Below, in pieces: positions 1 through 64,000 of a stretch of DNA of 64,000 nucleotides. Below the pieces are notes generated by a model. The model searched no databases. It worked only from the letters and a program-made list of their open reading frames with translations, and was not told the DNA's origin. This DNA comes from an uncultured Lachnospiraceae bacterium (GTDB lineage Bacteria; Bacillota; Clostridia; Lachnospirales; Lachnospiraceae). The stretch lies in contig CANQPM010000001.1 in NCBI GenBank assembly GCA_947625775.1, positions 124,001 to 188,000 on the forward strand. The letters are read 5' to 3'. The translations under genes and the position numbers were made by a program. The number at the start of each line of letters is the position of its first letter. Position 1 is the first letter of the stretch.

Positions 1-2
1 CA

Positions 3-359
3 TTTATTTTAAAACTGTGCATCGGACTGATTACAGGCTTTGTCGCCCACAGGCTTGGAAAGATTACTTCCCTGCACGATTCAAAGAAGGTTTTCAGCTG
101 GGTGCTTGCGGCGTCGGTGAGCGGACTTTTGTTCAATGTTATTTTTGATCCGCTTGTAGGATATTTTTACAAGCTTGTCATTATAGGAAAGCCTGCGGCA
201 GAGCTTACGCTTGCATGGAACATAACCTCAACCTCCATCAATGCCGTGGTCTCAACAATAGCGGCGACAGCAGCGTATATGGCGCTCCGCCCCGCGCTTG
301 CAAAGGCAGGTCTCCTTCCGCCTATAGGAAAGGCTGCATTAAAGGATAAAACCGCTTAA
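3..359 (+). CDS. ECF transporter S component, C-terminal part (5' end outside window)
   Basis: The reading frame is open from the first bases of the window, so the start lies upstream. The 118 visible residues are hydrophobic, with a DPLVGYFYK segment followed by LAWNITSTSINAVVST, as in substrate-binding S components of energy-coupling-factor transporters, which bind a vitamin or other small solute in the membrane and dock to the shared EcfAAT module. At least two membrane segments are visible (about residues 32-52 and 78-100 of the fragment). The substrate cannot be told. The gene ends just before a strong hairpin shared with the convergent chemoreceptor gene. Assignment to the family is by remembered sequence character only. 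Confidence 0.6.
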   Translation, partial: FILKLCIGLITGFVAHRLGKITSLHDSKKVFSWVLAASVSGLLFNVIFDPLVGYFYKLVIIGKPAAELTLAWNITSTSINAVVSTIAATAAYMALRPALAKAGLLPPIGKAALKDKTA

Positions 360-386
360 TAAAACAGTTAAAACTACAAAAAAATT

Positions 387-414
387 ACCCCCGACCATAA
401 CGTCGGGGGTTTTA
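387..414. terminator. Bidirectional intrinsic terminator
   Basis: A perfect 9-bp stem (387-395 with 402-410, ACCCCCGAC/GTCGGGGGT) with a 6-base loop is flanked by A-rich sequence on the left and T-rich on the right. It lies between two convergent genes and can serve both. Confidence 0.9.
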
Positions 415-424
415 TCATGCATTT

Positions 425-2158
425 CTAATCCAGTTCAAACATGCTTGTGTTTGATGAAAGATTGTCGGACATCGTTATAATCGTATCTACGTCCTGGCTG
501 CACTCGGTAACAATATTCCTGAGCTCCTGCATAGATGCCGAGGTTTCCTCCGTGCTCGCCGCATTCTCCTCAGAAAGAGTGGCAAGGCTTTCAATCGCCT
601 GGAGCACATTGTCTTTAAGACCGTTGAGGTTCTCTACCTCCTTGCGGATATTGTCTACCGCGCCGCCGACCTCGTTTATCTCCATATTGAGGTTGCCGAA
701 TACTGACTTGGTATTCTGCAGCTCAGCGCCCTGCTTGTCGATTACCTCCGTAACCTGCTTCATTGTGTCTACCGTGACATTTGAATTTTTGATGAGCAGG
801 TCTATAATGCCCGTGATGCGGTTCGCCGACTCTGCCGACTGGTCTGCAAGCTTCCTTATCTCGTCCGCCACTACCGCAAAGCCCCTGCCCTGCTCTCCCG
901 CTCTCGCAGCCTCTATGCTGGCATTGAGCGAAAGCAGGCTCGTCTGATCCGCTATATCCGTGATGACATCGGCCGCCGACTGAATATCAAGCGCCGACTG
1001 GTTTGTCATATTCGTCTGCTCATATACTACGTCAAACGCCTGCTTTGTCTCATCGCTTATCTTGATAAGCTCTACAAGCGTCGCGTCAACGCTTCTGTTG
1101 TACTCGCGCATCTTATCCGTGTTGCCCACAAGCTGTTCTACGTTCTGCGACGTGCTCTCTATGGCATTGCCCATATCCTGCAGCTCTGTGCCGACATCTG
1201 CCGTGTTCTGCGCCTGCTGGGTAGAACTGTACGCCATTTCCTCCACAGCGCGGTCAACATTTCCTATGTAATCCGTCATACTCTTGAACGAGTCGGAGAA
1301 ATTGCCTGATATTCCCTCCAAATCGCCCGACGCGCCCTTAATATTGTTTACAATCGTCGAAAGACTGTTGATAAGCTTGTTTACACTGTGGGCTATGTCG
1401 CCTACTTCATCTGCGCGCTGAAGGAGCTTCTCGTCAACACTGGTGTTAAGCTTGCCCTCCGCTAAGCTGTTTAAGCTTGCAATAACGTTTATTATTACCG
1501 CGAGTATGCTCTTTACGCTGAAAATAGTCAATACCACGCTGACTGCAAAAATCACTATCAGTACCATAAGGCTCAACATTAGGTTCTGCGAATAAATCGC
1601 CTTTATGTTTGACTTGTCAAGACCTACGAAGGTCATACCGATAATCTCATCGGAATTCTGCTGGTACAGCGGACAGTACATCGCGTAATACTCCTTGCCC
1701 GCGATAACCACATGGTCAGAGTAATAGTCCTGCCCCTCAACCACTACGGTCTGGTATATTTCAGGATCCGCCGTCGTGCCCGTCATACGCGTGCCCGTCT
1801 CGTCAACAAGGCTCGTCGCCACACGGACATCTCCGTAAAATACCGTAACCTGCAGGTCAACCTCCTTGCTGAAATTATCGAAAAAAGCCGTGTTGTCGCT
1901 TACATTTTTCTTGCCCTTGTAAAATTTGCCGTTGGTGTACATATATGTACCGTTTGCCAGATTGCCCACCGAAACCTCAAACGCGTACTGCGCCGCGCTC
2001 AGCTCATGCTTTACCATAGCCTCTATGATGCTGGAGCTCAGCTTCTCCATTGAAATAACCGCAACAGCCGACAGAAGAAGCATCGGAACCAGTGCCAGTA
2101 TCAGCAGCCTCGGCATCAGCTTTAGTCCTTTTCTCTTTGTATTGTTGTTCTCCTCCAT
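425..2158 (-). CDS. Methyl-accepting chemotaxis protein with Cache-type extracellular sensor
   Basis: This 577-residue chemoreceptor signals ligand occupancy to CheA/CheW at the membrane. A short cytoplasmic Lys/Arg-rich start is followed by a first membrane helix (about 13-36), an extracellular domain of about 155 residues of the single-Cache type, a second helix (about 193-215), a HAMP linker and a long coiled coil. The hairpin tip, with the highly conserved [13 protein letters not shown] and [10 protein letters not shown] blocks, is at about residues 405-450. There is no C-terminal NWETF-like CheR tether. The start has an AGGAGA site 6-10 bases upstream. It lies in the same direction as a second receptor gene, separated by a terminator, so it has its own promoter. 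The ligand is unknown. Confidence 0.93.
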
Positions 2159-2286
2159 AAATATCTCCTGCCTTTCTACACCGCCATTTAGAGCTTGTGG
2201 TATATTCTATATAGTAGCATATTTTTCATTTTTTTACAACAATTTAATCATATGCATACACAATTTTATGCAATATGGCTAAAAAG

Positions 2287-2320
2287 GGCGTGAATTTTTC
2301 TAATTCACGCCTTTTATTTA
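2287..2320. terminator. Intrinsic terminator after the second chemoreceptor gene
   Basis: A perfect 10-bp stem (2287-2296 with 2302-2311, GGCGTGAATT/AATTCACGCC) has a 5-base loop, with A5 on the left and T4 on the right. It sits just past the 3' end of the minus-strand receptor gene that ends at 2371 and upstream of the other receptor gene. Confidence 0.88.
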
Positions 2321-2370
2321 TACTTCGCTTTACATGTCATGCCTAAAATTGTTTTATCAGGCTTTTTGTT

Positions 2371-3840
2371 TTATGAATTTTTAAGATCCTGCGCCAGCTC
2401 ATATACTGCCTCAAATATCTGCTTGCACTTTTCAACCTCGCTGACCGTGACATTGGAGTTCTCCAAGCCCTCGCTCGACGATGCGGCAACCTCCTCGCTT
2501 GTAGCCGAAAGCTGCGAAATGTGGTCGTATATGTTGTTTGACGATTTGACAATCTGCTCAGTGCCGCTGCGAACCTCGTCGATATTGCCCGAAAGCGTCT
2601 TTACCTCGTCTGAAACGATTGCAAATTTTGCCTTTGTCTCGTCAATGAGCTCATTCTGCTTTGCGACTGAGCTTACGGCGTTCTCTATGCTCTCGTTTGC
2701 GCGCTTCGTGTCCTCATTCAGCTCCTGAATGATGTTTGTAATATTTGTAGACGCGTCTTTAGTGTCCTCTGAAAGCTTCCTTATTTCCTCCGCTACTACC
2801 GAGAAGCCCCTGCCTGCCTCGCCTGCCCTCGCCGCCTCTATGCTGGCGTTAAGCGCAAGGAGATTTGTCTGGCTCGAAATGCTTATGATTGAATCCACAA
2901 AGCTCTCCACCTTTTCAACCTTTTCGGTAAGCTCCGTGATGACCTCCTCCATAAGCCTGCTGCTGCGGCTCACGTTGTCCGCCTGCTTGCCAAGCTCTTG
3001 AACCGACTGGACTCCGTCGTTTACCGTTGACGATACGCGCTGCGACGAATTTATCATCGCGCTTGTGAGCTCGCCCGCGTGCTCCGCCTGATTGAGTATA
3101 TCGCCGCATATTTCAGCCTGCGCCTGAATCGCCTCGGCTGTGCTTTCCGTGCTGCCTGCAATGTTTTCTATTGAGGTATGGCTGTTGCCAAGGCTCTCCC
3201 TGAGCGTCTCAAACATTTCCATAGCCTCGCCGAAGTGCTTGATGATGTTTTCAGCGACAGTAACCATTATTTCATTGCTCTGCTTCTGCTTTTCAGCAGC
3301 CTCCATAATTGTATCCGTGTTTTCGTGGTTGAATTTGACAAGCAGCGACGTAATCCTGATTGACGAATATGCCGCAAGTATGCAAATGAAAATGTTTACC
3401 ACTATCGTCGAGCCGACAGGCTGCGAGCTTGAAACAATTTCAATCAGCAGACGCACTATGTTTGCGCCAAGTATTACCACATTGCCCGCTACGATAATGC
3501 GTTTGTTGAGGTATGCCATTGCGGCAAAGAGTATAGGGAACGCATACATGCAGGTGTCCTCTGTAGTGCCCACAAGCCTTACGACTATATACACGCATGA
3601 GGCGGCTGCAAGCATACACCTTGCGCACAGCATAGTTTCACGCTTCACCAGAAACAGCGCAACTATGGCAATCAGCGCGAGCAGCGAAGCTATTATCTGC
3701 GTATAGGTTTTCCATGATATGGCAGCTTTATCCGCTGTGCCTAAGAATGCTACAAGCGATAAAAAAATGTAGCCTACGATAACAATAAGTACGGGAAATA
3801 CTACTCCGTTTGCACGTTTTAATTGATTGTCCGTCATCAT
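2371..3840 (-). CDS. Methyl-accepting chemotaxis protein with multi-pass membrane input domain
   Basis: This 489-residue chemoreceptor lacks a periplasmic sensor domain. Instead the first 175 residues form about five or six membrane helices (starting [20 protein letters not shown]), as in receptors that sense through the membrane or via a partner. No HAMP domain is obvious before the coiled coil. The signalling tip with [19 protein letters not shown] and [17 protein letters not shown] is at about residues 335-375. Its tip is close to that of the neighbouring receptor, so both should feed one array. The gene starts with ATG after a GAGGGATA purine stretch. A large inverted repeat (3881-3913) lies about 40 bases upstream of the start. 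Confidence 0.92.
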
Positions 3841-3880
3841 AATATCTTATCCCTCTTTCTGTTTTGAAATTGTGTTTTTT

Positions 3881-3913
3881 CAGAATATTTGTCATTTGCC
3901 GTCAAATATTCTG
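3881..3913. promoter_or_regulatory. Inverted repeat upstream of chemoreceptor gene, possible operator
   Basis: Perfect 11-base arms (CAGAATATTTG, 3881-3891; CAAATATTCTG, 3903-3913) with an 11-base spacer lie in the 300-base AT-rich gap ahead of the receptor gene starting at 3840. No T-run follows on the receptor strand, so an operator or a 5'-UTR hairpin fits better than a terminator. Nothing else coding was found between 3841 and 4141. Confidence 0.5.
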
Positions 3914-4141
3914 TTATTTTATTTTATCACTTATTTTTTTAATTGTATAGTGAAAATTATTTTAAATTTCAATTGCATTAAAATACCAAAAATATAGCGT
4001 ATTCTTTCGCTGTCAGAAATGGGATGCATGGTTTTCTGTACGCATATGCCGTTTGAACGCACACACTAACAAGCAGGAATTCTTTGATATACCGTCATCT
4101 GATTTTTATTTCACTTTCAAGATCAAATGCATTTTGTTCTG

Positions 4142-5403
4142 TCACGCTTTCAGCCCGTTCATCCATCCGCGCCGCCTGAAAACGACAAGGGAAACGGCAA
4201 AGCGTATGCACTCCTCCAGCGACAAGGCGAAATAAACTAAAGGAATAGACCAGTGGAACACAAAAGCCGTGAGAAAACCCAGAGGAACACCGAAAATCCA
4301 AGTGCCCATCAGGTCAATAACCATAACGTATGTCGTTTTCCCGCCGCTGCGCAGAATGCCGCTGCCGATAATCATGTTCAGCACCTTGAAAGGCATGACC
4401 GCGGCGCAGGCAGTGAGAAGCCGGGCAGTCAGTTCCCTGACGCTGTCTTCAACCTTGAAAATGCATACATACCAATGTCTTATATAGAGGATTGCCGCCG
4501 ACAATATGAGGGAACCCACTAAGCCGTAGAAAAGAAGTTTTTTCGCCTCCCGATATGCCATCTCCCTGTCTCCATCGCCAAGGCGCTTGCCTCAGTACCC
4601 AGATGCCCGTAAATTCCCGCGTACACGTTTTCGCCCAATACCCACATAAATTCACTGGCTAAAAGCGGCAGCAGCATAGACAGGTACTGTTTCCAGTCAA
4701 AAGGACCTGCTGCGGCGCTCTCTGTCCTCTCTCTGTATTTAAGATACATCACAAGTATAACCAGAAAATAGACAAGCTGCGAAACCAGTGTCGCCAGCGC
4801 CGCCCCCGTGATACCGAGGGCTGGCGCGCCCAGCCGTCCAAAAATCAATATCCAGTTGAGTCCCGTGTTTACCGCCGCCGACGCAATCCCTGCGTAGAGC
4901 GGAAGTGACGCTTTTTCCATGCACCGCAGATGGGTAGACAGAATGGTGATTCCCGCCGCAGGAAAGAACGTGCCAGACACGATAAACAGATACCGCCCCG
5001 CCGCTTCCGCAGCTACAGCATCATTAATATAAAGGCTCATAATCTGCTTTGGAGCTGCAACGCCAGCAAGAGTGAACAGCGCAGCAAGCATGAGGCACAC
5101 ACGCAGATTGAAAATCATGCTCTGGCGCGTCTTGGCGGCATTTTTCTGTCCCATGTACTGGGAAATCATAATTCCCGCCACAGCGCCCACAGCGGATACG
5201 ACTACATTGAATATCCCCGTGAATTTCCCTGCCAGTCCGACCGCAGCCACTTCCACACCCCCAAGCTGACCAATCATGACCTGATCTGCTACGCCGAAGG
5301 ATGCCTGCAGCATTGATTGCAGCGCCACTGGCACAGCCAGGACAATGACCTTCCGTAAAAATGTGTCAATATCATCTTTTTTGAATAAGTTTTTCTGTTC
5401 CAT
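4142..5403 (-). pseudogene. MATE-family efflux transporter, disrupted by internal deletion and frameshift
   Basis: Two adjacent minus-strand reading frames are halves of one multidrug/toxin extrusion (MATE) transporter: 4519-5403 gives the N-terminal half (PVALQSMLQASFGVADQVMIG, GAVAGIMISQYMG), and 4142-4561 the C-terminal end. Family members are about 440-450 residues; joined, these give about 400. In the first frame the protein reads up to GTEASALAM, while the overlapping second frame reads GKRLGDGDREMAYREAKK. Both are encoded by the same bases near 4565-4590, so about 40 codons between the GTEAS region and the conserved GKRLG segment have been lost, probably through a short repeat, leaving the halves out of frame. 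The start at 5403 has an AGGAGG site. A functional protein is unlikely. Confidence 0.85.
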
Positions 5404-5440
5404 TTTAATCCTCCTGCCGCTTTAACGGTTCAAATTAATA

Positions 5441-5490
5441 ATAAAAAGCTCCCCTGTCAGCTCAAGTATAAACTGACAAAGGGAGCCCTT
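5441..5490 (-). terminator. Intrinsic terminator after lacI-type gene
   Basis: An imperfect long stem (5448-5460 with 5473-5486; outer GCTCCC/GGGAGC and inner GTCAG/CTGAC) with a 12-base loop is followed on the minus strand by CTTTTTATT. It separates the regulator gene from the transporter remnant. Confidence 0.8.
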
Positions 5491-5574
5491 TCAAATCTTA
5501 AATCCGTAAGCTGTGACAAAAATGGAACGCCATTTTTTGTTGAAAATGACGGCGAAATGCTACAGGTAATGTGT

Positions 5575-6573
5575 TCATAAGTTCCTTGTGCTGTCCCGAA
5601 TAACAAGGGAAGTGGAAAGAGTAATAACCGTTTCAAACGGCTCGCCAGCCCGAATTTTGGCAATTGCGTCCAGCGCCGCCTTAGCACGTTCTGCGTTGTC
5701 CTGACGGACAGAGGTCAATGACGGATATACCATACCGCAAAGGGGTGTATCGTCAAATCCAGCGACGGAAATTTCTCTTGGTACATCGACACCGCTGCTT
5801 TGCAAAAAATGTATAAAGTCAACGGCGTAATAGTCTGATACGGCAAAAACAGCAGAAAAGCTCCTAATCTCCGACAGCTTCTCCCGATAGAAAGCAATCC
5901 GCTCCGCCTTAACCATAGGAATCATCATAAACTCCGCGCCGTGCCCGAAACCCTCGCGAAAACCCTTCCAGCGCTCCAAATCCATGTCAATATCGTTATC
6001 GGACAGGCACAGGGCGCGCTGATGCCCGCAAAGTAGGAAATACTCTCCCACCTGAAATCCCCCGTGACGGTCGTCGATGTTCACGGCACAGACGCGCTCC
6101 GCTATAACGCCGCAGGCATCATATACCGCAAATGGTATGCGGACATTTTCACGCAGGTGATTGTAATCAGCGCTGCAGAAGCCTATCAGCACCAGCCCCT
6201 CTAAGTTCCACATGGTAGCGAAGGAGACAATCTCATCAAGGTCGTTCACGGTTCTTACCATCATCTGCAGTCCGCGTCTTGCCGTCTCAGCGTTCAGGGC
6301 GTTGAGCGCCGAGGCAATAAATGCGTCCTCTAAGACGTGAGCCTCATATTTTTCGTGGGAATTAATTACCACTCCTACTATTTTCGCTGGATTTTCCGCC
6401 AGCAGCACCTCCGCCGCCCGAGGCAGATATCCCCGCTCCTCCAAGGCACGGCGTACCCTGACAGCCGTTCGCTCTGACACCATGCCAGTCTTGCCGTGCA
6501 GCACATATGATACCGCTGCCGTACTGAGCCCCAGCTCTGCAGCAATATCCGAAAGCCGTACTTTTTCTTCCAT
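5575..6573 (-). CDS. LacI-family transcriptional regulator
   Basis: This 332-residue DNA-binding repressor has the standard two-part layout. Residues 4-50 are the LacI helix-turn-helix and hinge (VRLSDIAAELGLSTAAVSYVLHG), and residues from about 60 are a periplasmic-binding-protein-like effector domain (IVGVVINSHEK near 65; ending with VAGFDDTPLCGMVYPSLTSV, the typical VAGFDD...PSLTTV block). The effector is probably a sugar or related small molecule but cannot be read from the sequence. The neighbouring target could be the esterase gene just upstream on the same strand or the transporter remnant downstream. The ATG start with an AGGTGAGG stretch just upstream is convincing. Confidence 0.93.
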   Translation of the reverse strand: MEEKVRLSDIAAELGLSTAAVSYVLHGKTGMVSERTAVRVRRALEERGYLPRAAEVLLAENPAKIVGVVINSHEKYEAHVLEDAFIASALNALNAETARRGLQMMVRTVNDLDEIVSFATMWNLEGLVLIGFCSADYNHLRENVRIPFAVYDACGVIAERVCAVNIDDRHGGFQVGEYFLLCGHQRALCLSDNDIDMDLERWKGFREGFGHGAEFMMIPMVKAERIAFYREKLSEIRSFSAVFAVSDYYAVDFIHFLQSSGVDVPREISVAGFDDTPLCGMVYPSLTSVRQDNAERAKAALDAIAKIRAGEPFETVITLSTSLVIRDSTRNL

Positions 6574-6669
6574 GCCTCACCTCTGGTTTTCTAAATTTAT
6601 TTTCTGATTTTGCGCCTGTATTTTCCGATCTCGGATGGCTTAAAACGGTTTTCTTTCTAAATATAATAC

Positions 6670-8736
6670 TCATTCATTAGCCATACACTCATTTACCCAT
6701 GTAATAAAATTGTCTGTTGAATTGCCTGTGCGCTCAGCCTGAGTATGCCCTGCTCCCCATACAGTCTCAAAGTCAACTGAGTCAACTCCTTCGTAATTCT
6801 GAAGTGCAAGTGCAAGATTCATCTCCGTGGACAGCGCGCAGTCCCCCTGTGCGATTCCAGTTCTGATTCTCCAATATTTAGCCACTGTACTTGTCTGGTA
6901 GCCCTCAGAGGACTCAAGCAGATAATAAAGCGGCGTGTACATATTTACCCTCGCATCAACTGTATTGCCCGCGCTGTCCTTCTTTGCAAGGTCTGACGCA
7001 TAATCGGACGCGTAACTGCTCCCAAGCTCATTTAAAATATCCGCCAGATAAGCGTCAAAGTGCGCGCCGTTTCCGTCACCGTAGCCAAAAAGCGTGTTTT
7101 CACCCTGTCCGCCGTCAAGCTGGTCGAATGCGCCAATGTTCTTAGATGCGCTCTTGCAGGCAAGGACAAAATCCTCAATACTGGTGATTGCCGCTGTATT
7201 GGAGGCTTCATCATAGATAACCCATTCTCTGTCTGCATTTAGGGCATCAATATAATCCTGCGCGGTTTCATATGTCCCAGAAAGCGACACTCCGCCTGCG
7301 GTTTCGTTGCGGGTAATATCGTCTATATCTTCATAGGATTGTCCGACAGGCGCATTGCCGATTTCGGGTATTTGACCGTCAGGCTCTGCTCCTTCACCCA
7401 AGGAAGGCTTTTCCCCGTCAAGGTTTTCCATCCCGCCGTCTGGGCGATTGCCTTCATCAAAAGAGGGCTTCTCCCCGTCAAAGTTTCCCATGCCGCCGTC
7501 AAGACGATTGCCGTCATCAAAGGAAGGCTTTTCGCCATCAATGTTTTCCATGCCGCCGTTTGGGCGATTGCCCTCATCAAAAGAAGGCTTTTCGCCATCA
7601 GGCATAGGTCTTTCACCACCAAAACCTCCCATGCCGTTTGACGAGCCAGAAGATGCATCATAAGGAAACTCTGTATCGGAAAGGAAGTTGTTTAATGAGC
7701 GCTCTATAACGGTTTTCATATAATCATAGTAGCTGCCCGCCTGATAGATGCCGTCAGAGGACTCGCTCAATGTTAGAACCTCCCCGTTCGGATTTTTAAT
7801 CCCCGCTTCATTAATATACGTCGCAAATGCTTCTGCCAGCTTATCGGAAATTTGCTGCTGCTCATCGCTGAGCCCGCTTCTCGTAACACCCATCATCCAT
7901 TCATAAGCCTCATCTGCCGAATCAAGGTTTGTGATAGGACACCAGCACATAGACCCCAAAACTGAATCACTGACGCCTGATACCGCGCCGATCTCCTCAA
8001 GATATGCATCATACAGGCTGCTGTCCCCAGTGGAGCCCATAAGCGCAGACTGGGCTCCGCCGCCGCTCATGCCGAATGTAAAAATGCTTTCAGCGCTGCC
8101 AGGAATAGTATCGTCTGAATAGCGGATATATCTTACAGCCGCCTTTAAATCCGTAACTCCTGCAGGCGCACCCGCATCCCTGCCGCGGCAGCCTGCGTGG
8201 ACATAGACAAAACCCGCCCCCGTATATTCGGCAAAGCTGGAATATGAAGTCAGCGCCGCCATAGCCGAATACCCCGGCGTGTTTATCGGCATAACAATAG
8301 GTGCTGTTTCTGCCGTATAATTGCCTACCTTTTTAAAAGTGTTTATTTCACAGGTGTAAGTGCCGTCGCCATTATCCTCCGCGTTCATATACGCGCCGGG
8401 CACAAATATGGCAAGCGTTTCATAAGCTGTATCAGCAGGATTTTCACAATAAGGAATCCCTATTTGATAGTACACATCATCATCCGAATTGTACTGCCAT
8501 GCCTTATTGTCAATTTTCGACAGACTAGTCTCTATCTCTGTCTGACCGTTTTCTGCGCTGTCGGCAGACTGACTTTCAGATGCATCATTTTTTGACAGGT
8601 CTGTTTCCTTTTCTGTCTGTCCGCTTTCAGTGTTATTGGCAGACTGACTTTCAGACGTACCATTTTGGCTTGCACAGGCGGAAGTCGAAAAAGCCATAAG
8701 CGCAGCCATAAAAACGACAAATAATTTCTTTTTCAT
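6670..8736 (-). CDS. Secreted lipoprotein esterase, subtype-B tannase-like alpha/beta hydrolase
   Basis: This 688-residue exported enzyme probably cleaves aromatic (gallate/hydroxycinnamate-type) esters at the cell surface. A lipoprotein signal peptide ends in STSAC (Cys21), followed by an acidic Ser/Gln/Glu linker. The catalytic domain has the nucleophile motif GMSGGGAQS near residues 225-233 and the CPITNLDSADEAYEWM segment seen in bacterial subtype-B tannases, with a likely catalytic His in WGAGHTQ near the C-terminus. Between residues about 375 and 455 the domain is interrupted by a low-complexity insert of about four 20-residue repeats (GEKPSFDEGNRPDGGM type), unlike ordinary tannases. 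The LacI-type regulator downstream may control it. Substrate identity is inferred from family only. Confidence 0.75.
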   Translation of the reverse strand: MKKKLFVVFMAALMAFSTSACASQNGTSESQSANNTESGQTEKETDLSKNDASESQSADSAENGQTEIETSLSKIDNKAWQYNSDDDVYYQIGIPYCENPADTAYETLAIFVPGAYMNAEDNGDGTYTCEINTFKKVGNYTAETAPIVMPINTPGYSAMAALTSYSSFAEYTGAGFVYVHAGCRGRDAGAPAGVTDLKAAVRYIRYSDDTIPGSAESIFTFGMSGGGAQSALMGSTGDSSLYDAYLEEIGAVSGVSDSVLGSMCWCPITNLDSADEAYEWMMGVTRSGLSDEQQQISDKLAEAFATYINEAGIKNPNGEVLTLSESSDGIYQAGSYYDYMKTVIERSLNNFLSDTEFPYDASSGSSNGMGGFGGERPMPDGEKPSFDEGNRPNGGMENIDGEKPSFDDGNRLDGGMGNFDGEKPSFDEGNRPDGGMENLDGEKPSLGEGAEPDGQIPEIGNAPVGQSYEDIDDITRNETAGGVSLSGTYETAQDYIDALNADREWVIYDEASNTAAITSIEDFVLACKSASKNIGAFDQLDGGQGENTLFGYGDGNGAHFDAYLADILNELGSSYASDYASDLAKKDSAGNTVDARVNMYTPLYYLLESSEGYQTSTVAKYWRIRTGIAQGDCALSTEMNLALALQNYEGVDSVDFETVWGAGHTQAERTGNSTDNFITWVNECMANE
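7381..7600. repeat. 60-bp tandem repeats inside the esterase gene
   Basis: About three and a half imperfect copies with an exact 60-base period (conserved AAGGAAGGCTT cores begin near 7400, 7460, 7520 and 7580). Each encodes a 20-residue unit rich in Gly, Glu, Pro and Asp. The period is a multiple of three, so copy-number changes keep the frame. Confidence 0.85.
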
Positions 8737-8915
8737 AGAATAGCCATCCCTTCATTTTTGATTTATTCAGTTTAACAGCTATTCCTTAAACCAACCTTAA
8801 ATCCATAATAAAAAATTTTAGAAACGCAAAAACTACCGTCATCGACAAGTCCTTCCTCGTAGCCGCATTCATTAATTTGATTTACTATAAAATGTGTAAA
8901 AACAGCAAGGCAAGT

Positions 8916-9539
8916 TTACAATAAAACTCTTACCTCTATGCCCCTGTCCACAAGCTCCGCAAACCTTTTCCCATCTTCGGGCGAGCCTGCCACCGTGCCA
9001 TAATGCGTGGGAATGGCAAGCTTAGGCTTGATGATGTTTACAAGCTCAGCTGCCTCTTTATAGTCCATCGTGTATTTTCCACCGATTGGGATAAGGGCGG
9101 CATCGCATTTGATTTTTCGGTTTTCAGGCGTTATGTCCGTGTCGCCCGCTATATAATAGACGGTGTTGTCCATTGCTACCACATATCCGACGTAATTTTT
9201 GTCTCTGGTGTGGAAAGGCTTGTGCGGATTGTAGGCTAGAACTGCCGTAACTGTCAGCCCTTCCAGCTCTAATGTCTCGTTTGGGCGGATAAATTTTACG
9301 TTTTTTATCCCTGCCTGCTGCTCCTGCCCTTTTATGCTTTCAGGCATGATTAGCAGGGTATTCTCCTTTGCCGCCTTTTTAATGTCCTGCGGTGAAAAAT
9401 GGTCAAAATGGTCGTGCGTGATAAAGATGATGTCCGCGTCGTGGCTGTCCTCCCGCATTTCATATGTGTCAAAATATATTATTTTGCTTCCGCTTATTTT
9501 GATGCTGCTGTGGATTAATAAGCTTATTTCTTCGTACAT
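8916..9539 (-). CDS. Metal-dependent hydrolase, UlaG-like metallo-beta-lactamase fold
   Basis: This is a 207-residue cytoplasmic MBL-fold hydrolase. The metal motif THDHFDHFSP (about residues 40-49) gives the HxHxDH ligands. Further ligands are in AGDTDITPE and in IPTHYGT near the C-terminus. The length and a lack of added domains fit the small UPF0173/UlaG-type phosphoesterase or lactonase group whose substrates are mostly unknown. The frame is open 44 codons further upstream, but the ATG at 9539 has a perfect AAGGAGG site and begins the conserved fold, so it is chosen. Confidence 0.88.
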   Translation of the reverse strand: MYEEISLLIHSSIKISGSKIIYFDTYEMREDSHDADIIFITHDHFDHFSPQDIKKAAKENTLLIMPESIKGQEQQAGIKNVKFIRPNETLELEGLTVTAVLAYNPHKPFHTRDKNYVGYVVAMDNTVYYIAGDTDITPENRKIKCDAALIPIGGKYTMDYKEAAELVNIIKPKLAIPTHYGTVAGSPEDGKRFAELVDRGIEVRVLL

Positions 9540-9645
9540 AATATACCTGCCTCCTTGATTTTTAATTGGTCTGAAATTTAATACAGAATTTCCGCCTGCC
9601 ACATTTATTATACAGTGCAGATATGTGGCACGCAATAAAATAGCC

Positions 9646-9866
9646 TCAGTCCTCTCCAACCAGATGAACAATCAGATACTCATGCTTCACCGCAGGAAGA
9701 AATTTCCCTGTCACATCCTTTGTCAGCATTTTCAGACTGGATGTGCACACATGGATGGCAGCCCAGATTTTCCTCAGATGCCCAGCGAATCAAGAAAATC
9801 ATAGGTTCTTATCTCCCTCGGCAGCCTGCCTTCTGTGTTTTCTGGTCTTCCGTCATACAGTTCCAT
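9646..9866 (-). pseudogene. Remnant of YbaK/prolyl-tRNA deacylase-like gene
   Basis: An ATG at 9866, overlapping the end of the aldo/keto reductase gene, opens a 30-codon frame whose EGRLPREIRTYDFLDSLGI reads like the N-terminus of YbaK/ProX aminoacyl-tRNA deacylases, which hydrolyse mischarged tRNA. The frame stops at 9774. About 50 bases on, a second short frame (9646-9723) encodes KFLPAVKHEYLIVHL, similar to the C-terminal end of the same family. The central domain (over 100 residues, including the conserved Lys region) is missing, so this is a gene collapsed by a large internal deletion. The identification rests on short stretches. Confidence 0.6.
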
Positions 9867-10956
9867 TGTCAAAATACTCCTTTATCTCCCGCATCCGCTT
9901 CATCTGGTCCACCGCGAATGGACATCGGCTATTGCAATGACCGCAGCCGATACAGTCAGCGGCGTTCTTTTCTAACGCAAAATAATGCTCCCACGCCATA
10001 TCGTCTCCAATCTTTGCCAAATCATAGAACTTGTTTACCGCACCGATATCAATCCCTGCCGGGCAAGGCTCACAGTGGTTGCAATATACGCATTTCCCGC
10101 TTGCCTCTGGCGGAGCAAAGCTGCCAATCACGCTGTAGTCCAACGCGCTTTCAGGCTGCTCCTCATATTGCAGCAGAAAATCCATCTCCTTTACGCTCTG
10201 CGCGCCAGGCAGCACCGTCAGCACACCGGGCTTGTCCAGCGCATAGCGTATGCACTGGTACTGCGTGAGCGCCTTTCCAAAGGGAGATGTCTTCCCATCC
10301 AGAAGCTGCCCACCCGAAAACGGCTTCATCACGGAGATGCCGACTCCCAGCTTTTCACACTGCCGATATACCTGCACCCGTTCATCCACTCCTCCGTAAG
10401 CGTATTCTCCATGATGATAATCATAGGCTGGATTAACTGAAAACATCAGCATGTCAATTAAATCCGCATTTAGTATCTCACGAATAACCGACGGCGTATG
10501 GGAAGACGCTCCGATGTGCCTGACTATGCCTTGACTTTTCATATCCAGCAGGTATTGCAGAATGCCGTTTTTCTGATAACTTTCCCAATCCGACGAGGAA
10601 TCCATGCAGTGAATGAAACCGTAATTTATACAGTCCGTTTTCAAATCCCTTAGCTGCCTGTCCACTGAACGCTTTACGGCATCCAGATTCAGTGTCCAGC
10701 CGTATGTAATTTTGGAATAATCAGCTCCGAAATGAATCTGGTACATAACTTGATCCCGCACATCTGAAAGCGCCTCACCGAAAATCGAAAAAGCGGTCCC
10801 GTCCCCTGCGGCAAGGTCAAAGTAATTGACGCCGCCCTCATATGCCCGCCTTACCGTGCGGACAGCCTCGCCTTTGTCCGCTTCGACGATATATGCCGTA
10901 CCCATTCCTATTTCGCTGATTCGATCTCCTGTTCTACGATTTATTCTGTATTTCAT
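9853..10956 (-). CDS. Aldo/keto reductase with C-terminal 4Fe-4S ferredoxin domain
   Basis: This 367-residue oxidoreductase has an NAD(P)H-dependent TIM-barrel aldo/keto reductase domain at residues 1-280 (GMGTAYIVEAD, then YFDLAAGDG with the catalytic Asp region, and GFIHCMDS). It is followed by a ferredoxin-like domain with two cysteine clusters, CVYCNHCEPCP and CIGCGHCNSRCPF, that should each hold a 4Fe-4S centre. This arrangement is common in anaerobes and couples the reductase to iron-sulfur electron transfer. The substrate is unknown. It lies 24 bases downstream of a small Cys-containing gene in the same direction. Downstream, its stop overlaps the start of a broken deacylase gene. Confidence 0.93.
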   Translation of the reverse strand: MKYRINRRTGDRISEIGMGTAYIVEADKGEAVRTVRRAYEGGVNYFDLAAGDGTAFSIFGEALSDVRDQVMYQIHFGADYSKITYGWTLNLDAVKRSVDRQLRDLKTDCINYGFIHCMDSSSDWESYQKNGILQYLLDMKSQGIVRHIGASSHTPSVIREILNADLIDMLMFSVNPAYDYHHGEYAYGGVDERVQVYRQCEKLGVGISVMKPFSGGQLLDGKTSPFGKALTQYQCIRYALDKPGVLTVLPGAQSVKEMDFLLQYEEQPESALDYSVIGSFAPPEASGKCVYCNHCEPCPAGIDIGAVNKFYDLAKIGDDMAWEHYFALEKNAADCIGCGHCNSRCPFAVDQMKRMREIKEYFDNGTV

Positions 10957-10980
10957 TAAAATCTCCTTCCTGCGCCGCAG

Positions 10981-11211
10981 CTACTGCGCATAGCCACAGC
11001 CGCTTTTCTCTGGCATTTCGTCATTTTTTACATATCCAGCGCGAAATTCCATGTTGATTTCCCTCAGTTCCTTTCTGCCCTCAATGTAATCCTGATACAT
11101 TTCCGCCAGTCCCGCCATGCAGCCGTCGCAGCTTGCATCTATATTGCCGAGAGAATCTTTTACAATCTGCTCCCGTTCTTCCCGTGTTGTTTCGCTAATC
11201 AAATATCCCAT
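10981..11211 (-). CDS. Small cysteine-containing protein of unknown function
   Basis: This is a 76-residue soluble protein. It carries a CDGC pair near residue 30 and a GCGY near the C-terminus, which could bind metal or a cluster. It sits just upstream of the 4Fe-4S aldo/keto reductase and is probably co-transcribed. The ATG at 11211 has GGAGG 5 bases upstream; an earlier TTG is possible but poorly placed. I do not recognise a named family. A link with the iron-sulfur reductase is suggested by position only. Confidence 0.7.
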   Translation of the reverse strand: MGYLISETTREEREQIVKDSLGNIDASCDGCMAGLAEMYQDYIEGRKELREINMEFRAGYVKNDEMPEKSGCGYAQ

Positions 11212-11413
11212 ACCGCCCTCCAAATCTTAATCTTTACTTGGCATTTCAGGATAGAGATTCATTCCAGAAAACCTCTTGTTTTCTTTTGCCTGACGCAACC
11301 CGCCGCTCCATCCTAAAATTTTATCATTGTCGTTTCTTGTATTTTACCACATGGATTTCTTTTTGTAATGGGACAGCGTTAAATATTTTTGTAAAAATTA
11401 AAATATGGAAATA

Positions 11414-11450
11414 AAAAAACGATGCTATTTTTTCTGAGACATCGTTTTTT
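11414..11450. terminator. Bidirectional intrinsic terminator
   Basis: An 11-bp stem (11414-11424 AAAAAACGATG with 11440-11450 CATCGTTTTTT) has a 15-base loop and A/T tracts on both sides. It marks the end of the chromosomal segment before element A. The 200 bases on either side hold no convincing gene. Confidence 0.8.
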
Positions 11451-11677
11451 ATAAAGCATGGCAATCAACATTTTTCTGTGTATGTTGTTATTTTTAGATA
11501 GTATTCCGAATTATTTACACTCTTGTCTATACATTAGAAATCTAACTCAGTTTCATAAAAACTTATTCAAGCTCCTTTCAGGGTACAGAGTATGTCTTGT
11601 TTTTCTATCGTTTTGCTTGCGGGAAACGTATCATTTGTTGCGGTTTTGTTGTCCTTTTATGTAGTTACAAGACTGGT

Positions 11678-11696
11678 GTACCCAAATTGTACCCAC
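11678..11696 (+). repeat. Period-11 paired repeat, putative left end of element A
   Basis: GTACCC is repeated with a period of 11 (11678-11683 and 11689-11694) around AAATT, and the second copy is followed by A. The layout N5-CAAAWY-N5-CA recurs at three other element boundaries in the window. Role as an attachment or arm site is inferred. Confidence 0.45.
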
Positions 11697-11714
11697 AGCA
11701 TAAATCTGCAATAA

Positions 11715-11909
11715 TTACCTATGTGCATCAATAGCTAAACTTGCAAAAAGTACTTGCAACAATTCATTTAAACTATTTGCTTGATCTATTGCCAATTTTA
11801 TTGTCTCTTTTTCTTCTGTAGACAACTTCCGGTTTCCATGATCCAGAAAATATTTTGATATCTCTTTCCATTGATGCTCTGTCATACTTTTCCTTCTCAT
11901 TCTTTTCAA
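11715..11909 (-). CDS. Small hypothetical protein at the end of the defence operon
   Basis: This is a 64-residue, mainly helical, charged protein with no recognised motif. It lies 59 bases downstream of the HerA-like ATPase gene on the same strand, near the left end of element A. The purine-rich sequence ahead of the first ATG is not a strong ribosome site; later in-frame ATGs (codon 4 or 9) are possible starts. Its small size and position would suit an accessory component or remnant, but no function can be assigned. Confidence 0.4.
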   Translation of the reverse strand: MKRMRRKSMTEHQWKEISKYFLDHGNRKLSTEEKETIKLAIDQANSLNELLQVLFASLAIDAHR

Positions 11910-11968
11910 TTCGCTACATGCGTGTAGCGAATTATCAGACTTAATTTCTGCTGTTATTTTGCAGGCCC

Positions 11969-13819
11969 CTAATCAACATACCATTTCTCTGAAATTTTAG
12001 CGTTATCGCTATCTGTTTTAGGGCTCGCCTGCTCAAATTTTGTCAAGGTAGGCAGATTAATTGCACTGCCAAAAACCAAAGCATGACCTGTTTGTAGGTA
12101 TGTTAATCTATTAATCATATTCTGATTAATATACGGAACCATCTTTGAAATATATTGCAAATCATCTGGATTCTGCACACGGTGAATTATAAAATTACTG
12201 CACTGTGATACCACCGTTTTTGACAATTCACTAGGACGCTGCGATGAAATTCCCATCAACATACCATACTTCCGCCCTTCTTTTGCAATTCTTTCAAAAA
12301 TATTGTATCCTACTGCACCATAATTTGTTTCATTCTTAACAAATCTGTGTGCTTCTTCTATAATAAAATTTATAGGCATTTCTGCTTTATTAACACGTCT
12401 CTTTAAATAATCTAATAATAACTTCGCAAGCACTTTCGTAACCACCTCTGCCGAAGCATCATCCAACATGCTGATATCAATATCTACAATTTGAGTTTCT
12501 CCTAACATACTATCTATATACTTATCTATACTTGTATACTTCGTTTTAGAAAGAAGCTTCCCTTGTATTCCTTCCTGTATAGTTTGTAACCTAGTCATTA
12601 ATGTTGCAGTATATTCTTGTATTCTTTGCGAACTAATACTGCCCTCATATAATGTGGCAAATTCAACCGCTTGTCCAAATTCCTCCAAACTATATGGCAC
12701 CATTTGGCCAGATATCTTATTTGGCAAAAGATCGGGCTTTATATATCCAGTCAAATAATTTATAACCAATTCTTCATCTGGCATCTGCCCATAGCTTATG
12801 GAAATTACCTGTCTTAATCTTTTTCCCTGTACAACAGAATCCATACCAATTTCTTGTGTTCCAAAATGTGATATGATTGCTTTCATCTTATCCGCTTTAG
12901 AAGGAGATGTATCAGAACTATTAATTATACCCATTAATGTCGAAGCCAAAATATGGTTTTTTAATTCATTATCTTGCTCTTGACTATAAAACACTTTAGC
13001 GATTTCAATGGCACGTTTTAATACCGGTATTTGCGTCCTTTCTGATGCATGAAGTAATGTTGCCCAATCATCTGCTGACAGTGCCCAAACCGGAATTTCA
13101 AATTTATTTTCGTTTTCACCATCATCCGCAATCATCAATGACTGACTTATTTGTGAATTTAACTCATTCAATTTTGAAAACGCTTTATTATATTCTCCAT
13201 TAGAATCTATTATTACAAATTTCGCACCCTTGGCGGAATAATTGTTCTTAATAAATATATTTTGTAAAATACGTGCAATCGTATTTGATTTTCCTGCACC
13301 AGTATTTCCAAACACTGCAAAATGAAATCCAAAAAATTTATCAATATTTACTTTTACTTCATAGTCAGAGAAAATAACTGATTTCCCTATTGATAACAAA
13401 ACTGCTCTTGTTGCATTATCTTTATCTGAAACAACTACCTCTTCTGTTCCAACCTCAAGCATTGTCATTAAATCTCTTTCAGAAATCATATATATCTCCG
13501 AAAAAATAAGTGGCATTTTTGAAACTCCAAAATAAAAGTTATTGTCAATTATTTCTCCGACTAAATTCAGATAGACTTGCCTTTTGCTATTAGGTTTGTT
13601 CATTTCATCTGTTTTAGATAATAACGTTTTTTCGTCAACACCGATAATTTCCGCAATTATCGTCCTTCCCATCTCATAAATCGAAACATAAGAACCAACT
13701 TCTCCAACAAAATATATCCCATCCATAGTATTTATATAATTTCCCAAATCATCATTAACATCAGCTATAATTCCATGAATACCTATAGATGTTATTTTAC
13801 CAATTTCTCGACTACTCAT
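11969..13819 (-). CDS. HerA-like ATPase of a SIR2-HerA defence system
   Basis: This is a 616-residue FtsK/HerA-superfamily ATPase, expected to form a hexamer. Residues 1-130 match the N-terminal HAS-barrel region. The P-loop GNTGAGKSNT is at 171-180, and the Walker B region INFIIEEAHRFV lies near 480, followed by the YGMLMGISSQRPSEL segment typical of HerA. Its start overlaps the last codons of the SIR2 gene by 8 bases, which implies translational coupling and a stoichiometric complex. SIR2-HerA pairs are described anti-phage systems in which the assembly depletes NAD+ and/or degrades DNA during infection. Base composition is more AT-rich than flanking chromosome, consistent with transfer. 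Pairing with this SIR2 protein is seen; its activity is inferred from the family. Confidence 0.88.
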   Translation of the reverse strand: MSSREIGKITSIGIHGIIADVNDDLGNYINTMDGIYFVGEVGSYVSIYEMGRTIIAEIIGVDEKTLLSKTDEMNKPNSKRQVYLNLVGEIIDNNFYFGVSKMPLIFSEIYMISERDLMTMLEVGTEEVVVSDKDNATRAVLLSIGKSVIFSDYEVKVNIDKFFGFHFAVFGNTGAGKSNTIARILQNIFIKNNYSAKGAKFVIIDSNGEYNKAFSKLNELNSQISQSLMIADDGENENKFEIPVWALSADDWATLLHASERTQIPVLKRAIEIAKVFYSQEQDNELKNHILASTLMGIINSSDTSPSKADKMKAIISHFGTQEIGMDSVVQGKRLRQVISISYGQMPDEELVINYLTGYIKPDLLPNKISGQMVPYSLEEFGQAVEFATLYEGSISSQRIQEYTATLMTRLQTIQEGIQGKLLSKTKYTSIDKYIDSMLGETQIVDIDISMLDDASAEVVTKVLAKLLLDYLKRRVNKAEMPINFIIEEAHRFVKNETNYGAVGYNIFERIAKEGRKYGMLMGISSQRPSELSKTVVSQCSNFIIHRVQNPDDLQYISKMVPYINQNMINRLTYLQTGHALVFGSAINLPTLTKFEQASPKTDSDNAKISEKWYVD

Positions 13820-14951
13820 TCTTTTCCCCCTCGAATGCCTTTATTATCTTTGAAACAGTAGGCAAATCGATCTGTTCCTGTACATCTTCTTGTACATCTG
13901 GCATAGCCTTTTCAACAAAATTCTTGAAATAATGAATCTTATCATCAGAATTTACAACTATAATTCGTGTATCATCCATATCTATTAATTTCTGTATTGC
14001 ATCACTTTTTCCAAACACAACTAATTTAAATGTCGGAACCGCTAATGAATTTAAAATTAATCTATTAATGTGATCATCTGCAAAACTGTAACCTAAAGTT
14101 ATCAAAACGCTATTTTTTCGTAACATTGCTGTTTCCATTGCTCTAAACAAATCCGAATAAGGAGTCATCAATGTAGTTCTGTCTTTAAGTGGTGTTGGAT
14201 AAATCATAACTATATCTTTTGCATCAATATGGTTATAATCAATTTCCTTTATCTGTTCATCATTTTTCACCCATGTGATTGATCCATGTATCTTATATAA
14301 ATTATAAAAATTCGGAACTCTCTCCCATATATTTTTTGACAGATTCATATCCTCTACATACGCATATTTGTAACTTGCAGGATTAAATATCCTATTATAA
14401 GTTCCAATAAAACCATTATTATACGGAAAAGATAGCGAATCCAATGCTTGTTCATTATATAGGTCATAATTTGTTGTAAAAATATTAACTGGATTTTTTC
14501 TGCCTCGTATTACAGTTTTCATATAAAACTTATGATAAAAATCTAACACTTCCTTCCCATGCAATCCTAATTTTATTTGTTCCCTTATGTAGTTTTGAAC
14601 AACGCATATTTTATTCTCTATATCCCCATCAATTGTACTCACTTGATTAGCCACAGAAATAGCTCCCATGGTTTCAAGCATTTTTTCCAAATTCCCATTA
14701 AAGATGGGTTGTGCCATTTGTCCAGCTATATCAAAATCTGGGTACATTTCAAAAAAGCCACTATATAAACTCGCCATTCCCGGAATTCCCAATTCTTTGT
14801 CACCAACAATATGACTAGAACAACCTGCTCCAATCAAAAAATTCAAATTATCTAATTGAAGGAACTGTGCCATTTCACTTTTAACAAAATCCGTATCAAC
14901 GTTTATTTCTCTTTTCCCTTTGAAATATGATATGTTTTTTTCATTGTCCAT
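13812..14951 (-). CDS. SIR2-domain protein of a SIR2-HerA defence system
   Basis: This 379-residue protein has an NAD+-binding SIR2 fold. The signature stretches are GAGCSS at 41-46, FTTNYD at 158-163, and IHGS at 221-224 with the likely catalytic His222. TLGYSFADDHINRLI near 295 is a typical C-terminal SIR2 segment in defence proteins. In such systems SIR2 acts as an NADase rather than a deacylase. The ATG at 14951 is preceded by a GGAAGGA purine stretch. It is followed with an 8-base overlap by the HerA-like ATPase gene and preceded by two restriction-modification genes on the same strand, forming a defence cluster. Confidence 0.88.
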   Translation of the reverse strand: MDNEKNISYFKGKREINVDTDFVKSEMAQFLQLDNLNFLIGAGCSSHIVGDKELGIPGMASLYSGFFEMYPDFDIAGQMAQPIFNGNLEKMLETMGAISVANQVSTIDGDIENKICVVQNYIREQIKLGLHGKEVLDFYHKFYMKTVIRGRKNPVNIFTTNYDLYNEQALDSLSFPYNNGFIGTYNRIFNPASYKYAYVEDMNLSKNIWERVPNFYNLYKIHGSITWVKNDEQIKEIDYNHIDAKDIVMIYPTPLKDRTTLMTPYSDLFRAMETAMLRKNSVLITLGYSFADDHINRLILNSLAVPTFKLVVFGKSDAIQKLIDMDDTRIIVVNSDDKIHYFKNFVEKAMPDVQEDVQEQIDLPTVSKIIKAFEGEKNE

Positions 14952-15048
14952 TGTTTACATCCTTCCTTTACGAATTCTTTTGGTGTACCTATTTCATCCC
15001 CTATATATCCCATATACAACATAACAGGAAATTTCCGTATCCGAAATT

Positions 15049-15202
15049 TTATCTTCCCAATGTTCCATTTTCTGCTATTAAATCTCTTGATGTACAGCCA
15101 ATATTTTTAAAAAATTTACTATATCTTTTTGGGGGGGCAAAAAATGAACAAAATGCATCCTCGCATACAATCTACAATATCTTTAGGGAATTGAGCATTC
15201 AT
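15049..15202 (-). pseudogene. Small ORF frameshifted at a seven-base C/G run
   Basis: An ATG at 15202 with a GGAGG site 11-15 bases upstream begins MNAQFPKDIVDCMRGC and stops after 27 codons (15119). The frame runs into a homopolymer (G7 on the plus strand, 15131-15137). Reading one base fewer extends it to residue 50 with KFFKNIGCTSRDLIAENG, ending at 15049. The joined product resembles short N-terminal helical domains found at the front of some defence proteins (pattern of a charged FPKD start and a FF...GC segment), but I cannot name a family. It lies between the methylase and SIR2 genes. A slippable tract may allow on/off switching, or this may be a decayed gene. Confidence 0.4.
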
Positions 15203-15284
15203 TATATTTCTTCCTCCAAATTATCAAAAAAATGAACTATTCATCTAACCTCTCATCTTTTGTCATGACTTGTTTTCAGTCCAT

Positions 15285-16919
15285 TTATCCTCTTTTTAGT
15301 CTTCTGCTTTGAAGCTTTTTCCAAATCTTTCTTGATTCAATACAAACATCTCGTTCAATATTTAAATAATTAATTAATATCTCATTATCAACCAGCTCCA
15401 AAGCTAACTCTATATTTTCCTCTCTGCGTACTATCGCATCAACTTCTTTTAAAATCTCCTTAATTTTTTCAATGGGAATATCATCTAATACAGGAACAAT
15501 AATATTTCCCACTTCTCCAGGCAAAATCTCCAATACCCCACCACCATAACTACGTCCACATATTTCTGTAAACGCAAATGAAATACTATTATAATACGAC
15601 AAAACAATTCTTTCCGGGGCAACAGTATCCCTAAATTTAATTCTATGCATTGTGTCTGTAGAAACAGCATCACAGCAATTTAACACGAATTTGGGATATA
15701 AATTATTCCTTCTTAAAAAGAAAGCATCTGGAATCCAAATAGACGGAATACAATACCAGTTGTCTCTGATACTGCATTTGTATCCCTTGTTCTCTCCCCT
15801 TTTTTCGCCTTCGCTAATATATAACTGATGCTTTGATGGATACTTTTCAAACGGTATGTTGGGAAAGTCAATCAAATATGCCGCTTTACCATCTTCAACA
15901 TTCTTTTCCCAATCTTTCTGTGTAAAATACACACTGTTGGCATGGGAACTTCTTCCAATCAACGGTCTTACTATATTCTCAAAATCATATTCTTTTACTA
16001 TTTTCTTTGTGGCGGAAAAATATTTATTATTTCCTGTCGTAATGCCAACATTAATGAGAGCCGTATCTGATAATTTTTGAAAACGGCAATCTTTTCTTAA
16101 TGAGGAAATTAATTTATTTTCTTCTGAATTTGTAAAATATTTAGTCCACTTCTCATGCACATGATTTAATTTTTGAAATCCATTTGTCTGAAAATCAAGT
16201 GAATTTAGATCATCTAAATTATTTAATTCTATAATACGGATTCCTTTATCTTCAACGCTCTTTTCTCCAATAAACACGACTACCTCTTGCTCAATATCTG
16301 GAAATACAAGTTCTTCAAAAGTAATCAGTGTAATTTTTGATAATTCATTTGACAAAAATAATCTTAAATCTTGTGCATAAACAACTTGTAATATTTCAGC
16401 TGGAATAATAAATGCAATTTTTCCGTTCTCACTCAAAAAATGTACACATGCTACCATGAAACCAACCCATGTATTAATCAATTTATTTGACTTCATTCCA
16501 TGTTCAGTAAGAAGTTTTGACATTTCCGTTCGCTGATTTTCTTGTAAATATTGATATCTAATATAAGGAGGATTGCCCAATATCAAGTCATACTGGGCAA
16601 TCGCCTTATTCATCTGATAATAATGAAAAAAATCCATATTATAAACTTGAATATTTTTACAATTTTCAACTCTGTCAGCTAATTTTTTTGCTTCACATTC
16701 TTCTATTTCAATGGCGGTAAGTGACATCCCCTCTTGTAGCAGTCCCTTGTGCAAAGCCGCATCAATAAATACACCATCCCCACAGCTTGGTTCTAAAATT
16801 CTATGTATTGTTTTATCATGTACAAAAAAACCCACCATTTTCTCTGCAAGTTTTAATGGCGTATAGTATGCACCTCTAAGTTTTTGTTCTGTACTGTCTT
16901 CTTTTAAAATCATAATCAT
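15285..16919 (-). CDS. N6-adenine DNA methyltransferase (Eco57I/TaqI-like)
   Basis: This 544-residue S-adenosylmethionine-dependent DNA methylase has motif X GAYYTP at 17-22, motif I LEPSCGDGVF at 42-51 and the catalytic motif IV NPPYIR at 116-121. The C-terminal half, about 350 residues, should carry the TaqI-like target-recognition region. No nuclease motif is seen. Its start codon overlaps the stop of the 990-residue restriction-methylase gene by one base (TAATG), so translation is coupled. Two methylases would be needed if the target site is asymmetric, one for each strand, a layout known for several type IIG systems. Confidence 0.88.
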   Translation of the reverse strand: MIMILKEDSTEQKLRGAYYTPLKLAEKMVGFFVHDKTIHRILEPSCGDGVFIDAALHKGLLQEGMSLTAIEIEECEAKKLADRVENCKNIQVYNMDFFHYYQMNKAIAQYDLILGNPPYIRYQYLQENQRTEMSKLLTEHGMKSNKLINTWVGFMVACVHFLSENGKIAFIIPAEILQVVYAQDLRLFLSNELSKITLITFEELVFPDIEQEVVVFIGEKSVEDKGIRIIELNNLDDLNSLDFQTNGFQKLNHVHEKWTKYFTNSEENKLISSLRKDCRFQKLSDTALINVGITTGNNKYFSATKKIVKEYDFENIVRPLIGRSSHANSVYFTQKDWEKNVEDGKAAYLIDFPNIPFEKYPSKHQLYISEGEKRGENKGYKCSIRDNWYCIPSIWIPDAFFLRRNNLYPKFVLNCCDAVSTDTMHRIKFRDTVAPERIVLSYYNSISFAFTEICGRSYGGGVLEILPGEVGNIIVPVLDDIPIEKIKEILKEVDAIVRREENIELALELVDNEILINYLNIERDVCIESRKIWKKLQSRRLKRG

Positions 16920-19891
16920 TACCTAAAACTGAGTCTATAGATGCTACCAATTTGTTCATCTATTTGTTTAATCAGTTTATCCTTCTCCTGTTCTATTACT
17001 TCTCTTGTTGATTTATCAAATTTTGTTTCTAATACCTGATTTAATGCATAAATCTTATTCACCCAAGCTACAACATTTTCATATGCTAATCTTTGAGCTT
17101 TATCATCAAAATCCAACTCATAAAAAGGAAGCTTTTTTAAAAGATATGTACCTCTTGCAGTAAAACCACCTTCAAAATCACTTCCCATTATTTGAAGCAG
17201 CTTCTCAGTATATGGATGATTTAACCACGCTTGAATGTAAGCCAAATCGTATTTACAATTTGGCGTTGATGCAATTGCACAATATCCAGCAGTTCCACCA
17301 GAAGCAATCAACATATCCTTCGCATCATAAGCATACATAGGCGTCTTACTCAAAACCCGAACTATTAACTTTGGAGTATTAATAAATGCTGTTATAGCCT
17401 GAGTCCTTCCATATTGATACCAATTTTCAGATGTTGCATTTTTAATATCCCTACCAACACCATTATTTAAACACTTGGGCACTAACAAAGAATAGCAATC
17501 ATTCAAATATGCATAGGTACCTGGATAATCTTTTTTCATTATATCTAAACCAATTAGTTCCCCTGTTTTTGTATAAGGGAAAATAATCCTCTTATCTGTT
17601 TTTAGATAAGAATACGTCTGCATTCCTTTTTCATCAGCCTTAGTTGGTTTAAAATAAGGTTTTAAAATTTTCTTTTCAATTTTATACTCTTTTCCAAATT
17701 TGCTTATTCTCACAATTTCATTCGTCTCTGATACAACTTCACTTTTAGTAAACCAGTAAACAGGTTCTGGTCTTTCTGCGCTTGTTTGTATTCCATTAAA
17801 AATATTAACAATATCCCCCAAAGGCTTTGCGCGCTTTTCTAAATGCGAAATCATTTTCATAAAATCAATATCTGTTGTCAATCTCCACGGTTCATCATTT
17901 AAAACCGCCTTTTTAACAATGACATATTCTTGATTTTCTCCCGTCCAAAGCGCTGTTAATGAATCCACTTTTTTGTATTTCATTTCCAAACTAGTTCCAT
18001 TACAACACAAAACTATAGAACTATATATTGTCTTATCGGGAAACAATTGCATGTCTCCAAAATCGTCCAATTGAATCATTTTATTAGATAATAATCTTCT
18101 TAGTTCTTTTCCTGAGCCTATCTTAAAAAATTTGTTAGGTACAATATAGCATAACAAACCTTCCTTTTTTAATAACCCAATCGCGCGTTCTATAAATAAA
18201 AAATATTTATCAAATTGTTTATACGCAGTACGATATTTTTTCTTATATATATCAAATTCTAAATCGGATTCTAACACATGAATATCTTCCGTCTTAACAT
18301 AAGGCGGATTTCCTATTATTATGTCAAACTCATCATCTTTCCCCCATTCAAATGGTTTGATTTGCTTTAACAAATTAATTGATATTTCTTTATTCCCTAA
18401 ATCTTTTCTGACAATAAGCGAATTACCACTTTTAATATTTGCGCTTAAATCAGGTAAAACAGGCACATATTCATAAACTGATGCCAATGTTTCATCTTCA
18501 ATCAGTTTTACTAATAATGAAAATTTGCTTACTTCTACAGCATGTATATCAATATCCACGCCATATATACACTTTGTTAAAATATTTTTCTTATCCCCTA
18601 ATGGCAGCTTTCTTTTTCCATTACTTAATTCCAACAAATGCTTTGGCTCATTTTTCATGTACCATTCCACACAATAATCGACCAAATATTGATAAACTTC
18701 TTCCAAAAAGATTCCCGATCCACATGCAATATCCGCAATATGAATTTCTTCAATCTCCCTAGGCGTTTTGCCTTTACAATATATGTCCAATGTTGTTTTA
18801 ACCATATACTTTACTATCTCTACTGGAGTTGAAACTACCGAACGATATTTATATTCTTTCTTAACTGCTAATTTTATTTGACCTTCTTCCACCACAAGCG
18901 ACTCTGTCAAAAATAATTCATAAATTTTACCTAATATCCCTGGCTCAATAATATTAAACAAATAAGGAGCTTGCGGATAATACAAGGACATAATCATATT
19001 AAATATAATTTCATTATTCAGATCAAAAATAATATTATCCCCTGAAAAAAGCTTCGAGTTATATCTTTTATCTGCCTCTCTAAAAACTCGTAATAATGAA
19101 TTTTGTAATTCTTCTTTATTTCTTGCCGTGTCCTTCAGATTTTTGTATAATGGTAAATTTCTATCCTCACAAATTCTCAAAAAGATTATTTGGTTTATAA
19201 ACTCTTGTACTACATCATTCAATAAATCAACATCTTGATAGCACTTTGCGTTGCAATACAAATATTTTCCAATTTCTAAACGCCACTGGTTAATTTGTTC
19301 AAGAAATAACTCGTCAATCTCTTTAGCATATCTATCAACATTTTGAAAATTTCCATTAACAAATTTATCAAATTCTCCAGAATATACACTCTCTCTTGAC
19401 AATAATGAATAAATTTCTGAATATTTGTCCAAATATTCAAGATAGTAATAGCATCTATAAAGGGATGTTGTTGCTAAATCCCCCTCCTTAGGTCTATTAG
19501 TCGTATCATAAATTAATAAGTTTTCAAAATTTGTTAAAACAGACATTTTATGTTTTGCATTCCAGCCATAACTCCTTGTTTGAATAGCTGGCAAAATTTC
19601 CGTTTTAATATCAACACTTGGTTTCTTCGCTTCAACAAATATCTTTGACACACCGTTTAATGTTAAAGTATAGTCAGGTCTCTGATTTTCATTTGAATAT
19701 TTTTCTACAACAACTTCTTTGTATTGCGGCGCTACTCCACTTTTATTATGAACATCCCATCCAAAACATTCCAAAAGAGGACTAATAAATTCGTCCCTAC
19801 AATTTTGCTCATTATAGTCTTTTGCACTTCTATATGCTTTTGCATTTCTTTGATATTGAGCTATCAATCTCTGTAAATCATCTTTCTTCAT
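16919..19891 (-). CDS. Type IIG-like restriction enzyme-methyltransferase fusion
   Basis: The 990-residue protein combines cleavage and methylation. The N-terminal domain has a PD-(D/E)XK-type nuclease signature, with Asp73 in RPDYTLTLNG and Glu87-x-Lys89 in FVEAKKP. The central region is an Eco57I-like N6-adenine methylase, with ADIACGSGIFLEE near residue 415 and the NPPYVK catalytic motif near 550. The C-terminal part ends with a TaqI-type specificity region (GGFTARGTYLLKKLPF). It starts 18 bases after the HTH gene and overlaps the second methylase. It protects against foreign DNA in the cytoplasm. Length is normal for single-chain type IIG enzymes. Recognition site cannot be read from sequence. 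Confidence 0.9.
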   Translation of the reverse strand: MKKDDLQRLIAQYQRNAKAYRSAKDYNEQNCRDEFISPLLECFGWDVHNKSGVAPQYKEVVVEKYSNENQRPDYTLTLNGVSKIFVEAKKPSVDIKTEILPAIQTRSYGWNAKHKMSVLTNFENLLIYDTTNRPKEGDLATTSLYRCYYYLEYLDKYSEIYSLLSRESVYSGEFDKFVNGNFQNVDRYAKEIDELFLEQINQWRLEIGKYLYCNAKCYQDVDLLNDVVQEFINQIIFLRICEDRNLPLYKNLKDTARNKEELQNSLLRVFREADKRYNSKLFSGDNIIFDLNNEIIFNMIMSLYYPQAPYLFNIIEPGILGKIYELFLTESLVVEEGQIKLAVKKEYKYRSVVSTPVEIVKYMVKTTLDIYCKGKTPREIEEIHIADIACGSGIFLEEVYQYLVDYCVEWYMKNEPKHLLELSNGKRKLPLGDKKNILTKCIYGVDIDIHAVEVSKFSLLVKLIEDETLASVYEYVPVLPDLSANIKSGNSLIVRKDLGNKEISINLLKQIKPFEWGKDDEFDIIIGNPPYVKTEDIHVLESDLEFDIYKKKYRTAYKQFDKYFLFIERAIGLLKKEGLLCYIVPNKFFKIGSGKELRRLLSNKMIQLDDFGDMQLFPDKTIYSSIVLCCNGTSLEMKYKKVDSLTALWTGENQEYVIVKKAVLNDEPWRLTTDIDFMKMISHLEKRAKPLGDIVNIFNGIQTSAERPEPVYWFTKSEVVSETNEIVRISKFGKEYKIEKKILKPYFKPTKADEKGMQTYSYLKTDKRIIFPYTKTGELIGLDIMKKDYPGTYAYLNDCYSLLVPKCLNNGVGRDIKNATSENWYQYGRTQAITAFINTPKLIVRVLSKTPMYAYDAKDMLIASGGTAGYCAIASTPNCKYDLAYIQAWLNHPYTEKLLQIMGSDFEGGFTARGTYLLKKLPFYELDFDDKAQRLAYENVVAWVNKIYALNQVLETKFDKSTREVIEQEKDKLIKQIDEQIGSIYRLSFR

Positions 19892-19909
19892 AGTATCTCC
19901 TTGTACTAT

Positions 19910-20092
19910 TTACAAAGCGCTTTTTCCGCTTTTTACCCATTCATCAACTTCTGAAAACTTAAATTTCCACAACCTTCCTACCTTATGTGCAGATATATCT
20001 GTTTTCTTTATCCAATTTCTAACGGTATCTTTTGTTACTCCCAAATAATCCGATATTTCGTCAAGGCTCGCCCATCTATCAATCAAATCCAT
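19910..20092 (-). CDS. Excisionase-type helix-turn-helix protein heading the defence operon
   Basis: This 60-residue MerR/excisionase-like DNA-binding protein reads LDEISDYLGVTKDTVRNWIKK, then a wing and the WKFKFSEVDEWVKSG ending common to the family. It is the first gene after the promoter at 20125-20153 and has a GGAGGAG ribosome site. Single-domain proteins like this often precede restriction-modification genes and may act as a control protein that times nuclease expression. An ancestral role as excisionase is the alternative. The function is inferred. Confidence 0.8.
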   Translation of the reverse strand: MDLIDRWASLDEISDYLGVTKDTVRNWIKKTDISAHKVGRLWKFKFSEVDEWVKSGKSAL

Positions 20093-20124
20093 TCTAACTC
20101 CTCCAAAACAAACTATTTTATTTC

Positions 20125-20153
20125 ATTATACAGCTCTACATCCCGAAATGCAA
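20125..20153 (-). promoter_or_regulatory. Sigma-A-type promoter of the defence operon
   Basis: On the minus strand, TTGCAT (-35, 20148-20153) and TATAAT (-10, 20125-20130) are separated by 17 bases, about 30 bases ahead of the HTH start codon. No other good promoter lies between the HTH gene and the HerA gene, so five genes probably share this start. Confidence 0.7.
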
Positions 20154-20265
20154 CCACATGTTCTATGATTTAATATGAATTAATGGGGTTTTTATGCATA
20201 TAGATTAACTTCCTTCAAACTTTTATTATATTTCTCAGGCAGAGTGGTCAATCACCCTGCCTTAA

Positions 20266-20622
20266 TCAAAAGTATATAATCTCCTCCCTCACAACCTCCT
20301 CCGCCCTTGCCCGAACATTGTTCATCTTCCTCACCCAGAACATCTGATTCGCCGCCTTTAACTGCTCCGTCACACCCTCAGCCGCTGCCATCTGCTCTAC
20401 CAGCACATCAAACCGCTGCTCCGCCTGTTCCTGCACCATCAGCAGATGCTCTTTCAGCTTCCCTGTCAGAAGCAGTCCCGAATAGACCCCGGAGCGGTGT
20501 TCTTTCAGGTACTTCCGCCTCATCAATCCAAATTTCCGCAGCTCTCCCTCCGGCTCCCGGTCGGGAATCAGGTTCGGAATCAGATAATCCCCGCATTTTT
20601 CATAAGTCAGTTCCATTGTCAT
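20266..20622 (-). CDS. tnpV: TnpV transposon-encoded protein
   Basis: This 118-residue protein matches the TnpV family of mobilizable transposons of Clostridia. It has the YEKCGDYLIPNL opening, FGLMRRKYLKEHRSGVYSGLLLTGKL and the ending MNNVRARAEEVVREEI. TnpV has no proven enzymatic role and usually lies next to mob and integrase genes. Here it lies 32 bases downstream of a truncated mob gene. It supports reading 11.7-22.8 kb as one mobilizable element. A second in-frame ATG two codons in is also a possible start. Confidence 0.82.
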   Translation of the reverse strand: MTMELTYEKCGDYLIPNLIPDREPEGELRKFGLMRRKYLKEHRSGVYSGLLLTGKLKEHLLMVQEQAEQRFDVLVEQMAAAEGVTEQLKAANQMFWVRKMNNVRARAEEVVREEIIYF

Positions 20623-20654
20623 ATCCTCTCTTTCTTCATTTTCTAACGATATTC

Positions 20655-21317
20655 TTACAGTTCCTGCCCTTGGTATTTCTCCTTTTCCGGCATCCTGCGG
20701 ATATTGTCCACCCTCTGCCGGTTCTGCTCCGCCGCCTCCGCCTTTGCCTCTTTCAGCCTCTGCTTTATAGTCTTTGGCGCAAGGGATTTCAGATATTCTG
20801 TAAACGCTTCTCCCAGTCCTCTGGATTCTACAAACCGCTTCAGCTTCTCAATCTGTCCATTTAAGGCATCGATCCGTTTCTCCAGTCCGGCTATCTTCTT
20901 TTCGTACTTTTCCACCAGATGATTCTGTTGCACCGCCTTATGGAAAACATTCACAATCTTATTCCAGTCCGTCTTTTTCACCTTCACATATTCCTCGCCG
21001 CCGAACAGGCTGCTGACCGGAACCGCAGCGCTTTTTACTGCCTTAGTCTCCGCATCCGCCTCCTGCTCCATCAGCTTCAGTTCCGATGCCCTGAGCGTAT
21101 GCTGTTTCAAAATATCCCGGCTGTCTCGCTCTTTTTCCTCCAGCTTCCGGATCTCCTTGAAAAGTTCCTCCGTCTGCGCTTCCAGTTCCTGATTGCGGCT
21201 CCCAATCTGCTCCGCCTGTTCTTCCAGCGCCTCCACCTTCCGCATGGCAGCCTTATACTCCGGCAGGCTCAGGTTCTCCCTCTTAATGCCCAGCGTTTCG
21301 ATGTCAAAGTTCCACAA
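20655..21317 (-). pseudogene. Mob/Pre relaxase, C-terminal fragment
   Basis: The 220-residue frame is almost entirely coiled coil (EQAEQIGSRNQELEAQTEEL and following) with an FDIETLGIKRENLSLPEY segment, resembling the C-terminal half of plasmid mobilization (MobA/Pre) relaxases. The N-terminal catalytic half with the metal-binding His residues is absent. It begins directly at the point where the upstream integrase gene loses its homology (about 21318). A deletion has therefore joined the 5' part of int to the 3' part of mob. The fragment has no clear ribosome site of its own and is unlikely to mobilize DNA. Confidence 0.7.
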
Positions 21318-21682
21318 TTACAGTTCTCGTCCCGGTATGCCATCAACTCATTCTGCCACGCTATCACGTCCTTCGCGTCAATCTCTGCGATTTTACGGTT
21401 CTCAAAGTACGGCAAAATCTTAGTCCGTATCACATGGCTTTTGGACTCCCAAGTGCTTTCCTTGACACGCTGCTTCTTATCGGCTTCGTATACCTCAAAG
21501 AAACTGCCGAACGTCATATCCAGTTTTGCTCCCTGTTTAAGCATGACCTCATGCTCCCACGCCTGCGCTTCCTTCTTTGTAGCAAACCCTCTCTTTTGTG
21601 TCTGTTTCCTCTCCCCTTTCCAGTTGGTAAAGCGGTAGATAACCCGCCACGTCCCCGTGGCATTGTCCTTGTATACAGCCAT
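21318..21682 (-). pseudogene. Tyrosine integrase, N-terminal fragment
   Basis: About 120 residues match the N-terminal arm-binding and core-binding domains of the intact integrase of element B (shared KRGF-TKKEA-AWE, STW-ESK-HVIRTKIL and KDVIAWQNEL). The match ends at YRDEN, after which the frame reads unrelated residues from the mob gene and stops at 21269. The catalytic Arg-His-Arg-Tyr domain is lost, so element A cannot excise on its own. The start chosen is the ATG at 21682, which has an AAGGAGA site; the ATG 9 bases earlier is too close to it. Confidence 0.8.
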
Positions 21683-21698
21683 ATAAACCATCTCCTTC

Positions 21699-21878
21699 CT
21701 ATTCGCTGTAACAGACCTTTTTATGAAAAAATGTAGCGTTCACACGTCCTGCCACCGTCAGATAGCCCTGTTTCTGCATTTCTGAGTTCAGTTCCCTCAC
21801 AATCTGATAGGCTTTTGACTTTGACACACGCAGTTCCGCTGCCACTTCCTCCACCGTCATAAATGATTTTTCTGTCAT
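21699..21878 (-). CDS. Excisionase-like helix-turn-helix protein (element A)
   Basis: This 59-residue DNA-binding protein reads MTVEEVAAELRVSKSKAYQIVREL, then a short wing (GYLTVAGRVNATFFHKKVCY). It is the partner of the adjacent integrase and a close paralogue of the protein at 28463-28654. In this family it bends DNA at the element ends and directs excision. Here its integrase is truncated, so it can act only with an integrase supplied by another element, for example element B. The ATG at 21878 is preferred because of the GGAGAGG purines upstream. Confidence 0.78.
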   Translation of the reverse strand: MTEKSFMTVEEVAAELRVSKSKAYQIVRELNSEMQKQGYLTVAGRVNATFFHKKVCYSE

Positions 21879-22003
21879 CAAGATACCCTCTCCTTTCAAT
21901 ATCTAACTGATTTTGTTTAAGTTATGTTGCCACGATACTAAATAAATTCCGTTAAGTCAAGTGGTTTTCAAGAAAATCTTAACTTTTTTTATTTAAGTTA
22001 TTC

Positions 22004-22032
22004 TTGCTATTTCTATTGCACCATGTTATACT
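22004..22032 (+). promoter_or_regulatory. Promoter of the element A XRE regulator gene
   Basis: TTGCTA (22004-22009) and TATACT (22027-22032) are 17 bases apart, about 70 bases ahead of the regulator start codon. The same layout is found at element B (28923-28951). TTTAAG-type short repeats around it (21955-22050) are probable regulator binding sites in the divergent xis/xre control region. Confidence 0.65.
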
Positions 22033-22102
22033 AACTTCAACAGATTTGTTTAAGTACAGTCATGCAGGACTGTACCACTTTTACTACAACGGAGGTTTTA
22101 TT

Positions 22103-22663
22103 ATGGCAATCGGCAAACGTATCCGCTTTTTCCGCAACCGAAAAGGCATGACGCAGAAACAGCTCGGCGAGATCCTCGGCTTTCTTGGAAAGACCTCTGA
22201 TGTCCGTATGGCACAGTATGAAACCGAAGCGAGGACGCCAAAACATGACCTTGTAAAAGAAATGGCGAATATCTTTGATGTAAGCACCCGCGCCCTCACT
22301 GTGCCGGATATTGATACCTATATCGGGCTTATGCACACGCTCTTTGCGTTGGAAGATATGTACGGGCTGAAAATTGGTAAGATTAACGGGGAACTTTGTC
22401 TGCGCCTTGACAGGTCGGATCATTCCAACTATACTTCCCTGTTCAATATGCTCCACGCATGGCAGGAACAAGCCGCCAGACTGGAACAGGGCGATATTAC
22501 CAAAGAGGAATACGACCAGTGGCGGTACAAGTACCCGGAACTGGACACCTCGAAGCATTGGGCGAAAGTCCCCTCACAGGCGGTCAGCGATATGCTCATG
22601 GAAGAATTTAATAAAATCGAGAAAGAAGAAAAGAAAACAGCTAAAAAGAAAAAACAGAAATAA
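22103..22663 (+). CDS. XRE-family regulator (element A)
   Basis: This 186-residue regulator has an N-terminal Cro/C1-type helix-turn-helix at residues 1-60 (GKRIRFFRNRKGMTQKQLGEILG and AQYETEARTPKHDLVKEMA). A C-terminal region of about 125 residues contains LEQGDITKEEYDQWRYKYP and a lysine-rich tail. It is transcribed divergently from xis/int and probably represses element transfer genes. It is a paralogue of the element B regulator at 28988-29491, which shares GEITKEEYQEWKLNWP. The ATG has a GGAGG site 8 bases upstream. Confidence 0.88.
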   Translation: MAIGKRIRFFRNRKGMTQKQLGEILGFLGKTSDVRMAQYETEARTPKHDLVKEMANIFDVSTRALTVPDIDTYIGLMHTLFALEDMYGLKIGKINGELCLRLDRSDHSNYTSLFNMLHAWQEQAARLEQGDITKEEYDQWRYKYPELDTSKHWAKVPSQAVSDMLMEEFNKIEKEEKKTAKKKKQK

Positions 22664-22672
22664 GCATAAAAA

Positions 22673-22722
22673 GACCTTGCCGATATTCAGTTTTCTTGTT
22701 CTGAAAATCAGCAAGGTTTTTC
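22673..22722 (+). terminator. Intrinsic terminator after XRE gene
   Basis: CCTTGC (22675-22680) pairs with GCAAGG (22711-22716), extended inside by GATATTCAG/CTGAAAATC, then TTTTTC. It lies 11 bases after the stop codon. Confidence 0.8.
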
Positions 22723-22763
22723 TATGCCATTGATGTAATTATTTAGTGCGTGATGTTATAAAT

Positions 22764-22781
22764 GTTGCCAAATCGTTGCCA
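22764..22781 (+). repeat. Period-11 paired repeat, putative right end of element A
   Basis: GTTGCCA occurs twice with a period of 11 (22764-22770, 22775-22781) around AATC, giving the same N5-CAAAWY-N5-CA pattern as the left end at 11678. It lies downstream of the XRE gene, as at element B. Confidence 0.4.
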
Positions 22782-22866
22782 GTGCTTAAACAAATTTGTT
22801 TGAAGCCCGCATAAATACTGGCTCTTTCAATCCCATTTCATCACTCAAACTCGGCAAGTTATTTTA

Positions 22867-22892
22867 AATACTAAACATATATGTTTAGTATT
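22867..22892. promoter_or_regulatory. Perfect 26-base palindrome between elements A and B
   Basis: AATACTAAACATA and its exact complement abut at 22867-22892. The half-site TACTAAAC also occurs in the xis/xre control region of element B (about 28855), so a regulator-binding site is plausible. The stretch 22893-23110 otherwise shows only the paired repeat at 22954. Confidence 0.45.
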
Positions 22893-22953
22893 CTTCTATA
22901 TATTTGCTCTTTTTCTATGCTTTTTCTCCACCACACAGCGTTTGCGGATTTTT

Positions 22954-22972
22954 TAGTATCAAAATAGTATCA
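22954..22972 (+). repeat. Period-11 paired repeat, putative left end of element B
   Basis: TAGTATCA is repeated at 22954-22961 and 22965-22972 (period 11) around AAA. The same octamer pair recurs at 29576-29594, on the other side of element B, and both are followed by a CACTTG(T/C)AA stretch, so they may be attL and attR. Confidence 0.55.
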
Positions 22973-23110
22973 GGCAAACCACTTGTAATCATGTGAATAT
23001 TATAACCGGAAATATACAACAACGCAACCAACTTCACCAATCTGTTATGTAATAAAAATCTATCTCAAGGATTCGAAAGGAAGTATTGCATATACCTATT
23101 TTGCGGCTAT

Positions 23111-23917
23111 TCATCTACCATATTCTTTTTCCGCTTTAGAAATTAAATCATTCATTTCACATATCAATTTTCCAACATCTTGTGGAATGTGAGCATCTGA
23201 AGCGGTCAATATTTGGACATTTTGCAATATCATAGCCTTTAACATCTTTCCACTCATTCCTAATTCGGTATCCCCGTAGTTTATTGCCAATCCACTGCTT
23301 TCTTCAATATACATATTGTTTTCTTTTAATGCTCTTGCAATTTTGTTATATTCAGCATAATAATCGCCTATTGGATATGCTCCGAAACACTGTAAAGAAT
23401 TTGGATGAGCCAATCCGGAAAACAGATTACTTTCCACAAGTTCATACATCAACTCATAATATCGCTTATATAAATAGTTTAAATTGTAATTTTCCTTTCT
23501 CCACGGCTGTTTTTTATGGCTAAAAGCCCACCCATCAATAAAATGTATTGATCCAACAAGAAAATCAAACGAATACATATTTTTTATATTTTCAATATCT
23601 TTTATGTGTTCAGGCGAATAGCATACTTCCAAACCAAACTTTAGCTTAATTGGAAAACGTTCCTTTTTCATTTTATCTATGAAATCTGTGTACTCTTTTA
23701 GTGGTCTGGCATTTTCATATTTTTTTCTATACCAGTTATTTTGATATTCATTATAGCATGACATTTCATCATATAAACTAGAGCATTCTTTAAATATATG
23801 TGTATGTTCCAGAAAGTAAATTTCGTTAATATTCCTTGATAAAGCATACTGTATAAATTCTTGAATCCATTCAATACAATAGCTTCCTTTTTCCAAATGA
23901 ACATGAGCATCAACCAT
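23111..23917 (-). CDS. PHP-domain phosphatase (histidinol-phosphatase-like)
   Basis: The 268-residue protein has the polymerase-and-histidinol-phosphatase metal fold: DAHVHLEKGSY at residues 3-13, FLEHTHIF near 37, KFGLEVCYSPEH near 95, VGSIHFIDGW near 120, GLAHPNSLQ near 175, and ASDAHIPQDVGK near 240. It should hydrolyse a phosphate ester of a small metabolite using two or three metal ions. Its start overlaps the kinase gene by 8 bases. With the adjacent kinase and DeoR regulator it forms a three-gene cargo operon in element B. Substrate unknown; a histidine biosynthetic role is unlikely given the context. Confidence 0.82.
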   Translation of the reverse strand: MVDAHVHLEKGSYCIEWIQEFIQYALSRNINEIYFLEHTHIFKECSSLYDEMSCYNEYQNNWYRKKYENARPLKEYTDFIDKMKKERFPIKLKFGLEVCYSPEHIKDIENIKNMYSFDFLVGSIHFIDGWAFSHKKQPWRKENYNLNYLYKRYYELMYELVESNLFSGLAHPNSLQCFGAYPIGDYYAEYNKIARALKENNMYIEESSGLAINYGDTELGMSGKMLKAMILQNVQILTASDAHIPQDVGKLICEMNDLISKAEKEYGR

Positions 23918-24515
23918 GTAATATTTCCTCTCTATAACTATTTATCTTCTTTATCAGCGTTTCTATATGTATTTTATTAAAATCTGTTGTGTCCATAACA
24001 ATATGTGGACCATTCGCCACGAAGCTGTCCATCCCTCTATCAATAATTCCACTCACAAAGTTTTCATATGAAATAGGTTTAACATCTTTATTTGGAGTTT
24101 TTTCGGGATAGCAGTCATTTACAACATGGCCTCTATGTCTGTCTGGACTATTATTTCTCTCTACAAATCGCTCATATATTTTAGAGTAATTTCCTGTCAA
24201 TGTTACAGTGATTGCTGTATATGAATATCTTTCAAGGATTTCTATCAGAGGCTCCCTTGATATTTTTTCAAAATTATTTTCAAGTATAAATGGCTGATTA
24301 TTTTTCATTAACTGTGCCGCCATATAATACATAATATTCATACTGGCAATACCTAATTTGACTTTTTCTTCTCTGGAGCAAAATCCTATGTCATCATACA
24401 TTAACTCTTTAATTTTATCTTTTGAAATAACAGGTAATCCGAATTGTTCCGCTAAAAATGCCGCCATTGTGCTTTTCCCAGCAGCAGGAATCCCGGTCAC
24501 TAATATACAATACAT
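23910..24515 (-). CDS. P-loop small-molecule kinase (AAA_33 type)
   Basis: This is a 201-residue nucleotide-binding protein with a Walker A GIPAAGKST at residues 7-15, ISKDKIKELMYDD near 31, an ILENNF segment near 78 and a lid-type region with RHRGH near 128. The layout fits small kinases of the AAA_33/zeta-toxin-like group. It probably phosphorylates a sugar or nucleoside-like compound that the overlapping PHP phosphatase or the DeoR regulator then sees. The ATG at 24515 has GGAGG 9 bases upstream and follows the regulator stop by two bases. No antitoxin partner is present, which argues against a toxin. Confidence 0.72.
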   Translation of the reverse strand: MYCILVTGIPAAGKSTMAAFLAEQFGLPVISKDKIKELMYDDIGFCSREEKVKLGIASMNIMYYMAAQLMKNNQPFILENNFEKISREPLIEILERYSYTAITVTLTGNYSKIYERFVERNNSPDRHRGHVVNDCYPEKTPNKDVKPISYENFVSGIIDRGMDSFVANGPHIVMDTTDFNKIHIETLIKKINSYREEILHG

Positions 24516-24517
24516 TT

Positions 24518-25297
24518 TCAAACCTCCACCTCAGCCACGATATAATTGACCCCTATTTCATCCATTTGTGACAAAAAATCTTCAGAAACATTTTTATCAG
24601 TTATCAGCAAATCATAATCATCTATTTTACATACAGAATGAATAGATGATTTCCCTATTTTTTCTGATGGATATAGCCCTATATTCATGCTGCTATTCTC
24701 CATAACAGCTTTTCCAAACTCTACACCCGCACTATTATGTATAGATGCTCCAAATTCCACAGATAACGCTGAATGGGACAAAAAGGATTTATCTATTCGT
24801 ATGTTTTTCACCATTTGTATCGTATAGAAATCATGACAATTTCCCCTATGTGACATTTCTCCACCCAGAAGAATAACAGAAATATTTTCTTTTTTTCGCA
24901 AAACTTCTGCTATTGTGACAGAGTTTGTTAAAACGGATATCTTTACATTATCAGGCAAATTCATAGCCATATAATAGCCTACTGATGATGTAGTAATATA
25001 GATTACATCATGCTCATCTATATATTCCACTGCCCGTTTTGCAACAGCCAAATAATTCTTTTTTATTTCCGGTAAATCTTTTGGATTATAGGTTGCATCC
25101 GGATAAGTTCCTTTTGGTCTTGCTGCAATAGCACCCCCATGAGTTCTTTGCAACAGTCCTCGGCTTTCCAGTACCCGCAAATCTCTTCTGGCACAATCAG
25201 CAGATATTTGATATAGCGATTGAATTTCAGATACCATAATTCTTCCTGTCTCATTTATTCTGTTTACAATATCTCTTTGCCTTTCTTCCATGAACAT
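24518..25297 (-). CDS. DeoR/GlpR-family transcriptional regulator
   Basis: This 259-residue repressor has an N-terminal winged helix (ERQRDIVNRINETGRIMVSEIQ, then CARRDLRVLESRGLLQRTHGGA, the DeoR recognition helix and wing). It is followed by a sugar-phosphate sensing domain (ITTSSVGYYMA, SVLTNSVTIAEVL, VILLGGEMSHRG, DYDLLITDKNVSEDFL). DeoR proteins respond to phosphorylated sugars, matching the kinase gene that follows. The open frame extends 45 codons upstream through AT-rich non-conserved sequence; the ATG at 25297, with AAGGAAG nearby, begins the conserved fold. Confidence 0.88.
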   Translation of the reverse strand: MFMEERQRDIVNRINETGRIMVSEIQSLYQISADCARRDLRVLESRGLLQRTHGGAIAARPKGTYPDATYNPKDLPEIKKNYLAVAKRAVEYIDEHDVIYITTSSVGYYMAMNLPDNVKISVLTNSVTIAEVLRKKENISVILLGGEMSHRGNCHDFYTIQMVKNIRIDKSFLSHSALSVEFGASIHNSAGVEFGKAVMENSSMNIGLYPSEKIGKSSIHSVCKIDDYDLLITDKNVSEDFLSQMDEIGVNYIVAEVEV

Positions 25298-25524
25298 ATC
25301 AATATCACTTCCTTCTATTTTCATTTTTATTTGTTTATATTTGTTTATTCTTATATATAATTGATTATACATGTTTATATTCAACTTTTCAAGTTTTATA
25401 TATATCTTTATTAGGGAATAACAAAGCCCCACTAGCTTATTATGGGTAAAATGAACTGTGCCGCCCTTGACTGCCTGGCAGGGCTTTGCTTTTTGTCAAT
25501 CAAGAGGGCTGTAAGCAGCCACCA

Positions 25525-27054
25525 TCAGCGGACTTCCCGATTGTGCTTTCTCCTTAAAGCCTGTTTCTGCTCTTTCTCTATCTGTTCCTGCTGCCTTACA
25601 CGACTAATGGCTGTCTCCACTTGATGAGAACCAAATGCAGCCTTCACACGCTCCATATCCGTCGTTATTTCCCGTAATTCCCGATTCTCATCCAACACTT
25701 CTTGAAGTCGTTCATTTAATCTCTTCTTTCCAGCTTTCTCCCTGTCGTATGCTTCTTCTAATCGTTCGTATTTGCGGGAAATATCCAAAAAGGCAGAATA
25801 GACAGACCTTAGTATCTTTACCATTTTTTCGACCAGCGGTTTTGCTTTCTTCTCTCGATACGACTTTGCAGATTCCATAACCGCCACTTCCGGAAGTATT
25901 TCTTCTGGATTTGCTGAAAACTCAGCCGCCAGACGTTCCATATTGTTTACCATAGGAGCAAGTTCGTTCATACGCTTCTGATATTTATCAGCCTGCTTTT
26001 TTGCCCTATCCGCTTCTTGCTGGGACTGCTTCAAATCATCTTGCAGAGAATGGATTTCATCATCAATCTGCTGTAATTGTTCATGGAGATTTTCATTGAT
26101 TTCCTCAAAAGCTGCGTTCTCCTCCTGTAAATCTGCTTTTCTGGCTTCCAGAGCTGCCACTTCCTTTGTACGCTCCTTCTTTTCAAAGTCCAGAACGGAT
26201 AAATGTTTTTCATGAGTTCCTTTTTGCTCCCACTCGATACCATGCCGCTCCATAACTGCGGCAAGCTGCCTTTTTTCAGACGCAACCCATTGGTTCCATT
26301 CCGTATCACTTCTTGTACCTCCCTTAAAACCAAGTGCCGCCAGCGCCTGTTTCAATGAAACCCGTGTCTCCAATCCCCTCTTGCTTCCCGTTGTAAATGG
26401 CACAAAATCAATGTGGAGATCACTAAACGTCTTTAGCTTTGTCACAATTTCATAATCACTGGAATAGCTGTATCGGTCTCCACCGATTTCACGCACCTTT
26501 TGCAGTGTATCAATGATAATCAGTCTTGCGCCCATGTGTCCTTTTACAAAATCCTCCAATTCCTGTCCCAGACCGCTATTCAAGGTTTTCGATTGTGTTG
26601 CAAAAAACAGATTATCTGCACTCTCTACGCCAAACATAGTAGATAGCCGCCGTTGGAGCCTTGCATAATCATCTTCCAATGCCAAATACAGCACCGTTCC
26701 TTTATGAACCGGATATTCCCATAAAGGAAGTCCCATAGCCACATGATAAGCAAGCTGTGCCATGAAGAATGATTTTCCGACCTTTGGCGCACCTACAAAG
26801 AGATAAGTGCCGCTGTATAAAAATCCATCTACAACCGGCGTTTTCGGCTTAAAAACCGTGTCATATAATTCTGTCATGGATATGGTTTGCAGCCCGCCGC
26901 TGCGCCCGATTTTTTCCGGGCTTTGCGTGGCTTGCAGATTGATTTGTTTCTGTGAATTTGCTATAATTTCAGTGTGATTTTTTACATTCGGCTGCGCCCC
27001 ATCTGCGCCAACAGATGATACGGGAGCAGTCGTTTTCTTTTCTTCCCCCATCAA
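25525..27054 (-). CDS. Chimeric protein: RepA-like AAA ATPase joined to Mob relaxase C-terminus
   Basis: Residues 1 to about 211 are a RecA/RepA-type ATPase: Walker A GAPKVGKS at 88-95, LYLALEDDYARLQRR near 125, Walker B LIIIDTLQKVR near 178 and GGDRYSYSSDYEIV near 192. From residue 214 (HIDFVPFTTGSKRGL) onward the sequence is the middle and C-terminal part of a MobA/Pre relaxase (RVSLKQALAALGFKGGTRSDTEWNQW, HEKHLSVLDFEKKER) and ends in a long coiled coil. The ATPase lacks its C-terminal sensor strands and the relaxase lacks its catalytic N-terminus. A deletion near 26415 has fused the two genes in frame. It overlaps the MobC-like gene by 4 bases. Mobilization activity is probably lost; any DNA-binding role is conjecture. 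Confidence 0.78.
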   Translation of the reverse strand: MMGEEKKTTAPVSSVGADGAQPNVKNHTEIIANSQKQINLQATQSPEKIGRSGGLQTISMTELYDTVFKPKTPVVDGFLYSGTYLFVGAPKVGKSFFMAQLAYHVAMGLPLWEYPVHKGTVLYLALEDDYARLQRRLSTMFGVESADNLFFATQSKTLNSGLGQELEDFVKGHMGARLIIIDTLQKVREIGGDRYSYSSDYEIVTKLKTFSDLHIDFVPFTTGSKRGLETRVSLKQALAALGFKGGTRSDTEWNQWVASEKRQLAAVMERHGIEWEQKGTHEKHLSVLDFEKKERTKEVAALEARKADLQEENAAFEEINENLHEQLQQIDDEIHSLQDDLKQSQQEADRAKKQADKYQKRMNELAPMVNNMERLAAEFSANPEEILPEVAVMESAKSYREKKAKPLVEKMVKILRSVYSAFLDISRKYERLEEAYDREKAGKKRLNERLQEVLDENRELREITTDMERVKAAFGSHQVETAISRVRQQEQIEKEQKQALRRKHNREVR

Positions 27055-27371
27055 ATATCCTCCTTCATTTCATTCAGTGTGATTGCCACCAGTTGCAGTG
27101 TCTCCAGCAACTCATCATCCACCGTCGCTCCAACAGCAATACGCCGTAATTCTTCATAAATGCTTTCCATCTGATTTCGCAGTGCTTTATACACTCTCGG
27201 ATTTCCTACTACTGTGATTTCCTTTTCCAGCAGTCTGCTGATAATATAATCCTGCTTTGTCAGACCGGACAGCCGAACCTTTATTTCCAGCAATTCATCT
27301 TCTTCCGGCGATACTCGAAACGCTACAACCTTATTCCTCCATCTGCCTTTTCTGTCAAGCACTCTTTCCAT
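27051..27371 (-). CDS. MobC-like mobilization accessory protein
   Basis: This 106-residue protein has a basic start followed by VVAFRVSPEEDELLEIKVRLSGLTKQDYII, in two pieces a ribbon-helix-helix-type fold, and a helical C-terminus. This is the pattern of relaxosome accessory proteins that bind oriT and help the relaxase. The ATG at 27371 sits within the last codons of the integrase gene (17-base overlap), with GGAAGG upstream. It is followed by a 4-base overlap with the ATPase/relaxase fusion gene. The relaxase partner in this element is truncated. Confidence 0.72.
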   Translation of the reverse strand: MERVLDRKGRWRNKVVAFRVSPEEDELLEIKVRLSGLTKQDYIISRLLEKEITVVGNPRVYKALRNQMESIYEELRRIAVGATVDDELLETLQLVAITLNEMKEDI

Positions 27372-28458
27372 CTCCAACCTTCCTTTCTTCTGTTCGCTCA
27401 ATGTCCAGCCTCTGCGCCATTTCCTTTTGCTTTGACGGAAACAGGTGTGCATATTTGTAGGTTATATCGATACTTTCATGTCCTACCCGGTCAGCAATCG
27501 CTAATGCAGAAAATCCCATTTCAATCAACAAGGAAACATGAGAATGCCTTAAATCGTGTATCCGAATACGTTTTACTCCGGCTTCCTTCGCACCTCTATC
27601 CATTTCATGATGAAGATAATGTTTTGTCATATCAAACATCCGCTGGTCTGGCTGTATCTTATAAAGGGATTTCACATAATCGTGTATTTCTTCAGTAAGA
27701 AACTGCGGCATTTGAATGACACGGACGCTTTTCGGCGTTTTCGGGTCTGTTATCACATCTCTGCCCTTCAATCTCTGATAGGATTTTGTGATGGACAGCG
27801 TACCTTTTTCAAAGTCAAAATCTGCCGGAGTGAGCGCCAACAGCTCCCCTTCCCGTATACCACACCAGTAAAGGACTTCAAAAGCATAGAACGAACGGGG
27901 CTTATCCATCATGGCGTCAGCGAATTTCAGATACTCCTCTTTCGTCCAGAACAGCATTTCCTTGTGCTTCTCGCTCCCCATATTTCCAGCAATCGCCGCC
28001 GGATTCGATTTCAACCCATAATAGCGCACTCCATGATTGAATATGGCGCTTAACTGATTGTGCAGCGTTTTCAGATAGGTCGGGGAATAAGGCTTCCCAT
28101 TCCCGTCACGATAATTCAGCATTTCATTCTGCCACGCAATCACATCTTTCGGCTGCACATCACTCAGGCGTTTGTTTTTGAAATACGTCAGAATCTTTGT
28201 CCGAATAATGTGTTCTTTCGTAGACCAAGTGTTTTCACGGAGACGCTCCTTTTTATCTGTGATATAAATCTCAACAAATTTCTCAAAATCCATATTCAGG
28301 TCAGCCGCTTTCTGCATAAGAAATTCCCGTTCCCATGCAAGAGCTTCCTTCTTTGTCGGAAATCCCCGTTTCATCTTTTTCTGCTTCACGCCTTTCCAGT
28401 TTTCATAATAGAATGACACAAACCATGTGCCTTTCTCTGCGTCTTTATAAGCTGGCAT
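27355..28458 (-). CDS. Tyrosine-type site-specific integrase (element B)
   Basis: This 367-residue phage-type integrase appears intact. It has an N-terminal arm-binding domain (GTWFVSFYYENWKG, KRGFPTKKEALAWE), a core-binding domain (residues about 55-155), and a catalytic domain with CGIREGELLALTPADF (Arg), HDLRHSHVSLLIEMG (His-x-x-Arg) and the Tyr in HESIDITYKYAHL. It catalyses integration and excision of element B, with the upstream xis product. The ATG at 28458 follows GAAGGGAAG. It is a paralogue of the truncated integrase of element A and could act on that element's ends in trans. Confidence 0.93.
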   Translation of the reverse strand: MPAYKDAEKGTWFVSFYYENWKGVKQKKMKRGFPTKKEALAWEREFLMQKAADLNMDFEKFVEIYITDKKERLRENTWSTKEHIIRTKILTYFKNKRLSDVQPKDVIAWQNEMLNYRDGNGKPYSPTYLKTLHNQLSAIFNHGVRYYGLKSNPAAIAGNMGSEKHKEMLFWTKEEYLKFADAMMDKPRSFYAFEVLYWCGIREGELLALTPADFDFEKGTLSITKSYQRLKGRDVITDPKTPKSVRVIQMPQFLTEEIHDYVKSLYKIQPDQRMFDMTKHYLHHEMDRGAKEAGVKRIRIHDLRHSHVSLLIEMGFSALAIADRVGHESIDITYKYAHLFPSKQKEMAQRLDIERTEERKVGDGKSA

Positions 28459-28462
28459 ATTA

Positions 28463-28654
28463 TCACTTCCCTTCTCCACTCATGCCATACACTTTTTCAT
28501 GGTAATACTGGCGGCTTACCCGTCCGATTACTGTTGTATAGCCTTTTTTCTTTAATTCCTCGTTCCACTGATGAATCATGCGGTATGCCAGAGATTTTGA
28601 AATTCCCAGTTCCGCAGCTACTTCATCCGCTTTGATAAATACCGTACTTGCCAT
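28463..28654 (-). CDS. Excisionase-like helix-turn-helix protein (element B)
   Basis: The 63-residue protein (FIKADEVAAELGISKSLAYRMI, then GYTTVIGRVSRQYYHEKVYG) is a small winged-helix DNA-binding protein, paralogous to that of element A. It lies 4 bases ahead of the integrase gene and should direct excision. The start at 28654 has AAGGAG 6 bases upstream; the longer open frame upstream is not conserved. The GC-rich 28655-28800 stretch ahead of it shows nothing else certain. Confidence 0.8.
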   Translation of the reverse strand: MASTVFIKADEVAAELGISKSLAYRMIHQWNEELKKKGYTTVIGRVSRQYYHEKVYGMSGEGK

Positions 28655-28922
28655 AGGCAACTCCTTTCTTGTTTCAATCGACTTGCAGTTACAGCCGTTC
28701 TCCCTCCCTGGCTCCTTGCAGGCAACCCTTCCCGGCGCTGTGCCGTCCCCTTGCGGGGCGCTCGCTTCCTTTCGGAAGGTCATGGCGGTTTATTCCAGTT
28801 TGGCGGTCATTCAATTTTTACTAAGCAATTTTGTTTATCTTTCATTTTATATGATACTAAACATTTTCTGTTAAGTCAAGTGGCTTGCAAGAAAAATATT
28901 AAATATTTTTGTTTAGTTTCTC

Positions 28923-28951
28923 TTGTGTTTCTTGTTTCTACATGATATACT
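28923..28951 (+). promoter_or_regulatory. Promoter of the element B XRE regulator gene
   Basis: TTGTGT (28923-28928) and TATACT (28946-28951) are spaced by 17, ahead of the regulator gene, matching the position and -10 of the element A copy. TACTAAAC and TTTGTTTAG half-sites flank it. Confidence 0.6.
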
Positions 28952-28987
28952 AAATTCAACAAATTTGTTTAGTCAGGAGGTTTGCAT

Positions 28988-29491
28988 ATGGCAGTAGGAG
29001 ACCGTATCAAACGTGTGCGTAATTTCCGGGGTATGACGCAAAAGGAATTAGGCGTTTCTGTGGGCTTTGACGAAAAGAGTGCCGACATTCGCATAGCACA
29101 GTATGAAAGCAACACCCGCACTCCCAAAGAGGATTTACTTCGCAAAATTGCAGAAGTGCTGGATGTAAACTATCGTTCTCTGTACGAGCCGACTTTGTAC
29201 GCTGCAGAGGACATTATGTACACCCTCTTTGAATTGGACGAGCATTACCCCGGCACTCGGATTTATGAAGTCACAGATACTACCGACCCGGACTTCCCGG
29301 AAAAGCATATGGCTGTCAGTTTCCGTTACCGTCTGCTGGACGAATTTCTGCAAGAATGGCAGCTTCGCAAAAGACAATTATCCAGCGGCGAGATTACCAA
29401 AGAAGAATATCAGGAATGGAAGCTGAACTGGCCGCAGACCGCAGACGACTGCGGCAAGCATGAACCGCATAAAAAATGGAGAAAAGAATAG
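28988..29491 (+). CDS. XRE-family regulator (element B)
   Basis: This 167-residue regulator has a Cro/C1-type helix-turn-helix at residues 1-60 (GDRIKRVRNFRGMTQKELGVSVG, IRIAQYESNTRTPKEDLLRKIA) and a C-terminal domain ending with SSGEITKEEYQEWKLNWP. It is divergent from xis/int and is the element B counterpart of the regulator at 22103. It likely represses the excision and mobilization genes. The ATG at 28988 has GGAGG 7 bases upstream; an in-frame TTG two codons earlier is less likely. Confidence 0.88.
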   Translation: MAVGDRIKRVRNFRGMTQKELGVSVGFDEKSADIRIAQYESNTRTPKEDLLRKIAEVLDVNYRSLYEPTLYAAEDIMYTLFELDEHYPGTRIYEVTDTTDPDFPEKHMAVSFRYRLLDEFLQEWQLRKRQLSSGEITKEEYQEWKLNWPQTADDCGKHEPHKKWRKE

Positions 29492-29504
29492 AGACATAAA
29501 AACA

Positions 29505-29542
29505 GCCCCCTGAAAAACTTACCGTTTTCCAGAGGGCATTTT
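29505..29542 (+). terminator. Intrinsic terminator after XRE gene
   Basis: A 14-base arm (29505-29518) pairs with 29524-29537 with few mismatches (GCCCCCTGAAAAAC with GTTTTCCAGAGGGC), then ATTTTC. It ends the element B regulator transcript. Confidence 0.85.
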
Positions 29543-29575
29543 CATGTCTCTCTATAATAATGTGTGGCTTTTGAA

Positions 29576-29594
29576 TAGTATCAAATTAGTATCA
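29576..29594 (+). repeat. Period-11 paired repeat, putative right end of element B
   Basis: TAGTATCA occurs at 29576-29583 and 29587-29594 around AAT, matching the pair at 22954-22972. The following 230 bases are AT-rich with repeated AATGCAA motifs (about 29758-29776) and no gene; they may be part of the next element's end or a replication region, but nothing definite is seen. Confidence 0.55.
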
Positions 29595-29825
29595 AAAGGC
29601 ACTTGCAACCTCAAAGAATGGCTTAAAATCAAGGTTTTTTGAGGTTCCTGCATTATTCAAACTCCAGACCGACAGTTACGGTTATTAAAGAGTTTTGCTG
29701 ATTTTTAGGCGTTTTCAAGCAATATAAGCAAATAAAACTCAATATAAAAAAATTAAATAATGCAATAAAAATGCAATCTGCACAATAGATTCTGTTTGCA
29801 TTGGCAACCAACTTCAATATCAACC

Positions 29826-29858
29826 AAGTAGGCGTTCTGTAAGAGCGTCTACTTTTTT
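29826..29858 (+). terminator. Terminator-like hairpin just ahead of the replication-type gene
   Basis: AAGTAGGCG (29826-29834) pairs with CGTCTACTT (29846-29854), followed by a T-run to 29858. It lies directly before the ribosome site of the next gene, so it could act as a leader attenuator or stop read-in from upstream. A related sequence (AAGTAGACGTTC) closes the same operon at 31586. Confidence 0.6.
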
Positions 29859-29873
29859 ATGAAAGGACAAAAT

Positions 29874-31031
29874 ATGGACTACCAATTAGAAATCAAACAA
29901 ATTGTGGACTACCCACGATGCCGCATTTATCGTGAGTTCTTCCGCACACTTATGGCAGATAGGGACATCCGCACCAGTGGAAGTTCCTATCTTTTTTATT
30001 ACATGACTCTATGCTCTTATGCCAACTTCCGCTCCTCATACCGCAGGATAGAAGGAATCTCCTACCTGATTGAACCGGGAGAATGGATCTGCAAAACCTC
30101 AGAGCTGGCAGAATGGTTCCGTACCCGCTTCCAGCATCAGGCTATCTCCATTCTGGATTTTCTTCAGGAGCAGCACTACATCAGCTATACAAGACTTGGC
30201 AGAGGCAGCCTGATAAAATTCAGCATTACCGGATGGAATAAAAACAACACATCACTGGATTACAATTACCCATGTCTGAAGGATGTGGGTTTTTTCTTTT
30301 TCCCAGTTGCCGCTGTACACGAACTGATCAGCATGGGCAGATGCTCGGAAATGGATATTGTGCTGGATTTATGGATTCACGCTATCTATAACGATGAGCA
30401 GGTACAGGGTTCCGACATCGGTCCAGTGGTCTACTTTCGCAACTGCACCGGCAATCCGCTGGTCAGCTACACGGAGCTTGCCCTGCGATGGGGAATTTCC
30501 AAATCCACAGTAAGCAGGATACTCAACAAACTGCAGGACAAGGAATATCTTTCGCTGGTGTCCTTTACCGGACGGCATGGCAGCGTCATCTATCTGTGCA
30601 GCTATCTGTCTACCATGTTCAATACCAGTGATGTGATGATTGATAAAGAGGAGGTTTCTATGACATTTCAGGTTCCCGTACATCTTCCCGATGCTGTTTC
30701 CATGGAAGATGCCAAAATTAAAGATGAACAGATACTTATTGAGGATAACAACAGCGTTTCATCGCAGGCGGCTTGCGTTTCAGATTCGCACATTCGCAGC
30801 GTTGTCCGAAAAGTTGCCCAAATCCTTGCGGCACAAGGGGTTTCCTGCTGTGAATGCCCCAGAACACAATATAAGTTATATCCCTTATCCGACTGCGAGG
30901 ATGGTAAATACAGGTATTCTCTACAGATTAGCTGTCCGGATAGGGATATTCGGTATCACTTTGAACTCACTCTGCTCCCGCTGGAGGCAAAGGAACACAT
31001 ACCATCACATACAAATCAGGAAAGGAAGTAA
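29874..31031 (+). CDS. Winged-helix replication-type protein (RepA/DnaD-like)
   Basis: The 385-residue protein has an N-terminal region typical of plasmid replication or DnaD-like proteins (residues 5-110, including YLIEPGEWICKTSELAEWF). There is a clear helix-turn-helix near residues 200-225 (ELALRWGISKSTVSRILNKL, MarR/IclR-like winged helix). The C-terminal 120 residues contain ECPRTQYKLYPLSDCEDGKYRY. It probably binds DNA at the element's origin or controls it. The ATG at 29874 with AAAGGA is preferred over the ATG at 29859, which lies inside the hairpin T-run. It is the first gene of the large element. No relaxase or polymerase motif is present. Confidence 0.6.
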   Translation: MDYQLEIKQIVDYPRCRIYREFFRTLMADRDIRTSGSSYLFYYMTLCSYANFRSSYRRIEGISYLIEPGEWICKTSELAEWFRTRFQHQAISILDFLQEQHYISYTRLGRGSLIKFSITGWNKNNTSLDYNYPCLKDVGFFFFPVAAVHELISMGRCSEMDIVLDLWIHAIYNDEQVQGSDIGPVVYFRNCTGNPLVSYTELALRWGISKSTVSRILNKLQDKEYLSLVSFTGRHGSVIYLCSYLSTMFNTSDVMIDKEEVSMTFQVPVHLPDAVSMEDAKIKDEQILIEDNNSVSSQAACVSDSHIRSVVRKVAQILAAQGVSCCECPRTQYKLYPLSDCEDGKYRYSLQISCPDRDIRYHFELTLLPLEAKEHIPSHTNQERK

Positions 31032-31036
31032 TCATT

Positions 31037-31591
31037 ATGGCAAATACCAGAAAAAATCAAAATATCCCCGCAGAGCAGGAAAACCCTTTATTCCACGACA
31101 CATGGAAGCTTTTAAAGAACTACCGGGATGCGGTCTGGAACCTGGAGCTTGCTGTCCAGCAAGTCCGCAATTCCTTTGAGATTGAGTTTGGAAGCAGTAT
31201 TGATGAGTTCCTTGACTCCATCTATCTGGCCGGAGCCGACATTGGCGGTACCAAACTGGAAAACTATGCAAAGAGCATTGAGCGCAGCAACAAGATGCTC
31301 AATCTGCTAAACTCTGCAGTAGACATCCTGCGCAGCAAGCACAAGCATGGAGAACAATATTACTGGATCCTTTACTACAGTTACCTGTCTCCTCAACAGC
31401 TTCAAAATACGGACGAAATTATAGAAAAATTAGAACCACACATTACAAATATCTCAAAGCGTACATATTACCGTAAACGTCCAGAAGCAGTTGAAGCACT
31501 CAGTTCTGTCCTTTGGGGCTACACTTCAAAGGATTGTCTGAAGATGCTCAACAAGTTCTTTCCCGATAATAAATATATAAGTCATAAGTAG
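31037..31591 (+). CDS. Hypothetical helical protein downstream of the replication-type gene
   Basis: This 184-residue, predominantly helical protein begins with a polar stretch. The middle (residues 20-100) is a probable coiled coil, and the end carries KRTYYRKRPEAVEALSSVLWG, resembling the sigma-4/ArpU-like helix-turn-helix endings of phage late regulators. It lies 5 bases after the preceding gene, so the two form an operon. Its stop lies inside the hairpin at 31586-31630. A role in replication control or late gene activation is possible but unproven. Confidence 0.55.
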   Translation: MANTRKNQNIPAEQENPLFHDTWKLLKNYRDAVWNLELAVQQVRNSFEIEFGSSIDEFLDSIYLAGADIGGTKLENYAKSIERSNKMLNLLNSAVDILRSKHKHGEQYYWILYYSYLSPQQLQNTDEIIEKLEPHITNISKRTYYRKRPEAVEALSSVLWGYTSKDCLKMLNKFFPDNKYISHK

Positions 31592-31630
31592 ACGTTCAAA
31601 ATTGGGCAAAACAAAGGTGAATGTCTACTT
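31586..31630 (+). terminator. Inverted repeat closing the two-gene operon
   Basis: AAGTAGACGTTCA (31586-31598) pairs with TGAATGTCTACTT (31618-31630). It overlaps the stop codon on one side, and its last two bases begin the insertion sequence on the other, so the IS landed at the foot of the hairpin and removed any T-run. Confidence 0.6.
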
Positions 31631-33240
31631 AGTGTCTGCTGATTAAGCAGATATCTGTAACTTCCAATTCTTACATCTGCTCCGATCATACCAGAATCGG
31701 AACAAATGCAAAACCGCACAAAGTATTCGCCTCTGAATCCTAAACAGATTCGTCACGAATACAGATAATGCGATAGAAGTTAGCTGCGTTTCTTCCAGTT
31801 TTGTGGTAATGCAGTTCATACCATAGCAGTGTTTGCTCAGGCTGAAGGTGCGCTCCACTTCGATTCTATCGGTATTATCCTGACACTCTTGTTTTTTATC
31901 AACTTTTGCTGTAGCACTTGGTCTTCCCAACTTTGGCCCTGATAACCGGATTCCTTGCTCCCTGCAATAGCTCCTGTTTTCCCTGGTCCGGTATATCTGA
32001 TCTGCCAGAACACGTTCTGGATAATAACCGATACGCTCTTTGAAACGTTCGATTGCTTCAATCAGACAGGTGCTCTCATTGTATGCCTCGAATGATATTT
32101 TTTCAATTCGCCCATAACCTTCACTGTCAAGACTGAGATCAAATTTTGCACCAAATTCAACAGGCGCTTTGACCTTCCCCCCTGACTATCGGTCGAAGCC
32201 ATGGCTGCGAAATGCTTACAATACGATGCTCCACAGAATGGACTCTGTTATCATACATATACTGTTGCTGTTCATACAGTTTGATGACGGTAAGATATAT
32301 GTCGATATCCTTACCTGTCATGGCGTATCCATCACTCATGAACTGTTCCAGATACCGGAGATCCCTTTTCACATATGCAAGCTGTCTGCGGAGTACGCTG
32401 CGGATTTTCTTTGCCGTATGCTTTCTGCTCTTGGCAAATGCAAGATACTCTTTTCTGGCACGTTTGCGGTATCTTCTGGGCAGCTTAAAACCATAACATT
32501 TACAGTAACGGTAAATGACGTTTTCCAACTTTTCTCTTGCTTCATTCAAAAGCGAGATATCCTGCGGATAACGGATGTTGGCAGGTGCGCAGGTTGCATC
32601 AGGGGTCAGCGTTCCTTTGTTTGTATCTTCTTTTGCAGTACCATCATCACTGGTTTTTCCTCCGGATGGAGGAGTATGGTCATCTTTGTTATCATCCTTA
32701 TGATCAAGAAGATACTCATTTACTTCCATCAGCATCTCTGCTGAAATGCGTTTGCGGAAAAGAACCAGTGTACTTGCATCAAACGGAGCTTCTTCCCGAA
32801 AGCCGGGAAGCCCAATAAAGTATTGCAGATACGGATTCTCGGCGATCTGCTCCACGAGTTCACGGTCGGAATACTGAAACCTGGTCTGAATGATCAGAGC
32901 TCCCAAAGCCATACGGAGAGGCTTGGCGACATTACCCATATCGCTTGGAAACAGCCTGGCGTATTTTACTTCAAACTCATCCCATGGGATTCGGTCAGCC
33001 AATTTGACCCAGCGGTTATCTTGATTCATGTAGAGACCCATGGGTTGATTGAAATCGAAGAATGAATGCTGTTACTTATCAATCGGTTTGTACATTGATT
33101 TAGCCTCTTTATACTTAAAGTCTGTAAGAAAACTGCAAGAAAAACGATTTGAATTCATTAAAATCCCTGCAATCATTATAACAGAAAATGAGGAAAAAGT
33201 CAGTAAAATCAAGTGTTCTAGCTTAATCAGCAGACACTAA
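31629..33240 (-). mobile_element. IS1182-like insertion sequence with 20-bp terminal inverted repeats
   Basis: Exact 20-base inverted repeats bound the element: TTAGTGTCTGCTGATTAAGC at 31629-31648 and its complement at 33221-33240. The single transposase reading frame lies inside on the minus strand. It is inserted between the replication-type operon and the RiPP cluster. Flanks do not show a long target duplication; a TA or TTA overlap cannot be excluded. Confidence 0.85.
31643..33041 (-). pseudogene. IS1182-family transposase, one frameshift
   Basis: The minus-strand transposase begins MGLYMNQDNRWVKLADRIPW and includes the N-terminal DUF772-like domain (PLRMALGALIIQTRFQYSDRELV, FDASTLVLFRKR). 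The C-terminal DDE half continues in another frame from about 32180 to 31643 (EQGIRLSGPKLGRPSA, DRIEVERTFSLSKHCYG). The break is a single base in a run of six C (32177-32182 on the plus strand); joining the frames gives a protein of normal family length (about 465 residues). Either the gene is dead or slippage at the G6/C6 run yields some full-length product. No other damage was noticed. Confidence 0.85.
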
Positions 33241-33318
33241 TAATTAAGAAACCAAAAAATATGCTTTTTACGACAGTATAGCATCTCTAATCGGCAGCTT
33301 CTTAATAAAGTCTAAAAA

Positions 33319-33621
33319 TTACTTTATATGGCTTATGTTAATTCCTTTATTCTTCATAGTATTTATAAATCTTTCTGCATTAAAGACTAAAAATTTATAT
33401 GTTTTTCCTTTGTACTGCTCTATTGTAACGATACGAGGGAAAATAAAGAGTTTAGTTTTATAGAGAATTCTCTTCATATTAGTATACGGTATTTCTATTC
33501 TTTTAAATTCATCTTCAACAGATGCCTTCTGGCATCTAAATAAAAAGTACTCATCAGTTAATCTAATCGCCCCTCCTTGTACCCCATAATAACATACACT
33601 TGCATAATAGTTTTCTTCCAT
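33319..33621 (-). CDS. Small PH-like (YcxB/bPH-type) protein in RiPP cluster
   Basis: This 100-residue beta-rich protein contains GGAIRLTDEYFLFRCQ, EIPYTNMKRILYKTK and YKFLVFNAERFINTMK, the strand-helix pattern of bacterial PH-like or GRAM-like domains. It has no membrane helix and no catalytic motif. It is 26 bases downstream of the ABC transporter gene on the same strand and shares its AT-rich composition, so it is probably the last gene of the peptide operon. It may serve immunity or assist export, though this is only suggested by position. Confidence 0.6.
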   Translation of the reverse strand: MEENYYASVCYYGVQGGAIRLTDEYFLFRCQKASVEDEFKRIEIPYTNMKRILYKTKLFIFPRIVTIEQYKGKTYKFLVFNAERFINTMKNKGINISHIK

Positions 33622-33647
33622 AAGTTTTCACTCTTCCTTACTACAAG

Positions 33648-35453
33648 TTACTTGTGTTGTTCCGCAAAGATTTTAGCATAAATACCACTTGTTTTCAATA
33701 AACTTTTATGTGAACCACTTTCCATTAACATTCCATTCTGTAATACTAATATCTTATCTGCCCTTTCAGCTATTGATAACTCATGCGTAATAAATATAAC
33801 TGTACTATTTAAATTGAATATAATCTCATTTATCTTGCTTTTTGATATCTGATCTAATGCACTTGTTGGTTCATCAAATATATATAATCCAGTTTTTTTA
33901 TTGAGTGCCCTTGATATGCAAATTTTTTGTTCCTCACCTCCAGAAAAATTTATTCCCTCATCATAAAATTCTTTTGTAAGATGTGTATTTAGTGCATTTG
34001 GTAATATTGAGATTTTTTCCATTAAATTCAATTTCTTTAACGTATCGTAAGTTTCTTTTCTTAATTCATCTTCAAATGCGATATTTTCTTTTATGGTATA
34101 AGCATACACATGGTGATCTTGAAAGACTACCCCTATATTATTTTGTATATCCTCTAACTTGTATTCTTTTATATTGTTATCATTTATATATATTTCTCCT
34201 TTATCAGGTTCGTATAAACGCAAAAGTAATTTAAGTAAAGTCGTTTTCCCTGAACCATTAAGTCCTATAACTGCCACTTTCTCTCCAGGCTCTATAGTGA
34301 ATGACATGTTTGATAAAGTATTCTTATTTGAGTTAGGATAAGAAAAATACAAATTCTTCACTTCAACTTTAATTGGATTACTAACATTAAATTTTATAAA
34401 TTCTTTTTTCTCAAACTCATTTCCTTTATAATTATATATATATTTAAAATCATCTATATACATACTATTACTATACAAGCTAGATGTTGTATTTAAAAAT
34501 TGATTTAATATATTTTGTAATTGTGTTACCGAACTTGATAATGCCGTAAAATCAGATATTTTATAAATTCCCCACCATACTCTTGCGAATAAAATAATCA
34601 TCATTATAGCAGATATACTAATTGTAAAGAGTGTAATCATTGTATTAATCACTGCTACTTTTAAGCCATATTTTTTCAATATTCCTATTATATCTCTCAG
34701 AGATTTTGTATAATATTTTTTACCTGTTGCAGTAATATCACTGCATTTAATATCTTTTCCATAATCTGGTACGTATAACACCCTTTTAATATAATTTTGT
34801 TTTCTTGAAATTGGTGTCAATATAACATTTGTCTTATAATTTAATTTTGTCATAATTAATGATTGAATAAAATTAGCAAGTACCCCTAATAAAGCAAACA
34901 AAATTATGATGCCATCCATTGATATGATAAGTGACGACAATGAGATAATGCCTATTATGCTGGCACATATACTAAAGAACATATTAAATACACTGTGCGT
35001 TATAGTATCTACCTGATTCAATGCCCTAGTGTATTTATTATAAAAATCAGGATTTTCCAAATCACAATAATTAAATTTTTTGGCTTTATCTATGAATACT
35101 TCATTCATATATTGATTAATTTTTGATGCAAAAATTGGCTCAATTAATGTTGCATTCCAAACCGAAAAAATGTTTGGAATTAATTGTATTCCCATTAATA
35201 CAAAAATCATAAATAATACTTTTTTGAAGCTTTCTATACTTTTTGTAGAATTACTTTCAACTAAAAAAATGATGTTTCTTGTAATAACTATATTTATGGT
35301 TGGAATGATAGAATTTATAATCGTCATAAAAAGCTTTAAAACAAATCGGCTCTTAGACAATTTCCAAACAATTTTCAAAACAAAAATATTATTTTCTAAT
35401 ATTTTAAATATAGATATCTTTTTTTCGCTTTTGGTTCTCAACTTTACCACCAC
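33648..35453 (-). CDS. ABC exporter (fused permease-ATPase) of the RiPP cluster
   Basis: The 601-residue half-transporter has a six-helix membrane domain (residues about 35-330) and an ATPase domain with Walker A GLNGSGKTTL near 395, a Q-loop VVFQDHHVYAY near 435, the signature INFSGGEEQKICISRAL near 500 and Walker B GLYIFDEPTSALD near 520. There is no N-terminal C39 peptidase domain, so it cannot remove a double-Gly leader by itself. It should export the product of the adjacent radical SAM-modified precursor. It lies downstream of the maturase gene by 120 bases. AT content is far higher than in the flanking transfer genes, indicating recent acquisition of the cluster. Confidence 0.9.
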   Translation of the reverse strand: MVVKLRTKSEKKISIFKILENNIFVLKIVWKLSKSRFVLKLFMTIINSIIPTINIVITRNIIFLVESNSTKSIESFKKVLFMIFVLMGIQLIPNIFSVWNATLIEPIFASKINQYMNEVFIDKAKKFNYCDLENPDFYNKYTRALNQVDTITHSVFNMFFSICASIIGIISLSSLIISMDGIIILFALLGVLANFIQSLIMTKLNYKTNVILTPISRKQNYIKRVLYVPDYGKDIKCSDITATGKKYYTKSLRDIIGILKKYGLKVAVINTMITLFTISISAIMMIILFARVWWGIYKISDFTALSSSVTQLQNILNQFLNTTSSLYSNSMYIDDFKYIYNYKGNEFEKKEFIKFNVSNPIKVEVKNLYFSYPNSNKNTLSNMSFTIEPGEKVAVIGLNGSGKTTLLKLLLRLYEPDKGEIYINDNNIKEYKLEDIQNNIGVVFQDHHVYAYTIKENIAFEDELRKETYDTLKKLNLMEKISILPNALNTHLTKEFYDEGINFSGGEEQKICISRALNKKTGLYIFDEPTSALDQISKSKINEIIFNLNSTVIFITHELSIAERADKILVLQNGMLMESGSHKSLLKTSGIYAKIFAEQHK

Positions 35454-35573
35454 AAATCCTACTACCTATCAAATTGCTGTTAACTCAAACTTCATGTTTA
35501 TTAAAAAATAAAGTTTGAGTTAACAAATGATACCATAAAGCATGCGTCTCTAATTCATGCCAAAAATATTCTT

Positions 35574-36893
35574 CTAATTCTTTTGCTCACTTAAACATTT
35601 TATTAACTGTTTTTCTATTACTCCCTTAATTTTAAAACATCCTGATGCATGATAAGTACCTGTTTTTGCATAACTAACCATACCACACCCACCACCACAA
35701 GATGGTAAATATACGCATTTCTTACATTCTTCGTTTTCAACTGGATTATGTGTCATCCAATCATAATATGCATATTGTATATCTACTAGTTGTCCGTTTT
35801 CGTTCAATCTTCCTATTAAATGTTCCTTCTCTCCCGCATGTTCCCAGCACTTATAAACTTCACAATTAGGTGTTACTGTGTATTGGTTATCACTATACAA
35901 TCCACAGTACATCCATCGGCGCATCGGGCGTATATTGTAATAAAAACCTTGATTTTCTGCTACTTTCCATAATTCATATAAAACACTACCTATTTCACCC
36001 TCTACAAAACAATTACTAGAATACGCCGCACATGATTCTGTTAATCCTCTCACAATTCCAAAATCTACTGTACAATTCGTCAAATCCAATCCATTTTTTC
36101 CTATATAATTTAAAAGTTCATAAGTAGCTCCTATGTTTATTTTATCAATGTTAATGCGAATTACCGTATTAAATGTTTTTAAATCTCCAACTTTCATATT
36201 TAACATTTTAAGCACATCGATAATTTTATCAAATGAGCCCTTTCCCTGTTTGTCTATTCTCCTAGAATCATGTATCTCCTTTATTCCATCTAATGTTATC
36301 TGAATAGATTTACAATTGAAACTAAGTAATTTATCCAATATTGCTTCATTTAAAAGAGTGCCATTTGTTATAATTGATGAGGAGAAACAAATCGCATTCT
36401 CATTGCAATAAGTCATTATTTTTTCCAATATATAAAATCCTATTTCAATATTTACTAATGGTTCCCCTCCAAAAAGGTTAATCATTACATTCTCAGCCTT
36501 TTTTATCGTCGCAAGCTTTATAATAAATTCAATGTATCGATTTGCTTGTTCTTTTGACATACTCTGAACATCTGTTTTTTCTCCCTCAAAACAGTATACA
36601 CACTTCAAGTTGCAAGCCCATGTTAACAGCACTGTAGAGTTTATCGAATTAGAAGAATATTTCTCATGTGAATGAAAATAGCTGAAAATTCTACTTTCAT
36701 CCACATTATCATTTATAATAATCCCGTACTGAATAAATATCTGCTTTACATCATCTTCTAATTTATCAATTTGATTGTCTTTTATCTTATTCGCAGTATC
36801 CTTATCTATTTCAATACAATGTCCTTGTAATGTATTAAATAATACAATTCTATTTTTATCAGGTACTACTAAGTTATATCTTGAAAATTTCAA
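35574..36893 (-). CDS. Radical SAM/SPASM peptide maturase
   Basis: The 439-residue enzyme begins with a short RiPP-recognition-like region (residues 1-85), then the radical SAM cluster motif CNLKCVYC near residue 93. The next block, INLFGGEPL, is a typical SAM-binding segment. The C-terminal SPASM-type cysteines are in CEVYKCWEHAG, CKKCVYLPSCGGGCG and GCFKIKG, which should hold auxiliary 4Fe-4S clusters. Such enzymes form thioether or carbon-carbon bonds in ribosomal peptides. The adjacent Cys-rich precursor is the obvious substrate. The gene follows the precursor gene after a 14-bp hairpin, which may set their expression ratio. The chemistry and sites are not readable from sequence. Confidence 0.9.
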   Translation of the reverse strand: MKFSRYNLVVPDKNRIVLFNTLQGHCIEIDKDTANKIKDNQIDKLEDDVKQIFIQYGIIINDNVDESRIFSYFHSHEKYSSNSINSTVLLTWACNLKCVYCFEGEKTDVQSMSKEQANRYIEFIIKLATIKKAENVMINLFGGEPLVNIEIGFYILEKIMTYCNENAICFSSSIITNGTLLNEAILDKLLSFNCKSIQITLDGIKEIHDSRRIDKQGKGSFDKIIDVLKMLNMKVGDLKTFNTVIRINIDKINIGATYELLNYIGKNGLDLTNCTVDFGIVRGLTESCAAYSSNCFVEGEIGSVLYELWKVAENQGFYYNIRPMRRWMYCGLYSDNQYTVTPNCEVYKCWEHAGEKEHLIGRLNENGQLVDIQYAYYDWMTHNPVENEECKKCVYLPSCGGGCGMVSYAKTGTYHASGCFKIKGVIEKQLIKCLSEQKN

Positions 36894-36922
36894 AAAAACA
36901 CCCCCTAAAATGTACTAATCAC

Positions 36923-36959
36923 AATATAAGGTTGCATTAATGCTATGCAACCTTATATT
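36923..36959 (-). terminator. Perfect 14-bp hairpin between RiPP precursor and maturase genes
   Basis: AATATAAGGTTGCA (36923-36936) and its exact complement (36946-36959) enclose 9 bases. On the minus strand it is followed by GTGATTAG, not a long T-run, so it is likely a partial terminator or stabilising hairpin that lets some transcription pass into the maturase gene. Confidence 0.65.
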
Positions 36960-36972
36960 TTAACATAAAACA

Positions 36973-37368
36973 CTACTCATTATTTACTGAAAAAATACCC
37001 GGTAAACCCGGAAGTACATTTAGTAAACATGCATCTCCGGGACATGCATTAGCTGGGCATGCATTTACAGCACATATTGCCGCTGGACATGCATTAGCCC
37101 CACATCCATCGACTGCACAATACGCAGCATAGCATGCGTTGGCTGCACATATACTACCTCCGCCACCATTTGTACCACATGCATCGCCTCCACATGCACC
37201 ACCTCCACCAGCATTTGTAATACACGCATTTCCGCCACATGCCGCTGCTGCACATGCATTTCCTCCACACGCTGCAGCTGGACAACCAGCTGCTGAACAT
37301 GCATCGCCTCCACATGCTGCTGGGCTCGCTACATTAGGTACATAAACATTTCCAAGATAACTTGCCAT
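36973..37368 (-). CDS. RiPP precursor with a Cys at every fifth residue
   Basis: This 131-residue peptide has an 18-residue head (MASYLGNVYVPNVASPAA) and then a strict pentad array. Cysteines fall at residues 19, 24, 29, 34, 39, 44, 49, 59, 64, 74, 79, 84, 89, 94, 99, 104, 109 and 114; only positions 54 and 69 of the 20-position series are Gly instead. The pentads are almost only Ala, Gly, Pro, Asn/Asp and Val, most often ending Asn/Asp-Ala-Cys, so C-x-x-[N/D]-A-C recurs about ten times. A hydrophobic tail (LLNVLPGLPGIFSVNNE) follows. It has an AGGAGGT ribosome site. Position directly ahead of a radical SAM/SPASM gene and an exporter makes it the substrate. I know no named family with certainty. 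Confidence 0.85.
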   Translation of the reverse strand: MASYLGNVYVPNVASPAACGGDACSAAGCPAAACGGNACAAAACGGNACITNAGGGGACGGDACGTNGGGGSICAANACYAAYCAVDGCGANACPAAICAVNACPANACPGDACLLNVLPGLPGIFSVNNE

Positions 37369-37520
37369 ATGAATACCTCCTACTATATTTTTATATGTCC
37401 TTTAATATCAGGCAAATATATAATAACAATTTTACTCCTCTAAAAACTCTAATTAGCAAAAATACTGCTTTTGCTGTCAAAAACGACATAAAATTGTCCC
37501 AACTTGGCACCGTATTGCGA

Positions 37521-37549
37521 TTTACAGGTAAAAATCACCATGCTATAAT
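37521..37549 (+). promoter_or_regulatory. Promoter of the transfer-type operon
   Basis: TTTACA (37521-37526) and TATAAT (37544-37549) with a 17-base spacer point to the plus-strand gene run starting at 37737. Confidence 0.7.
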
Positions 37550-37600
37550 GGTCATGCTCAAAAATGCACCCACAACTACATACCCATTCCATTTAAGAGA

Positions 37601-37704
37601 CATCTGCACACCGCAGATGCTTTTTTTACAAACGGGCAGCCTTCCAACACGCTGCCCGTTTGTTTGCCTGAAGCCGACATTCCCCAAAAGACTGTCGGCT
37701 TTTC
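37601..37704 (+). promoter_or_regulatory. Leader with three tandem terminator-like hairpins
   Basis: Three stems follow the promoter in series. CATCTGC/GCAGATG (37601-37619) is followed by T7. A perfect 13-bp stem (37628-37640 with 37651-37663) follows, then TTG. AGCCGACA/TGTCGGCT (37672-37700) is followed by TTTT. All lie in the 5' untranslated region of the first gene, so transcription of the operon must pass them; an antitermination or attenuation control is likely. Confidence 0.6.
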
Positions 37705-37736
37705 TCTACTAATCTTACTTTACAGGAGGTAAATCA

Positions 37737-38072
37737 TTGAAAAACAACGAACCAAACACAGCTGCGGGAATTCCCTCTCCCGCTAGAAAGAAATTCCGCA
37801 TCCACTACTCCCATGTCATCATGGGGCTTGCCGCCTTTGCCTACTTCTTTGCCCTCCAGACCGACCAGACGCTTGCCGCAGATATGTGGTCGAAAGCGGA
37901 GGACATTATGAAGGATGTATACGGAAAAATCCTCGGCATCTCCACCATTGCAGCCATCGTGACCGCATCGGTAGCATTACTGGGCGCACTGCTTTTAGCT
38001 GCTCTGACAGCAATTTTCAATGATACCGTTATTCCCCGTATCACGCAGGAAATTGAAGGACTGTTCGGCTAA
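37737..38072 (+). CDS. Small membrane protein, pilin/VirB2-like candidate
   Basis: The 111-residue protein begins with a polar, basic head followed by a hydrophobic segment (VIMGLAAFAYFFALQ, residues 30-45). A loop (DQTLAADMWSKAEDIMKDVYGK) with a possible signal-peptidase site after LAA follows. A second, long hydrophobic segment (residues 72-100) completes it. This size and two-helix layout fit type IV secretion pilin subunits or the small membrane proteins at the front of conjugation operons. The start is TTG with AGGAGG 7 bases upstream. No family name is certain. Confidence 0.5.
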   Translation: MKNNEPNTAAGIPSPARKKFRIHYSHVIMGLAAFAYFFALQTDQTLAADMWSKAEDIMKDVYGKILGISTIAAIVTASVALLGALLLAALTAIFNDTVIPRITQEIEGLFG

Positions 38073-38106
38073 GCCGGAGGGCAGTCCTTACAGGGAGGTG
38101 ACCAAA

Positions 38107-38466
38107 ATGGACGAACCTGCGCTAAATGTCAGCTACGAGACCATTGCCCGGTTCTTTGAGGCAGCCGAGGGCAACTACCGCAACGCTGTCTATGTAACCT
38201 GCAGCAGCTCCTGCCAGAGGGCGGAAGGCTGCCGGGATTTCCTTTTTATTCCCAGCGGGGACTGCAGGCCGGTCATCTTCCCTGTTTCGGACGCCGCCGC
38301 TTTTATCGGCACCGCGATTGACCCTTCCGACTGTGCAGGAACCATGACCGGCTCCTGCTTCATCCGGATTTACAGGAGATTTCTGGATTTAACCCTTGCC
38401 TCGGACGCTGACTGCCCGATCAAACAGCTCCTCCATATCTCCAATATGCCCAAAACTGCCATTTAA
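38107..38466 (+). CDS. Hypothetical cysteine-containing protein
   Basis: This 119-residue soluble protein has seven or so Cys residues in the region CSSSCQRAEGCRDF and later C-containing segments, which could bind a metal. The ATG at 38107 has GGAGGTG 8 bases upstream; the open frame extends earlier but overlaps the previous gene. It is the second gene of the operon. I do not recognise it. Confidence 0.6.
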   Translation: MDEPALNVSYETIARFFEAAEGNYRNAVYVTCSSSCQRAEGCRDFLFIPSGDCRPVIFPVSDAAAFIGTAIDPSDCAGTMTGSCFIRIYRRFLDLTLASDADCPIKQLLHISNMPKTAI

Positions 38467-38595
38467 TGGCGAAATTCTCGCAAATGACATGGGTTTCGGC
38501 TCTGCTCCTATGGGATTTGCCCCTGTGTTTTTTTACAATAAAGACAGCAATACATAAAGTATATGTAATCTTTATGCAGAAAGGGGGCAGATGCC

Positions 38596-39012
38596 ATGAA
38601 ACGAAAGAAGAAACAGCCGATAATCCGGTGTCCTTACTGCGGCAGAACTGCCGTACTTCAAAAAGCATCTTATGTATACCGGGAAAAAGCCCTGGATGAG
38701 TACCTGTACGTCTGCAGCGGTTATCCTGCCTGTGATGCCTATGTAGGCGTCCATGCAGGAACCCTGCGTCCGAAAGGTTCCCTCGCTAACGGCGACCTGC
38801 GCCACAAACGTATTGAAGCGCACCGGCTCTTTGATGCGATATGGAAAAACGGCATTATGTCCCGTAAGGACGCCTACCGCTGGATACAGGATACCTTTTC
38901 CTTATCCGACTCTCAGGCGCACATCGGGCAGTTCTCGGATTACCGGTGTGACTGCCTGATGGCAGAAACCAGAAAGGTACTGGAAAACAATCATGTAAGG
39001 CTTGCCGGTTAG
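38596..39012 (+). CDS. Zinc-ribbon protein (DUF3268-like)
   Basis: This 138-residue protein has an N-terminal zinc ribbon, RCPYCGRTAVLQKAS at residues 10-24 with a second Cys pair in VCSGYPACDAYVGVH near 45-59. After that comes a helical C-terminal region (ANGDLRHKRIEAHRLFDAIWK). This matches the DUF3268-type zinc-finger proteins common in Firmicutes plasmids and conjugative elements. It probably binds DNA or RNA. Its stop abuts the next coding region. The GGGGGC stretch before ATG serves as ribosome site. Confidence 0.8.
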   Translation: MKRKKKQPIIRCPYCGRTAVLQKASYVYREKALDEYLYVCSGYPACDAYVGVHAGTLRPKGSLANGDLRHKRIEAHRLFDAIWKNGIMSRKDAYRWIQDTFSLSDSQAHIGQFSDYRCDCLMAETRKVLENNHVRLAG

Positions 39013-39044
39013 TGGGAAGCCGCTACGAAAGCGGGGTGAATACC

Positions 39045-39623
39045 ATGGGAGTTTTAAGCCGTACCGAACAAAAGCTTGTGGAGGAGCACTTATACCTCAT
39101 CCGTCCCCTCGTTCTGAATGTGGTTCATCTGAATGAAAATGTACAGGGGTTAGGCTATGACGACCTTTACCAGACTGCCTGCGAAGCGCTCTGCCATGCG
39201 GCGCTGAAATACCAGGACAGCCGGGGCGCTTCTTTTCCGACCTTTGCAAGTATTGTCATACGCAATACCCTGCTCTCCCACTGCAGGAGCATTTCCCGTA
39301 CCCAGACGCCTCTGGAATACCTGGATGCCCCTGCCGGTCCGGACGGCAGCCTTACCTACGCAGAACTGCTTGCAGATGAGACACAGCCTGTGCCGGATGA
39401 CACAGACAGAGAAACTTTGGGGCTTCTTAAGGAAGCAGAAATGCGCTACAGCGGCAGCACACGCAAAGGAATTGAGGCGCTGTACCTAAAATGCCTCGGT
39501 CACACAAATACGGAGATTGCCGCCTGCTGCGGCGTCCGTTCCAATCTGGTGGCGGCATGGATTTCCAAAGCCGCCGGAAAGCTGCGGAAGGACAGGCGTT
39601 TTATCTACCTGCTGAAAGCATAA
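39045..39623 (+). CDS. Sigma-70-family RNA polymerase sigma factor
   Basis: The 192-residue protein has a sigma-2 region (LRPLVLNVV-type helix followed by GYDDLYQTACEALCHAALKYQ and FPTFASIVIRNTLLSHCR, residues 15-85) and a C-terminal sigma-4 helix-turn-helix (IEALYLKCLGHTNTEIAACCG, residues about 145-165). It should direct RNA polymerase to element promoters. The ATG at 39045 with GGGGTG upstream is preferred over an in-frame GTG at 39012. Its targets may include the promoters of the nearby operons, though these look sigma-A-like. Confidence 0.85.
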   Translation: MGVLSRTEQKLVEEHLYLIRPLVLNVVHLNENVQGLGYDDLYQTACEALCHAALKYQDSRGASFPTFASIVIRNTLLSHCRSISRTQTPLEYLDAPAGPDGSLTYAELLADETQPVPDDTDRETLGLLKEAEMRYSGSTRKGIEALYLKCLGHTNTEIAACCGVRSNLVAAWISKAAGKLRKDRRFIYLLKA

Positions 39624-39669
39624 TGATTTTTATAAATGCAGATGGCATTGGCAGAAACGGAGGAAGATT

Positions 39670-40347
39670 ATGATTCGATTATTTACTGCAGTCGGAACTT
39701 ATAAGTTAGAGGAAAACGGAATCCCTGTGATCCTGGCAGGAGGCAGGGAATGTGCGCTGGACACCCATGAGCTGCTGTTATGGTCCAGTCTTGCCTTCCG
39801 CATTCTGACCTATCAGGAAGCAAAGGCAGAATTTTATGCGAAGGAACGGGAGCTTCACATTTTAAGTGAACTGGACTTTGACCATTATTTAAACCGGCTC
39901 ACCATGCGAAGGCTCATCGCCTCCGGCAGGGATGAGGTGGGAGTGGATGCCCTGTATGATTTGTTAGGACATCTTTATATAGAAAAAACACCCTCCGGCC
40001 TGCCTGCAAAGACCGCTGCCTTTTTGAACCTCTGGCTTAGGAAGCGGATACCTTTCCGAAAGGCGATTGCCGTCTTCCACACCAAGAAGCCGGAAGCAAC
40101 GGAAAAGAAACTGCTCTCCCTTATCCGCCACCAGCAGCTCTCCACAGCAGAACTCATCCAGTGCATGGAAAAGGGCAGCTTTCATATCCGTAACAGCAGA
40201 CAGCTAATCGAACAGATCTATGCGGAGGAAACTGCTGACTGCGATTCCATTGTGACGGAGGGACGCACGCTGGAAATCCGCCGTCCGGTCCTGACCGCTG
40301 TGGCAAACCTGTACTTAAAGCAGCTGATTACCTTTCAAATTCTATAA
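39670..40347 (+). CDS. Hypothetical protein
   Basis: The 225-residue protein is soluble and mostly helical, with no motif I recognise. It starts with a short beta segment (IRLFTAVGTYKLEENGIPVIL) and continues with Leu/Ala-rich helices. A GGAGG site precedes the ATG. It lies in the same operon between the sigma factor and a membrane protein, separated from the next gene by 9 bases. Proteins of this kind are common on Clostridial conjugative elements but uncharacterised. Confidence 0.6.
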   Translation: MIRLFTAVGTYKLEENGIPVILAGGRECALDTHELLLWSSLAFRILTYQEAKAEFYAKERELHILSELDFDHYLNRLTMRRLIASGRDEVGVDALYDLLGHLYIEKTPSGLPAKTAAFLNLWLRKRIPFRKAIAVFHTKKPEATEKKLLSLIRHQQLSTAELIQCMEKGSFHIRNSRQLIEQIYAEETADCDSIVTEGRTLEIRRPVLTAVANLYLKQLITFQIL

Positions 40348-40356
40348 GGAGGCACC

Positions 40357-40830
40357 ATGAATCCCATACCAAAACCATTACATCAAAAGCTGGTTCTGAC
40401 CTTACTGGTCGGAATCGGCTGTTTTTTTACCGGTCTTGCCCTCTCTGTATCCATCAGGGATAAAACCTTATTCTTCCTGAGCGCTGCCATTCTGATTTTC
40501 TCCTGTATCCGCACCGTTTCATTGTATTTCAAAATAAAATCCGGCAGCTATTATACTCTGGAGGGAACCTGCTGTTCTGTTTCCTTCCTGCCCTTCCGGA
40601 AAAACTATACAGCGGCTTTGACAGACCGGGACGGCAGGGACCGCATCCTTCATCTTCCAAAGGACTGCAGGGTACGTCCTGGACTCTCCTACCGGTTTTA
40701 TTTTCAGTGCCCGCCGGACTCCCTTTCCGGGCAGAATGCGTTTCTGGAAAAATCATATCTTTCCGATAACCTGCTCGGCATAGAACCGATTGCAGAACTG
40801 ACGCAAGATATAGATATAATCAACAGTTAA
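40357..40830 (+). CDS. Hypothetical membrane protein
   Basis: The 157-residue protein has two membrane helices near the N-terminus (about 13-33 and 37-57), then a soluble domain of about 95 residues with DRDGRDRILHLPKDCRV. It has an AAGGAGG site. It is probably anchored in the cytoplasmic membrane with its C-terminal domain on one side. It may belong to the transfer apparatus. It is the last gene before the ssb leader. Confidence 0.6.
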   Translation: MNPIPKPLHQKLVLTLLVGIGCFFTGLALSVSIRDKTLFFLSAAILIFSCIRTVSLYFKIKSGSYYTLEGTCCSVSFLPFRKNYTAALTDRDGRDRILHLPKDCRVRPGLSYRFYFQCPPDSLSGQNAFLEKSYLSDNLLGIEPIAELTQDIDIINS

Positions 40831-40853
40831 ATACTATATATTGTGTTTATTAT

Positions 40854-41020
40854 TTGACTTTTTCCATATCTTGTGCTAAGATGCTATTGTAATTGATTTT
40901 TGTGCCTCCCTCACAGGAATGCTTTTGCATGGAGCACACGTTGTTTATGATTGAAATTAGTGTCAGAGATACCATTTATTTGAGTGGCAGTCTTTTGGCA
41001 CTTTTTTTCATACCAAAAAA
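40854..41020 (+). promoter_or_regulatory. ssb-operon promoter and structured leader (copy 1)
   Basis: TTGACT (40854-40859) and TAAGAT (40877-40882) are spaced by 17. The transcript then holds a stem GTGCCTCC...GGAGCAC (about 40901-40938, with inner ATGC/GCAT), directly followed by ACGTTGTTTA. Further on, AGTGGC/GGCACT (40983-41001) plus T7 forms a likely attenuator. The stem and ACGTTGTTTA recur at 53968-54000 ahead of the ligase operon. Confidence 0.65.
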
Positions 41021-41050
41021 TATTTTCTTCAAAGAAAGGAGCCATGAATT

Positions 41051-41488
41051 ATGAACACACCTGTAACAATCATCACCACGGGAAGGGTAACAGCAGATTT
41101 AGAGCTGAAGACCAGCCAGAACGGAAAGAATACCAAGTACGTTCAGTTCGGTCTGGCAGTCAACAAGGGGTATGGAGAGAAAGAACATCCGAACTTCTAT
41201 AACTGCCTGCTCTACGGCGAGGATGCCCAGCGCATCATTGATGCCAAGGTAAAAAAGGGCAGTCTGATTCAGATTATCGGAGATCAGGAGCTTGTGGAGT
41301 ATAACCGCAAGGACGGTTCTCCCGGATGGATGGCAAAGGTCACTCTGCTGTCATGGAACTACGCACCCACCAACCGCCCGAAGGAAGAAACCGCTAATAC
41401 TGCCGGGGCAGATGCCGAAAGCACTGCCGCCGAAGAAGGTTTCCTGCCTGCGGAGGACTGCGGTGAGAATGGACTTCCGTTTAACTGA
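41051..41488 (+). CDS. ssb: Single-stranded DNA-binding protein
   Basis: This 145-residue OB-fold protein (TIITTGRVTADLELK, KYVQFGLAVNKGYGEKEHPNFYNC, GSLIQIIGDQELVEY) coats single-stranded DNA during replication or conjugative transfer. It is shorter than the chromosomal type at the C-terminal linker and ends in an acidic tip with LPFN, close to the usual DDDIPF. GAAAGGAG precedes the ATG. It is under the structured leader just upstream and is followed by its own terminator, so it can be expressed alone. Confidence 0.9.
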   Translation: MNTPVTIITTGRVTADLELKTSQNGKNTKYVQFGLAVNKGYGEKEHPNFYNCLLYGEDAQRIIDAKVKKGSLIQIIGDQELVEYNRKDGSPGWMAKVTLLSWNYAPTNRPKEETANTAGADAESTAAEEGFLPAEDCGENGLPFN

Positions 41489-41512
41489 TGTAACAAAAGG
41501 TCAAACGGTCAA

Positions 41513-41564
41513 AAGAGGAATTGCCTGAGAGCACAAAAGTGCTTTCTGCAGTTCCTCTTTTTTT
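41513..41564 (+). terminator. Intrinsic terminator after ssb
   Basis: AGAGGAATTGC (41513-41523) pairs with GCAGTTCCTCT (about 41548-41558), with a small inner hairpin GCAC/GTGC, followed by T7. Confidence 0.85.
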
Positions 41565-41598
41565 ATTGCAAATAATTTGAAAAGAAAGGAATTAAATT

Positions 41599-42483
41599 AT
41601 GAACAAGAGTGTATTTTCCCCCAGTCTTAAGATACTGATTGTGCTGTCGCTGCTGTTTGCCGCTTTGTTTTCCAGACAGCTGTCCCAGAAGCTGATACTT
41701 GCCTCTGTTGCAGTATGGCTTCTTTTTATGGCGGTCAGCCTGCTTCGGAACCGGCAAAAGAGAAGGGACAAAAAAGCCTTCTCCCTGCGCACAGCATTTG
41801 CACACACGTTTCCGTTTGTGAGGGATTCTTTTGGAAAAGAAACATCCAACGATTCTGTGAGTGTTTCCCCTGCCGAGTACCGTCCTCCCATACTGCCGGA
41901 TCAGAAAGCCGCTTTCAGCGAAGCAGAGCTTGCGCAGATTCTGCAGCATATCAGGCTGCGCATTACCGACAAGCTCAAATCCGCTTATGCAGAGGCAACA
42001 TGGCAGTGGGATAAGGAACCTGACCTGCACGACATTCTTGCAGGAAAGACCTTCCGCATCCTCGTGGAGAACATGGAAAGCTATACCCATGCGGACATCA
42101 GCTTTGACCGCTTCGGGCGTATCCATGTGGAGCCAATGACCATCGGCGCATTTTCACCTGCAGAAAACAAATCAGATGCAGATGATACGGATACACCGGC
42201 ACCGGAGGAGCCTGCTGTTGTGGATGTGCGTGTCTGGTATGAACTCATCGGGCAGAAAATCCTGACAGAGCAGATTACAGAGCTGCACGCCAAAGGCCAC
42301 TCCAAGCTCACCATCATGGAAAACGGGGATATTACCGTAAAAAACCAGAAGAAAGACATACTGAAGGCCACACTGGACTCCTTCCCTGCCCAGAACTACT
42401 GGCAGGAACTGGTTTCCATACTGGCTGAGGACCAATTAACCGCCAAGATTACAGGCAACAGCCTGCAGGTATCATGGATTTAA
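41599..42483 (+). CDS. Hypothetical protein with N-terminal membrane helices
   Basis: The 294-residue protein begins with two hydrophobic helices (about 9-24 and 28-48), then a basic stretch and a mainly soluble domain. Residues about 95-180 contain ITDKLKSAYAEATWQWDKEPDLHD and a paired region with VWYELIGQKILTEQI, so it looks like two related alpha/beta units. It has an AAAGGA site. It is 17 bases ahead of the AAA ATPase gene and likely works in the same complex. No named family is known to me. Confidence 0.6.
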   Translation: MNKSVFSPSLKILIVLSLLFAALFSRQLSQKLILASVAVWLLFMAVSLLRNRQKRRDKKAFSLRTAFAHTFPFVRDSFGKETSNDSVSVSPAEYRPPILPDQKAAFSEAELAQILQHIRLRITDKLKSAYAEATWQWDKEPDLHDILAGKTFRILVENMESYTHADISFDRFGRIHVEPMTIGAFSPAENKSDADDTDTPAPEEPAVVDVRVWYELIGQKILTEQITELHAKGHSKLTIMENGDITVKNQKKDILKATLDSFPAQNYWQELVSILAEDQLTAKITGNSLQVSWI

Positions 42484-42500
42484 GAAAGGATGAATGAATT

Positions 42501-44288
42501 ATGCCAACAATACCTTTATTTGCAAACTGGACATGGAAACGCAGCCTGCCGGAGCCTTTTGATAAAACCTCCGGCACGATAAGCACCACCCATTATTCCA
42601 CCTACTGCATTGTCTCCACCAAAAAGGCAACCCTGCACCCGGCATTTTTAAGTGCACTTCTGGCTTACATGGACATGGATACGACCTTAACCCCCGCCAG
42701 CACCTCCGAATGTGCCATCGGCACCCAGGATGAAAAGATCGTGGCGGAATACAAGAGCCGTACCGGGGAAACGCATGTGGTGGTATTTAACAAGAAAAAC
42801 GGGAAATTCAATGTGGGACGCTTTGATGATCCCACATCCACTTCCAAGGTGTATACGGTAAAGGAAAGCGGGAATACAGGCACAGCCCTGTTCTTTGCCC
42901 TGATACCGGAAGCAATGACCGACAGGGAGTTTGAGGAAAATTACAAGCTTCTGGGCAAGTGTAAAAATGATGGCTTTACGGATATGGATGAGGCGGAAAA
43001 AGCCGCTTTCATCCTCTGCGACAATATTTACCGCAGAATATCCTCTGCCGGCTCTGTAGGCAGTGCAGGCATCCATCTGACTTTTCCCTCCACCGGGAAC
43101 CTCCAGAATCTTACCACCCTAAACCTTCAGAAAGGCGCCTATTCCCCTAAAAGCGTGCTTTACGGCACTTTTCGGATATTGACCGCAGCCTCTTCCGCTG
43201 CTCCTTTGTCCGTCATAGACAAGAAAGACTTTGTAAATCACTTCGCTCTCTCTGAGCGCACCTTTACCCCGAAAGAAAAATTGATGATCCCCCGTATTGA
43301 GGACTGGTATATCATCCCTCCGGAAATCGAAGCAGTCTGCAGACATGCGCTGCTTACCACCTCCGGTGTCCAGCCCATGCGCAACTTTATGATGCGCGGA
43401 CCGGCAGGCACCGGAAAAACCGAGGGTGCAAAAGCCATCGCTGCGGGTCTGGGACTCCCCTATCTGTATTACACCTGCTCTGCCAACACCGAAATTTATG
43501 ACTTCTTAGGGCAGATGCTTCCGGATACCGATGGGAAAACTCCCGCCGCAAAGGAATATCCCTCTCTTATGGATATCCAGATGGACCCGGCATCCGCTTA
43601 CTGCAAGCTCACCGGAGAATACGATGAAACCGTCACGGAAGATATGGTATATGAAAAGCTTCTGGAGGTCATGGACCGGGATGCGAAAGCACTGGCGGCA
43701 GAGAACTCTTCCGGCCAGCATTTCCGCTATGTGGAAACACCCCTGATTACTGCGATCCGTAAGGGCTATCTGATTGAAATTCAGGAACCGACCGTCATCG
43801 CCAATCCGGGCGTGCTGGTAGGCCTAAATGCCCTGCTGGATCGCTGTGCGAGCATTACACTCACTACGGGAGAGGTTGTCCGCAGACATCCGGACACGGT
43901 AGTCGTGATTACCACCAACAATAATTATGCAGGCTGCCGGGACATGAACCAGTCTGTCATCTCCAGAATGAACCTCATCATCGACATGGAGGAACCGGAC
44001 GTAGACACCCTTACCGAGAGAACCATGAAGGTAACGGGCTGTACGGACCGCACTGCCGTATCCGAAATGGCGGCCGCCGTGCAGGAAATCAACGAACACT
44101 GCCGGGAGACCATGATCAACGACGGAAGCTGCGGCGTCAGGGAACTGATCAGCTGGGTGCAGTCTTACATGGTAACAGGAAGCATCCTTGATGCTGCCAG
44201 GTTTACCGTGCTGTCTTCCGTCTCCAGTGACCCCGACAACAGAGCCGACATCTATTCCACCTGTCTGGAGCAGAAATTTGCTGCATAG
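42501..44288 (+). CDS. MoxR-type AAA+ ATPase
   Basis: The 595-residue protein has an N-terminal region of about 260 residues with no clear motif. It is followed by an AAA+ domain: Walker A GPAGTGKTE at 300-308, a Walker B-like IEIQEP near 433, and sensor 1 VVVITTNNNYAGC near 465. MoxR ATPases act as chaperones together with a von Willebrand factor A partner, here the protein at 44562-46640. The pair resembles the CobS/CobT and related plasmid-borne couples. A remodelling role in DNA processing or transfer is likely but not proven. Confidence 0.82.
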   Translation: MPTIPLFANWTWKRSLPEPFDKTSGTISTTHYSTYCIVSTKKATLHPAFLSALLAYMDMDTTLTPASTSECAIGTQDEKIVAEYKSRTGETHVVVFNKKNGKFNVGRFDDPTSTSKVYTVKESGNTGTALFFALIPEAMTDREFEENYKLLGKCKNDGFTDMDEAEKAAFILCDNIYRRISSAGSVGSAGIHLTFPSTGNLQNLTTLNLQKGAYSPKSVLYGTFRILTAASSAAPLSVIDKKDFVNHFALSERTFTPKEKLMIPRIEDWYIIPPEIEAVCRHALLTTSGVQPMRNFMMRGPAGTGKTEGAKAIAAGLGLPYLYYTCSANTEIYDFLGQMLPDTDGKTPAAKEYPSLMDIQMDPASAYCKLTGEYDETVTEDMVYEKLLEVMDRDAKALAAENSSGQHFRYVETPLITAIRKGYLIEIQEPTVIANPGVLVGLNALLDRCASITLTTGEVVRRHPDTVVVITTNNNYAGCRDMNQSVISRMNLIIDMEEPDVDTLTERTMKVTGCTDRTAVSEMAAAVQEINEHCRETMINDGSCGVRELISWVQSYMVTGSILDAARFTVLSSVSSDPDNRADIYSTCLEQKFAA

Positions 44289-44298
44289 GGAGGTGCCC

Positions 44299-44565
44299 AT
44301 GTCACTGATTGATGAAGAAACCTTAAAGGCAAATTTAGCCAGAAATCTCCGGTATTTAAGAAAAAAAGAAGGCTCTGCGCTTTCTCAGGAGGCACTGGCA
44401 CGAAGAATCGGCGTCACCTGCAAAAGCATTTCCAGATATGAATCCGGTATCTGTCTGCCGCCATGCCATGTGCTGGCTGCCCTTGGCAGATATTACGGTT
44501 ACACCATGGATGAGCTGTTAGCAGCACGGCTGCCGGGCAAGAAAGGAAGGGAAAACAACGAATGA
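44299..44565 (+). CDS. Small XRE-family regulator
   Basis: The 88-residue protein is a single Cro/C1-type helix-turn-helix (LARNLRYLRKKEGSALSQEALARR, then KSISRYESGICLPPCHVLAALGRYYG). The ATG at 44299 has GGGAGGTG 5 bases upstream. It sits between the AAA ATPase and the VWA gene and overlaps the latter by 4 bases, so it is produced with them and may autoregulate the operon. Confidence 0.85.
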   Translation: MSLIDEETLKANLARNLRYLRKKEGSALSQEALARRIGVTCKSISRYESGICLPPCHVLAALGRYYGYTMDELLAARLPGKKGRENNE

Positions 44566-46640
44566 GAACATCACACACAGCAATACGCCGTCTGATTTCC
44601 AATGTAAAAAACAAACTGACGCCGGAGCAGATTTTTGCTTCCCCGCAGTTTGCCGCTTATCTGACGGACATATCAGAAGGCACCACAAAACGGTACCGCA
44701 GAAAGAGCAAGGTCATCACCTACTGGGACGATTCCGATAATGCCGACACTGCCCATACCGACAACCGCACCATCACAATCAATGCCGGGAACTTCCTGAC
44801 CAGAAGCTTCCCGACTATTCCCCTGATGGCAGACAGCCTGCTGGGGATTGTGGGGCATGAGGACGGGCATATCCTGTTTTCGGATTTTGTCATGCTGGAT
44901 ACCTTCCATCAGGCACTCTCCGGCGGGCGGTTTTATCCCCATGAGCCGGAAGATTTATCCCCGAAACAGAAAAAGAGCCTTACTTCCATTTTGGAAGCCT
45001 TTGAAGAGGAGGACAAAGCAGTCATCCATGCAGTCTCCGGCATTGCACACAATCTGGTAAACATCATGGAGGATGTCTATATTGAGGAACGGATGTGCTG
45101 CGCCTTTCCCGGCGCCATCAAAACCGGAATCCTGTTAAACAACCTGCGCTTTGCGGAGCTGATGGATACGGTTCAAGAACAGATAGACAAACACCACCAC
45201 GAAGTATTTATCCTGGTAAACCTGCTGATACAGTATGCCAAAACCGGCGATGTCAATAATCTGGGAGGCTATAAAGGACCTTACCTGGATACCCTGTACG
45301 ACTGCATCCCTTTCATAGACAATGCTGCCTATGATGACGATGCCAAAGTGCGCTTTGATGCCGCCAACCAGATCCTGCTCTATCTCTGGCCCTACATGGA
45401 AAGCTATATTGAAAAGGTCAGGGAGGATTTAAAGAACGGCACTGCGGAGGCAGAGGCTGAAATGAAAAAACAGGTTGCCGGCGGGATTCCCCTTCCCGGC
45501 GAATCCTCCAGACCTGCCCCCGGCACGGGAAAGCATAAGCATGTGCCCGGCGCAGAGGATGAGGAACGGGAGAGCCTGCAGGAGGTCTTAGACTACGAAG
45601 CGGGCAGAATCGCACTGGAAAAAACCGATGACATTGAGGATGAGGGGGCAGGCGGCGTCAGCCGGGACAACGATTTTGGAGGTTCCGGTTATGTGTCGCA
45701 GGCAGCCGCAGATATGGAACGCATTATGACGCAGATTGCCGGGGATACCGCATATATGCAGTATGATGAGGAACTGACAGAGGAACTTCAGCGTGAGGCT
45801 GATAAAATCCGTTACGGCAACGCCCATCGGGGCGTCCATGTCCATATCAACCGGATGTCCTATGTGGAACCCGCTTATATGGAGCTGTACCAGAAGGTCG
45901 CACCTCCGCTGCTGCTCATTTCCAAGCGTCTCCAGAAACAGATTGCACAGATACTTAAGGATTACCGGGACGGCGGAAAGCTGGACAACCTGCCCTTCGG
46001 CAAACGGATTAATCCCCGCAATATCTACCACAATGACGGCAAGTTTTTCTACAAGCTGAAGCTCCCGCAGGACCTTATCGGCATCGCCGTGGCTGTCTTA
46101 AATGATGAAAGCGGCTCTATGTCCTGTTCTGACCGCATTACCTATGCACGTTCTTCTTCCATTATTCTCTATGATTTCTGTAAAGGGTTGGATATTCCCA
46201 TTGCCATTTACGGACACACGGAGGAGGACGATGTGGAGCTTTATGCCTATGCGGAATTTGACTCCATTGACAACAAAGACCAGTACCGCCTGATGGATAT
46301 GAGCGCCAGATGCGGAAACCGTGACGGGGCAGCCCTGCGGTATGTGGCAGAACGCCTGATGACCAGGCCGGAGCCAATTAAGCTTTTGATCATCACTTCA
46401 GACGGGCAGCCTGCAGCCTGCGGCTATTACGGAACGGAGGCGGAAGCAGACCTGCGCGGCATAAAGCAGGAATACACCCGAAAGGGGATTAAATTCTTTG
46501 CCGCCGCTATCGGAAATGACAAGGAAAACATCCAGCGGATCTATATGGACGGTTTTCTTGACATCACTAATCTGGAAAAGCTTCCCGTCAATCTCGGCAA
46601 ACTGATTATCCAGCAGATCAAAAACAATATTGCGGCATAA
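44562..46640 (+). CDS. VWA-domain partner of the MoxR ATPase (CobT-like)
   Basis: This is a 692-residue protein. An N-terminal part of about 290 residues contains GHEDGH at 98-103, a possible metal site. An acidic middle follows (residues 300-390), then a C-terminal von Willebrand A domain with the MIDAS motif DESGSMS near residue 515 (D515-x-S-x-S) and later TSDGQPAACGYYG. The pairing with an AAA+ ATPase upstream matches MoxR-VWA or CobS-CobT chaperone couples. The start overlaps the regulator gene by 4 bases. The DNA or protein target is unknown. Confidence 0.8.
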   Translation: MRTSHTAIRRLISNVKNKLTPEQIFASPQFAAYLTDISEGTTKRYRRKSKVITYWDDSDNADTAHTDNRTITINAGNFLTRSFPTIPLMADSLLGIVGHEDGHILFSDFVMLDTFHQALSGGRFYPHEPEDLSPKQKKSLTSILEAFEEEDKAVIHAVSGIAHNLVNIMEDVYIEERMCCAFPGAIKTGILLNNLRFAELMDTVQEQIDKHHHEVFILVNLLIQYAKTGDVNNLGGYKGPYLDTLYDCIPFIDNAAYDDDAKVRFDAANQILLYLWPYMESYIEKVREDLKNGTAEAEAEMKKQVAGGIPLPGESSRPAPGTGKHKHVPGAEDEERESLQEVLDYEAGRIALEKTDDIEDEGAGGVSRDNDFGGSGYVSQAAADMERIMTQIAGDTAYMQYDEELTEELQREADKIRYGNAHRGVHVHINRMSYVEPAYMELYQKVAPPLLLISKRLQKQIAQILKDYRDGGKLDNLPFGKRINPRNIYHNDGKFFYKLKLPQDLIGIAVAVLNDESGSMSCSDRITYARSSSIILYDFCKGLDIPIAIYGHTEEDDVELYAYAEFDSIDNKDQYRLMDMSARCGNRDGAALRYVAERLMTRPEPIKLLIITSDGQPAACGYYGTEAEADLRGIKQEYTRKGIKFFAAAIGNDKENIQRIYMDGFLDITNLEKLPVNLGKLIIQQIKNNIAA

Positions 46641-46670
46641 CTACCGCTATTTTCAAAGAAAGGACAACAA

Positions 46671-47321
46671 ATGAACGAAGAATATATTTCAACACAGATT
46701 GCTGTGTATAAGAACAGCAAAACCCTTCTGGAGTTTCATGACAAGCTGAAGGTCGCCTCCATGTACTCCTACGCCCACATCCATGCGGACGGTGAGGACA
46801 ACGGGGACGGGCGCAGGAAACATTCCTTAATCGGAATCCTGATGAAAGATTATTCCGGCGGCACCGGAGATAAAGCCGTTACCGTTAAGGCAAATATCTC
46901 CCCGGAGGAAGCAAAATTCATTTTAAGCCGGATTACCACCGGTTTTTCCGAATATACCTTCCAGCAGGAAAAAATCTTCGGCCAGAAGGATGAAAAAGGC
47001 TATGCACAGGTAACAAAAGTACGCTTTATCCGTGCATTAAAAGACAGCAAAGGCAATGCCCGGAAAATTCCCTGGTATGTGGAGGTGGAAAACGGCAAAG
47101 GTATTCCCTTAAAAAATGCCACCGGCGGAACCTACATGAAATCGGGTTCCTTTATCAGCACCGGTAAGGTTTATGCCAACCTGACAGACCTTGACCTGTT
47201 CAAGCTCTTAAGCCGGGTGTCTTCCTACATTGACGCATGGGAACACAGCATTGCACCGTCTTTGATTACCATGGCAAAGAAAGCGATGGAAAACCGTCAG
47301 GCACAGCAGAATGCCGCTTAA
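46671..47321 (+). CDS. Hypothetical protein
   Basis: This 216-residue soluble protein contains HADGEDNGDGRRKHSLIGILMKDY and KITTGF-like stretches, with a long beta-rich middle (QVTKVRFIRALKDSKGNARKI, in part). It lies 30 bases downstream of the VWA gene with an AAAGGA site. I see no catalytic motif. Similar proteins seem confined to conjugative elements; the position suggests joint function with the ATPase-VWA pair. Confidence 0.6.
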   Translation: MNEEYISTQIAVYKNSKTLLEFHDKLKVASMYSYAHIHADGEDNGDGRRKHSLIGILMKDYSGGTGDKAVTVKANISPEEAKFILSRITTGFSEYTFQQEKIFGQKDEKGYAQVTKVRFIRALKDSKGNARKIPWYVEVENGKGIPLKNATGGTYMKSGSFISTGKVYANLTDLDLFKLLSRVSSYIDAWEHSIAPSLITMAKKAMENRQAQQNAA

Positions 47322-47415
47322 ATGACGGTATCTGTATGATGTAAAGAATTGAAAAACAAAAGTATGGGAAGGGAATGCCTTGCGGCGTTCCCTTTCCTGC
47401 GGAAAGGAGAGACCA

Positions 47416-47937
47416 ATGAGCAAAACAGAAATTGTAAAGTGCTGCGGGGAAGACGGACGGCTTCTGATCCCAAAGTATATGCGAGATGCCCTGCATTTCG
47501 GGGACAGTGAACCGCTCTGTTTAAGGCTTGACAAGGGCTGTCTGGTCCTGGAAAAGTACCGGACCATGGAAAATCTGGAAAGTGTATGCAGTTCCTATCT
47601 GCAGGCGTTCCGTAAGGTATGCCGCTGTCCCATTGTCATATGCTCCACAGAGTATGTCATTACTTCACGGGGCATTTCCGTATCCTCCTCGCAGCTTTTA
47701 TCAGAAAAACTGCGGGAGCACATCCGGGAAGGCGCTGCCTATACATTTTCCGAAGCGGAACATATCAGCCTTTTCAAGGACAGCGGACACCGGGTTGACT
47801 GCATTTTCCCTGTTATGGAGGAAAAGCGGTCTGTCGGTGCAGTATTACTGCTCCGCTGCCACAGCGTGCAGCCATCTGAACAGCTGTGCGCCGGATTTCT
47901 GGCAGAAATATTATCAGAACAATTAAAAAATCAATAG
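47416..47937 (+). CDS. AbrB/SpoVT-like regulator with GAF-like domain
   Basis: The 173-residue protein starts with a swapped-hairpin AbrB-type DNA-binding domain (CGEDGRLLIPKYMRDALHFGDSEPL, in two halves; residues 9-45). A GAF-like domain follows (residues 55-170, with CPIVICSTEYVI and SVGAVLLLRCHSV). This is the architecture of SpoVT. It likely regulates element genes in response to a small molecule or growth state. The ATG at 47416 has AAAGGAGAG upstream. Confidence 0.75.
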   Translation: MSKTEIVKCCGEDGRLLIPKYMRDALHFGDSEPLCLRLDKGCLVLEKYRTMENLESVCSSYLQAFRKVCRCPIVICSTEYVITSRGISVSSSQLLSEKLREHIREGAAYTFSEAEHISLFKDSGHRVDCIFPVMEEKRSVGAVLLLRCHSVQPSEQLCAGFLAEILSEQLKNQ

Positions 47938-47953
47938 TTTTTGGAGGAAATTT

Positions 47954-48847
47954 ATGATGACTTACGAAGAATTTAAAAATACACTGACAACAGAATTAAA
48001 TACAAAGCTGGGGACTGACGGCAATGCACATCCGGGAACTGACACCATTATGGGACGTCTCATGGAAACCGTGACCGTCACCATCATCTCTACCGGTCAA
48101 AAATATTCCGCAAACACAGATAAGCTCTATGAACTTTACCGTAAAGGAATGAATGTGACGTCGATTGCAGCGCTCCTGCTCCAGTCTGTCAAATCCTTGC
48201 AGATCAATAAAGATGTGGCTCCTGACTCTATTGTCTACTGTCTTGTAAACGCAGAAAGCAATAAAGAAATGCTGCAGGATACCCCCCATATCCCCTTTTA
48301 TGATATGGCAATCCTATTTTCCAGTATCGTTCGTGATGATGAACAGCAGAGAAACTTCATGATTCTCTCAGAAGCGCTTATGAAAGAGCATAATTTTACA
48401 CTTTCGCAGCTTTCCGATCTGGCACATCAGAACACGTTCCGTATGTTTCCTTCCAGAGCCGAGCTTCTTCCGCTATACCTGATGAGCAGGGTGATGCAGG
48501 ACGACAAGGCTACTCTGGATGACTATATGGAAGTGGCTTATGCCGCTTATGAAAGCAGGAAAAGACCTCCCATGCTTCGTGTCAGCACCCCTGATTACCG
48601 TTATGGTCCAGTCGCCATGCTGGATACGGCTTATATGGACGACATTGCAAAGACCTTTGACAGCGACCTGTTGCTGCTGCCCTGTTCCGTCAGGGAGTTC
48701 CTTATCACTCCATGGACGGAAGATACCAATTTATCAGAATTGATCAAATCCGCAAAGGAAATCATCTCCACGGGGACAGAACCTGTCCTCACCAGACACG
48801 TCTTCTGCTACAACAAAAGTCAGAAGAAACTGGAATTAGTGGAATGA
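47954..48847 (+). CDS. DUF5688-family protein
   Basis: The 297-residue protein (MTYEEFKNTLTTEL; VYCLVNAESNKEMLQDTPH; PFYDMAILFSSIV) matches the DUF5688 proteins that are frequent in Lachnospiraceae genomes and elements, though its N-terminal half is divergent. The function is unknown. It has a GGAGG ribosome site. Two adjacent ATG codons make the start uncertain by one residue. Confidence 0.72.
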   Translation: MMTYEEFKNTLTTELNTKLGTDGNAHPGTDTIMGRLMETVTVTIISTGQKYSANTDKLYELYRKGMNVTSIAALLLQSVKSLQINKDVAPDSIVYCLVNAESNKEMLQDTPHIPFYDMAILFSSIVRDDEQQRNFMILSEALMKEHNFTLSQLSDLAHQNTFRMFPSRAELLPLYLMSRVMQDDKATLDDYMEVAYAAYESRKRPPMLRVSTPDYRYGPVAMLDTAYMDDIAKTFDSDLLLLPCSVREFLITPWTEDTNLSELIKSAKEIISTGTEPVLTRHVFCYNKSQKKLELVE

Positions 48848-48885
48848 TGCAGACAGAAAAATTTATGGAAGGAGTTGAATGATTT

Positions 48886-49341
48886 ATGAATGGCATCTAT
48901 GGGATGGCTCTCGTTTATGAGAGCCTCATTCCTGTCAACAATGTGGAGGACACCTTTCTTTCTGTAGGCACTGTCACCATGCAAGACTCTGAAGGAGAAT
49001 TAAATCTGGACTTCAATGAAACCTGTTCTTCCTGCGAAAGGGCAAAGGACGGTATTGTCACGTTTACAACCTCGCTCCGCTGTTTTGAACCCAGAACCTT
49101 TCTGGAGGAATATCTTGCGGCGGGTCTGTCCCCTTCGGATCTGACCTATGATTTTTTCGCTGCCAGACTCCATGATACCTATCTTACGGAAGTTTACACA
49201 GAATACGTCCATTGCACGGATGAAGCCCCTATACCGCTGACCCTAAAATCAGCACAGCTTCTCTTTCAGGACGGACGCTTCTTAGATTACAGTGAGCGCA
49301 TCAGCGTATTTGCACTGAAGGAACTGGCGGAGGCAGCATGA
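48886..49341 (+). CDS. Hypothetical protein
   Basis: The 151-residue protein has a CSSCERAKDGIVTF segment near residue 45 with two Cys pairs and otherwise no motif. It overlaps the methylase gene by 4 bases, so the two are translationally coupled. A GGAGTTG stretch precedes the ATG. No family recognised. Confidence 0.6.
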   Translation: MNGIYGMALVYESLIPVNNVEDTFLSVGTVTMQDSEGELNLDFNETCSSCERAKDGIVTFTTSLRCFEPRTFLEEYLAAGLSPSDLTYDFFAARLHDTYLTEVYTEYVHCTDEAPIPLTLKSAQLLFQDGRFLDYSERISVFALKELAEAA

Positions 49342-50396
49342 TGGATGAACGATTGATACAGCGTGCCGCTGCTGTTTTAGAGCAGGAATTTGGCTCCGAC
49401 TGGCTTACCATAGCCCAGCAGCTCGGCACGGAAAATTTACGGCAGCGTGTAGGAAAGGAACTGACATCCTTTATGGCATTCCCGGAACGGGGGAATGGCG
49501 GCGACAACCGGTGGAGAGGAAACTGCTCCCCGGAAGTAGTCGTCTCCGTCCTCAGATATGTTCTGGATACCAAACGCTACTATGGCAAAAACACCTCTGA
49601 TTTCGTCCTGTTAGATCCGATGTCCGGCTCCGGCACCAGCAAAGCTGCGGCGGATGCGTTGGGCATACAGTCGGTGCTTTACGACTTAAACCCCGCCCCC
49701 GCAGCCGGTCTTGGTGGCTGGAATGCACTGAAAAATGATGTGGAACATTCTGCGGATTTGATTTTCTTTCATCCGCCTTATCACAACATTATCCAGTATT
49801 CGGGCAATATGTGGGGGAAACCTCACCCGGACGATTTATCGAGGTGCGAAAATTACAATGACTTTCTGGAGAAACTGAACCTGTGCATACGCAAGCTCTA
49901 CATGGCTCTCCGAAAGGATGGGCGTCTTGCCGTCCTTGTGGGGGACATCCGCTCTCAGGGAAAGTTTTATTCCATACAGCACGATATGATGCGCATGGGG
50001 GATTTTGAATCGTTTCTGGTCAAGGGACAGTTCAACTGTGTCTCTGACTCCAGACGCTATGCAAAACCCTTTATTCCCATTGTCACGGAATACCTTCTGC
50101 TCTTACATAAAAAGGATATCCTGATGATACCGTACCACTATGCAAAGGAAAACTATTTCTCCATTGAGGATACGGACCTTACCGCATTGACCTGGCATCA
50201 TCTGATCCGGATGACCTTTGAGAGCCGCGGCGGCCAGATGACACTCGCAGAGCTTTATGTGTGTCTGGCCTCCCATCCGAAGTCAAAGAAAAATACGCAT
50301 TTCCGGGAGCGCATCCGTGCAACCATTTACGAACACAAAGACCAGTACATTTCCTGTGGGAACGGCAGTTACCGCCTATCCTATCAGGTCGCATAG
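49338..50396 (+). CDS. Orphan DNA methyltransferase (N4/N6 type) with HPPY motif
   Basis: The 352-residue protein has motif I LLDPMSGSGTSKAA at 91-104 and a catalytic-type motif FFHPPYHN at 143-150. In amino-methylases the catalytic motif is usually (D/N/S)PP(Y/F/W); here His takes the first position. LAVLVGDIRSQGKFY near 205 and a C-terminal winged-helix-like part follow. No restriction gene is next to it, so it may protect the element from host nucleases or mark its DNA. The start overlaps the preceding gene by 4 bases. Confidence 0.8.
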   Translation: MMDERLIQRAAAVLEQEFGSDWLTIAQQLGTENLRQRVGKELTSFMAFPERGNGGDNRWRGNCSPEVVVSVLRYVLDTKRYYGKNTSDFVLLDPMSGSGTSKAAADALGIQSVLYDLNPAPAAGLGGWNALKNDVEHSADLIFFHPPYHNIIQYSGNMWGKPHPDDLSRCENYNDFLEKLNLCIRKLYMALRKDGRLAVLVGDIRSQGKFYSIQHDMMRMGDFESFLVKGQFNCVSDSRRYAKPFIPIVTEYLLLLHKKDILMIPYHYAKENYFSIEDTDLTALTWHHLIRMTFESRGGQMTLAELYVCLASHPKSKKNTHFRERIRATIYEHKDQYISCGNGSYRLSYQVA

Positions 50397-50406
50397 GAGG
50401 AATTTT

Positions 50407-50658
50407 ATGATTCTCAAATGGAAAAACAGACAATTATCCAAAAATAAAAAGCCGCACATCTGCATTACCGCCAGCCTTCTTGGCATACTGAAGCCGGGAA
50501 TGCCTGCCGTTTATCTTTACAACGGTGAGCTGATCCGTACCAGTGCTGTCAAAAGTATTCTGGAGGAAACGCCGGAACGTGTCCGCTTTGAAACCCAGAA
50601 CAGCATTTACACGATTTCCTGCGACGCAACGCCGACAGATGCGGTAAATGCCGCTTAA
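50407..50658 (+). CDS. Small hypothetical protein
   Basis: The 83-residue protein is basic at the start (MILKWKNRQLSKNKKPH) and then beta-rich (AVYLYNGELIRTSAV, RVRFETQNSIYTISC). It has AGGAGG 5 bases upstream. It is followed by a hairpin. No family recognised. Confidence 0.55.
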   Translation: MILKWKNRQLSKNKKPHICITASLLGILKPGMPAVYLYNGELIRTSAVKSILEETPERVRFETQNSIYTISCDATPTDAVNAA

Positions 50659-50668
50659 ACAATCACCA

Positions 50669-50694
50669 GGGGCTGTCTGCAAAGGCAGCCCTTT
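50669..50694 (+). terminator. Terminator-like hairpin between operon genes
   Basis: GGGCTG (50671-50676) pairs with CAGCCC (50686-50691) around a loop, followed by TTTT. It lies just ahead of the ribosome site of the next gene and may reduce readthrough. Confidence 0.6.
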
Positions 50695-50711
50695 TGAAAA
50701 AGGAGGTTCTT

Positions 50712-51257
50712 ATGGACACAGCCAAGCTTTCCATGGAGGAACTGCGTTCCCAGCTGCTTTCCCTGTTAGGGACACTGCAGGCGAACCGGGAAAAGGTTCC
50801 CCTGGACATTCTGAAAACCAGATACAAAAAGGGCTATGACGATTTATGCCAAAGACTGCGCTACTGCGCTTCCGAATATGCCAGGCATCTGACGCTATCC
50901 GGCATCCGGATACACAGGGATTATCTGGAGGAAGGTGTTTCCCGCGTGGAGCGTCTCATCAAAACTTCCGGTATCCTGAAAGAACTTTCCTGCGATATTT
51001 ACAAAACGTGGGACATGGATGCCTTTGAGCGCCACTGCAGCCAGTTTCGGACGACACTTTTAACGGAAATGGATCATTTCTACCGGGAATATCCCGGAAT
51101 CTATATTACAAAGGAATGTCTGGAAAATCCGGATACGCTGCCTCTGCTGTACAGCCCGGTAAACCACTGTGTTTTCGTAAACGACACATGGATACCATTG
51201 GAAGACTATCAAAAGAGCCAGACGGCAAATAACAAAAATCAGGTTCCTGATGCCTGA
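50712..51257 (+). CDS. Hypothetical protein
   Basis: This 181-residue, mostly helical soluble protein (SMEELRSQLLSLLGTLQANRE; YKKGYDDLCQRLRYCASEYAR) has a probable coiled-coil N-terminal half. Its ATG at 50712 has AGGAGGT 5 bases upstream. It is one of a run of uncharacterised proteins between the methylase and the ligase. No motif recognised. Confidence 0.6.
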   Translation: MDTAKLSMEELRSQLLSLLGTLQANREKVPLDILKTRYKKGYDDLCQRLRYCASEYARHLTLSGIRIHRDYLEEGVSRVERLIKTSGILKELSCDIYKTWDMDAFERHCSQFRTTLLTEMDHFYREYPGIYITKECLENPDTLPLLYSPVNHCVFVNDTWIPLEDYQKSQTANNKNQVPDA

Positions 51258-51275
51258 ATTACGGAGGAAAATCAA

Positions 51276-51875
51276 ATGAGCTTAGAAATAAAACGCCTGA
51301 TTGACAGGCAAATACACACAATTACTTTGACGGAGGAGGAACTGGAGCAAGCCTACCGCATCAAGGAGCGGCGCTATCTGGAAGAGGATTTCGCCAATGC
51401 GCTGGCAGATACGGCACAGAATCCGGATACCAGATTCCATTCCGGTCATCTGGAGGAATTTCCGGAACTCACGGACTGGCTCTGCGAATGCTTCGACCAT
51501 TTCTATGATGCCAACATAAGCCACAATGACCTGATGGAGCTTACTGTCAACCACTTGCACCACGCCAGCCTGACGCCGGAATTTTTTACCTGGCTTGCTT
51601 TGAAAGCGCCTGCTTTCTGTAAAGGTTTGGAAAAACAGCCGCAGGACTGTGAAAAGAACTGCTCCCGCTATTACCGCTGCTCTGACATTACTATGGCAGA
51701 TGATCGGAGTAAGCGCTGGGAAACCCTGTCCTCTCTGCTTGCCATGCACATACATGGAGGCTGCACCTGCAGCAAAGATTCAGAGGAGGCACAGTGCCCT
51801 GCAGCAAAATATCTGCATGGCGAATGGGACATCTCTGAATTTTTCCATTCGGAAGAAAGACAGGAGGCAGTCTGA
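51276..51875 (+). CDS. Hypothetical protein with C-terminal cysteines
   Basis: The 199-residue protein is acidic and helical. It has Cys-rich patches in the second half (CEKNCSRYYRCSD and HGGCTCSKDSEEAQC) that could form a metal site. It overlaps the next gene by one base (TGATG). GGAGG precedes its ATG. No family recognised. Confidence 0.6.
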   Translation: MSLEIKRLIDRQIHTITLTEEELEQAYRIKERRYLEEDFANALADTAQNPDTRFHSGHLEEFPELTDWLCECFDHFYDANISHNDLMELTVNHLHHASLTPEFFTWLALKAPAFCKGLEKQPQDCEKNCSRYYRCSDITMADDRSKRWETLSSLLAMHIHGGCTCSKDSEEAQCPAAKYLHGEWDISEFFHSEERQEAV

Positions 51876-52288
51876 TGAAAAAGCTGGAGAAGATAAAAGA
51901 GCAAATCCTTGCCATCATTCAGAAGGAAGAAAGTAAAACCCGGTCTGAACTGGAAGAATTATCCAGAAAGCAACAGGACAATATGGACTTTTACGGTATC
52001 GGCGGGCCTTACCAGCGTTATGAGCATGCCATTGAGCGCAGACGAAACCATTTATCCGAACTGGAGGCTTTACGGAAAACACAAGCTTCCGTAGTTGTTT
52101 TAGAATCTCTGCGGCTGTACGGATACTTCTGCCCTTCCTGCAATGAAAAAATTTACCTGCAGGACAAAAATCCTGAAACTGTGGACTGTCCAATCTGCAG
52201 CCGCAGGATTTACAAAGATGGCGCTTACACGGAATGGAATGTGCAGAAAAACAGCAAATATACCTGTCTGCATAGGCATGAAAACTGA
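51875..52288 (+). CDS. Small protein with coiled coil and zinc ribbon
   Basis: The 137-residue protein has a helical N-terminal part (KKLEKIKEQILAIIQKEESK) and a C-terminal four-Cys zinc ribbon (FCPSCNEKIYLQ and VDCPICSRRIYKDG, about residues 88-118). It is likely a nucleic-acid or protein adaptor. It is translationally coupled to the gene before it. No named family known. Confidence 0.6.
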   Translation: MKKLEKIKEQILAIIQKEESKTRSELEELSRKQQDNMDFYGIGGPYQRYEHAIERRRNHLSELEALRKTQASVVVLESLRLYGYFCPSCNEKIYLQDKNPETVDCPICSRRIYKDGAYTEWNVQKNSKYTCLHRHEN

Positions 52289-52305
52289 GAAAGGGGGATT
52301 ACCAG

Positions 52306-52860
52306 ATGGCATTATACAAAAAACTGGATTTATGGTCCGTCACGGACGGCTTGGACAAAATGATGGACTACTGCTTCAATGGAAATGAAAAGGACAGCCC
52401 ATACTGGGACTATTACTGCGACCAGATTAACGAATTATGCAACATGGCATCTGACCTGTACATGGAGCTGGACGATTTGAAAAGCAGGCTCTGGTATCAG
52501 ATGCCTGCAAAGAAGATTGCCTTCTGCGAGGAGGACGACAGCAGCCAGACTGCTATTGCCTGGTTCAACACCGCTGCGGCAATGCTGGCGGACACCGACA
52601 TGGCAGAGCTTCTGGAGCATGAAAATATCTACTGCGCAGATTTGTATGAAGAAAAGCAGAAACGGATTACAGCCTTGAACCGCCTGACCAAGCAGCAGCA
52701 AATGTTCCTCTATACAGAGGTTCTGGGGTTCATTACCCGGTATCTGGAACTTTCTGCTGCATTTGACACGATTGAAGCTGTGATTACCGAACTGGATTAC
52801 CACCAGTCTGCCATAACACATAAGAATGGTGTCACACTGCCGCAGACGGCTTATGTTTAA
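52306..52860 (+). CDS. Hypothetical protein
   Basis: This 184-residue, acidic, helix-rich protein (LYKKLDLWSVTDGLDKMMDY; SDLYMELDDLKSRLWYQ) has no recognised motif. A GGGGG stretch precedes the ATG. It sits 18 bases after the zinc-ribbon gene, in the same operon. Confidence 0.6.
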   Translation: MALYKKLDLWSVTDGLDKMMDYCFNGNEKDSPYWDYYCDQINELCNMASDLYMELDDLKSRLWYQMPAKKIAFCEEDDSSQTAIAWFNTAAAMLADTDMAELLEHENIYCADLYEEKQKRITALNRLTKQQQMFLYTEVLGFITRYLELSAAFDTIEAVITELDYHQSAITHKNGVTLPQTAYV

Positions 52861-52884
52861 TTCTATCAGTCTGAGGAGGATATT

Positions 52885-53625
52885 ATGTATATCAGCAAAT
52901 CAACCTACGGCGGCCTTGACTGGCATGACTCCTATACCGTTTACTGCCAGTTAACGGACAAAAATTCTTACTGTATTGAGGAACAAAGAGTTCCTGACAT
53001 TATTGCCGGAGACATTGCCTGCACCTATCCCTATGTGGAAAATCTGAAAGAAAAGGTTCTCCATTCGCTCTCTGAAAAATCCTGTTTTCAATTTATGATC
53101 AAGGCAGAAGAAAGAGATGCAAATGGGAACATTGTCTATCAGGATTGTGAAACCCGTGATGCGCATGGTCAGATATGGTACGAGGACGAAGCAACCTTCA
53201 ACGGCAAAGAACAGACTCTGACGCTGGATTATGCTTACGGTCAGATTTCCTACATTACCACTTACCACGCAGAGGACATCCCGAATGAATATTTGGGCTA
53301 CATTGTCACAGAAGATTTTCTGGCTCCAGCTAAAGGTGTTCCCTTGGTGGAAAGGCTTTACCATGACATCTTTGATGACCTGCAGAAAGCACAAAGCTAT
53401 GCCGATACTTTTAGACTGCATGATTTTGAGTACCTGAGATCTGTAATGACCTTTCTTGTCTGCAATAAGAACGAAGTCTGCCGGACAACATGGTATCAGC
53501 AGCAGAAAAAAGCTATGGAGCTGATGGAGCAGAAACAACTGACACCTTTCCATGACAGCTTTGATATTTTTACCTCTGCACATATCGAAAATCTTGAAAA
53601 ATACAGAAAAGGAGAACCTACATGA
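52885..53625 (+). CDS. Hypothetical protein
   Basis: The 246-residue protein begins MYISKSTYGGLDWHDSYT and is soluble, with a beta-rich middle and helical end. It overlaps the following small gene by 4 bases and has a GAGGAGG site. It has no catalytic motif I can name. It is likely specific to this class of element. Confidence 0.6.
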   Translation: MYISKSTYGGLDWHDSYTVYCQLTDKNSYCIEEQRVPDIIAGDIACTYPYVENLKEKVLHSLSEKSCFQFMIKAEERDANGNIVYQDCETRDAHGQIWYEDEATFNGKEQTLTLDYAYGQISYITTYHAEDIPNEYLGYIVTEDFLAPAKGVPLVERLYHDIFDDLQKAQSYADTFRLHDFEYLRSVMTFLVCNKNEVCRTTWYQQQKKAMELMEQKQLTPFHDSFDIFTSAHIENLEKYRKGEPT

Positions 53626-53858
53626 CAAAGAAAAAGCAACCCATAAAATGCAGCGAATGCCAATACTGCAGCGGAATCCGTCCTAGAGGCAATACTCGGA
53701 CAAATTTCTCCTGCAGTCATCCGGATCAGCGCTACATCAATGATTATTTCATCCAGAAAGGCCTTCGGAAAATGCCCGGTTTTCTTGGATTTGGAGCTGT
53801 CTATTCTGATACAGTTCCATTGAAAACATCACCTGCATGGTGTCCGAAGAAAAAGTAA
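53622..53858 (+). CDS. Small cysteine-rich protein, possible zinc finger
   Basis: The 78-residue basic protein has KCSECQYCSG near residue 10, FSCSHPDQRYI near 30 and a final WCPKKK, which together offer about five Cys and a His for metal binding. It is coupled to the preceding gene and followed by a terminator. Function unknown. Confidence 0.6.
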   Translation: MTKKKQPIKCSECQYCSGIRPRGNTRTNFSCSHPDQRYINDYFIQKGLRKMPGFLGFGAVYSDTVPLKTSPAWCPKKK

Positions 53859-53869
53859 TGCAATTACCT

Positions 53870-53898
53870 GAGCCGGCTGTTATCAGTCGGCTCTTTTT
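53870..53898 (+). terminator. Intrinsic terminator ending the first long operon
   Basis: GAGCCG (53870-53875) pairs with CGGCTC (53888-53893), followed by T5. It precedes a new promoter. Confidence 0.85.
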
Positions 53899-53919
53899 CT
53901 ATATTTTGTGTTTATTTGT

Positions 53920-54140
53920 TTGACTATATCTATATATAGTGGTATAATCATTTTGTTATTGAATTTGTGCCATCCCAAAAGGGAAATCACACGTTGTTTA
54001 AGTTTGTACGAAGTCAGAACGTATAGAACGTCAGCCGCTCTATGCCTTCTGGCTTTTTTATTTGCGGCAGGTGCTGCACGTTAGCAGGAATTGTATCGGA
54101 TACTCCGTATCCCGTATGACTCCTGCTTTTTTTATGCAAC
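53920..54140 (+). promoter_or_regulatory. Promoter and structured leader of the ligase operon (copy 2)
   Basis: TTGACT (53920-53925) and a perfect TATAAT (53943-53948) are 17 bases apart. The leader has a stem GTGCC-TCCC/GGGA-CAC (about 53968-53990) directly followed by ACGTTGTTTA, as upstream of ssb. Two attenuator-like hairpins follow: AGCC/GGCT plus T6 near 54033-54058 and AGCAGGA/TCCTGCT plus T7 near 54083-54133. The 54134-54212 stretch has no certain gene. Confidence 0.7.
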
Positions 54141-54212
54141 GGGAAAGGAGGCTATGAGAAAGGATTCCGTACAAATCAATGATAATCCACAAGAAAAGGA
54201 GATGAATGAAAT

Positions 54213-55334
54213 ATGCACTATTTAACCCTTGTCACTGCTGAAATTCCTAATCTGGAAGCAGATTTACAGACCGATCAGGAAATGGCGAAGCACATTACAA
54301 CATTAGAACAAGAAAGAAAAAATTATACGGAAGGGCCGCCTGTCATACTGTCTCTTGCACTGGAAGCGTGCAACAGCCGCCGGGATACCTTCTCCAGAGC
54401 TGTCTATAACTCCATCTCAAATTCTCTGGAGCGATATTCTACGGAAACAGAAAATCCTGATTATCTGGAATTTTGGGATCAAACAGAAGCTTTACAATCT
54501 GGTTATCTGGGTCACGTTGACTGCATCAGACTGCCGGAAGGACGTATTATTCCAGTATACAGCCACCCTGTCGTAAATCATTTTTCTATTAGAGACGGCA
54601 AGGTCTATCAACGCCATGCAGGACCATTAAAACATGAAAAACGCACAAAGCGTGCAAAACGCATGAAAGCACTTCCCAACTACCCTATAAGCAAGCTGTT
54701 TCCCAGCATTGCATCCTTTGCAGAAGATTATTACGGCTACACCTATCATAAAGAGCAGAATGCCTACGGCTATTATTATAACCCGGATGCCTTCTATGAT
54801 TACTATTCCATCGGCGGACGCTGGCAGGATCTCTTTCTGGTAAAGGACAGCTGCACAGAATGCTCCATCGGAGAAAGGAGCTGTTCCAAAGAAGAAATTC
54901 CTGCTCCTAAAGGCTACAAATGGGTATGCGCCGCCAGAAAAAAAGATATTGAATGGCAGGCTGTCCGTGACTGGCATCTTCAGCAGGCAAAGAACCGCTT
55001 CCAGAGTCTGGAGAAATTATTCCTGACCGGAGAGCGGGACAAAGACATCTACGGAATTGCCACGGCGGACGGCATTTACTTAAACGACAGACTGCTTTAC
55101 CAAAAAGGGGACAGTGAAAAGGAATACCTGTCACGCCATGGCTATGACGATATCCCACGCTATCCCGCTTACTTCTATGCCTTTCTGGGCGAGAACGGAT
55201 GGCAGTCAGTTGATGACATTGTAACAGAGAGTGGAAATGAAGCTATTAAAAACAACTGGCAGCAAACACTGGAGAATTACCTTGATTCCCTTGCGGATGA
55301 TACGGTTCTAATCGGTGTGGACTGCCACATGTAA
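54213..55334 (+). CDS. Hypothetical protein upstream of DNA ligase
   Basis: The 373-residue soluble protein is rich in Tyr and charged residues. It contains YYGYTYHKEQNAYGYYYNPD near 170-190 and GGRWQDLFLVKDSC near 198, and ends with VLIGVDCHM. The GGRW region suggests a relation to small single-domain proteins of phages and plasmids, but I cannot name the family. It is the first gene after the copy 2 leader and lies 12 bases ahead of ligA. It has an AAAAGGAG site. Confidence 0.6.
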   Translation: MHYLTLVTAEIPNLEADLQTDQEMAKHITTLEQERKNYTEGPPVILSLALEACNSRRDTFSRAVYNSISNSLERYSTETENPDYLEFWDQTEALQSGYLGHVDCIRLPEGRIIPVYSHPVVNHFSIRDGKVYQRHAGPLKHEKRTKRAKRMKALPNYPISKLFPSIASFAEDYYGYTYHKEQNAYGYYYNPDAFYDYYSIGGRWQDLFLVKDSCTECSIGERSCSKEEIPAPKGYKWVCAARKKDIEWQAVRDWHLQQAKNRFQSLEKLFLTGERDKDIYGIATADGIYLNDRLLYQKGDSEKEYLSRHGYDDIPRYPAYFYAFLGENGWQSVDDIVTESGNEAIKNNWQQTLENYLDSLADDTVLIGVDCHM

Positions 55335-55346
55335 GGAGGAAAACGC

Positions 55347-57374
55347 ATGAATCAAAACGCAGAACACATTCGTGAGCTGGTTGACAGACTGAACGGTTAC
55401 CGGCATGAATATTACAATGAAAATAGTCCCAGTGTAAGCGATGCTGTCTATGACCATCTGTATGATGAGCTGAAGCGGCTGGAAGCAGAAACCGGCATTG
55501 TCCTCAGCAATTCCCCAACGCAGACTGTAGGATATAAGGCAGTCAGTGCGCTGGATAAGGTCAGACACCCAATCCCACTGCTATCCCTTGACAAGACCAA
55601 ACAGATCCGTGAGCTGCTCACCTTTCTGAAAAAGAAATATGCCCTGCTGATGCTGAAGCTGGACGGTCTTACCGTAAAGCTTGTCTACGAGGACGGCAGG
55701 CTCATCGAAGGCTCTACTAGAGGCGACGGAGAGGAAGGAGAAGTCATTACCCACAATGTCCCTGCCTTCCGCAATGTTCCGCTGAGCATTCCGTACAAAG
55801 AGCGTCTGATCATTACCGGGGAAGGCTTTATTCATAAGCATGACTTCGCACGTCTGAAGGATACCCTTGTCGGCAGTGACGGCAAACCCTACCGCAATGC
55901 CAGAAATCTCGCTGCAGGTTCCATCCGCAGTCTGAGTGCAGAAACCTGCAAAGAACGTGAAGTAAATTTCTTTGCTTTTAATGTACTGGAAGGGCTTGAC
56001 GAATTTACAGATCAGAAAGACAGCCGCAGCCGGAAGCTACTCGCCATAAAAGAATACGGGTTTAAAATCTGTCCTTTTATTCCGTTATCCCCGGATGTAA
56101 CAGAATCCGAACTGGAAACCCAGATCAATACTCTCGTGGAGCTTGCTGAAACAACAGACATTCCTATTGACGGCATGGTCGTCCGTTTTGACAGCCTGGC
56201 TTATTCCCGGAGTCTTGGACGTACCGGGCATCATTACAATGACGGACTGGCGTTCAAGTTTGAGGATGATACCTACGAAACCATCTTCCGCTCGATTGAA
56301 TGGCAGACAGGGCGCACCGGGGAAATCGCTCCCGTGGCGGTCTTTGACACCGTGGAGATTGACGGCTGTGACGTATCCAGAGCGAGCCTGCACAATGTAA
56401 GCTTTATCAAAAATCTGGAGCTGCATCCCGGCTGCCGCATTCTGGTATCCAAGCGTAATATGATTATTCCCCATGTAGAGGAAAATCTGGACCGAGGCAC
56501 CTATGAGAATATGCTGCCTGAAACCTGCCCCTGCTGTGGGCAGCCTGCCCGCATCTATTCCCGCACTGCAGAAGACGGACGTCTGATAGAAACCCTGCAC
56601 TGCGACAACATTAACTGCAAAAGCCGTATCCTTCAGAAATTCGTACATTTTGCAGAGAAAAAAGCAATGAACATTACCGGGCTTTCCGAAGCCACTCTCG
56701 AAAAGCTGATTGATGCAGGCTTTCTTCAGTCCTATCAGGATCTTTATCATTTGGACCGCTACCGCAGTGAGATCATTGCGCTGGAGGGCTTTGGTGAGAA
56801 ATCCTATGAACGCCTGCAGGAGTCCATCGAAAAGAGCCGGAACACCACCTTCGTCCGCTACCTTGTCGCCATGGATATTCCCATGATCGGCAGAACAGCA
56901 GGCAGGGCACTGGATAAACTGTTCCACGGCAATCTCAGAGAGCTGGAGCTTGCTGCGCTGGATTATTATGACTTTACAGCGCTGGAGGATTTTGGAGAAA
57001 CACTAAGCGGCAACATCCATGAATGGTTCCATAACTCGGACAACCTGATCATGTGGCGTACTTTACAGAAAGAATTTACCTTTGAAAATGTCTGGGATGC
57101 CAAGGCATCCGGAGAGGAGAACACTATGAACGAAACAAAGAATAACAAGTTTACAGGATGTACCATTGTTGCGACAGGAAAGCTGGAGCATTTTACCCGT
57201 GACGGCATCAACACAAAGATTGCCGAGCTGGACGCCATCGCAGGCAGCTCCGTCACCAAAAAGACGGATTACTTAATCTGCGGTGAAAAGGCCGGAAGCA
57301 AGCTTGCAAAAGCAAAGCAGCTTGGTATTCCCGTGCTGACAGAACAGCAGTTTCTGGATATGCTGTCTGCGTAA
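55347..57374 (+). CDS. ligA: NAD-dependent DNA ligase
   Basis: This 675-residue ligase seals nicks in duplex DNA using NAD+. It has the N-terminal Ia domain (HEYYNENSPSVSDAVYD), the adenylation domain with the catalytic KLDG (Lys104), an OB domain, a four-Cys zinc finger (CPCCGQP and CDNINCKS, about residues 393-428), helix-hairpin-helix repeats (ALEGFGEKSYERLQES) and a C-terminal BRCT domain (residues about 598-675). Length is close to bacterial LigA. A second copy beside the chromosomal essential ligA is inferred, as this one is on a mobile element. It suggests the element repairs or replicates its own DNA. Confidence 0.93.
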   Translation: MNQNAEHIRELVDRLNGYRHEYYNENSPSVSDAVYDHLYDELKRLEAETGIVLSNSPTQTVGYKAVSALDKVRHPIPLLSLDKTKQIRELLTFLKKKYALLMLKLDGLTVKLVYEDGRLIEGSTRGDGEEGEVITHNVPAFRNVPLSIPYKERLIITGEGFIHKHDFARLKDTLVGSDGKPYRNARNLAAGSIRSLSAETCKEREVNFFAFNVLEGLDEFTDQKDSRSRKLLAIKEYGFKICPFIPLSPDVTESELETQINTLVELAETTDIPIDGMVVRFDSLAYSRSLGRTGHHYNDGLAFKFEDDTYETIFRSIEWQTGRTGEIAPVAVFDTVEIDGCDVSRASLHNVSFIKNLELHPGCRILVSKRNMIIPHVEENLDRGTYENMLPETCPCCGQPARIYSRTAEDGRLIETLHCDNINCKSRILQKFVHFAEKKAMNITGLSEATLEKLIDAGFLQSYQDLYHLDRYRSEIIALEGFGEKSYERLQESIEKSRNTTFVRYLVAMDIPMIGRTAGRALDKLFHGNLRELELAALDYYDFTALEDFGETLSGNIHEWFHNSDNLIMWRTLQKEFTFENVWDAKASGEENTMNETKNNKFTGCTIVATGKLEHFTRDGINTKIAELDAIAGSSVTKKTDYLICGEKAGSKLAKAKQLGIPVLTEQQFLDMLSA

Positions 57375-57410
57375 ACAGCTTCCTGAAAACATCATAAACA
57401 AAATATTTGA

Positions 57411-57439
57411 AAAAGCTGTCGGCAAAAGGCAGCTTTTTT
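57411..57439 (+). terminator. Intrinsic terminator after ligA
   Basis: AAAGCTG (57412-57418) pairs with CAGCTTT (57430-57436) around an 11-base loop, followed by TTT. Confidence 0.82.
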
Positions 57440-57511
57440 CAAGTATTTACATGTTATACGGTACTTATTTCATATAAGAACCGCAGCAATCTATTAAATT
57501 TTTATACGCAA

Positions 57512-57540
57512 CTGACAAAACGGCGGCAGCATGATATAAT
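57512..57540 (+). promoter_or_regulatory. Promoter of the Rpn-like gene
   Basis: CTGACA (57512-57517) and TATAAT (57535-57540) are separated by 17 bases, about 80 bases upstream of the coding start. Confidence 0.65.
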
Positions 57541-57618
57541 GTAGGAAAGGGGATGGCACTGATGTAAAAAGCTGGCAGACACCAAAAACCCTATTAAATA
57601 AATTTCACGGAGGATATG

Positions 57619-58479
57619 ATGTCAGAAGGAATTGCTTACCAAAATAAGGATATTTTATTTAAAATCCTTGGTCAAACCTATAAAGAAAAAAGCTTTGCGG
57701 CATACGGAATCAATCTCCCGCCTATCCGGGAACTGCTTCCGACCAACCTGCCGAAAATATCAGCAAATGAAAAAGACATTGACAACCTGTTCCTTTTAGA
57801 GGATGGAACTTACGCCATTGTCGATTACGAGGCTGAATTTAAAAAACTGAATAAGATAAAATACCTGAATTATATTGCACGGGTAATGGAAAAATACTAC
57901 AAAGAAGATGAAAATTTCAACCTGCGTCTGGTTGTCATCTATACCGGTGATGTCAAAAGCGCAGAACCGGTTTTTGAAACCAACTGTATTACTCTTCGCA
58001 TGGAACAGGCTTTCCTCTCCCACATAGATGGCGAGGCAGCCTTTGATACGATCCGGCAGAAAGTTGGCTCCGGCACACCGCTTGCGGATGATGACCTGAT
58101 GAAGCTGGTCATTCTGCCCCTGACCATTCCCGGTACAGAAGGAAAACAGGTGATGCTGGAAAAGGTCGTGGAACTGGCAGAGCAGGTAAAAGATAACGAA
58201 CAGCAGATTTTTATCCTTTCCGGCGTAATCGTAGCAAGTGACAAATTCATCAACAGAGAATATCTGGAGCAGATAAGGAGGAGAATCAATATGACACAAT
58301 TAGGACAGATGTATGAAAAAGAAAAGATTGAATATGGAAATCAGAAAGCCAAAGAAAAAGCCCTTGAAATGGCTAAATCTTTGATGGATGAAGGTGATGA
58401 CCTCGTTAAAATTATGAAAGTTACCGGACTGACTGAAGCAGAGCTTCTCCGCCTTCGGGATGAAGCTGTAACGGTATAA
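57619..58479 (+). CDS. Rpn/PD-(D/E)XK-type nuclease-like protein
   Basis: The 286-residue protein resembles Rpn (recombination-promoting nuclease, transposase_31-like) proteins. The nuclease-fold region has FLLEDGTYAIVDYEAEFK near residues 57-75, where Asp and Glu-x-x may be the active residues. LRLVVIYTGDV follows near 105. The C-terminal part is helical with QLGQMYEKEKIEYGNQKAKEKA and an ending like GLTEAELLRLR that is common in Rpn homologues. It may cut DNA and promote recombination. The second ATG (57619) fits the GGAGG site better than the first (57616). Confidence 0.75.
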   Translation: MSEGIAYQNKDILFKILGQTYKEKSFAAYGINLPPIRELLPTNLPKISANEKDIDNLFLLEDGTYAIVDYEAEFKKLNKIKYLNYIARVMEKYYKEDENFNLRLVVIYTGDVKSAEPVFETNCITLRMEQAFLSHIDGEAAFDTIRQKVGSGTPLADDDLMKLVILPLTIPGTEGKQVMLEKVVELAEQVKDNEQQIFILSGVIVASDKFINREYLEQIRRRINMTQLGQMYEKEKIEYGNQKAKEKALEMAKSLMDEGDDLVKIMKVTGLTEAELLRLRDEAVTV

Positions 58480-58490
58480 TCACTAGCACC

Positions 58491-58522
58491 AAGCTGCCCT
58501 TTCCAAAGCGGGCAGCTTTTTT
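58491..58522 (+). terminator. Intrinsic terminator after Rpn-like gene
   Basis: AAGCTGCCC (58491-58499) pairs with GGGCAGCTT (58510-58518), followed by a T-run. The gap from 58523 to 58626 holds nothing certain. Confidence 0.88.
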
Positions 58523-58626
58523 ATGCCATAAACTCTGCTAGCATTCCGTATCAACCCATATACCCTTACTGCCATAATATTCACCTCTCTCTTTGGGATT
58601 ATTATCTGCACAAATGTTTTTTTCAT

Positions 58627-58657
58627 ACAAAAACACTGCAAACATCTGCCGCAGTGT
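58627..58657 (-). terminator. Terminator of the tRNA array
   Basis: On the minus strand, ACACTGC and GCAGTGT (58651-58657 and 58633-58639) form a stem followed by TTTTTG. It lies about 30 bases past the 3' end of tRNA-Ser. Confidence 0.8.
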
Positions 58658-58686
58658 CTTTATCGTTTCCTTATATAATTTTTAAG

Positions 58687-58822
58687 CGTTTGCGGAAGGA
58701 TTTAAACCTTCGATGCGTTACCGCACACCACCTTAGCAGGTCGCAGGATGTCCGAGAAACATCCGCTCCGCGACGACCGAAATGGAACGGGGTGGCACCA
58801 TAAACCACTCGGACACGCAAAC
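58687..58822 (-). tRNA. tRNA-Ser(GCT), interrupted by a 51-base insert in the anticodon arm
   Basis: The gene has acceptor arms GTTTGCG (58816-58822) and CGCAAAC (58688-58694) with discriminator G, a class II variable arm (TGCG/CGCA), a T stem GAAGG/CCTTC, and an anticodon stem CCACC/GGTGG around the loop CTGCTAA. The last pairing works only if bases 58740-58790 are removed. The insert sits exactly at the 5' edge of the anticodon loop (between positions 31/32 or 32/33). Without it the tRNA is 85 bases long. The T loop reads TTTAAAT, so the normally invariant C56 is T. Either the insert is spliced out or the gene is inactive. Confidence 0.8.
58740..58790 (-). other. 51-base structured insert in tRNA-Ser
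   Basis: In the tRNA sense the insert starts CCGTTCCATTTCGGTC and continues with a bulged hairpin: GTCGC, bulge GGAGC, GGATGT, a 7-base loop, ACATCC, T, GCGAC. The insert in tRNA-Lys (59777-59828) has the same architecture in the same orientation, with CCGCTCCGCTTCGGTC and compensatory changes in both stems. Confidence 0.7.
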
Positions 58823-58828
58823 GGAAAG

Positions 58829-58911
58829 TGGATGGGGCAGGACTCGAACCTGCGCTGTTTCTTTGTGACGGATTTACAGTCCGCTGCCCTCGCCGCTAGG
58901 CATACCCATCC
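58829..58911 (-). tRNA. tRNA-Tyr(GTA)
   Basis: This is an 83-base class II tRNA with acceptor GGATGGG-type ends (58830-58836 with 58905-58911), a long variable arm and the anticodon loop with GTA (complement TAC within GATTTACAGTC). It has a normal TTCGA T loop. Intact, no insert. Confidence 0.92.
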
Positions 58912-58915
58912 ATGG

Positions 58916-58987
58916 GGTGACCAGGGGGAATCGAACCCCCATAAGCAGAACCACAATCTGCCGGATTACCATTATCCTATGGCCACA
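58916..58987 (-). tRNA. tRNA-His(GTG)
   Basis: Acceptor GTGGCCA/TGGTCAC (58980-58986 with 58917-58923), an anticodon loop TTGTGG with GTG and a GGTTCGATTCC T arm identify histidine tRNA. The extra 5' residue needed by tRNA-His can be the T or A just upstream, or be added after transcription. Confidence 0.9.
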
Positions 58988-58988
58988 G

Positions 58989-59060
58989 TAGCTCCTGTGG
59001 GACTTGAACCCGACATTTCCGGCTTGAGAGGCCGGCGTCCAGCCTTTAGACTAAGGAGCC
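58989..59060 (-). tRNA. tRNA-Glu(CTC)
   Basis: Acceptor GGCTCCT/AGGAGCT, D arm GTCTAAAGGC, anticodon loop CTCTCAA between GCCGG stems, and a GGGTTCAAGTCCC T arm. Anticodon CTC decodes GAG. Confidence 0.9.
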
Positions 59061-59064
59061 ATAA

Positions 59065-59137
59065 TGATTCCCGCGGGACTTGAACCCTGCATTTCCGGCT
59101 TGAAAGGCCGGTGTCGTAACCTTTAGACCAGGGAACC
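59065..59137 (-). tRNA. tRNA-Glu(TTC)
   Basis: Acceptor GGTTCCC/GGGAATC, anticodon loop CTTTCAA between GCCGG stems, and a GGGTTCAAGTCCC T arm. Anticodon TTC decodes GAA/GAG. It is the 5'-most member of the contiguous array on the minus strand, so the promoter should lie in 59140-59190. Confidence 0.9.
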
Positions 59138-59193
59138 TTGCTGCAGGCATTTCCTGCCTGCTATTTCCTGTTGTTTCCTTTTTTCATTTTTAT

Positions 59194-59448
59194 TCATGCG
59201 CTGATCTGTGTCTGCGCTGCCGTATCAATAACCAGTATATCATCCAGACGTACCTGCAGGACTGCTGCCAGCACCACCAGATTATCTATGGTCGGGAGAG
59301 CTGCACCCTGCTGCCACTTGTATATCGCCTGCGGAGTAGCAAATCCGAAAATGTCCTGCAGATCTCTTACAGATAACCCTGCCAGCTTCCGCAGCCTGTT
59401 TATATTCTGTCCTGTCCTTATCATATCTATAGTTGGCAAATTCACCAT
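59194..59448 (-). CDS. Small XRE-family regulator in the tRNA region
   Basis: The 84-residue protein is a Cro/C1-type helix-turn-helix (IRTGQNINRLRKLAGLSVRDLQDIFG, in two parts, then QAIYKWQQGAALPTIDNLVVLA). It lies ahead of the tRNA-Glu genes on the same strand. The ATG at 59448 has GGAGG 8 bases upstream; the in-frame GTG at 59457 touches that site and is less likely. It may regulate the tRNA array or the element's right arm. Confidence 0.82.
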   Translation of the reverse strand: MVNLPTIDMIRTGQNINRLRKLAGLSVRDLQDIFGFATPQAIYKWQQGAALPTIDNLVVLAAVLQVRLDDILVIDTAAQTQISA

Positions 59449-59651
59449 GTCTTTCACCTCCTGCTATCAAAGTGTGCTCTCGGAAACTCCCAGCCCTTAT
59501 TTTATAAGGCTTCAGAAATTTCCAAAATCACGCTTTCACCTCTATTTTTCACTTCCATTTTGTAACATTTTCCATCTTCACAAGTCATTGTCCCATGAAA
59601 AATTTCTTGTTCTTTTTATAAAAAACTATTGACAGACAGCTAAAAATGTGC

Positions 59652-59686
59652 GGCCGTTTTCGCTGATAATTCCAGCGAAAACGGCC
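59652..59686. terminator. Strong hairpin downstream of tRNA-Lys
   Basis: A perfect 14-bp stem (59652-59665 with 59673-59686, GGCCGTTTTCGCTG/CAGCGAAAACGGCC) with a 7-base loop. On the plus strand CTTTGTTTTA follows. On the minus strand it lies 78 bases past the tRNA-Lys 3' end. Confidence 0.75.
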
Positions 59687-59763
59687 CTTTGTTTTATAAG
59701 CAACTTCCCACTTTCACCGATAAAACAAAGGAGGACACTCAAAATTCAATATTCAGGCGGTAA

Positions 59764-59908
59764 TGCCCCATGTGGGGTGCTGTGGTCCGGTGGACCACGT
59801 CTCAGCACCGACCGAAGCGGAGCGGAGACCTTGAACCCATGACCCCTCGATTAAAAGTCAAGGATGTTCTTTATCCTTTGTGCTCATGCCAGCTGAGCTA
59901 ATGGAGCA
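59764..59908 (-). tRNA. tRNA-Lys(TTT), interrupted by two inserts
   Basis: Acceptor GCTCCAT (59901-59907) pairs with ATGGGGC (59765-59771), with discriminator A. The D arm is GCTC-AGCTGGCAT-GAGC and the anticodon arm CTTGA-CTTTTAA-TCGAG gives TTT. The T arm ATGGG...CCCAC has its loop opened after TTCAA by about 52 bases (59777-59828). A further 18 bases (59863-59880) separate the D and anticodon arms at position 26/27. Removing both leaves a tRNA of about 75 bases. It could be a pseudogene or be processed like the tRNA-Ser copy. Confidence 0.65.
59777..59828 (-). other. About 52-base structured insert in the T loop of tRNA-Lys
   Basis: In the tRNA sense it reads CCGCTCCGCTTCGGTC, then GGTGCT, bulge GAGAC, GTGGTCC, loop ACC, GGACCAC, AGCACC. 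It is homologous in layout to the insert of tRNA-Ser. Exact borders are uncertain by one or two bases. Confidence 0.65.
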
Positions 59909-60012
59909 TAAAAAATACCGCCAATCTTAAAGAGATTTCCTCATCTTAAGATAAGCGGTACTTGAAATCTATGATTTATCTCCGGCAGTCTTTAAAAATC
60001 GACAACCGGACA

Positions 60013-60171
60013 CTACACAGTTTTTCGCCTTTTCCTTACCTTACATGAGCGCATCTTAACCAGACTCTGTTCTTTTTCTTTACCGAGCAGTGTCTCATAA
60101 TGTTCGCTATGCAGATAATAAACAACTGAAGTTGTTGCGAAGCCATTCGCAGCGAAATTAACTGTTGCCAT
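60013..60171 (-). CDS. Small basic protein of unknown function
   Basis: A 52-codon frame begins MATVNFAANGFATTSVVYYL and ends in a very basic tail (CKVRKRRKTV). The ATG has AAAGGAAAC 5-13 bases upstream. The N-terminal part is mildly hydrophobic. It is too short for most gene finders. Function unknown; the basic tail may bind nucleic acid. Confidence 0.5.
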   Translation of the reverse strand: MATVNFAANGFATTSVVYYLHSEHYETLLGKEKEQSLVKMRSCKVRKRRKTV

Positions 60172-60277
60172 GATTGTTTCCTTTCTGGACTCCTCCGTCC
60201 GCTTTATTTTCTAACTGTAATCACTATAACACCGATTTTTCGGTTTGTCATTATACTGGTAATATAATTTTTTCAGT

Positions 60278-60511
60278 TTACTTTTGCCTTACTTCCAGCC
60301 CATCCAGCTTTAATCCCGGCAGTCCTACCAAATACCATTCTCCGTCCATCCCCATCTCCACTCGGGCCGGTACCCAGACATCATTCAGCTTAAACTCAAA
60401 AACTTCTCCACAATGGATTCCTCCATAGTCACGTTTGTCCCCTTCTTCATCCTTGTAGTGAAAATTATATCTTCCACATTCCCTGTCATAAAATAATGTA
60501 CCTTGTTTCAT
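60278..60511 (-). CDS. DUF5348-family protein
   Basis: The 77-residue protein (TLFYDRECGRYNFHY; GGIHCGEVFEFKLND; WVPARVEMGMDGEWYLVGL) matches the DUF5348 proteins common on Clostridial plasmids and conjugative elements. The function is unknown. The ATG at 60511 has AGGAGG 7 bases upstream. Confidence 0.82.
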   Translation of the reverse strand: MKQGTLFYDRECGRYNFHYKDEEGDKRDYGGIHCGEVFEFKLNDVWVPARVEMGMDGEWYLVGLPGLKLDGLEVRQK

Positions 60512-60567
60512 CAACGATTCCTCCTATGATATATATTTTTCTATATGAAATAAAGATGCTGCTTTGA

Positions 60568-61182
60568 CTATTTACTTGAAAATTCTTCTGTATTTTCATA
60601 CTTTTTTACCAGCCGATAGAAGCTGTCTTTCTTCAATCCCATAAGCGCCATCGCTTCCCTTGCCGAAATGACGCCTTCCTTCCATCTGCCATAACAATCC
60701 GCCCAATTCTCTGGGAACTCCACCTTCGGTCTGCCCAGATGCTTTCCTTCTGCCTTTGCCACCTCAATTCCCTGACGCTGCAGTTCATGTCGTTCCTCCC
60801 AGTCCCCCTCCGCCACATAGGACAGTAATGCCAGCACAACATCCGTAATGACCTGCCCTATCAAGTCCTTGTTCATAGAAGTATCCAGAATTTTCATATC
60901 TGCCACCCGAATATCCATCTGAAGCTCCTTTGTGATATGATGCCACTCCTGATAGATTTCCCGGTAATTCCTTCCGAACCGCTTCAGCTCCGTTACTGTA
61001 AGCCTGTCCCCCGGACGCATGATGTGGTTGACCAGCATATCGTAGGTTTCCCGGTTGAAATGATGCCCTGATTTTTTCTCCACATAGATATTTCTCTCTT
61101 CAATCCCCAGCTCCATCAGAATTTTTACCTGCCTTGCCGGGTTCTGCTCCTTGGTAGAAACTCTTACATATCCAAAATCCAT
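60568..61182 (-). CDS. Serine recombinase (resolvase/invertase family)
   Basis: The 204-residue enzyme has the catalytic N-terminal domain (MDFGYVRVSTKEQNPARQ, nucleophile Ser9 in VRVST), the RPGDRLTVTELKRFGRN active-site helix and a C-terminal helix-turn-helix (ISAREAMALMGLKKDSFYRLVKK). Small serine recombinases resolve plasmid multimers or invert DNA. The ATG at 61182 begins the conserved fold. The same open frame continues upstream into a RecD2 remnant, so a fused longer product is conceivable. Confidence 0.9.
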   Translation of the reverse strand: MDFGYVRVSTKEQNPARQVKILMELGIEERNIYVEKKSGHHFNRETYDMLVNHIMRPGDRLTVTELKRFGRNYREIYQEWHHITKELQMDIRVADMKILDTSMNKDLIGQVITDVVLALLSYVAEGDWEERHELQRQGIEVAKAEGKHLGRPKVEFPENWADCYGRWKEGVISAREAMALMGLKKDSFYRLVKKYENTEEFSSK

Positions 61183-61386
61183 AAAACTGCCTCTCTTTCT
61201 ATAGAAATCCGTGTCGCAAAAGGTCTGCCCTGTCCCCTGCGATGTCGCAAAAAGAAAAACAAACCTTCCTTTGTAATAGCTGTCTCTCGCCGCCACGGGC
61301 ACTGTATCGTCCTCCGTATGATAGACAAACACACAGAAGCCGTTTTCCTTATTCTGAAAAATGATCTTTGCAAACCTACATATCAT
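61183..61386 (-). pseudogene. RecD2-like helicase, N-terminal stub
   Basis: From MICRFAKIIFQNKENGFCVF to YKGRFVF (about 45 residues) the sequence matches the N-terminal OB region of SF1B/RecD2 DNA helicases, which are normally over 700 residues. After YKGRFVF the match stops and an unrelated stretch leads in frame into the resolvase gene. It overlaps the end of the upstream gene by 11 bases, as intact copies would. The helicase has been replaced or deleted by arrival of the recombinase gene. Confidence 0.6.
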
Positions 61387-61765
61387 GGCACTCCTCCTTT
61401 TCTTCAAACCCTGTCAGGCTGATTTCATTTTCCTGTATCACAAGGGCATAGACCGGAATCCGAAGCTCCTTTGCCCTCCGGATTTCACCAAGCATTCCCC
61501 TGCTGATCCTGCTTCCGCACACCACCATTGCCTTGCTGAGTTCCAGAACGGACAGACCAAACTGCAGCCCGATTTCCCGTTCCTCTGGGATGTTGTCATC
61601 CAGGTACTCCGGCAGGAAGCTGTGCGGTGCGATTGCCCTGCAGCGAAACTGGCTGGCAACCATTTTTACATAAAAGCGGGCAAGGGACATATTTTCCCTG
61701 ATCTGCGCTTTTGTAGGCGCCGACAATGGCGAACAGATATATACCAGTTCCTTCTCTTCTATCAT
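61376..61765 (-). CDS. DUF4406/nucleoside deoxyribosyltransferase-like protein
   Basis: The 129-residue protein (LVYICSPLSAPTKAQIRENM; AIAPHSFLPEYLDD; GLSVLELSKAMVVCGSRISRGM) has the fold of nucleoside 2-deoxyribosyltransferase-like proteins (DUF4406 group) found in phages and plasmids. YICSPLS is the nucleotide-site motif. It may salvage or modify nucleotides. Start and stop overlap the neighbours by one and 11 bases, so it is in an operon with the exonuclease. Confidence 0.75.
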   Translation of the reverse strand: MIEEKELVYICSPLSAPTKAQIRENMSLARFYVKMVASQFRCRAIAPHSFLPEYLDDNIPEEREIGLQFGLSVLELSKAMVVCGSRISRGMLGEIRRAKELRIPVYALVIQENEISLTGFEEKEECHDM

Positions 61766-62805
61766 TAAGCCGCCTCCTTTTTCTTTACCGAAAAACGTCT
61801 GCTCTCGCTGACACTCACATAATCGTCATAAACATCCGGATGATTGATTTTCAGCTTTTCCAGTCCTTTTTTGTCAATCCCGGTGCGGTACATAGGGTTA
61901 TAAGTCACTTCGTACTCGCTGGTCCCTGTTTTCAGGACACCCCGGCAGCTGACGCCCAACTCCTCTACCACGCCTGCATAACTGGATTTCATCTGTTCCT
62001 CCAGCTTTTTTATCTGCGCTTCCAGAGCGGACTTTTCCGCCTTTCTTGCCAGATACTCCTCAAGATTTTTGGCAAGGGTGCGGCTGAGCTTTACCGAATC
62101 TGCGTCCTTATCGGCAGGCCCGTAATGCTTCCGGATGCTTTCCAGCACAAGGTCCGGTTTTTCCGTATAGGGAGGCTCTGCTTTTTTCAGGACATGCTCC
62201 GTCCAGAAATATTCCTCCTCCGCAATCAGATCTTCCTCAATATCCATGTCCCTTTCCATGTGGCGTATGAAAAACTCATCCTCGTTGTTCCCATACAGGC
62301 AGGCAAAATACACCTCATTCAGGTTCATCACTGCCATATAGTGACGCCCCTGGTACTCATAATTGACCGGGGTTGTGTCATTCTTCCACTTGTCCTGACA
62401 GTTATAATTGGTGGTCTTGCATTCCAAGATGCCGTAATGCCCGTCCGGGAACTCAATAAAAAAGTCCACGTCCGCAAGCATGAACGGATACAGCGGATGG
62501 CGGAACATCTTGCGGATAGGGAAAACCTTCAGACCGGTCTTTTGGGAAAAAATCTCTGCTACCAGATCCTCCAGCCTGTGCCCTACTTCCTTTGCCACCC
62601 AGTTGCCTTCTTCTTCATCCATGGCAGGCTGTAAGCCAATCTTGTCATAATATAAGTCCCGCTTTGTACAGAATGGGGAAAAGCCCATGATTGCCGCGCA
62701 GTCACTGCCTCCGATTCCCTGTTTCCTGTAATCGAGCCACTGCTCCCTTGTCAGCCCGTCTGTCTCCACCAGCACTTCCGCTTCATAATTCAAATTTAAA
62801 CCCAT
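61765..62805 (-). CDS. YqaJ-type exonuclease (viral recombinase family)
   Basis: This 346-residue protein has the lambda-exonuclease-like core: GIGGSDCAAIMGFSPFCTKRDLYYDK near residue 31, EVGHRLEDLVAE near 72, and the catalytic Asp and Glu-x-Lys in MLADVDFFIEF and GILECKTTNY (about residues 112-132). The C-terminal part is a coiled coil. YqaJ proteins produce single-stranded ends for annealing in recombination. Neighbouring SSB and ligase on the element fit a self-contained recombination set. It has a GGAAGGA site. Confidence 0.9.
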   Translation of the reverse strand: MGLNLNYEAEVLVETDGLTREQWLDYRKQGIGGSDCAAIMGFSPFCTKRDLYYDKIGLQPAMDEEEGNWVAKEVGHRLEDLVAEIFSQKTGLKVFPIRKMFRHPLYPFMLADVDFFIEFPDGHYGILECKTTNYNCQDKWKNDTTPVNYEYQGRHYMAVMNLNEVYFACLYGNNEDEFFIRHMERDMDIEEDLIAEEEYFWTEHVLKKAEPPYTEKPDLVLESIRKHYGPADKDADSVKLSRTLAKNLEEYLARKAEKSALEAQIKKLEEQMKSSYAGVVEELGVSCRGVLKTGTSEYEVTYNPMYRTGIDKKGLEKLKINHPDVYDDYVSVSESRRFSVKKKEAA

Positions 62806-62864
62806 ACATTCCTTCCTTTCCGGCAGATTCCAATTATGGTTTCCACCTGTGTATTTACATGTGC

Positions 62865-62893
62865 GAAAAAAGAGAAGGCTTTGACTCCTTCTC
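62865..62893 (-). terminator. Intrinsic terminator
   Basis: On the minus strand GAGAAGG and CCTTCTC (62887-62893 and 62872-62878) form a 7-bp stem followed by TTTTTTCG. It ends the transcript of the gene at 62998-64000. Confidence 0.85.
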
Positions 62894-62997
62894 TCTCCGC
62901 CGATTTTAAGTTTTCAGTTTTTATTTTCCTGAAGCTTAGCCGCCTCAGCTTTCTGCTTTGCAGTTTACTGTTTCTTGCAGAATCTCTGCACTTTCTT

Positions 62998-64000
62998 TTA
63001 CCATTTGTATGCTCCCGGAACATCAAAATCTTCCCAGCTGACAGAGAGCGCCCTTGCAATCTTCTCCTCCATCGCTGTCATTACACTGCCCTCTGCCCCT
63101 TCGCAGGCCAGACGGTACAGTATCTCCGAAATGCCATAGTAAATCTCATGGGCAGTGCAGGGGTCTTCCCCATACTGGGCAACAAATAAATCCACCGCAT
63201 CCGCACTGTATTTTCTGGCAATTCCGAGCTTATCCATAACGCCCTTCATACAGTTGACGGGATTCTGGATTGGAATGTGCAGGAGCCGGATCAGGTTTCC
63301 CGCCGCCAGCTGATATTTTCCGTACAACAGCTTTAACTGTTTGTCATACTCAGCAATACCAGTTCCGTTCCGATGTCCCAGTCTGAGCGGCTCCCCCAGG
63401 TTGATGGTAATATTCTCCCTGCCATACAGCAGCATGGGGTAAATATTGGCTCCGCCTGCCCCGGTATCCGAAGTTGTCACACGCACAACCGGAACCATTT
63501 CCTCTGCTGTCTTTCCTGCCAGGTCCAGTTCCTTCCGGTAAGCATCTAAAAGCGCCGGTTCCCCGGACAGCTCCCATAATGCCGATACCCGGTCATGCTC
63601 ATAAAAGCCGCCGAGGTAATGGACGCCGTGGAAGTTGGCGTTCAGATAGTCAATGGTATGCAGGTATAGCTGTTCCGTGTCAATCACGGCATAATCGCTG
63701 CCGTCACCGCCGAGAACCGCTGATACCTTCCCTTCTGAAATGCGCAGCAGGGCGTCTCCCTGTGCAACCTTCAGACACTCATTCAAAATCCTCGCATAGA
63801 CATTTCTCTCCACCCGGCGCAGTCCTGCACCGCCTATGCCTGCCCTGTCAAGAATACTCTTGATGGCGCAGCTCCTCACGGGATAATACTCATTTTTCAC
63901 CCTGAGCACCAGCCCGGTGTTGGAAATGGTGTCTTTAATGATGTCCTCGTCCACGCCTTCCCTTGCGTACTTCTCCCGCAGCTGGTCTGCAATCGGACTC
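62998..64000 (-). CDS. Hypothetical plasmid-type protein, 5' end outside window
   Basis: The frame is open from the right edge to the stop at 62998 (about 333 residues visible, reading through SPIADQLREKYAREGVDED at the edge). The protein is soluble with alpha/beta character (AVIDTEQLYLHTIDYLNANF; VRVTTSDTGAGGANIYPMLLYG; INLGEPLRLGHRNGTGIAEY). It looks like the DUF932-type proteins of phages and plasmids, but I am not certain. It is in the same direction as the exonuclease operon and separated from it by a terminator. Confidence 0.6.
   Translation of the reverse strand, partial: SPIADQLREKYAREGVDEDIIKDTISNTGLVLRVKNEYYPVRSCAIKSILDRAGIGGAGLRRVERNVYARILNECLKVAQGDALLRISEGKVSAVLGGDGSDYAVIDTEQLYLHTIDYLNANFHGVHYLGGFYEHDRVSALWELSGEPALLDAYRKELDLAGKTAEEMVPVVRVTTSDTGAGGANIYPMLLYGRENITINLGEPLRLGHRNGTGIAEYDKQLKLLYGKYQLAAGNLIRLLHIPIQNPVNCMKGVMDKLGIARKYSADAVDLFVAQYGEDPCTAHEIYYGISEILYRLACEGAEGSVMTAMEEKIARALSVSWEDFDVPGAYKW

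Follow-up and report, generated by a model that had tools for sequence, protein, structure and literature searches.

Results

Two interrupted tRNA genes in one array

The window (the whole 64,000-nucleotide stretch of DNA analysed here) contains a tRNA array on the reverse strand in which two genes, tRNA-Ser(GCT) and tRNA-Lys(TTT), carry inserts of one family (Table 1). When ARAGORN and Rfam were applied to this array, only Tyr, His, Glu and Glu were reported, and the interrupted Ser and Lys genes were missed. The region around the array looks mobile, with an AAA ATPase and a CobT-like VWA protein, an NAD-dependent DNA ligase and a YqaJ-type recombinase.

Table 1. Coordinates of the array and surrounding features in the window
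Feature	Position	Strand	Remark
tRNA-Ser(GCT), interrupted in anticodon arm	58687..58822	-	
Insert copy 1, in tRNA-Ser(GCT), 51 nt	58740..58790	-	model match 58740-58793, 56 bits
tRNA-Tyr, His, Glu(CTC), Glu(TTC), intact array neighbours	58828..59137	-	
HTH gene, 84 aa, tRNA-Lys to tRNA-Glu interval	59194..59448	-	homologues adjoin RtcB in other genomes
tRNA-Lys(TTT), interrupted in T loop	59764..59907	-	
Insert copy 2, in tRNA-Lys(TTT), 52 nt	59778..59829	-	model match 59776-59830, 72 bits
Small hairpin AAGGAT-AAAGAAC-ATCCTT in tRNA-Lys, 19 nt	59860..59878	-	unrelated to insert
Genes of the mobile-looking region	42501-46640, 55347-57374; 61765-62805	+; -	

The insert positions given by the original prediction proved accurate. 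The 51 nt in tRNA-Ser lie at the 5' edge of the anticodon loop, flanked by CCACC and CTGCTAA, and the 52 nt in tRNA-Lys follow TTCAAG and separate T-loop positions 59 and 60. The accompanying claim that removal of the inserts restores good cloverleaves failed for tRNA-Lys, because the separate 19-nt hairpin, located between the D arm and the anticodon stem, remains in this gene. The same hairpin was detected in G016, G023, L272 and L299, and it has been gained or lost between the close relatives G016 and G010. The T loop of tRNA-Ser reads TTTAAAT, and its altered C56 is a sign of decay of the gene.

Homologous arrays provided natural empty sites. Among eight relatives, picked because ARAGORN called a tRNA at the corresponding place, the Ser insert was absent in all eight and the Lys insert in seven, G022 being the one that carries it. 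Plasmid and phage records matched at most 28% of the window array. A phage origin of the inserts was also considered and rejected: a 17-mer occurred in 59 IMG/VR stretches, but the best covariance-model E value was 0.031, so we attribute these occurrences to chance.

A bulged hairpin nearly devoid of G-U pairs

A covariance model of the insert family was built from 12 copies. The covariation noticed between the stems of the two window inserts held in this set, with 93.5% of cells paired and at most 44.5% in slid controls. Among 119 distinct copies, 97.9% of cells were paired (80.3% after shuffling) and 260 cells were doubly changed, compared with 75 after shuffling and at most 26 in slid controls; additional covarying pairs were found in the 5' arm (two) and the lower stem (one). 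A reading of the bulge as 4 nt on top of a 6-bp lower stem fits better than the five bases originally described. The element is a unit of about 51-56 bp, composed of a bulged two-part hairpin, a GGTC tetranucleotide at its 5' foot and a 5' arm with three CTNCG-like motifs. GGTC was present in 118 of the 119 distinct copies, 80 of which came from loci fetched by a pattern that itself fixes part of the 5' arm and the foot. It was also present in all 43 distinct copies from loci not fetched by pattern (4 of these belong to both sets), the model itself favouring GGTC.

G-U pairs accounted for 12 of 1831 pairs (0.7%) in the insert stems, as aligned to the covariance model, which leans towards pairing, and for 5 of 674 in the 43 non-pattern copies. 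The corresponding counts in 296 distinct tRNAs from the same loci were 177 of 1941 (9.1%) for acceptor stems and 67 of 1463 (4.6%) for anticodon stems. A G-U pair is tolerated by an RNA helix, not by a DNA hairpin, and its near-absence points to a structure that may act as single-stranded DNA. In addition, the 5' arm has GCGRAGC as its complement; the DNA mini-hairpin of d(GCGAAGC) is known for its exceptional stability.

Distribution of the repeat

Covariance-model searches detected the repeat in 116 of 250 Lachnospiraceae genomes, in 10 of 38 genomes of the same genus and in 5 of 398 phylum-wide genomes, four of these five belonging to the same family and one lying outside it. In the source genome only the two window copies reached significant model scores; some other genomes contained at least 22, so that a short palindrome occurs in many copies per genome, as is characteristic of REP elements. 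G266 had 20 matches, and the eight loci read (L142-L149) all carried the module within one repeat of about 130 bp with 95-98% identity, a sign of recent spread.

No match was obtained over either window insert among 4227 Rfam families up to E 10, and a literature search on such bacterial tRNA inserts gave no description among the papers listed. Linkage to a Y1 transposase was tried and rejected: no repeat module lay near the transposase gene in the 30 loci examined of 52 Y1 matches. A PF01797 (Y1 transposase) match was absent in 10 of the 28 genomes with seven or more copies; one of these ten, G306, consists of one contig and is listed at 100% completeness. Both results count against the DNA-element reading.

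Insertion sites in tRNA genes

Scanning of species genomes for a T arm together with the insert yielded 68 stretches with 70 sites, whose hosts were mostly Lachnospiraceae, with a few other or vaguer names. Removal of the insert gave a complete tRNA at 25 of the 70 T-loop sites. Two of the 25 (L272 and L299) were first assigned the wrong isotype because of the extra 19-nt hairpin, and both were identified as tRNA-Lys by reading. Pairing after removal was assessed for 27 items. Seven of seven acceptor pairs and four or five of five T-stem pairs were found in 24, all with 51, 53 or 54 nt inserted at the 59/60 step; the pairing script placed the remaining three (L246, L247 and L251) poorly.

T-loop inserts were observed in tRNAs with 13 anticodons: Ala(TGC), Arg(TCT), Arg(ACG), Asn(GTT), Glu(TTC), Glu(CTC), His(GTG), Leu(CAA), Lys(TTT), Pro(TGG), Ser(GCT), Ser(CGA) and Tyr(GTA). 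In 12 of them the insertion was exactly at 59/60. The Arg(ACG) insertion was read by eye and has a junction two bases shorter, and Pro(TGG) is the least certain anticodon, since ARAGORN also calls a Pro tRNA with the insert in place. Different tRNAs carry the insert from one homologous island to another. In one array (L242), five of six tRNAs were affected, namely Ser (in the anticodon loop), His (in the T loop, antisense), Glu(CTC), Glu(TTC) and Lys, and Tyr alone was spared. The Ser insert of the window seems to recur in L242 and, in decayed form, in L304.

The shared orientation of the inserts relative to their tRNAs, a feature of the original prediction, applies to the two window copies but not to the family. 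An antisense insert in the T loop of tRNA-His was common to L242, L272, L291, L295 and L304, and was also present in the otherwise disrupted tRNA of L299. The tRNA-His genes with this insert lack T54 and T55, and its removal did not regain a canonical tRNA. An antisense insert at the D/anticodon junction of tRNA-Tyr was found in L254, L299 and L247; one to three target bases are lost, the number varying with how many terminal bases are counted as insert. Inspection by eye placed the copies in L114, L117 and L137 in antisense orientation within remnants of tRNA 3' ends. A tRNA intron would be expected in the sense orientation only; here both orientations occur. The antisense copies, the lost bases, the multiply hit array and the decayed tRNA-Ser fit an insertion of DNA that takes no account of splicing. 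Sense T-loop insertion in whole tRNAs is nevertheless much commoner than antisense (13 anticodons versus 1), a bias that would not be expected from a plain DNA element alone and that counts against it.

Copies outside whole tRNA genes

In 42 of the 68 stretches no interrupted whole tRNA was present (L247 and L303 were counted by eye as interrupted). Within the 700 bp searched upstream, these 42 had tRNA-Gly(GCC) in 18 cases, Gly(CCC) in 2, Leu in 13, Lys in 1 and none called in 8. By reading, the insert in 37 of the 42 occupied a displaced half of a T arm that continues into a tRNA 3' end, in many cases after a terminator-like run. An earlier script applied to other loci obtained a tRNA on insert removal for 10 of 128 pattern matches, most copies having been matched twice. 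Other copies were located within repeats of 121-238 bp.

Several additional contexts were recorded. At L155 (2019-2074) and L136 a copy adjoins a fragment of a group II intron reverse-transcriptase gene. Seven loci from several genera (L095, L096, L116, L122, L123, L124 and L129) shared a leader-like context, TTTTATTTTGTGTTATACTGTTTTATA or similar followed by CTTATCAGAGTTCGTAAAC, and these copies are perhaps kept for a role. Tandem copies were present in L275/L118, L109 and L274/L089; the repeated unit in L118 and L109 consists of tRNA 3' end, T-arm half and insert (with a terminator in L109), and L089 has two inserts head to tail. The idea that copies generally sit in hairpin loops was rejected: for 49 copies the mean stem score was 4.93, where swapped flanks scored 4.76 and shifted junctions 4.6-6.0. 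This outcome, too, counts against the DNA-element reading.

Conservation, RtcB and tRNA redundancy

Interrupted tRNAs and their inserts were better conserved than their flanks, an observation that counts against the DNA-element reading. Between L242 and L243, differences were found at 4 of 124 positions of the shared Glu(CTC) gene with its insert, at 51 of 255 in the neighbouring HTH gene and at 19 of 51 in the spacer. In pairwise comparison of seven islands with the Lys insert (the window row, out of register by one base, was left out), the tRNA 3' part showed 0 of 13 differences in every pair, the segment from anticodon stem to T loop 0-7 of 33 and the insert 0-10 of 51; the 300 bases downstream differed by 3-22%. 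The antisense His insert was conserved as well (0-3 of 56 differences where lengths agree). Conservation alone therefore does not show splicing, and its use as proof of tRNA function is weakened.

Two Oribacterium genomes and G864, three in all, have the tRNA-splicing ligase RtcB next to interrupted tRNAs. The gene order in Oribacterium sp. WCC10 runs from an interrupted tRNA-Lys through RtcB, the HTH gene and an interrupted tRNA-Arg to a tRNA-Tyr-like sequence and tRNA-Ser. The RtcB-linked HTH gene was located within 1.5 kb of 19 of the 26 loci with an interrupted whole tRNA, mostly of one island lineage, versus 0 of the 42 others; RtcB itself lay within this distance of 3 of the 26. An RtcB match was found in 19 of 28 genomes with interrupted tRNAs and not in the other 9. 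Across 250 genomes no association between RtcB and the repeat was detected (37 of 116 versus 34 of 134, p = 0.26, assuming that the two surveys drew the same 250 genomes), and a general need of the repeat for RtcB was rejected on this basis. Separately, in the source genome (L394; G000:C5 near 97053-98144), an RtcB gene is flanked on either side by tRNA-like RNA sequences, and a protein downstream of it reads by eye as TROVE/Ro60-like; this locus looks like a Y-RNA and RtcB operon.

Nine host genomes were searched for a second tRNA of the interrupted isotype. Three had an intact one, and in another the second copy is cut off by a contig end. G864 has an intact Glu(TTC) besides the interrupted one, Sarcina has a 99% identical intact copy of Arg(TCT), and Leu(CAA) is followed by an intact copy in L268 and by the copy at the contig end in L298. 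The nine hosts also included those with interrupted Ala (G863), Pro (G865), Ser (G867) and Lys (G870, G871), and the result covers the first four. With an intact or second isotype copy in all four resolved hosts, the argument that splicing is needed for a sole tRNA copy was rejected.

Discussion

We conclude that the inserts probably represent a new REP-like DNA hairpin element that is nearly confined to one bacterial family and strongly favours tRNA T loops, a reading to which we assign a probability of about 0.6. The idea of a mobile, structured, tRNA-targeted element, as initially proposed, is upheld by a family-wide repeat, its occurrence in the T loop of 13 anticodons and the empty sites. 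Its more specific form, a small tRNA intron or mobile RNA, is no longer the best reading in view of G-U avoidance, antisense inserts, lost target bases, second isotype copies in four hosts and the many copies outside intact tRNAs. A mobile piece of DNA rather than a self-removing intron is most likely; we shifted to this view because G-U pairs are nearly absent, because antisense inserts remove target bases and because five of six tRNAs are interrupted in a single array.

In mechanistic terms, the inserts would be copies of a non-coding mobile DNA repeat acting as a folded single DNA strand. They lie in tRNA genes on either strand, most often exactly at T-loop step 59/60, with one to three target bases missing or changed at some sites. 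The folded strand may be handled in trans by an enzyme working in the way of HUH or RAYT proteins. T-arm DNA could be the favoured target because its sequence is universal and able to fold, and the redundancy of the tRNAs encoded in the arrays may allow copies to persist there.

A bacterial tRNA intron, in which the insert is cut from the precursor and the halves are sealed with RtcB as the natural ligase, would account for the 59/60 position in 12 of 13 anticodons and the seven of seven acceptor pairs regained in 24 of 27 items, as well as for RtcB next to interrupted tRNAs in three genomes, the HTH gene at 19 of 26 interrupted loci versus 0 of 42 (mostly one lineage) and the conservation of Glu(CTC) with its insert. 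Against these observations stand the antisense inserts with their lost T-loop bases, the 9 of 28 genomes with interrupted tRNAs but without an RtcB match, the lack of association across 250 genomes, the intact or second isotype copies in four resolved hosts and ten predicted folds in which no bulge-helix-bulge was seen by eye. The intron reading is further disfavoured because pairing in the stems avoids G-U, as that of a DNA hairpin would. Judged from the sequences, splicing appears unlikely; among the three alternatives, an intron is rated likeliest by a narrow margin. A mixed version would have tiny introns at T-loop 59/60 that spread as DNA hairpins, are excised as RNA and are sealed by an island-borne RtcB, the antisense and anticodon-loop copies being mis-insertions that kill the tRNA; we regard this, too, as improbable.

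Residues 59 and 60 of tRNA bulge out of the T loop, and a retained insert might for this reason be tolerated in the mature molecule, forming an additional arm at its elbow. Insertion exactly at 59/60, the retention of T-loop bases 54-58 and the conserved tRNA bodies would suit such a tolerated arm. It leaves the antisense and anticodon-loop inserts and the avoidance of G-U unexplained, sits poorly with an array in which five of six tRNAs are interrupted, and is improbable to a similar degree. Least probable is that the repeat is an attachment-site remnant, i.e., the end of small elements integrating at tRNA 3' ends via a site-specific recombinase: the 42 of 68 stretches without an interrupted whole tRNA, the displaced tRNA 3' end after the insert in 37 of them (by reading) and a tRNA-Gly, Leu or Lys within 700 bp upstream in 34 speak for it, but arrays hold the bare insert in whole tRNAs, and the piece from upstream tRNA to insert, mostly 60-100 bp, is too short for an integrase and varies from locus to locus.

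The REP-like DNA element thus favoured interrupts many tRNAs that its presence hides from a standard gene finder, and it fills tRNA islands linked to RtcB. It offers a clean system for studying the movement of orphan palindromic repeats and for finding out whether tRNA is spliced with RtcB in any bacterium. The G-U count may also serve as a cheap test for telling DNA hairpins from RNA hairpins.

Comparison with known systems

Parts of the REP literature describe a tetranucleotide 5' of the hairpin foot and action on single strands (PMC8266576, PMC6006769), an E. coli REP enzyme that needs the hairpin bulge (PMC8266576) and CGTC-class REPs with no linked transposase (PMC3733652). Like the elements so described, the inserts are short, palindromic and multi-copy, with a bulged hairpin, a tetranucleotide at the 5' foot and no linked transposase. 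They differ in the foot, which is GGTC in 118 of 119 copies instead of an unpaired GTAG or CGTC, in an added 20-nt 5' arm of CTNCG motifs, in their siting in tRNA T loops and in their host family, Lachnospiraceae. A cognate RAYT flanked by copies was not seen, with 0 modules in the 30 Y1 loci examined of 52. The main text of PMC3733652 contains 0 occurrences of 'ggtc', 'clostridi' and 'firmicutes'. Because of the GGTC tag and because no RAYT was found, we call the element REP-like and do not file it as a REP.

The ends of IS200/IS605 elements and their MITE-like derivatives also have a guide tetranucleotide 5' of a hairpin, and they transpose strand-specifically as single strands (PMC8266576). 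The inserts differ in having one bulged hairpin, no TnpA nearby as judged from the 30 Y1 loci examined of 52 and no fixed target tetranucleotide visible in their flanks.

Archaeal and red-algal tRNA introns, which depend on a splicing endonuclease, are similarly short and occur in many isotypes at non-canonical sites; the inserts differ by their bacterial host, the lack of a visible bulge-helix-bulge in ten predicted folds and their antisense copies. Archaeal tRNA introns at 59/60 exist. A T-arm intron is reported for Cyanidioschyzon (PMC9602550).

Theta (HDV-like) ribozymes of gut phages are described as lying downstream of tRNAs (PMC10879173) and are likewise structured elements at gut tRNA genes; the inserts lie inside tRNAs instead and gave no HDV-type Rfam match up to E 10. 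Group I introns also interrupt bacterial tRNA genes, and PMC4033280 presents them as the tRNA introns of bacteria, mostly at 37/38 and with a core of roughly 100 nt. The inserts are half that length, and no group I or II intron core was matched over them among 4227 Rfam families up to E 10. The same source portrays the tRNA genes of bacteria as uniform apart, in the main, from self-splicing introns (PMC4033280); to this picture the present data add a REP-like DNA element that occupies the T loop of 13 anticodons, in 12 of them at a single nucleotide step.
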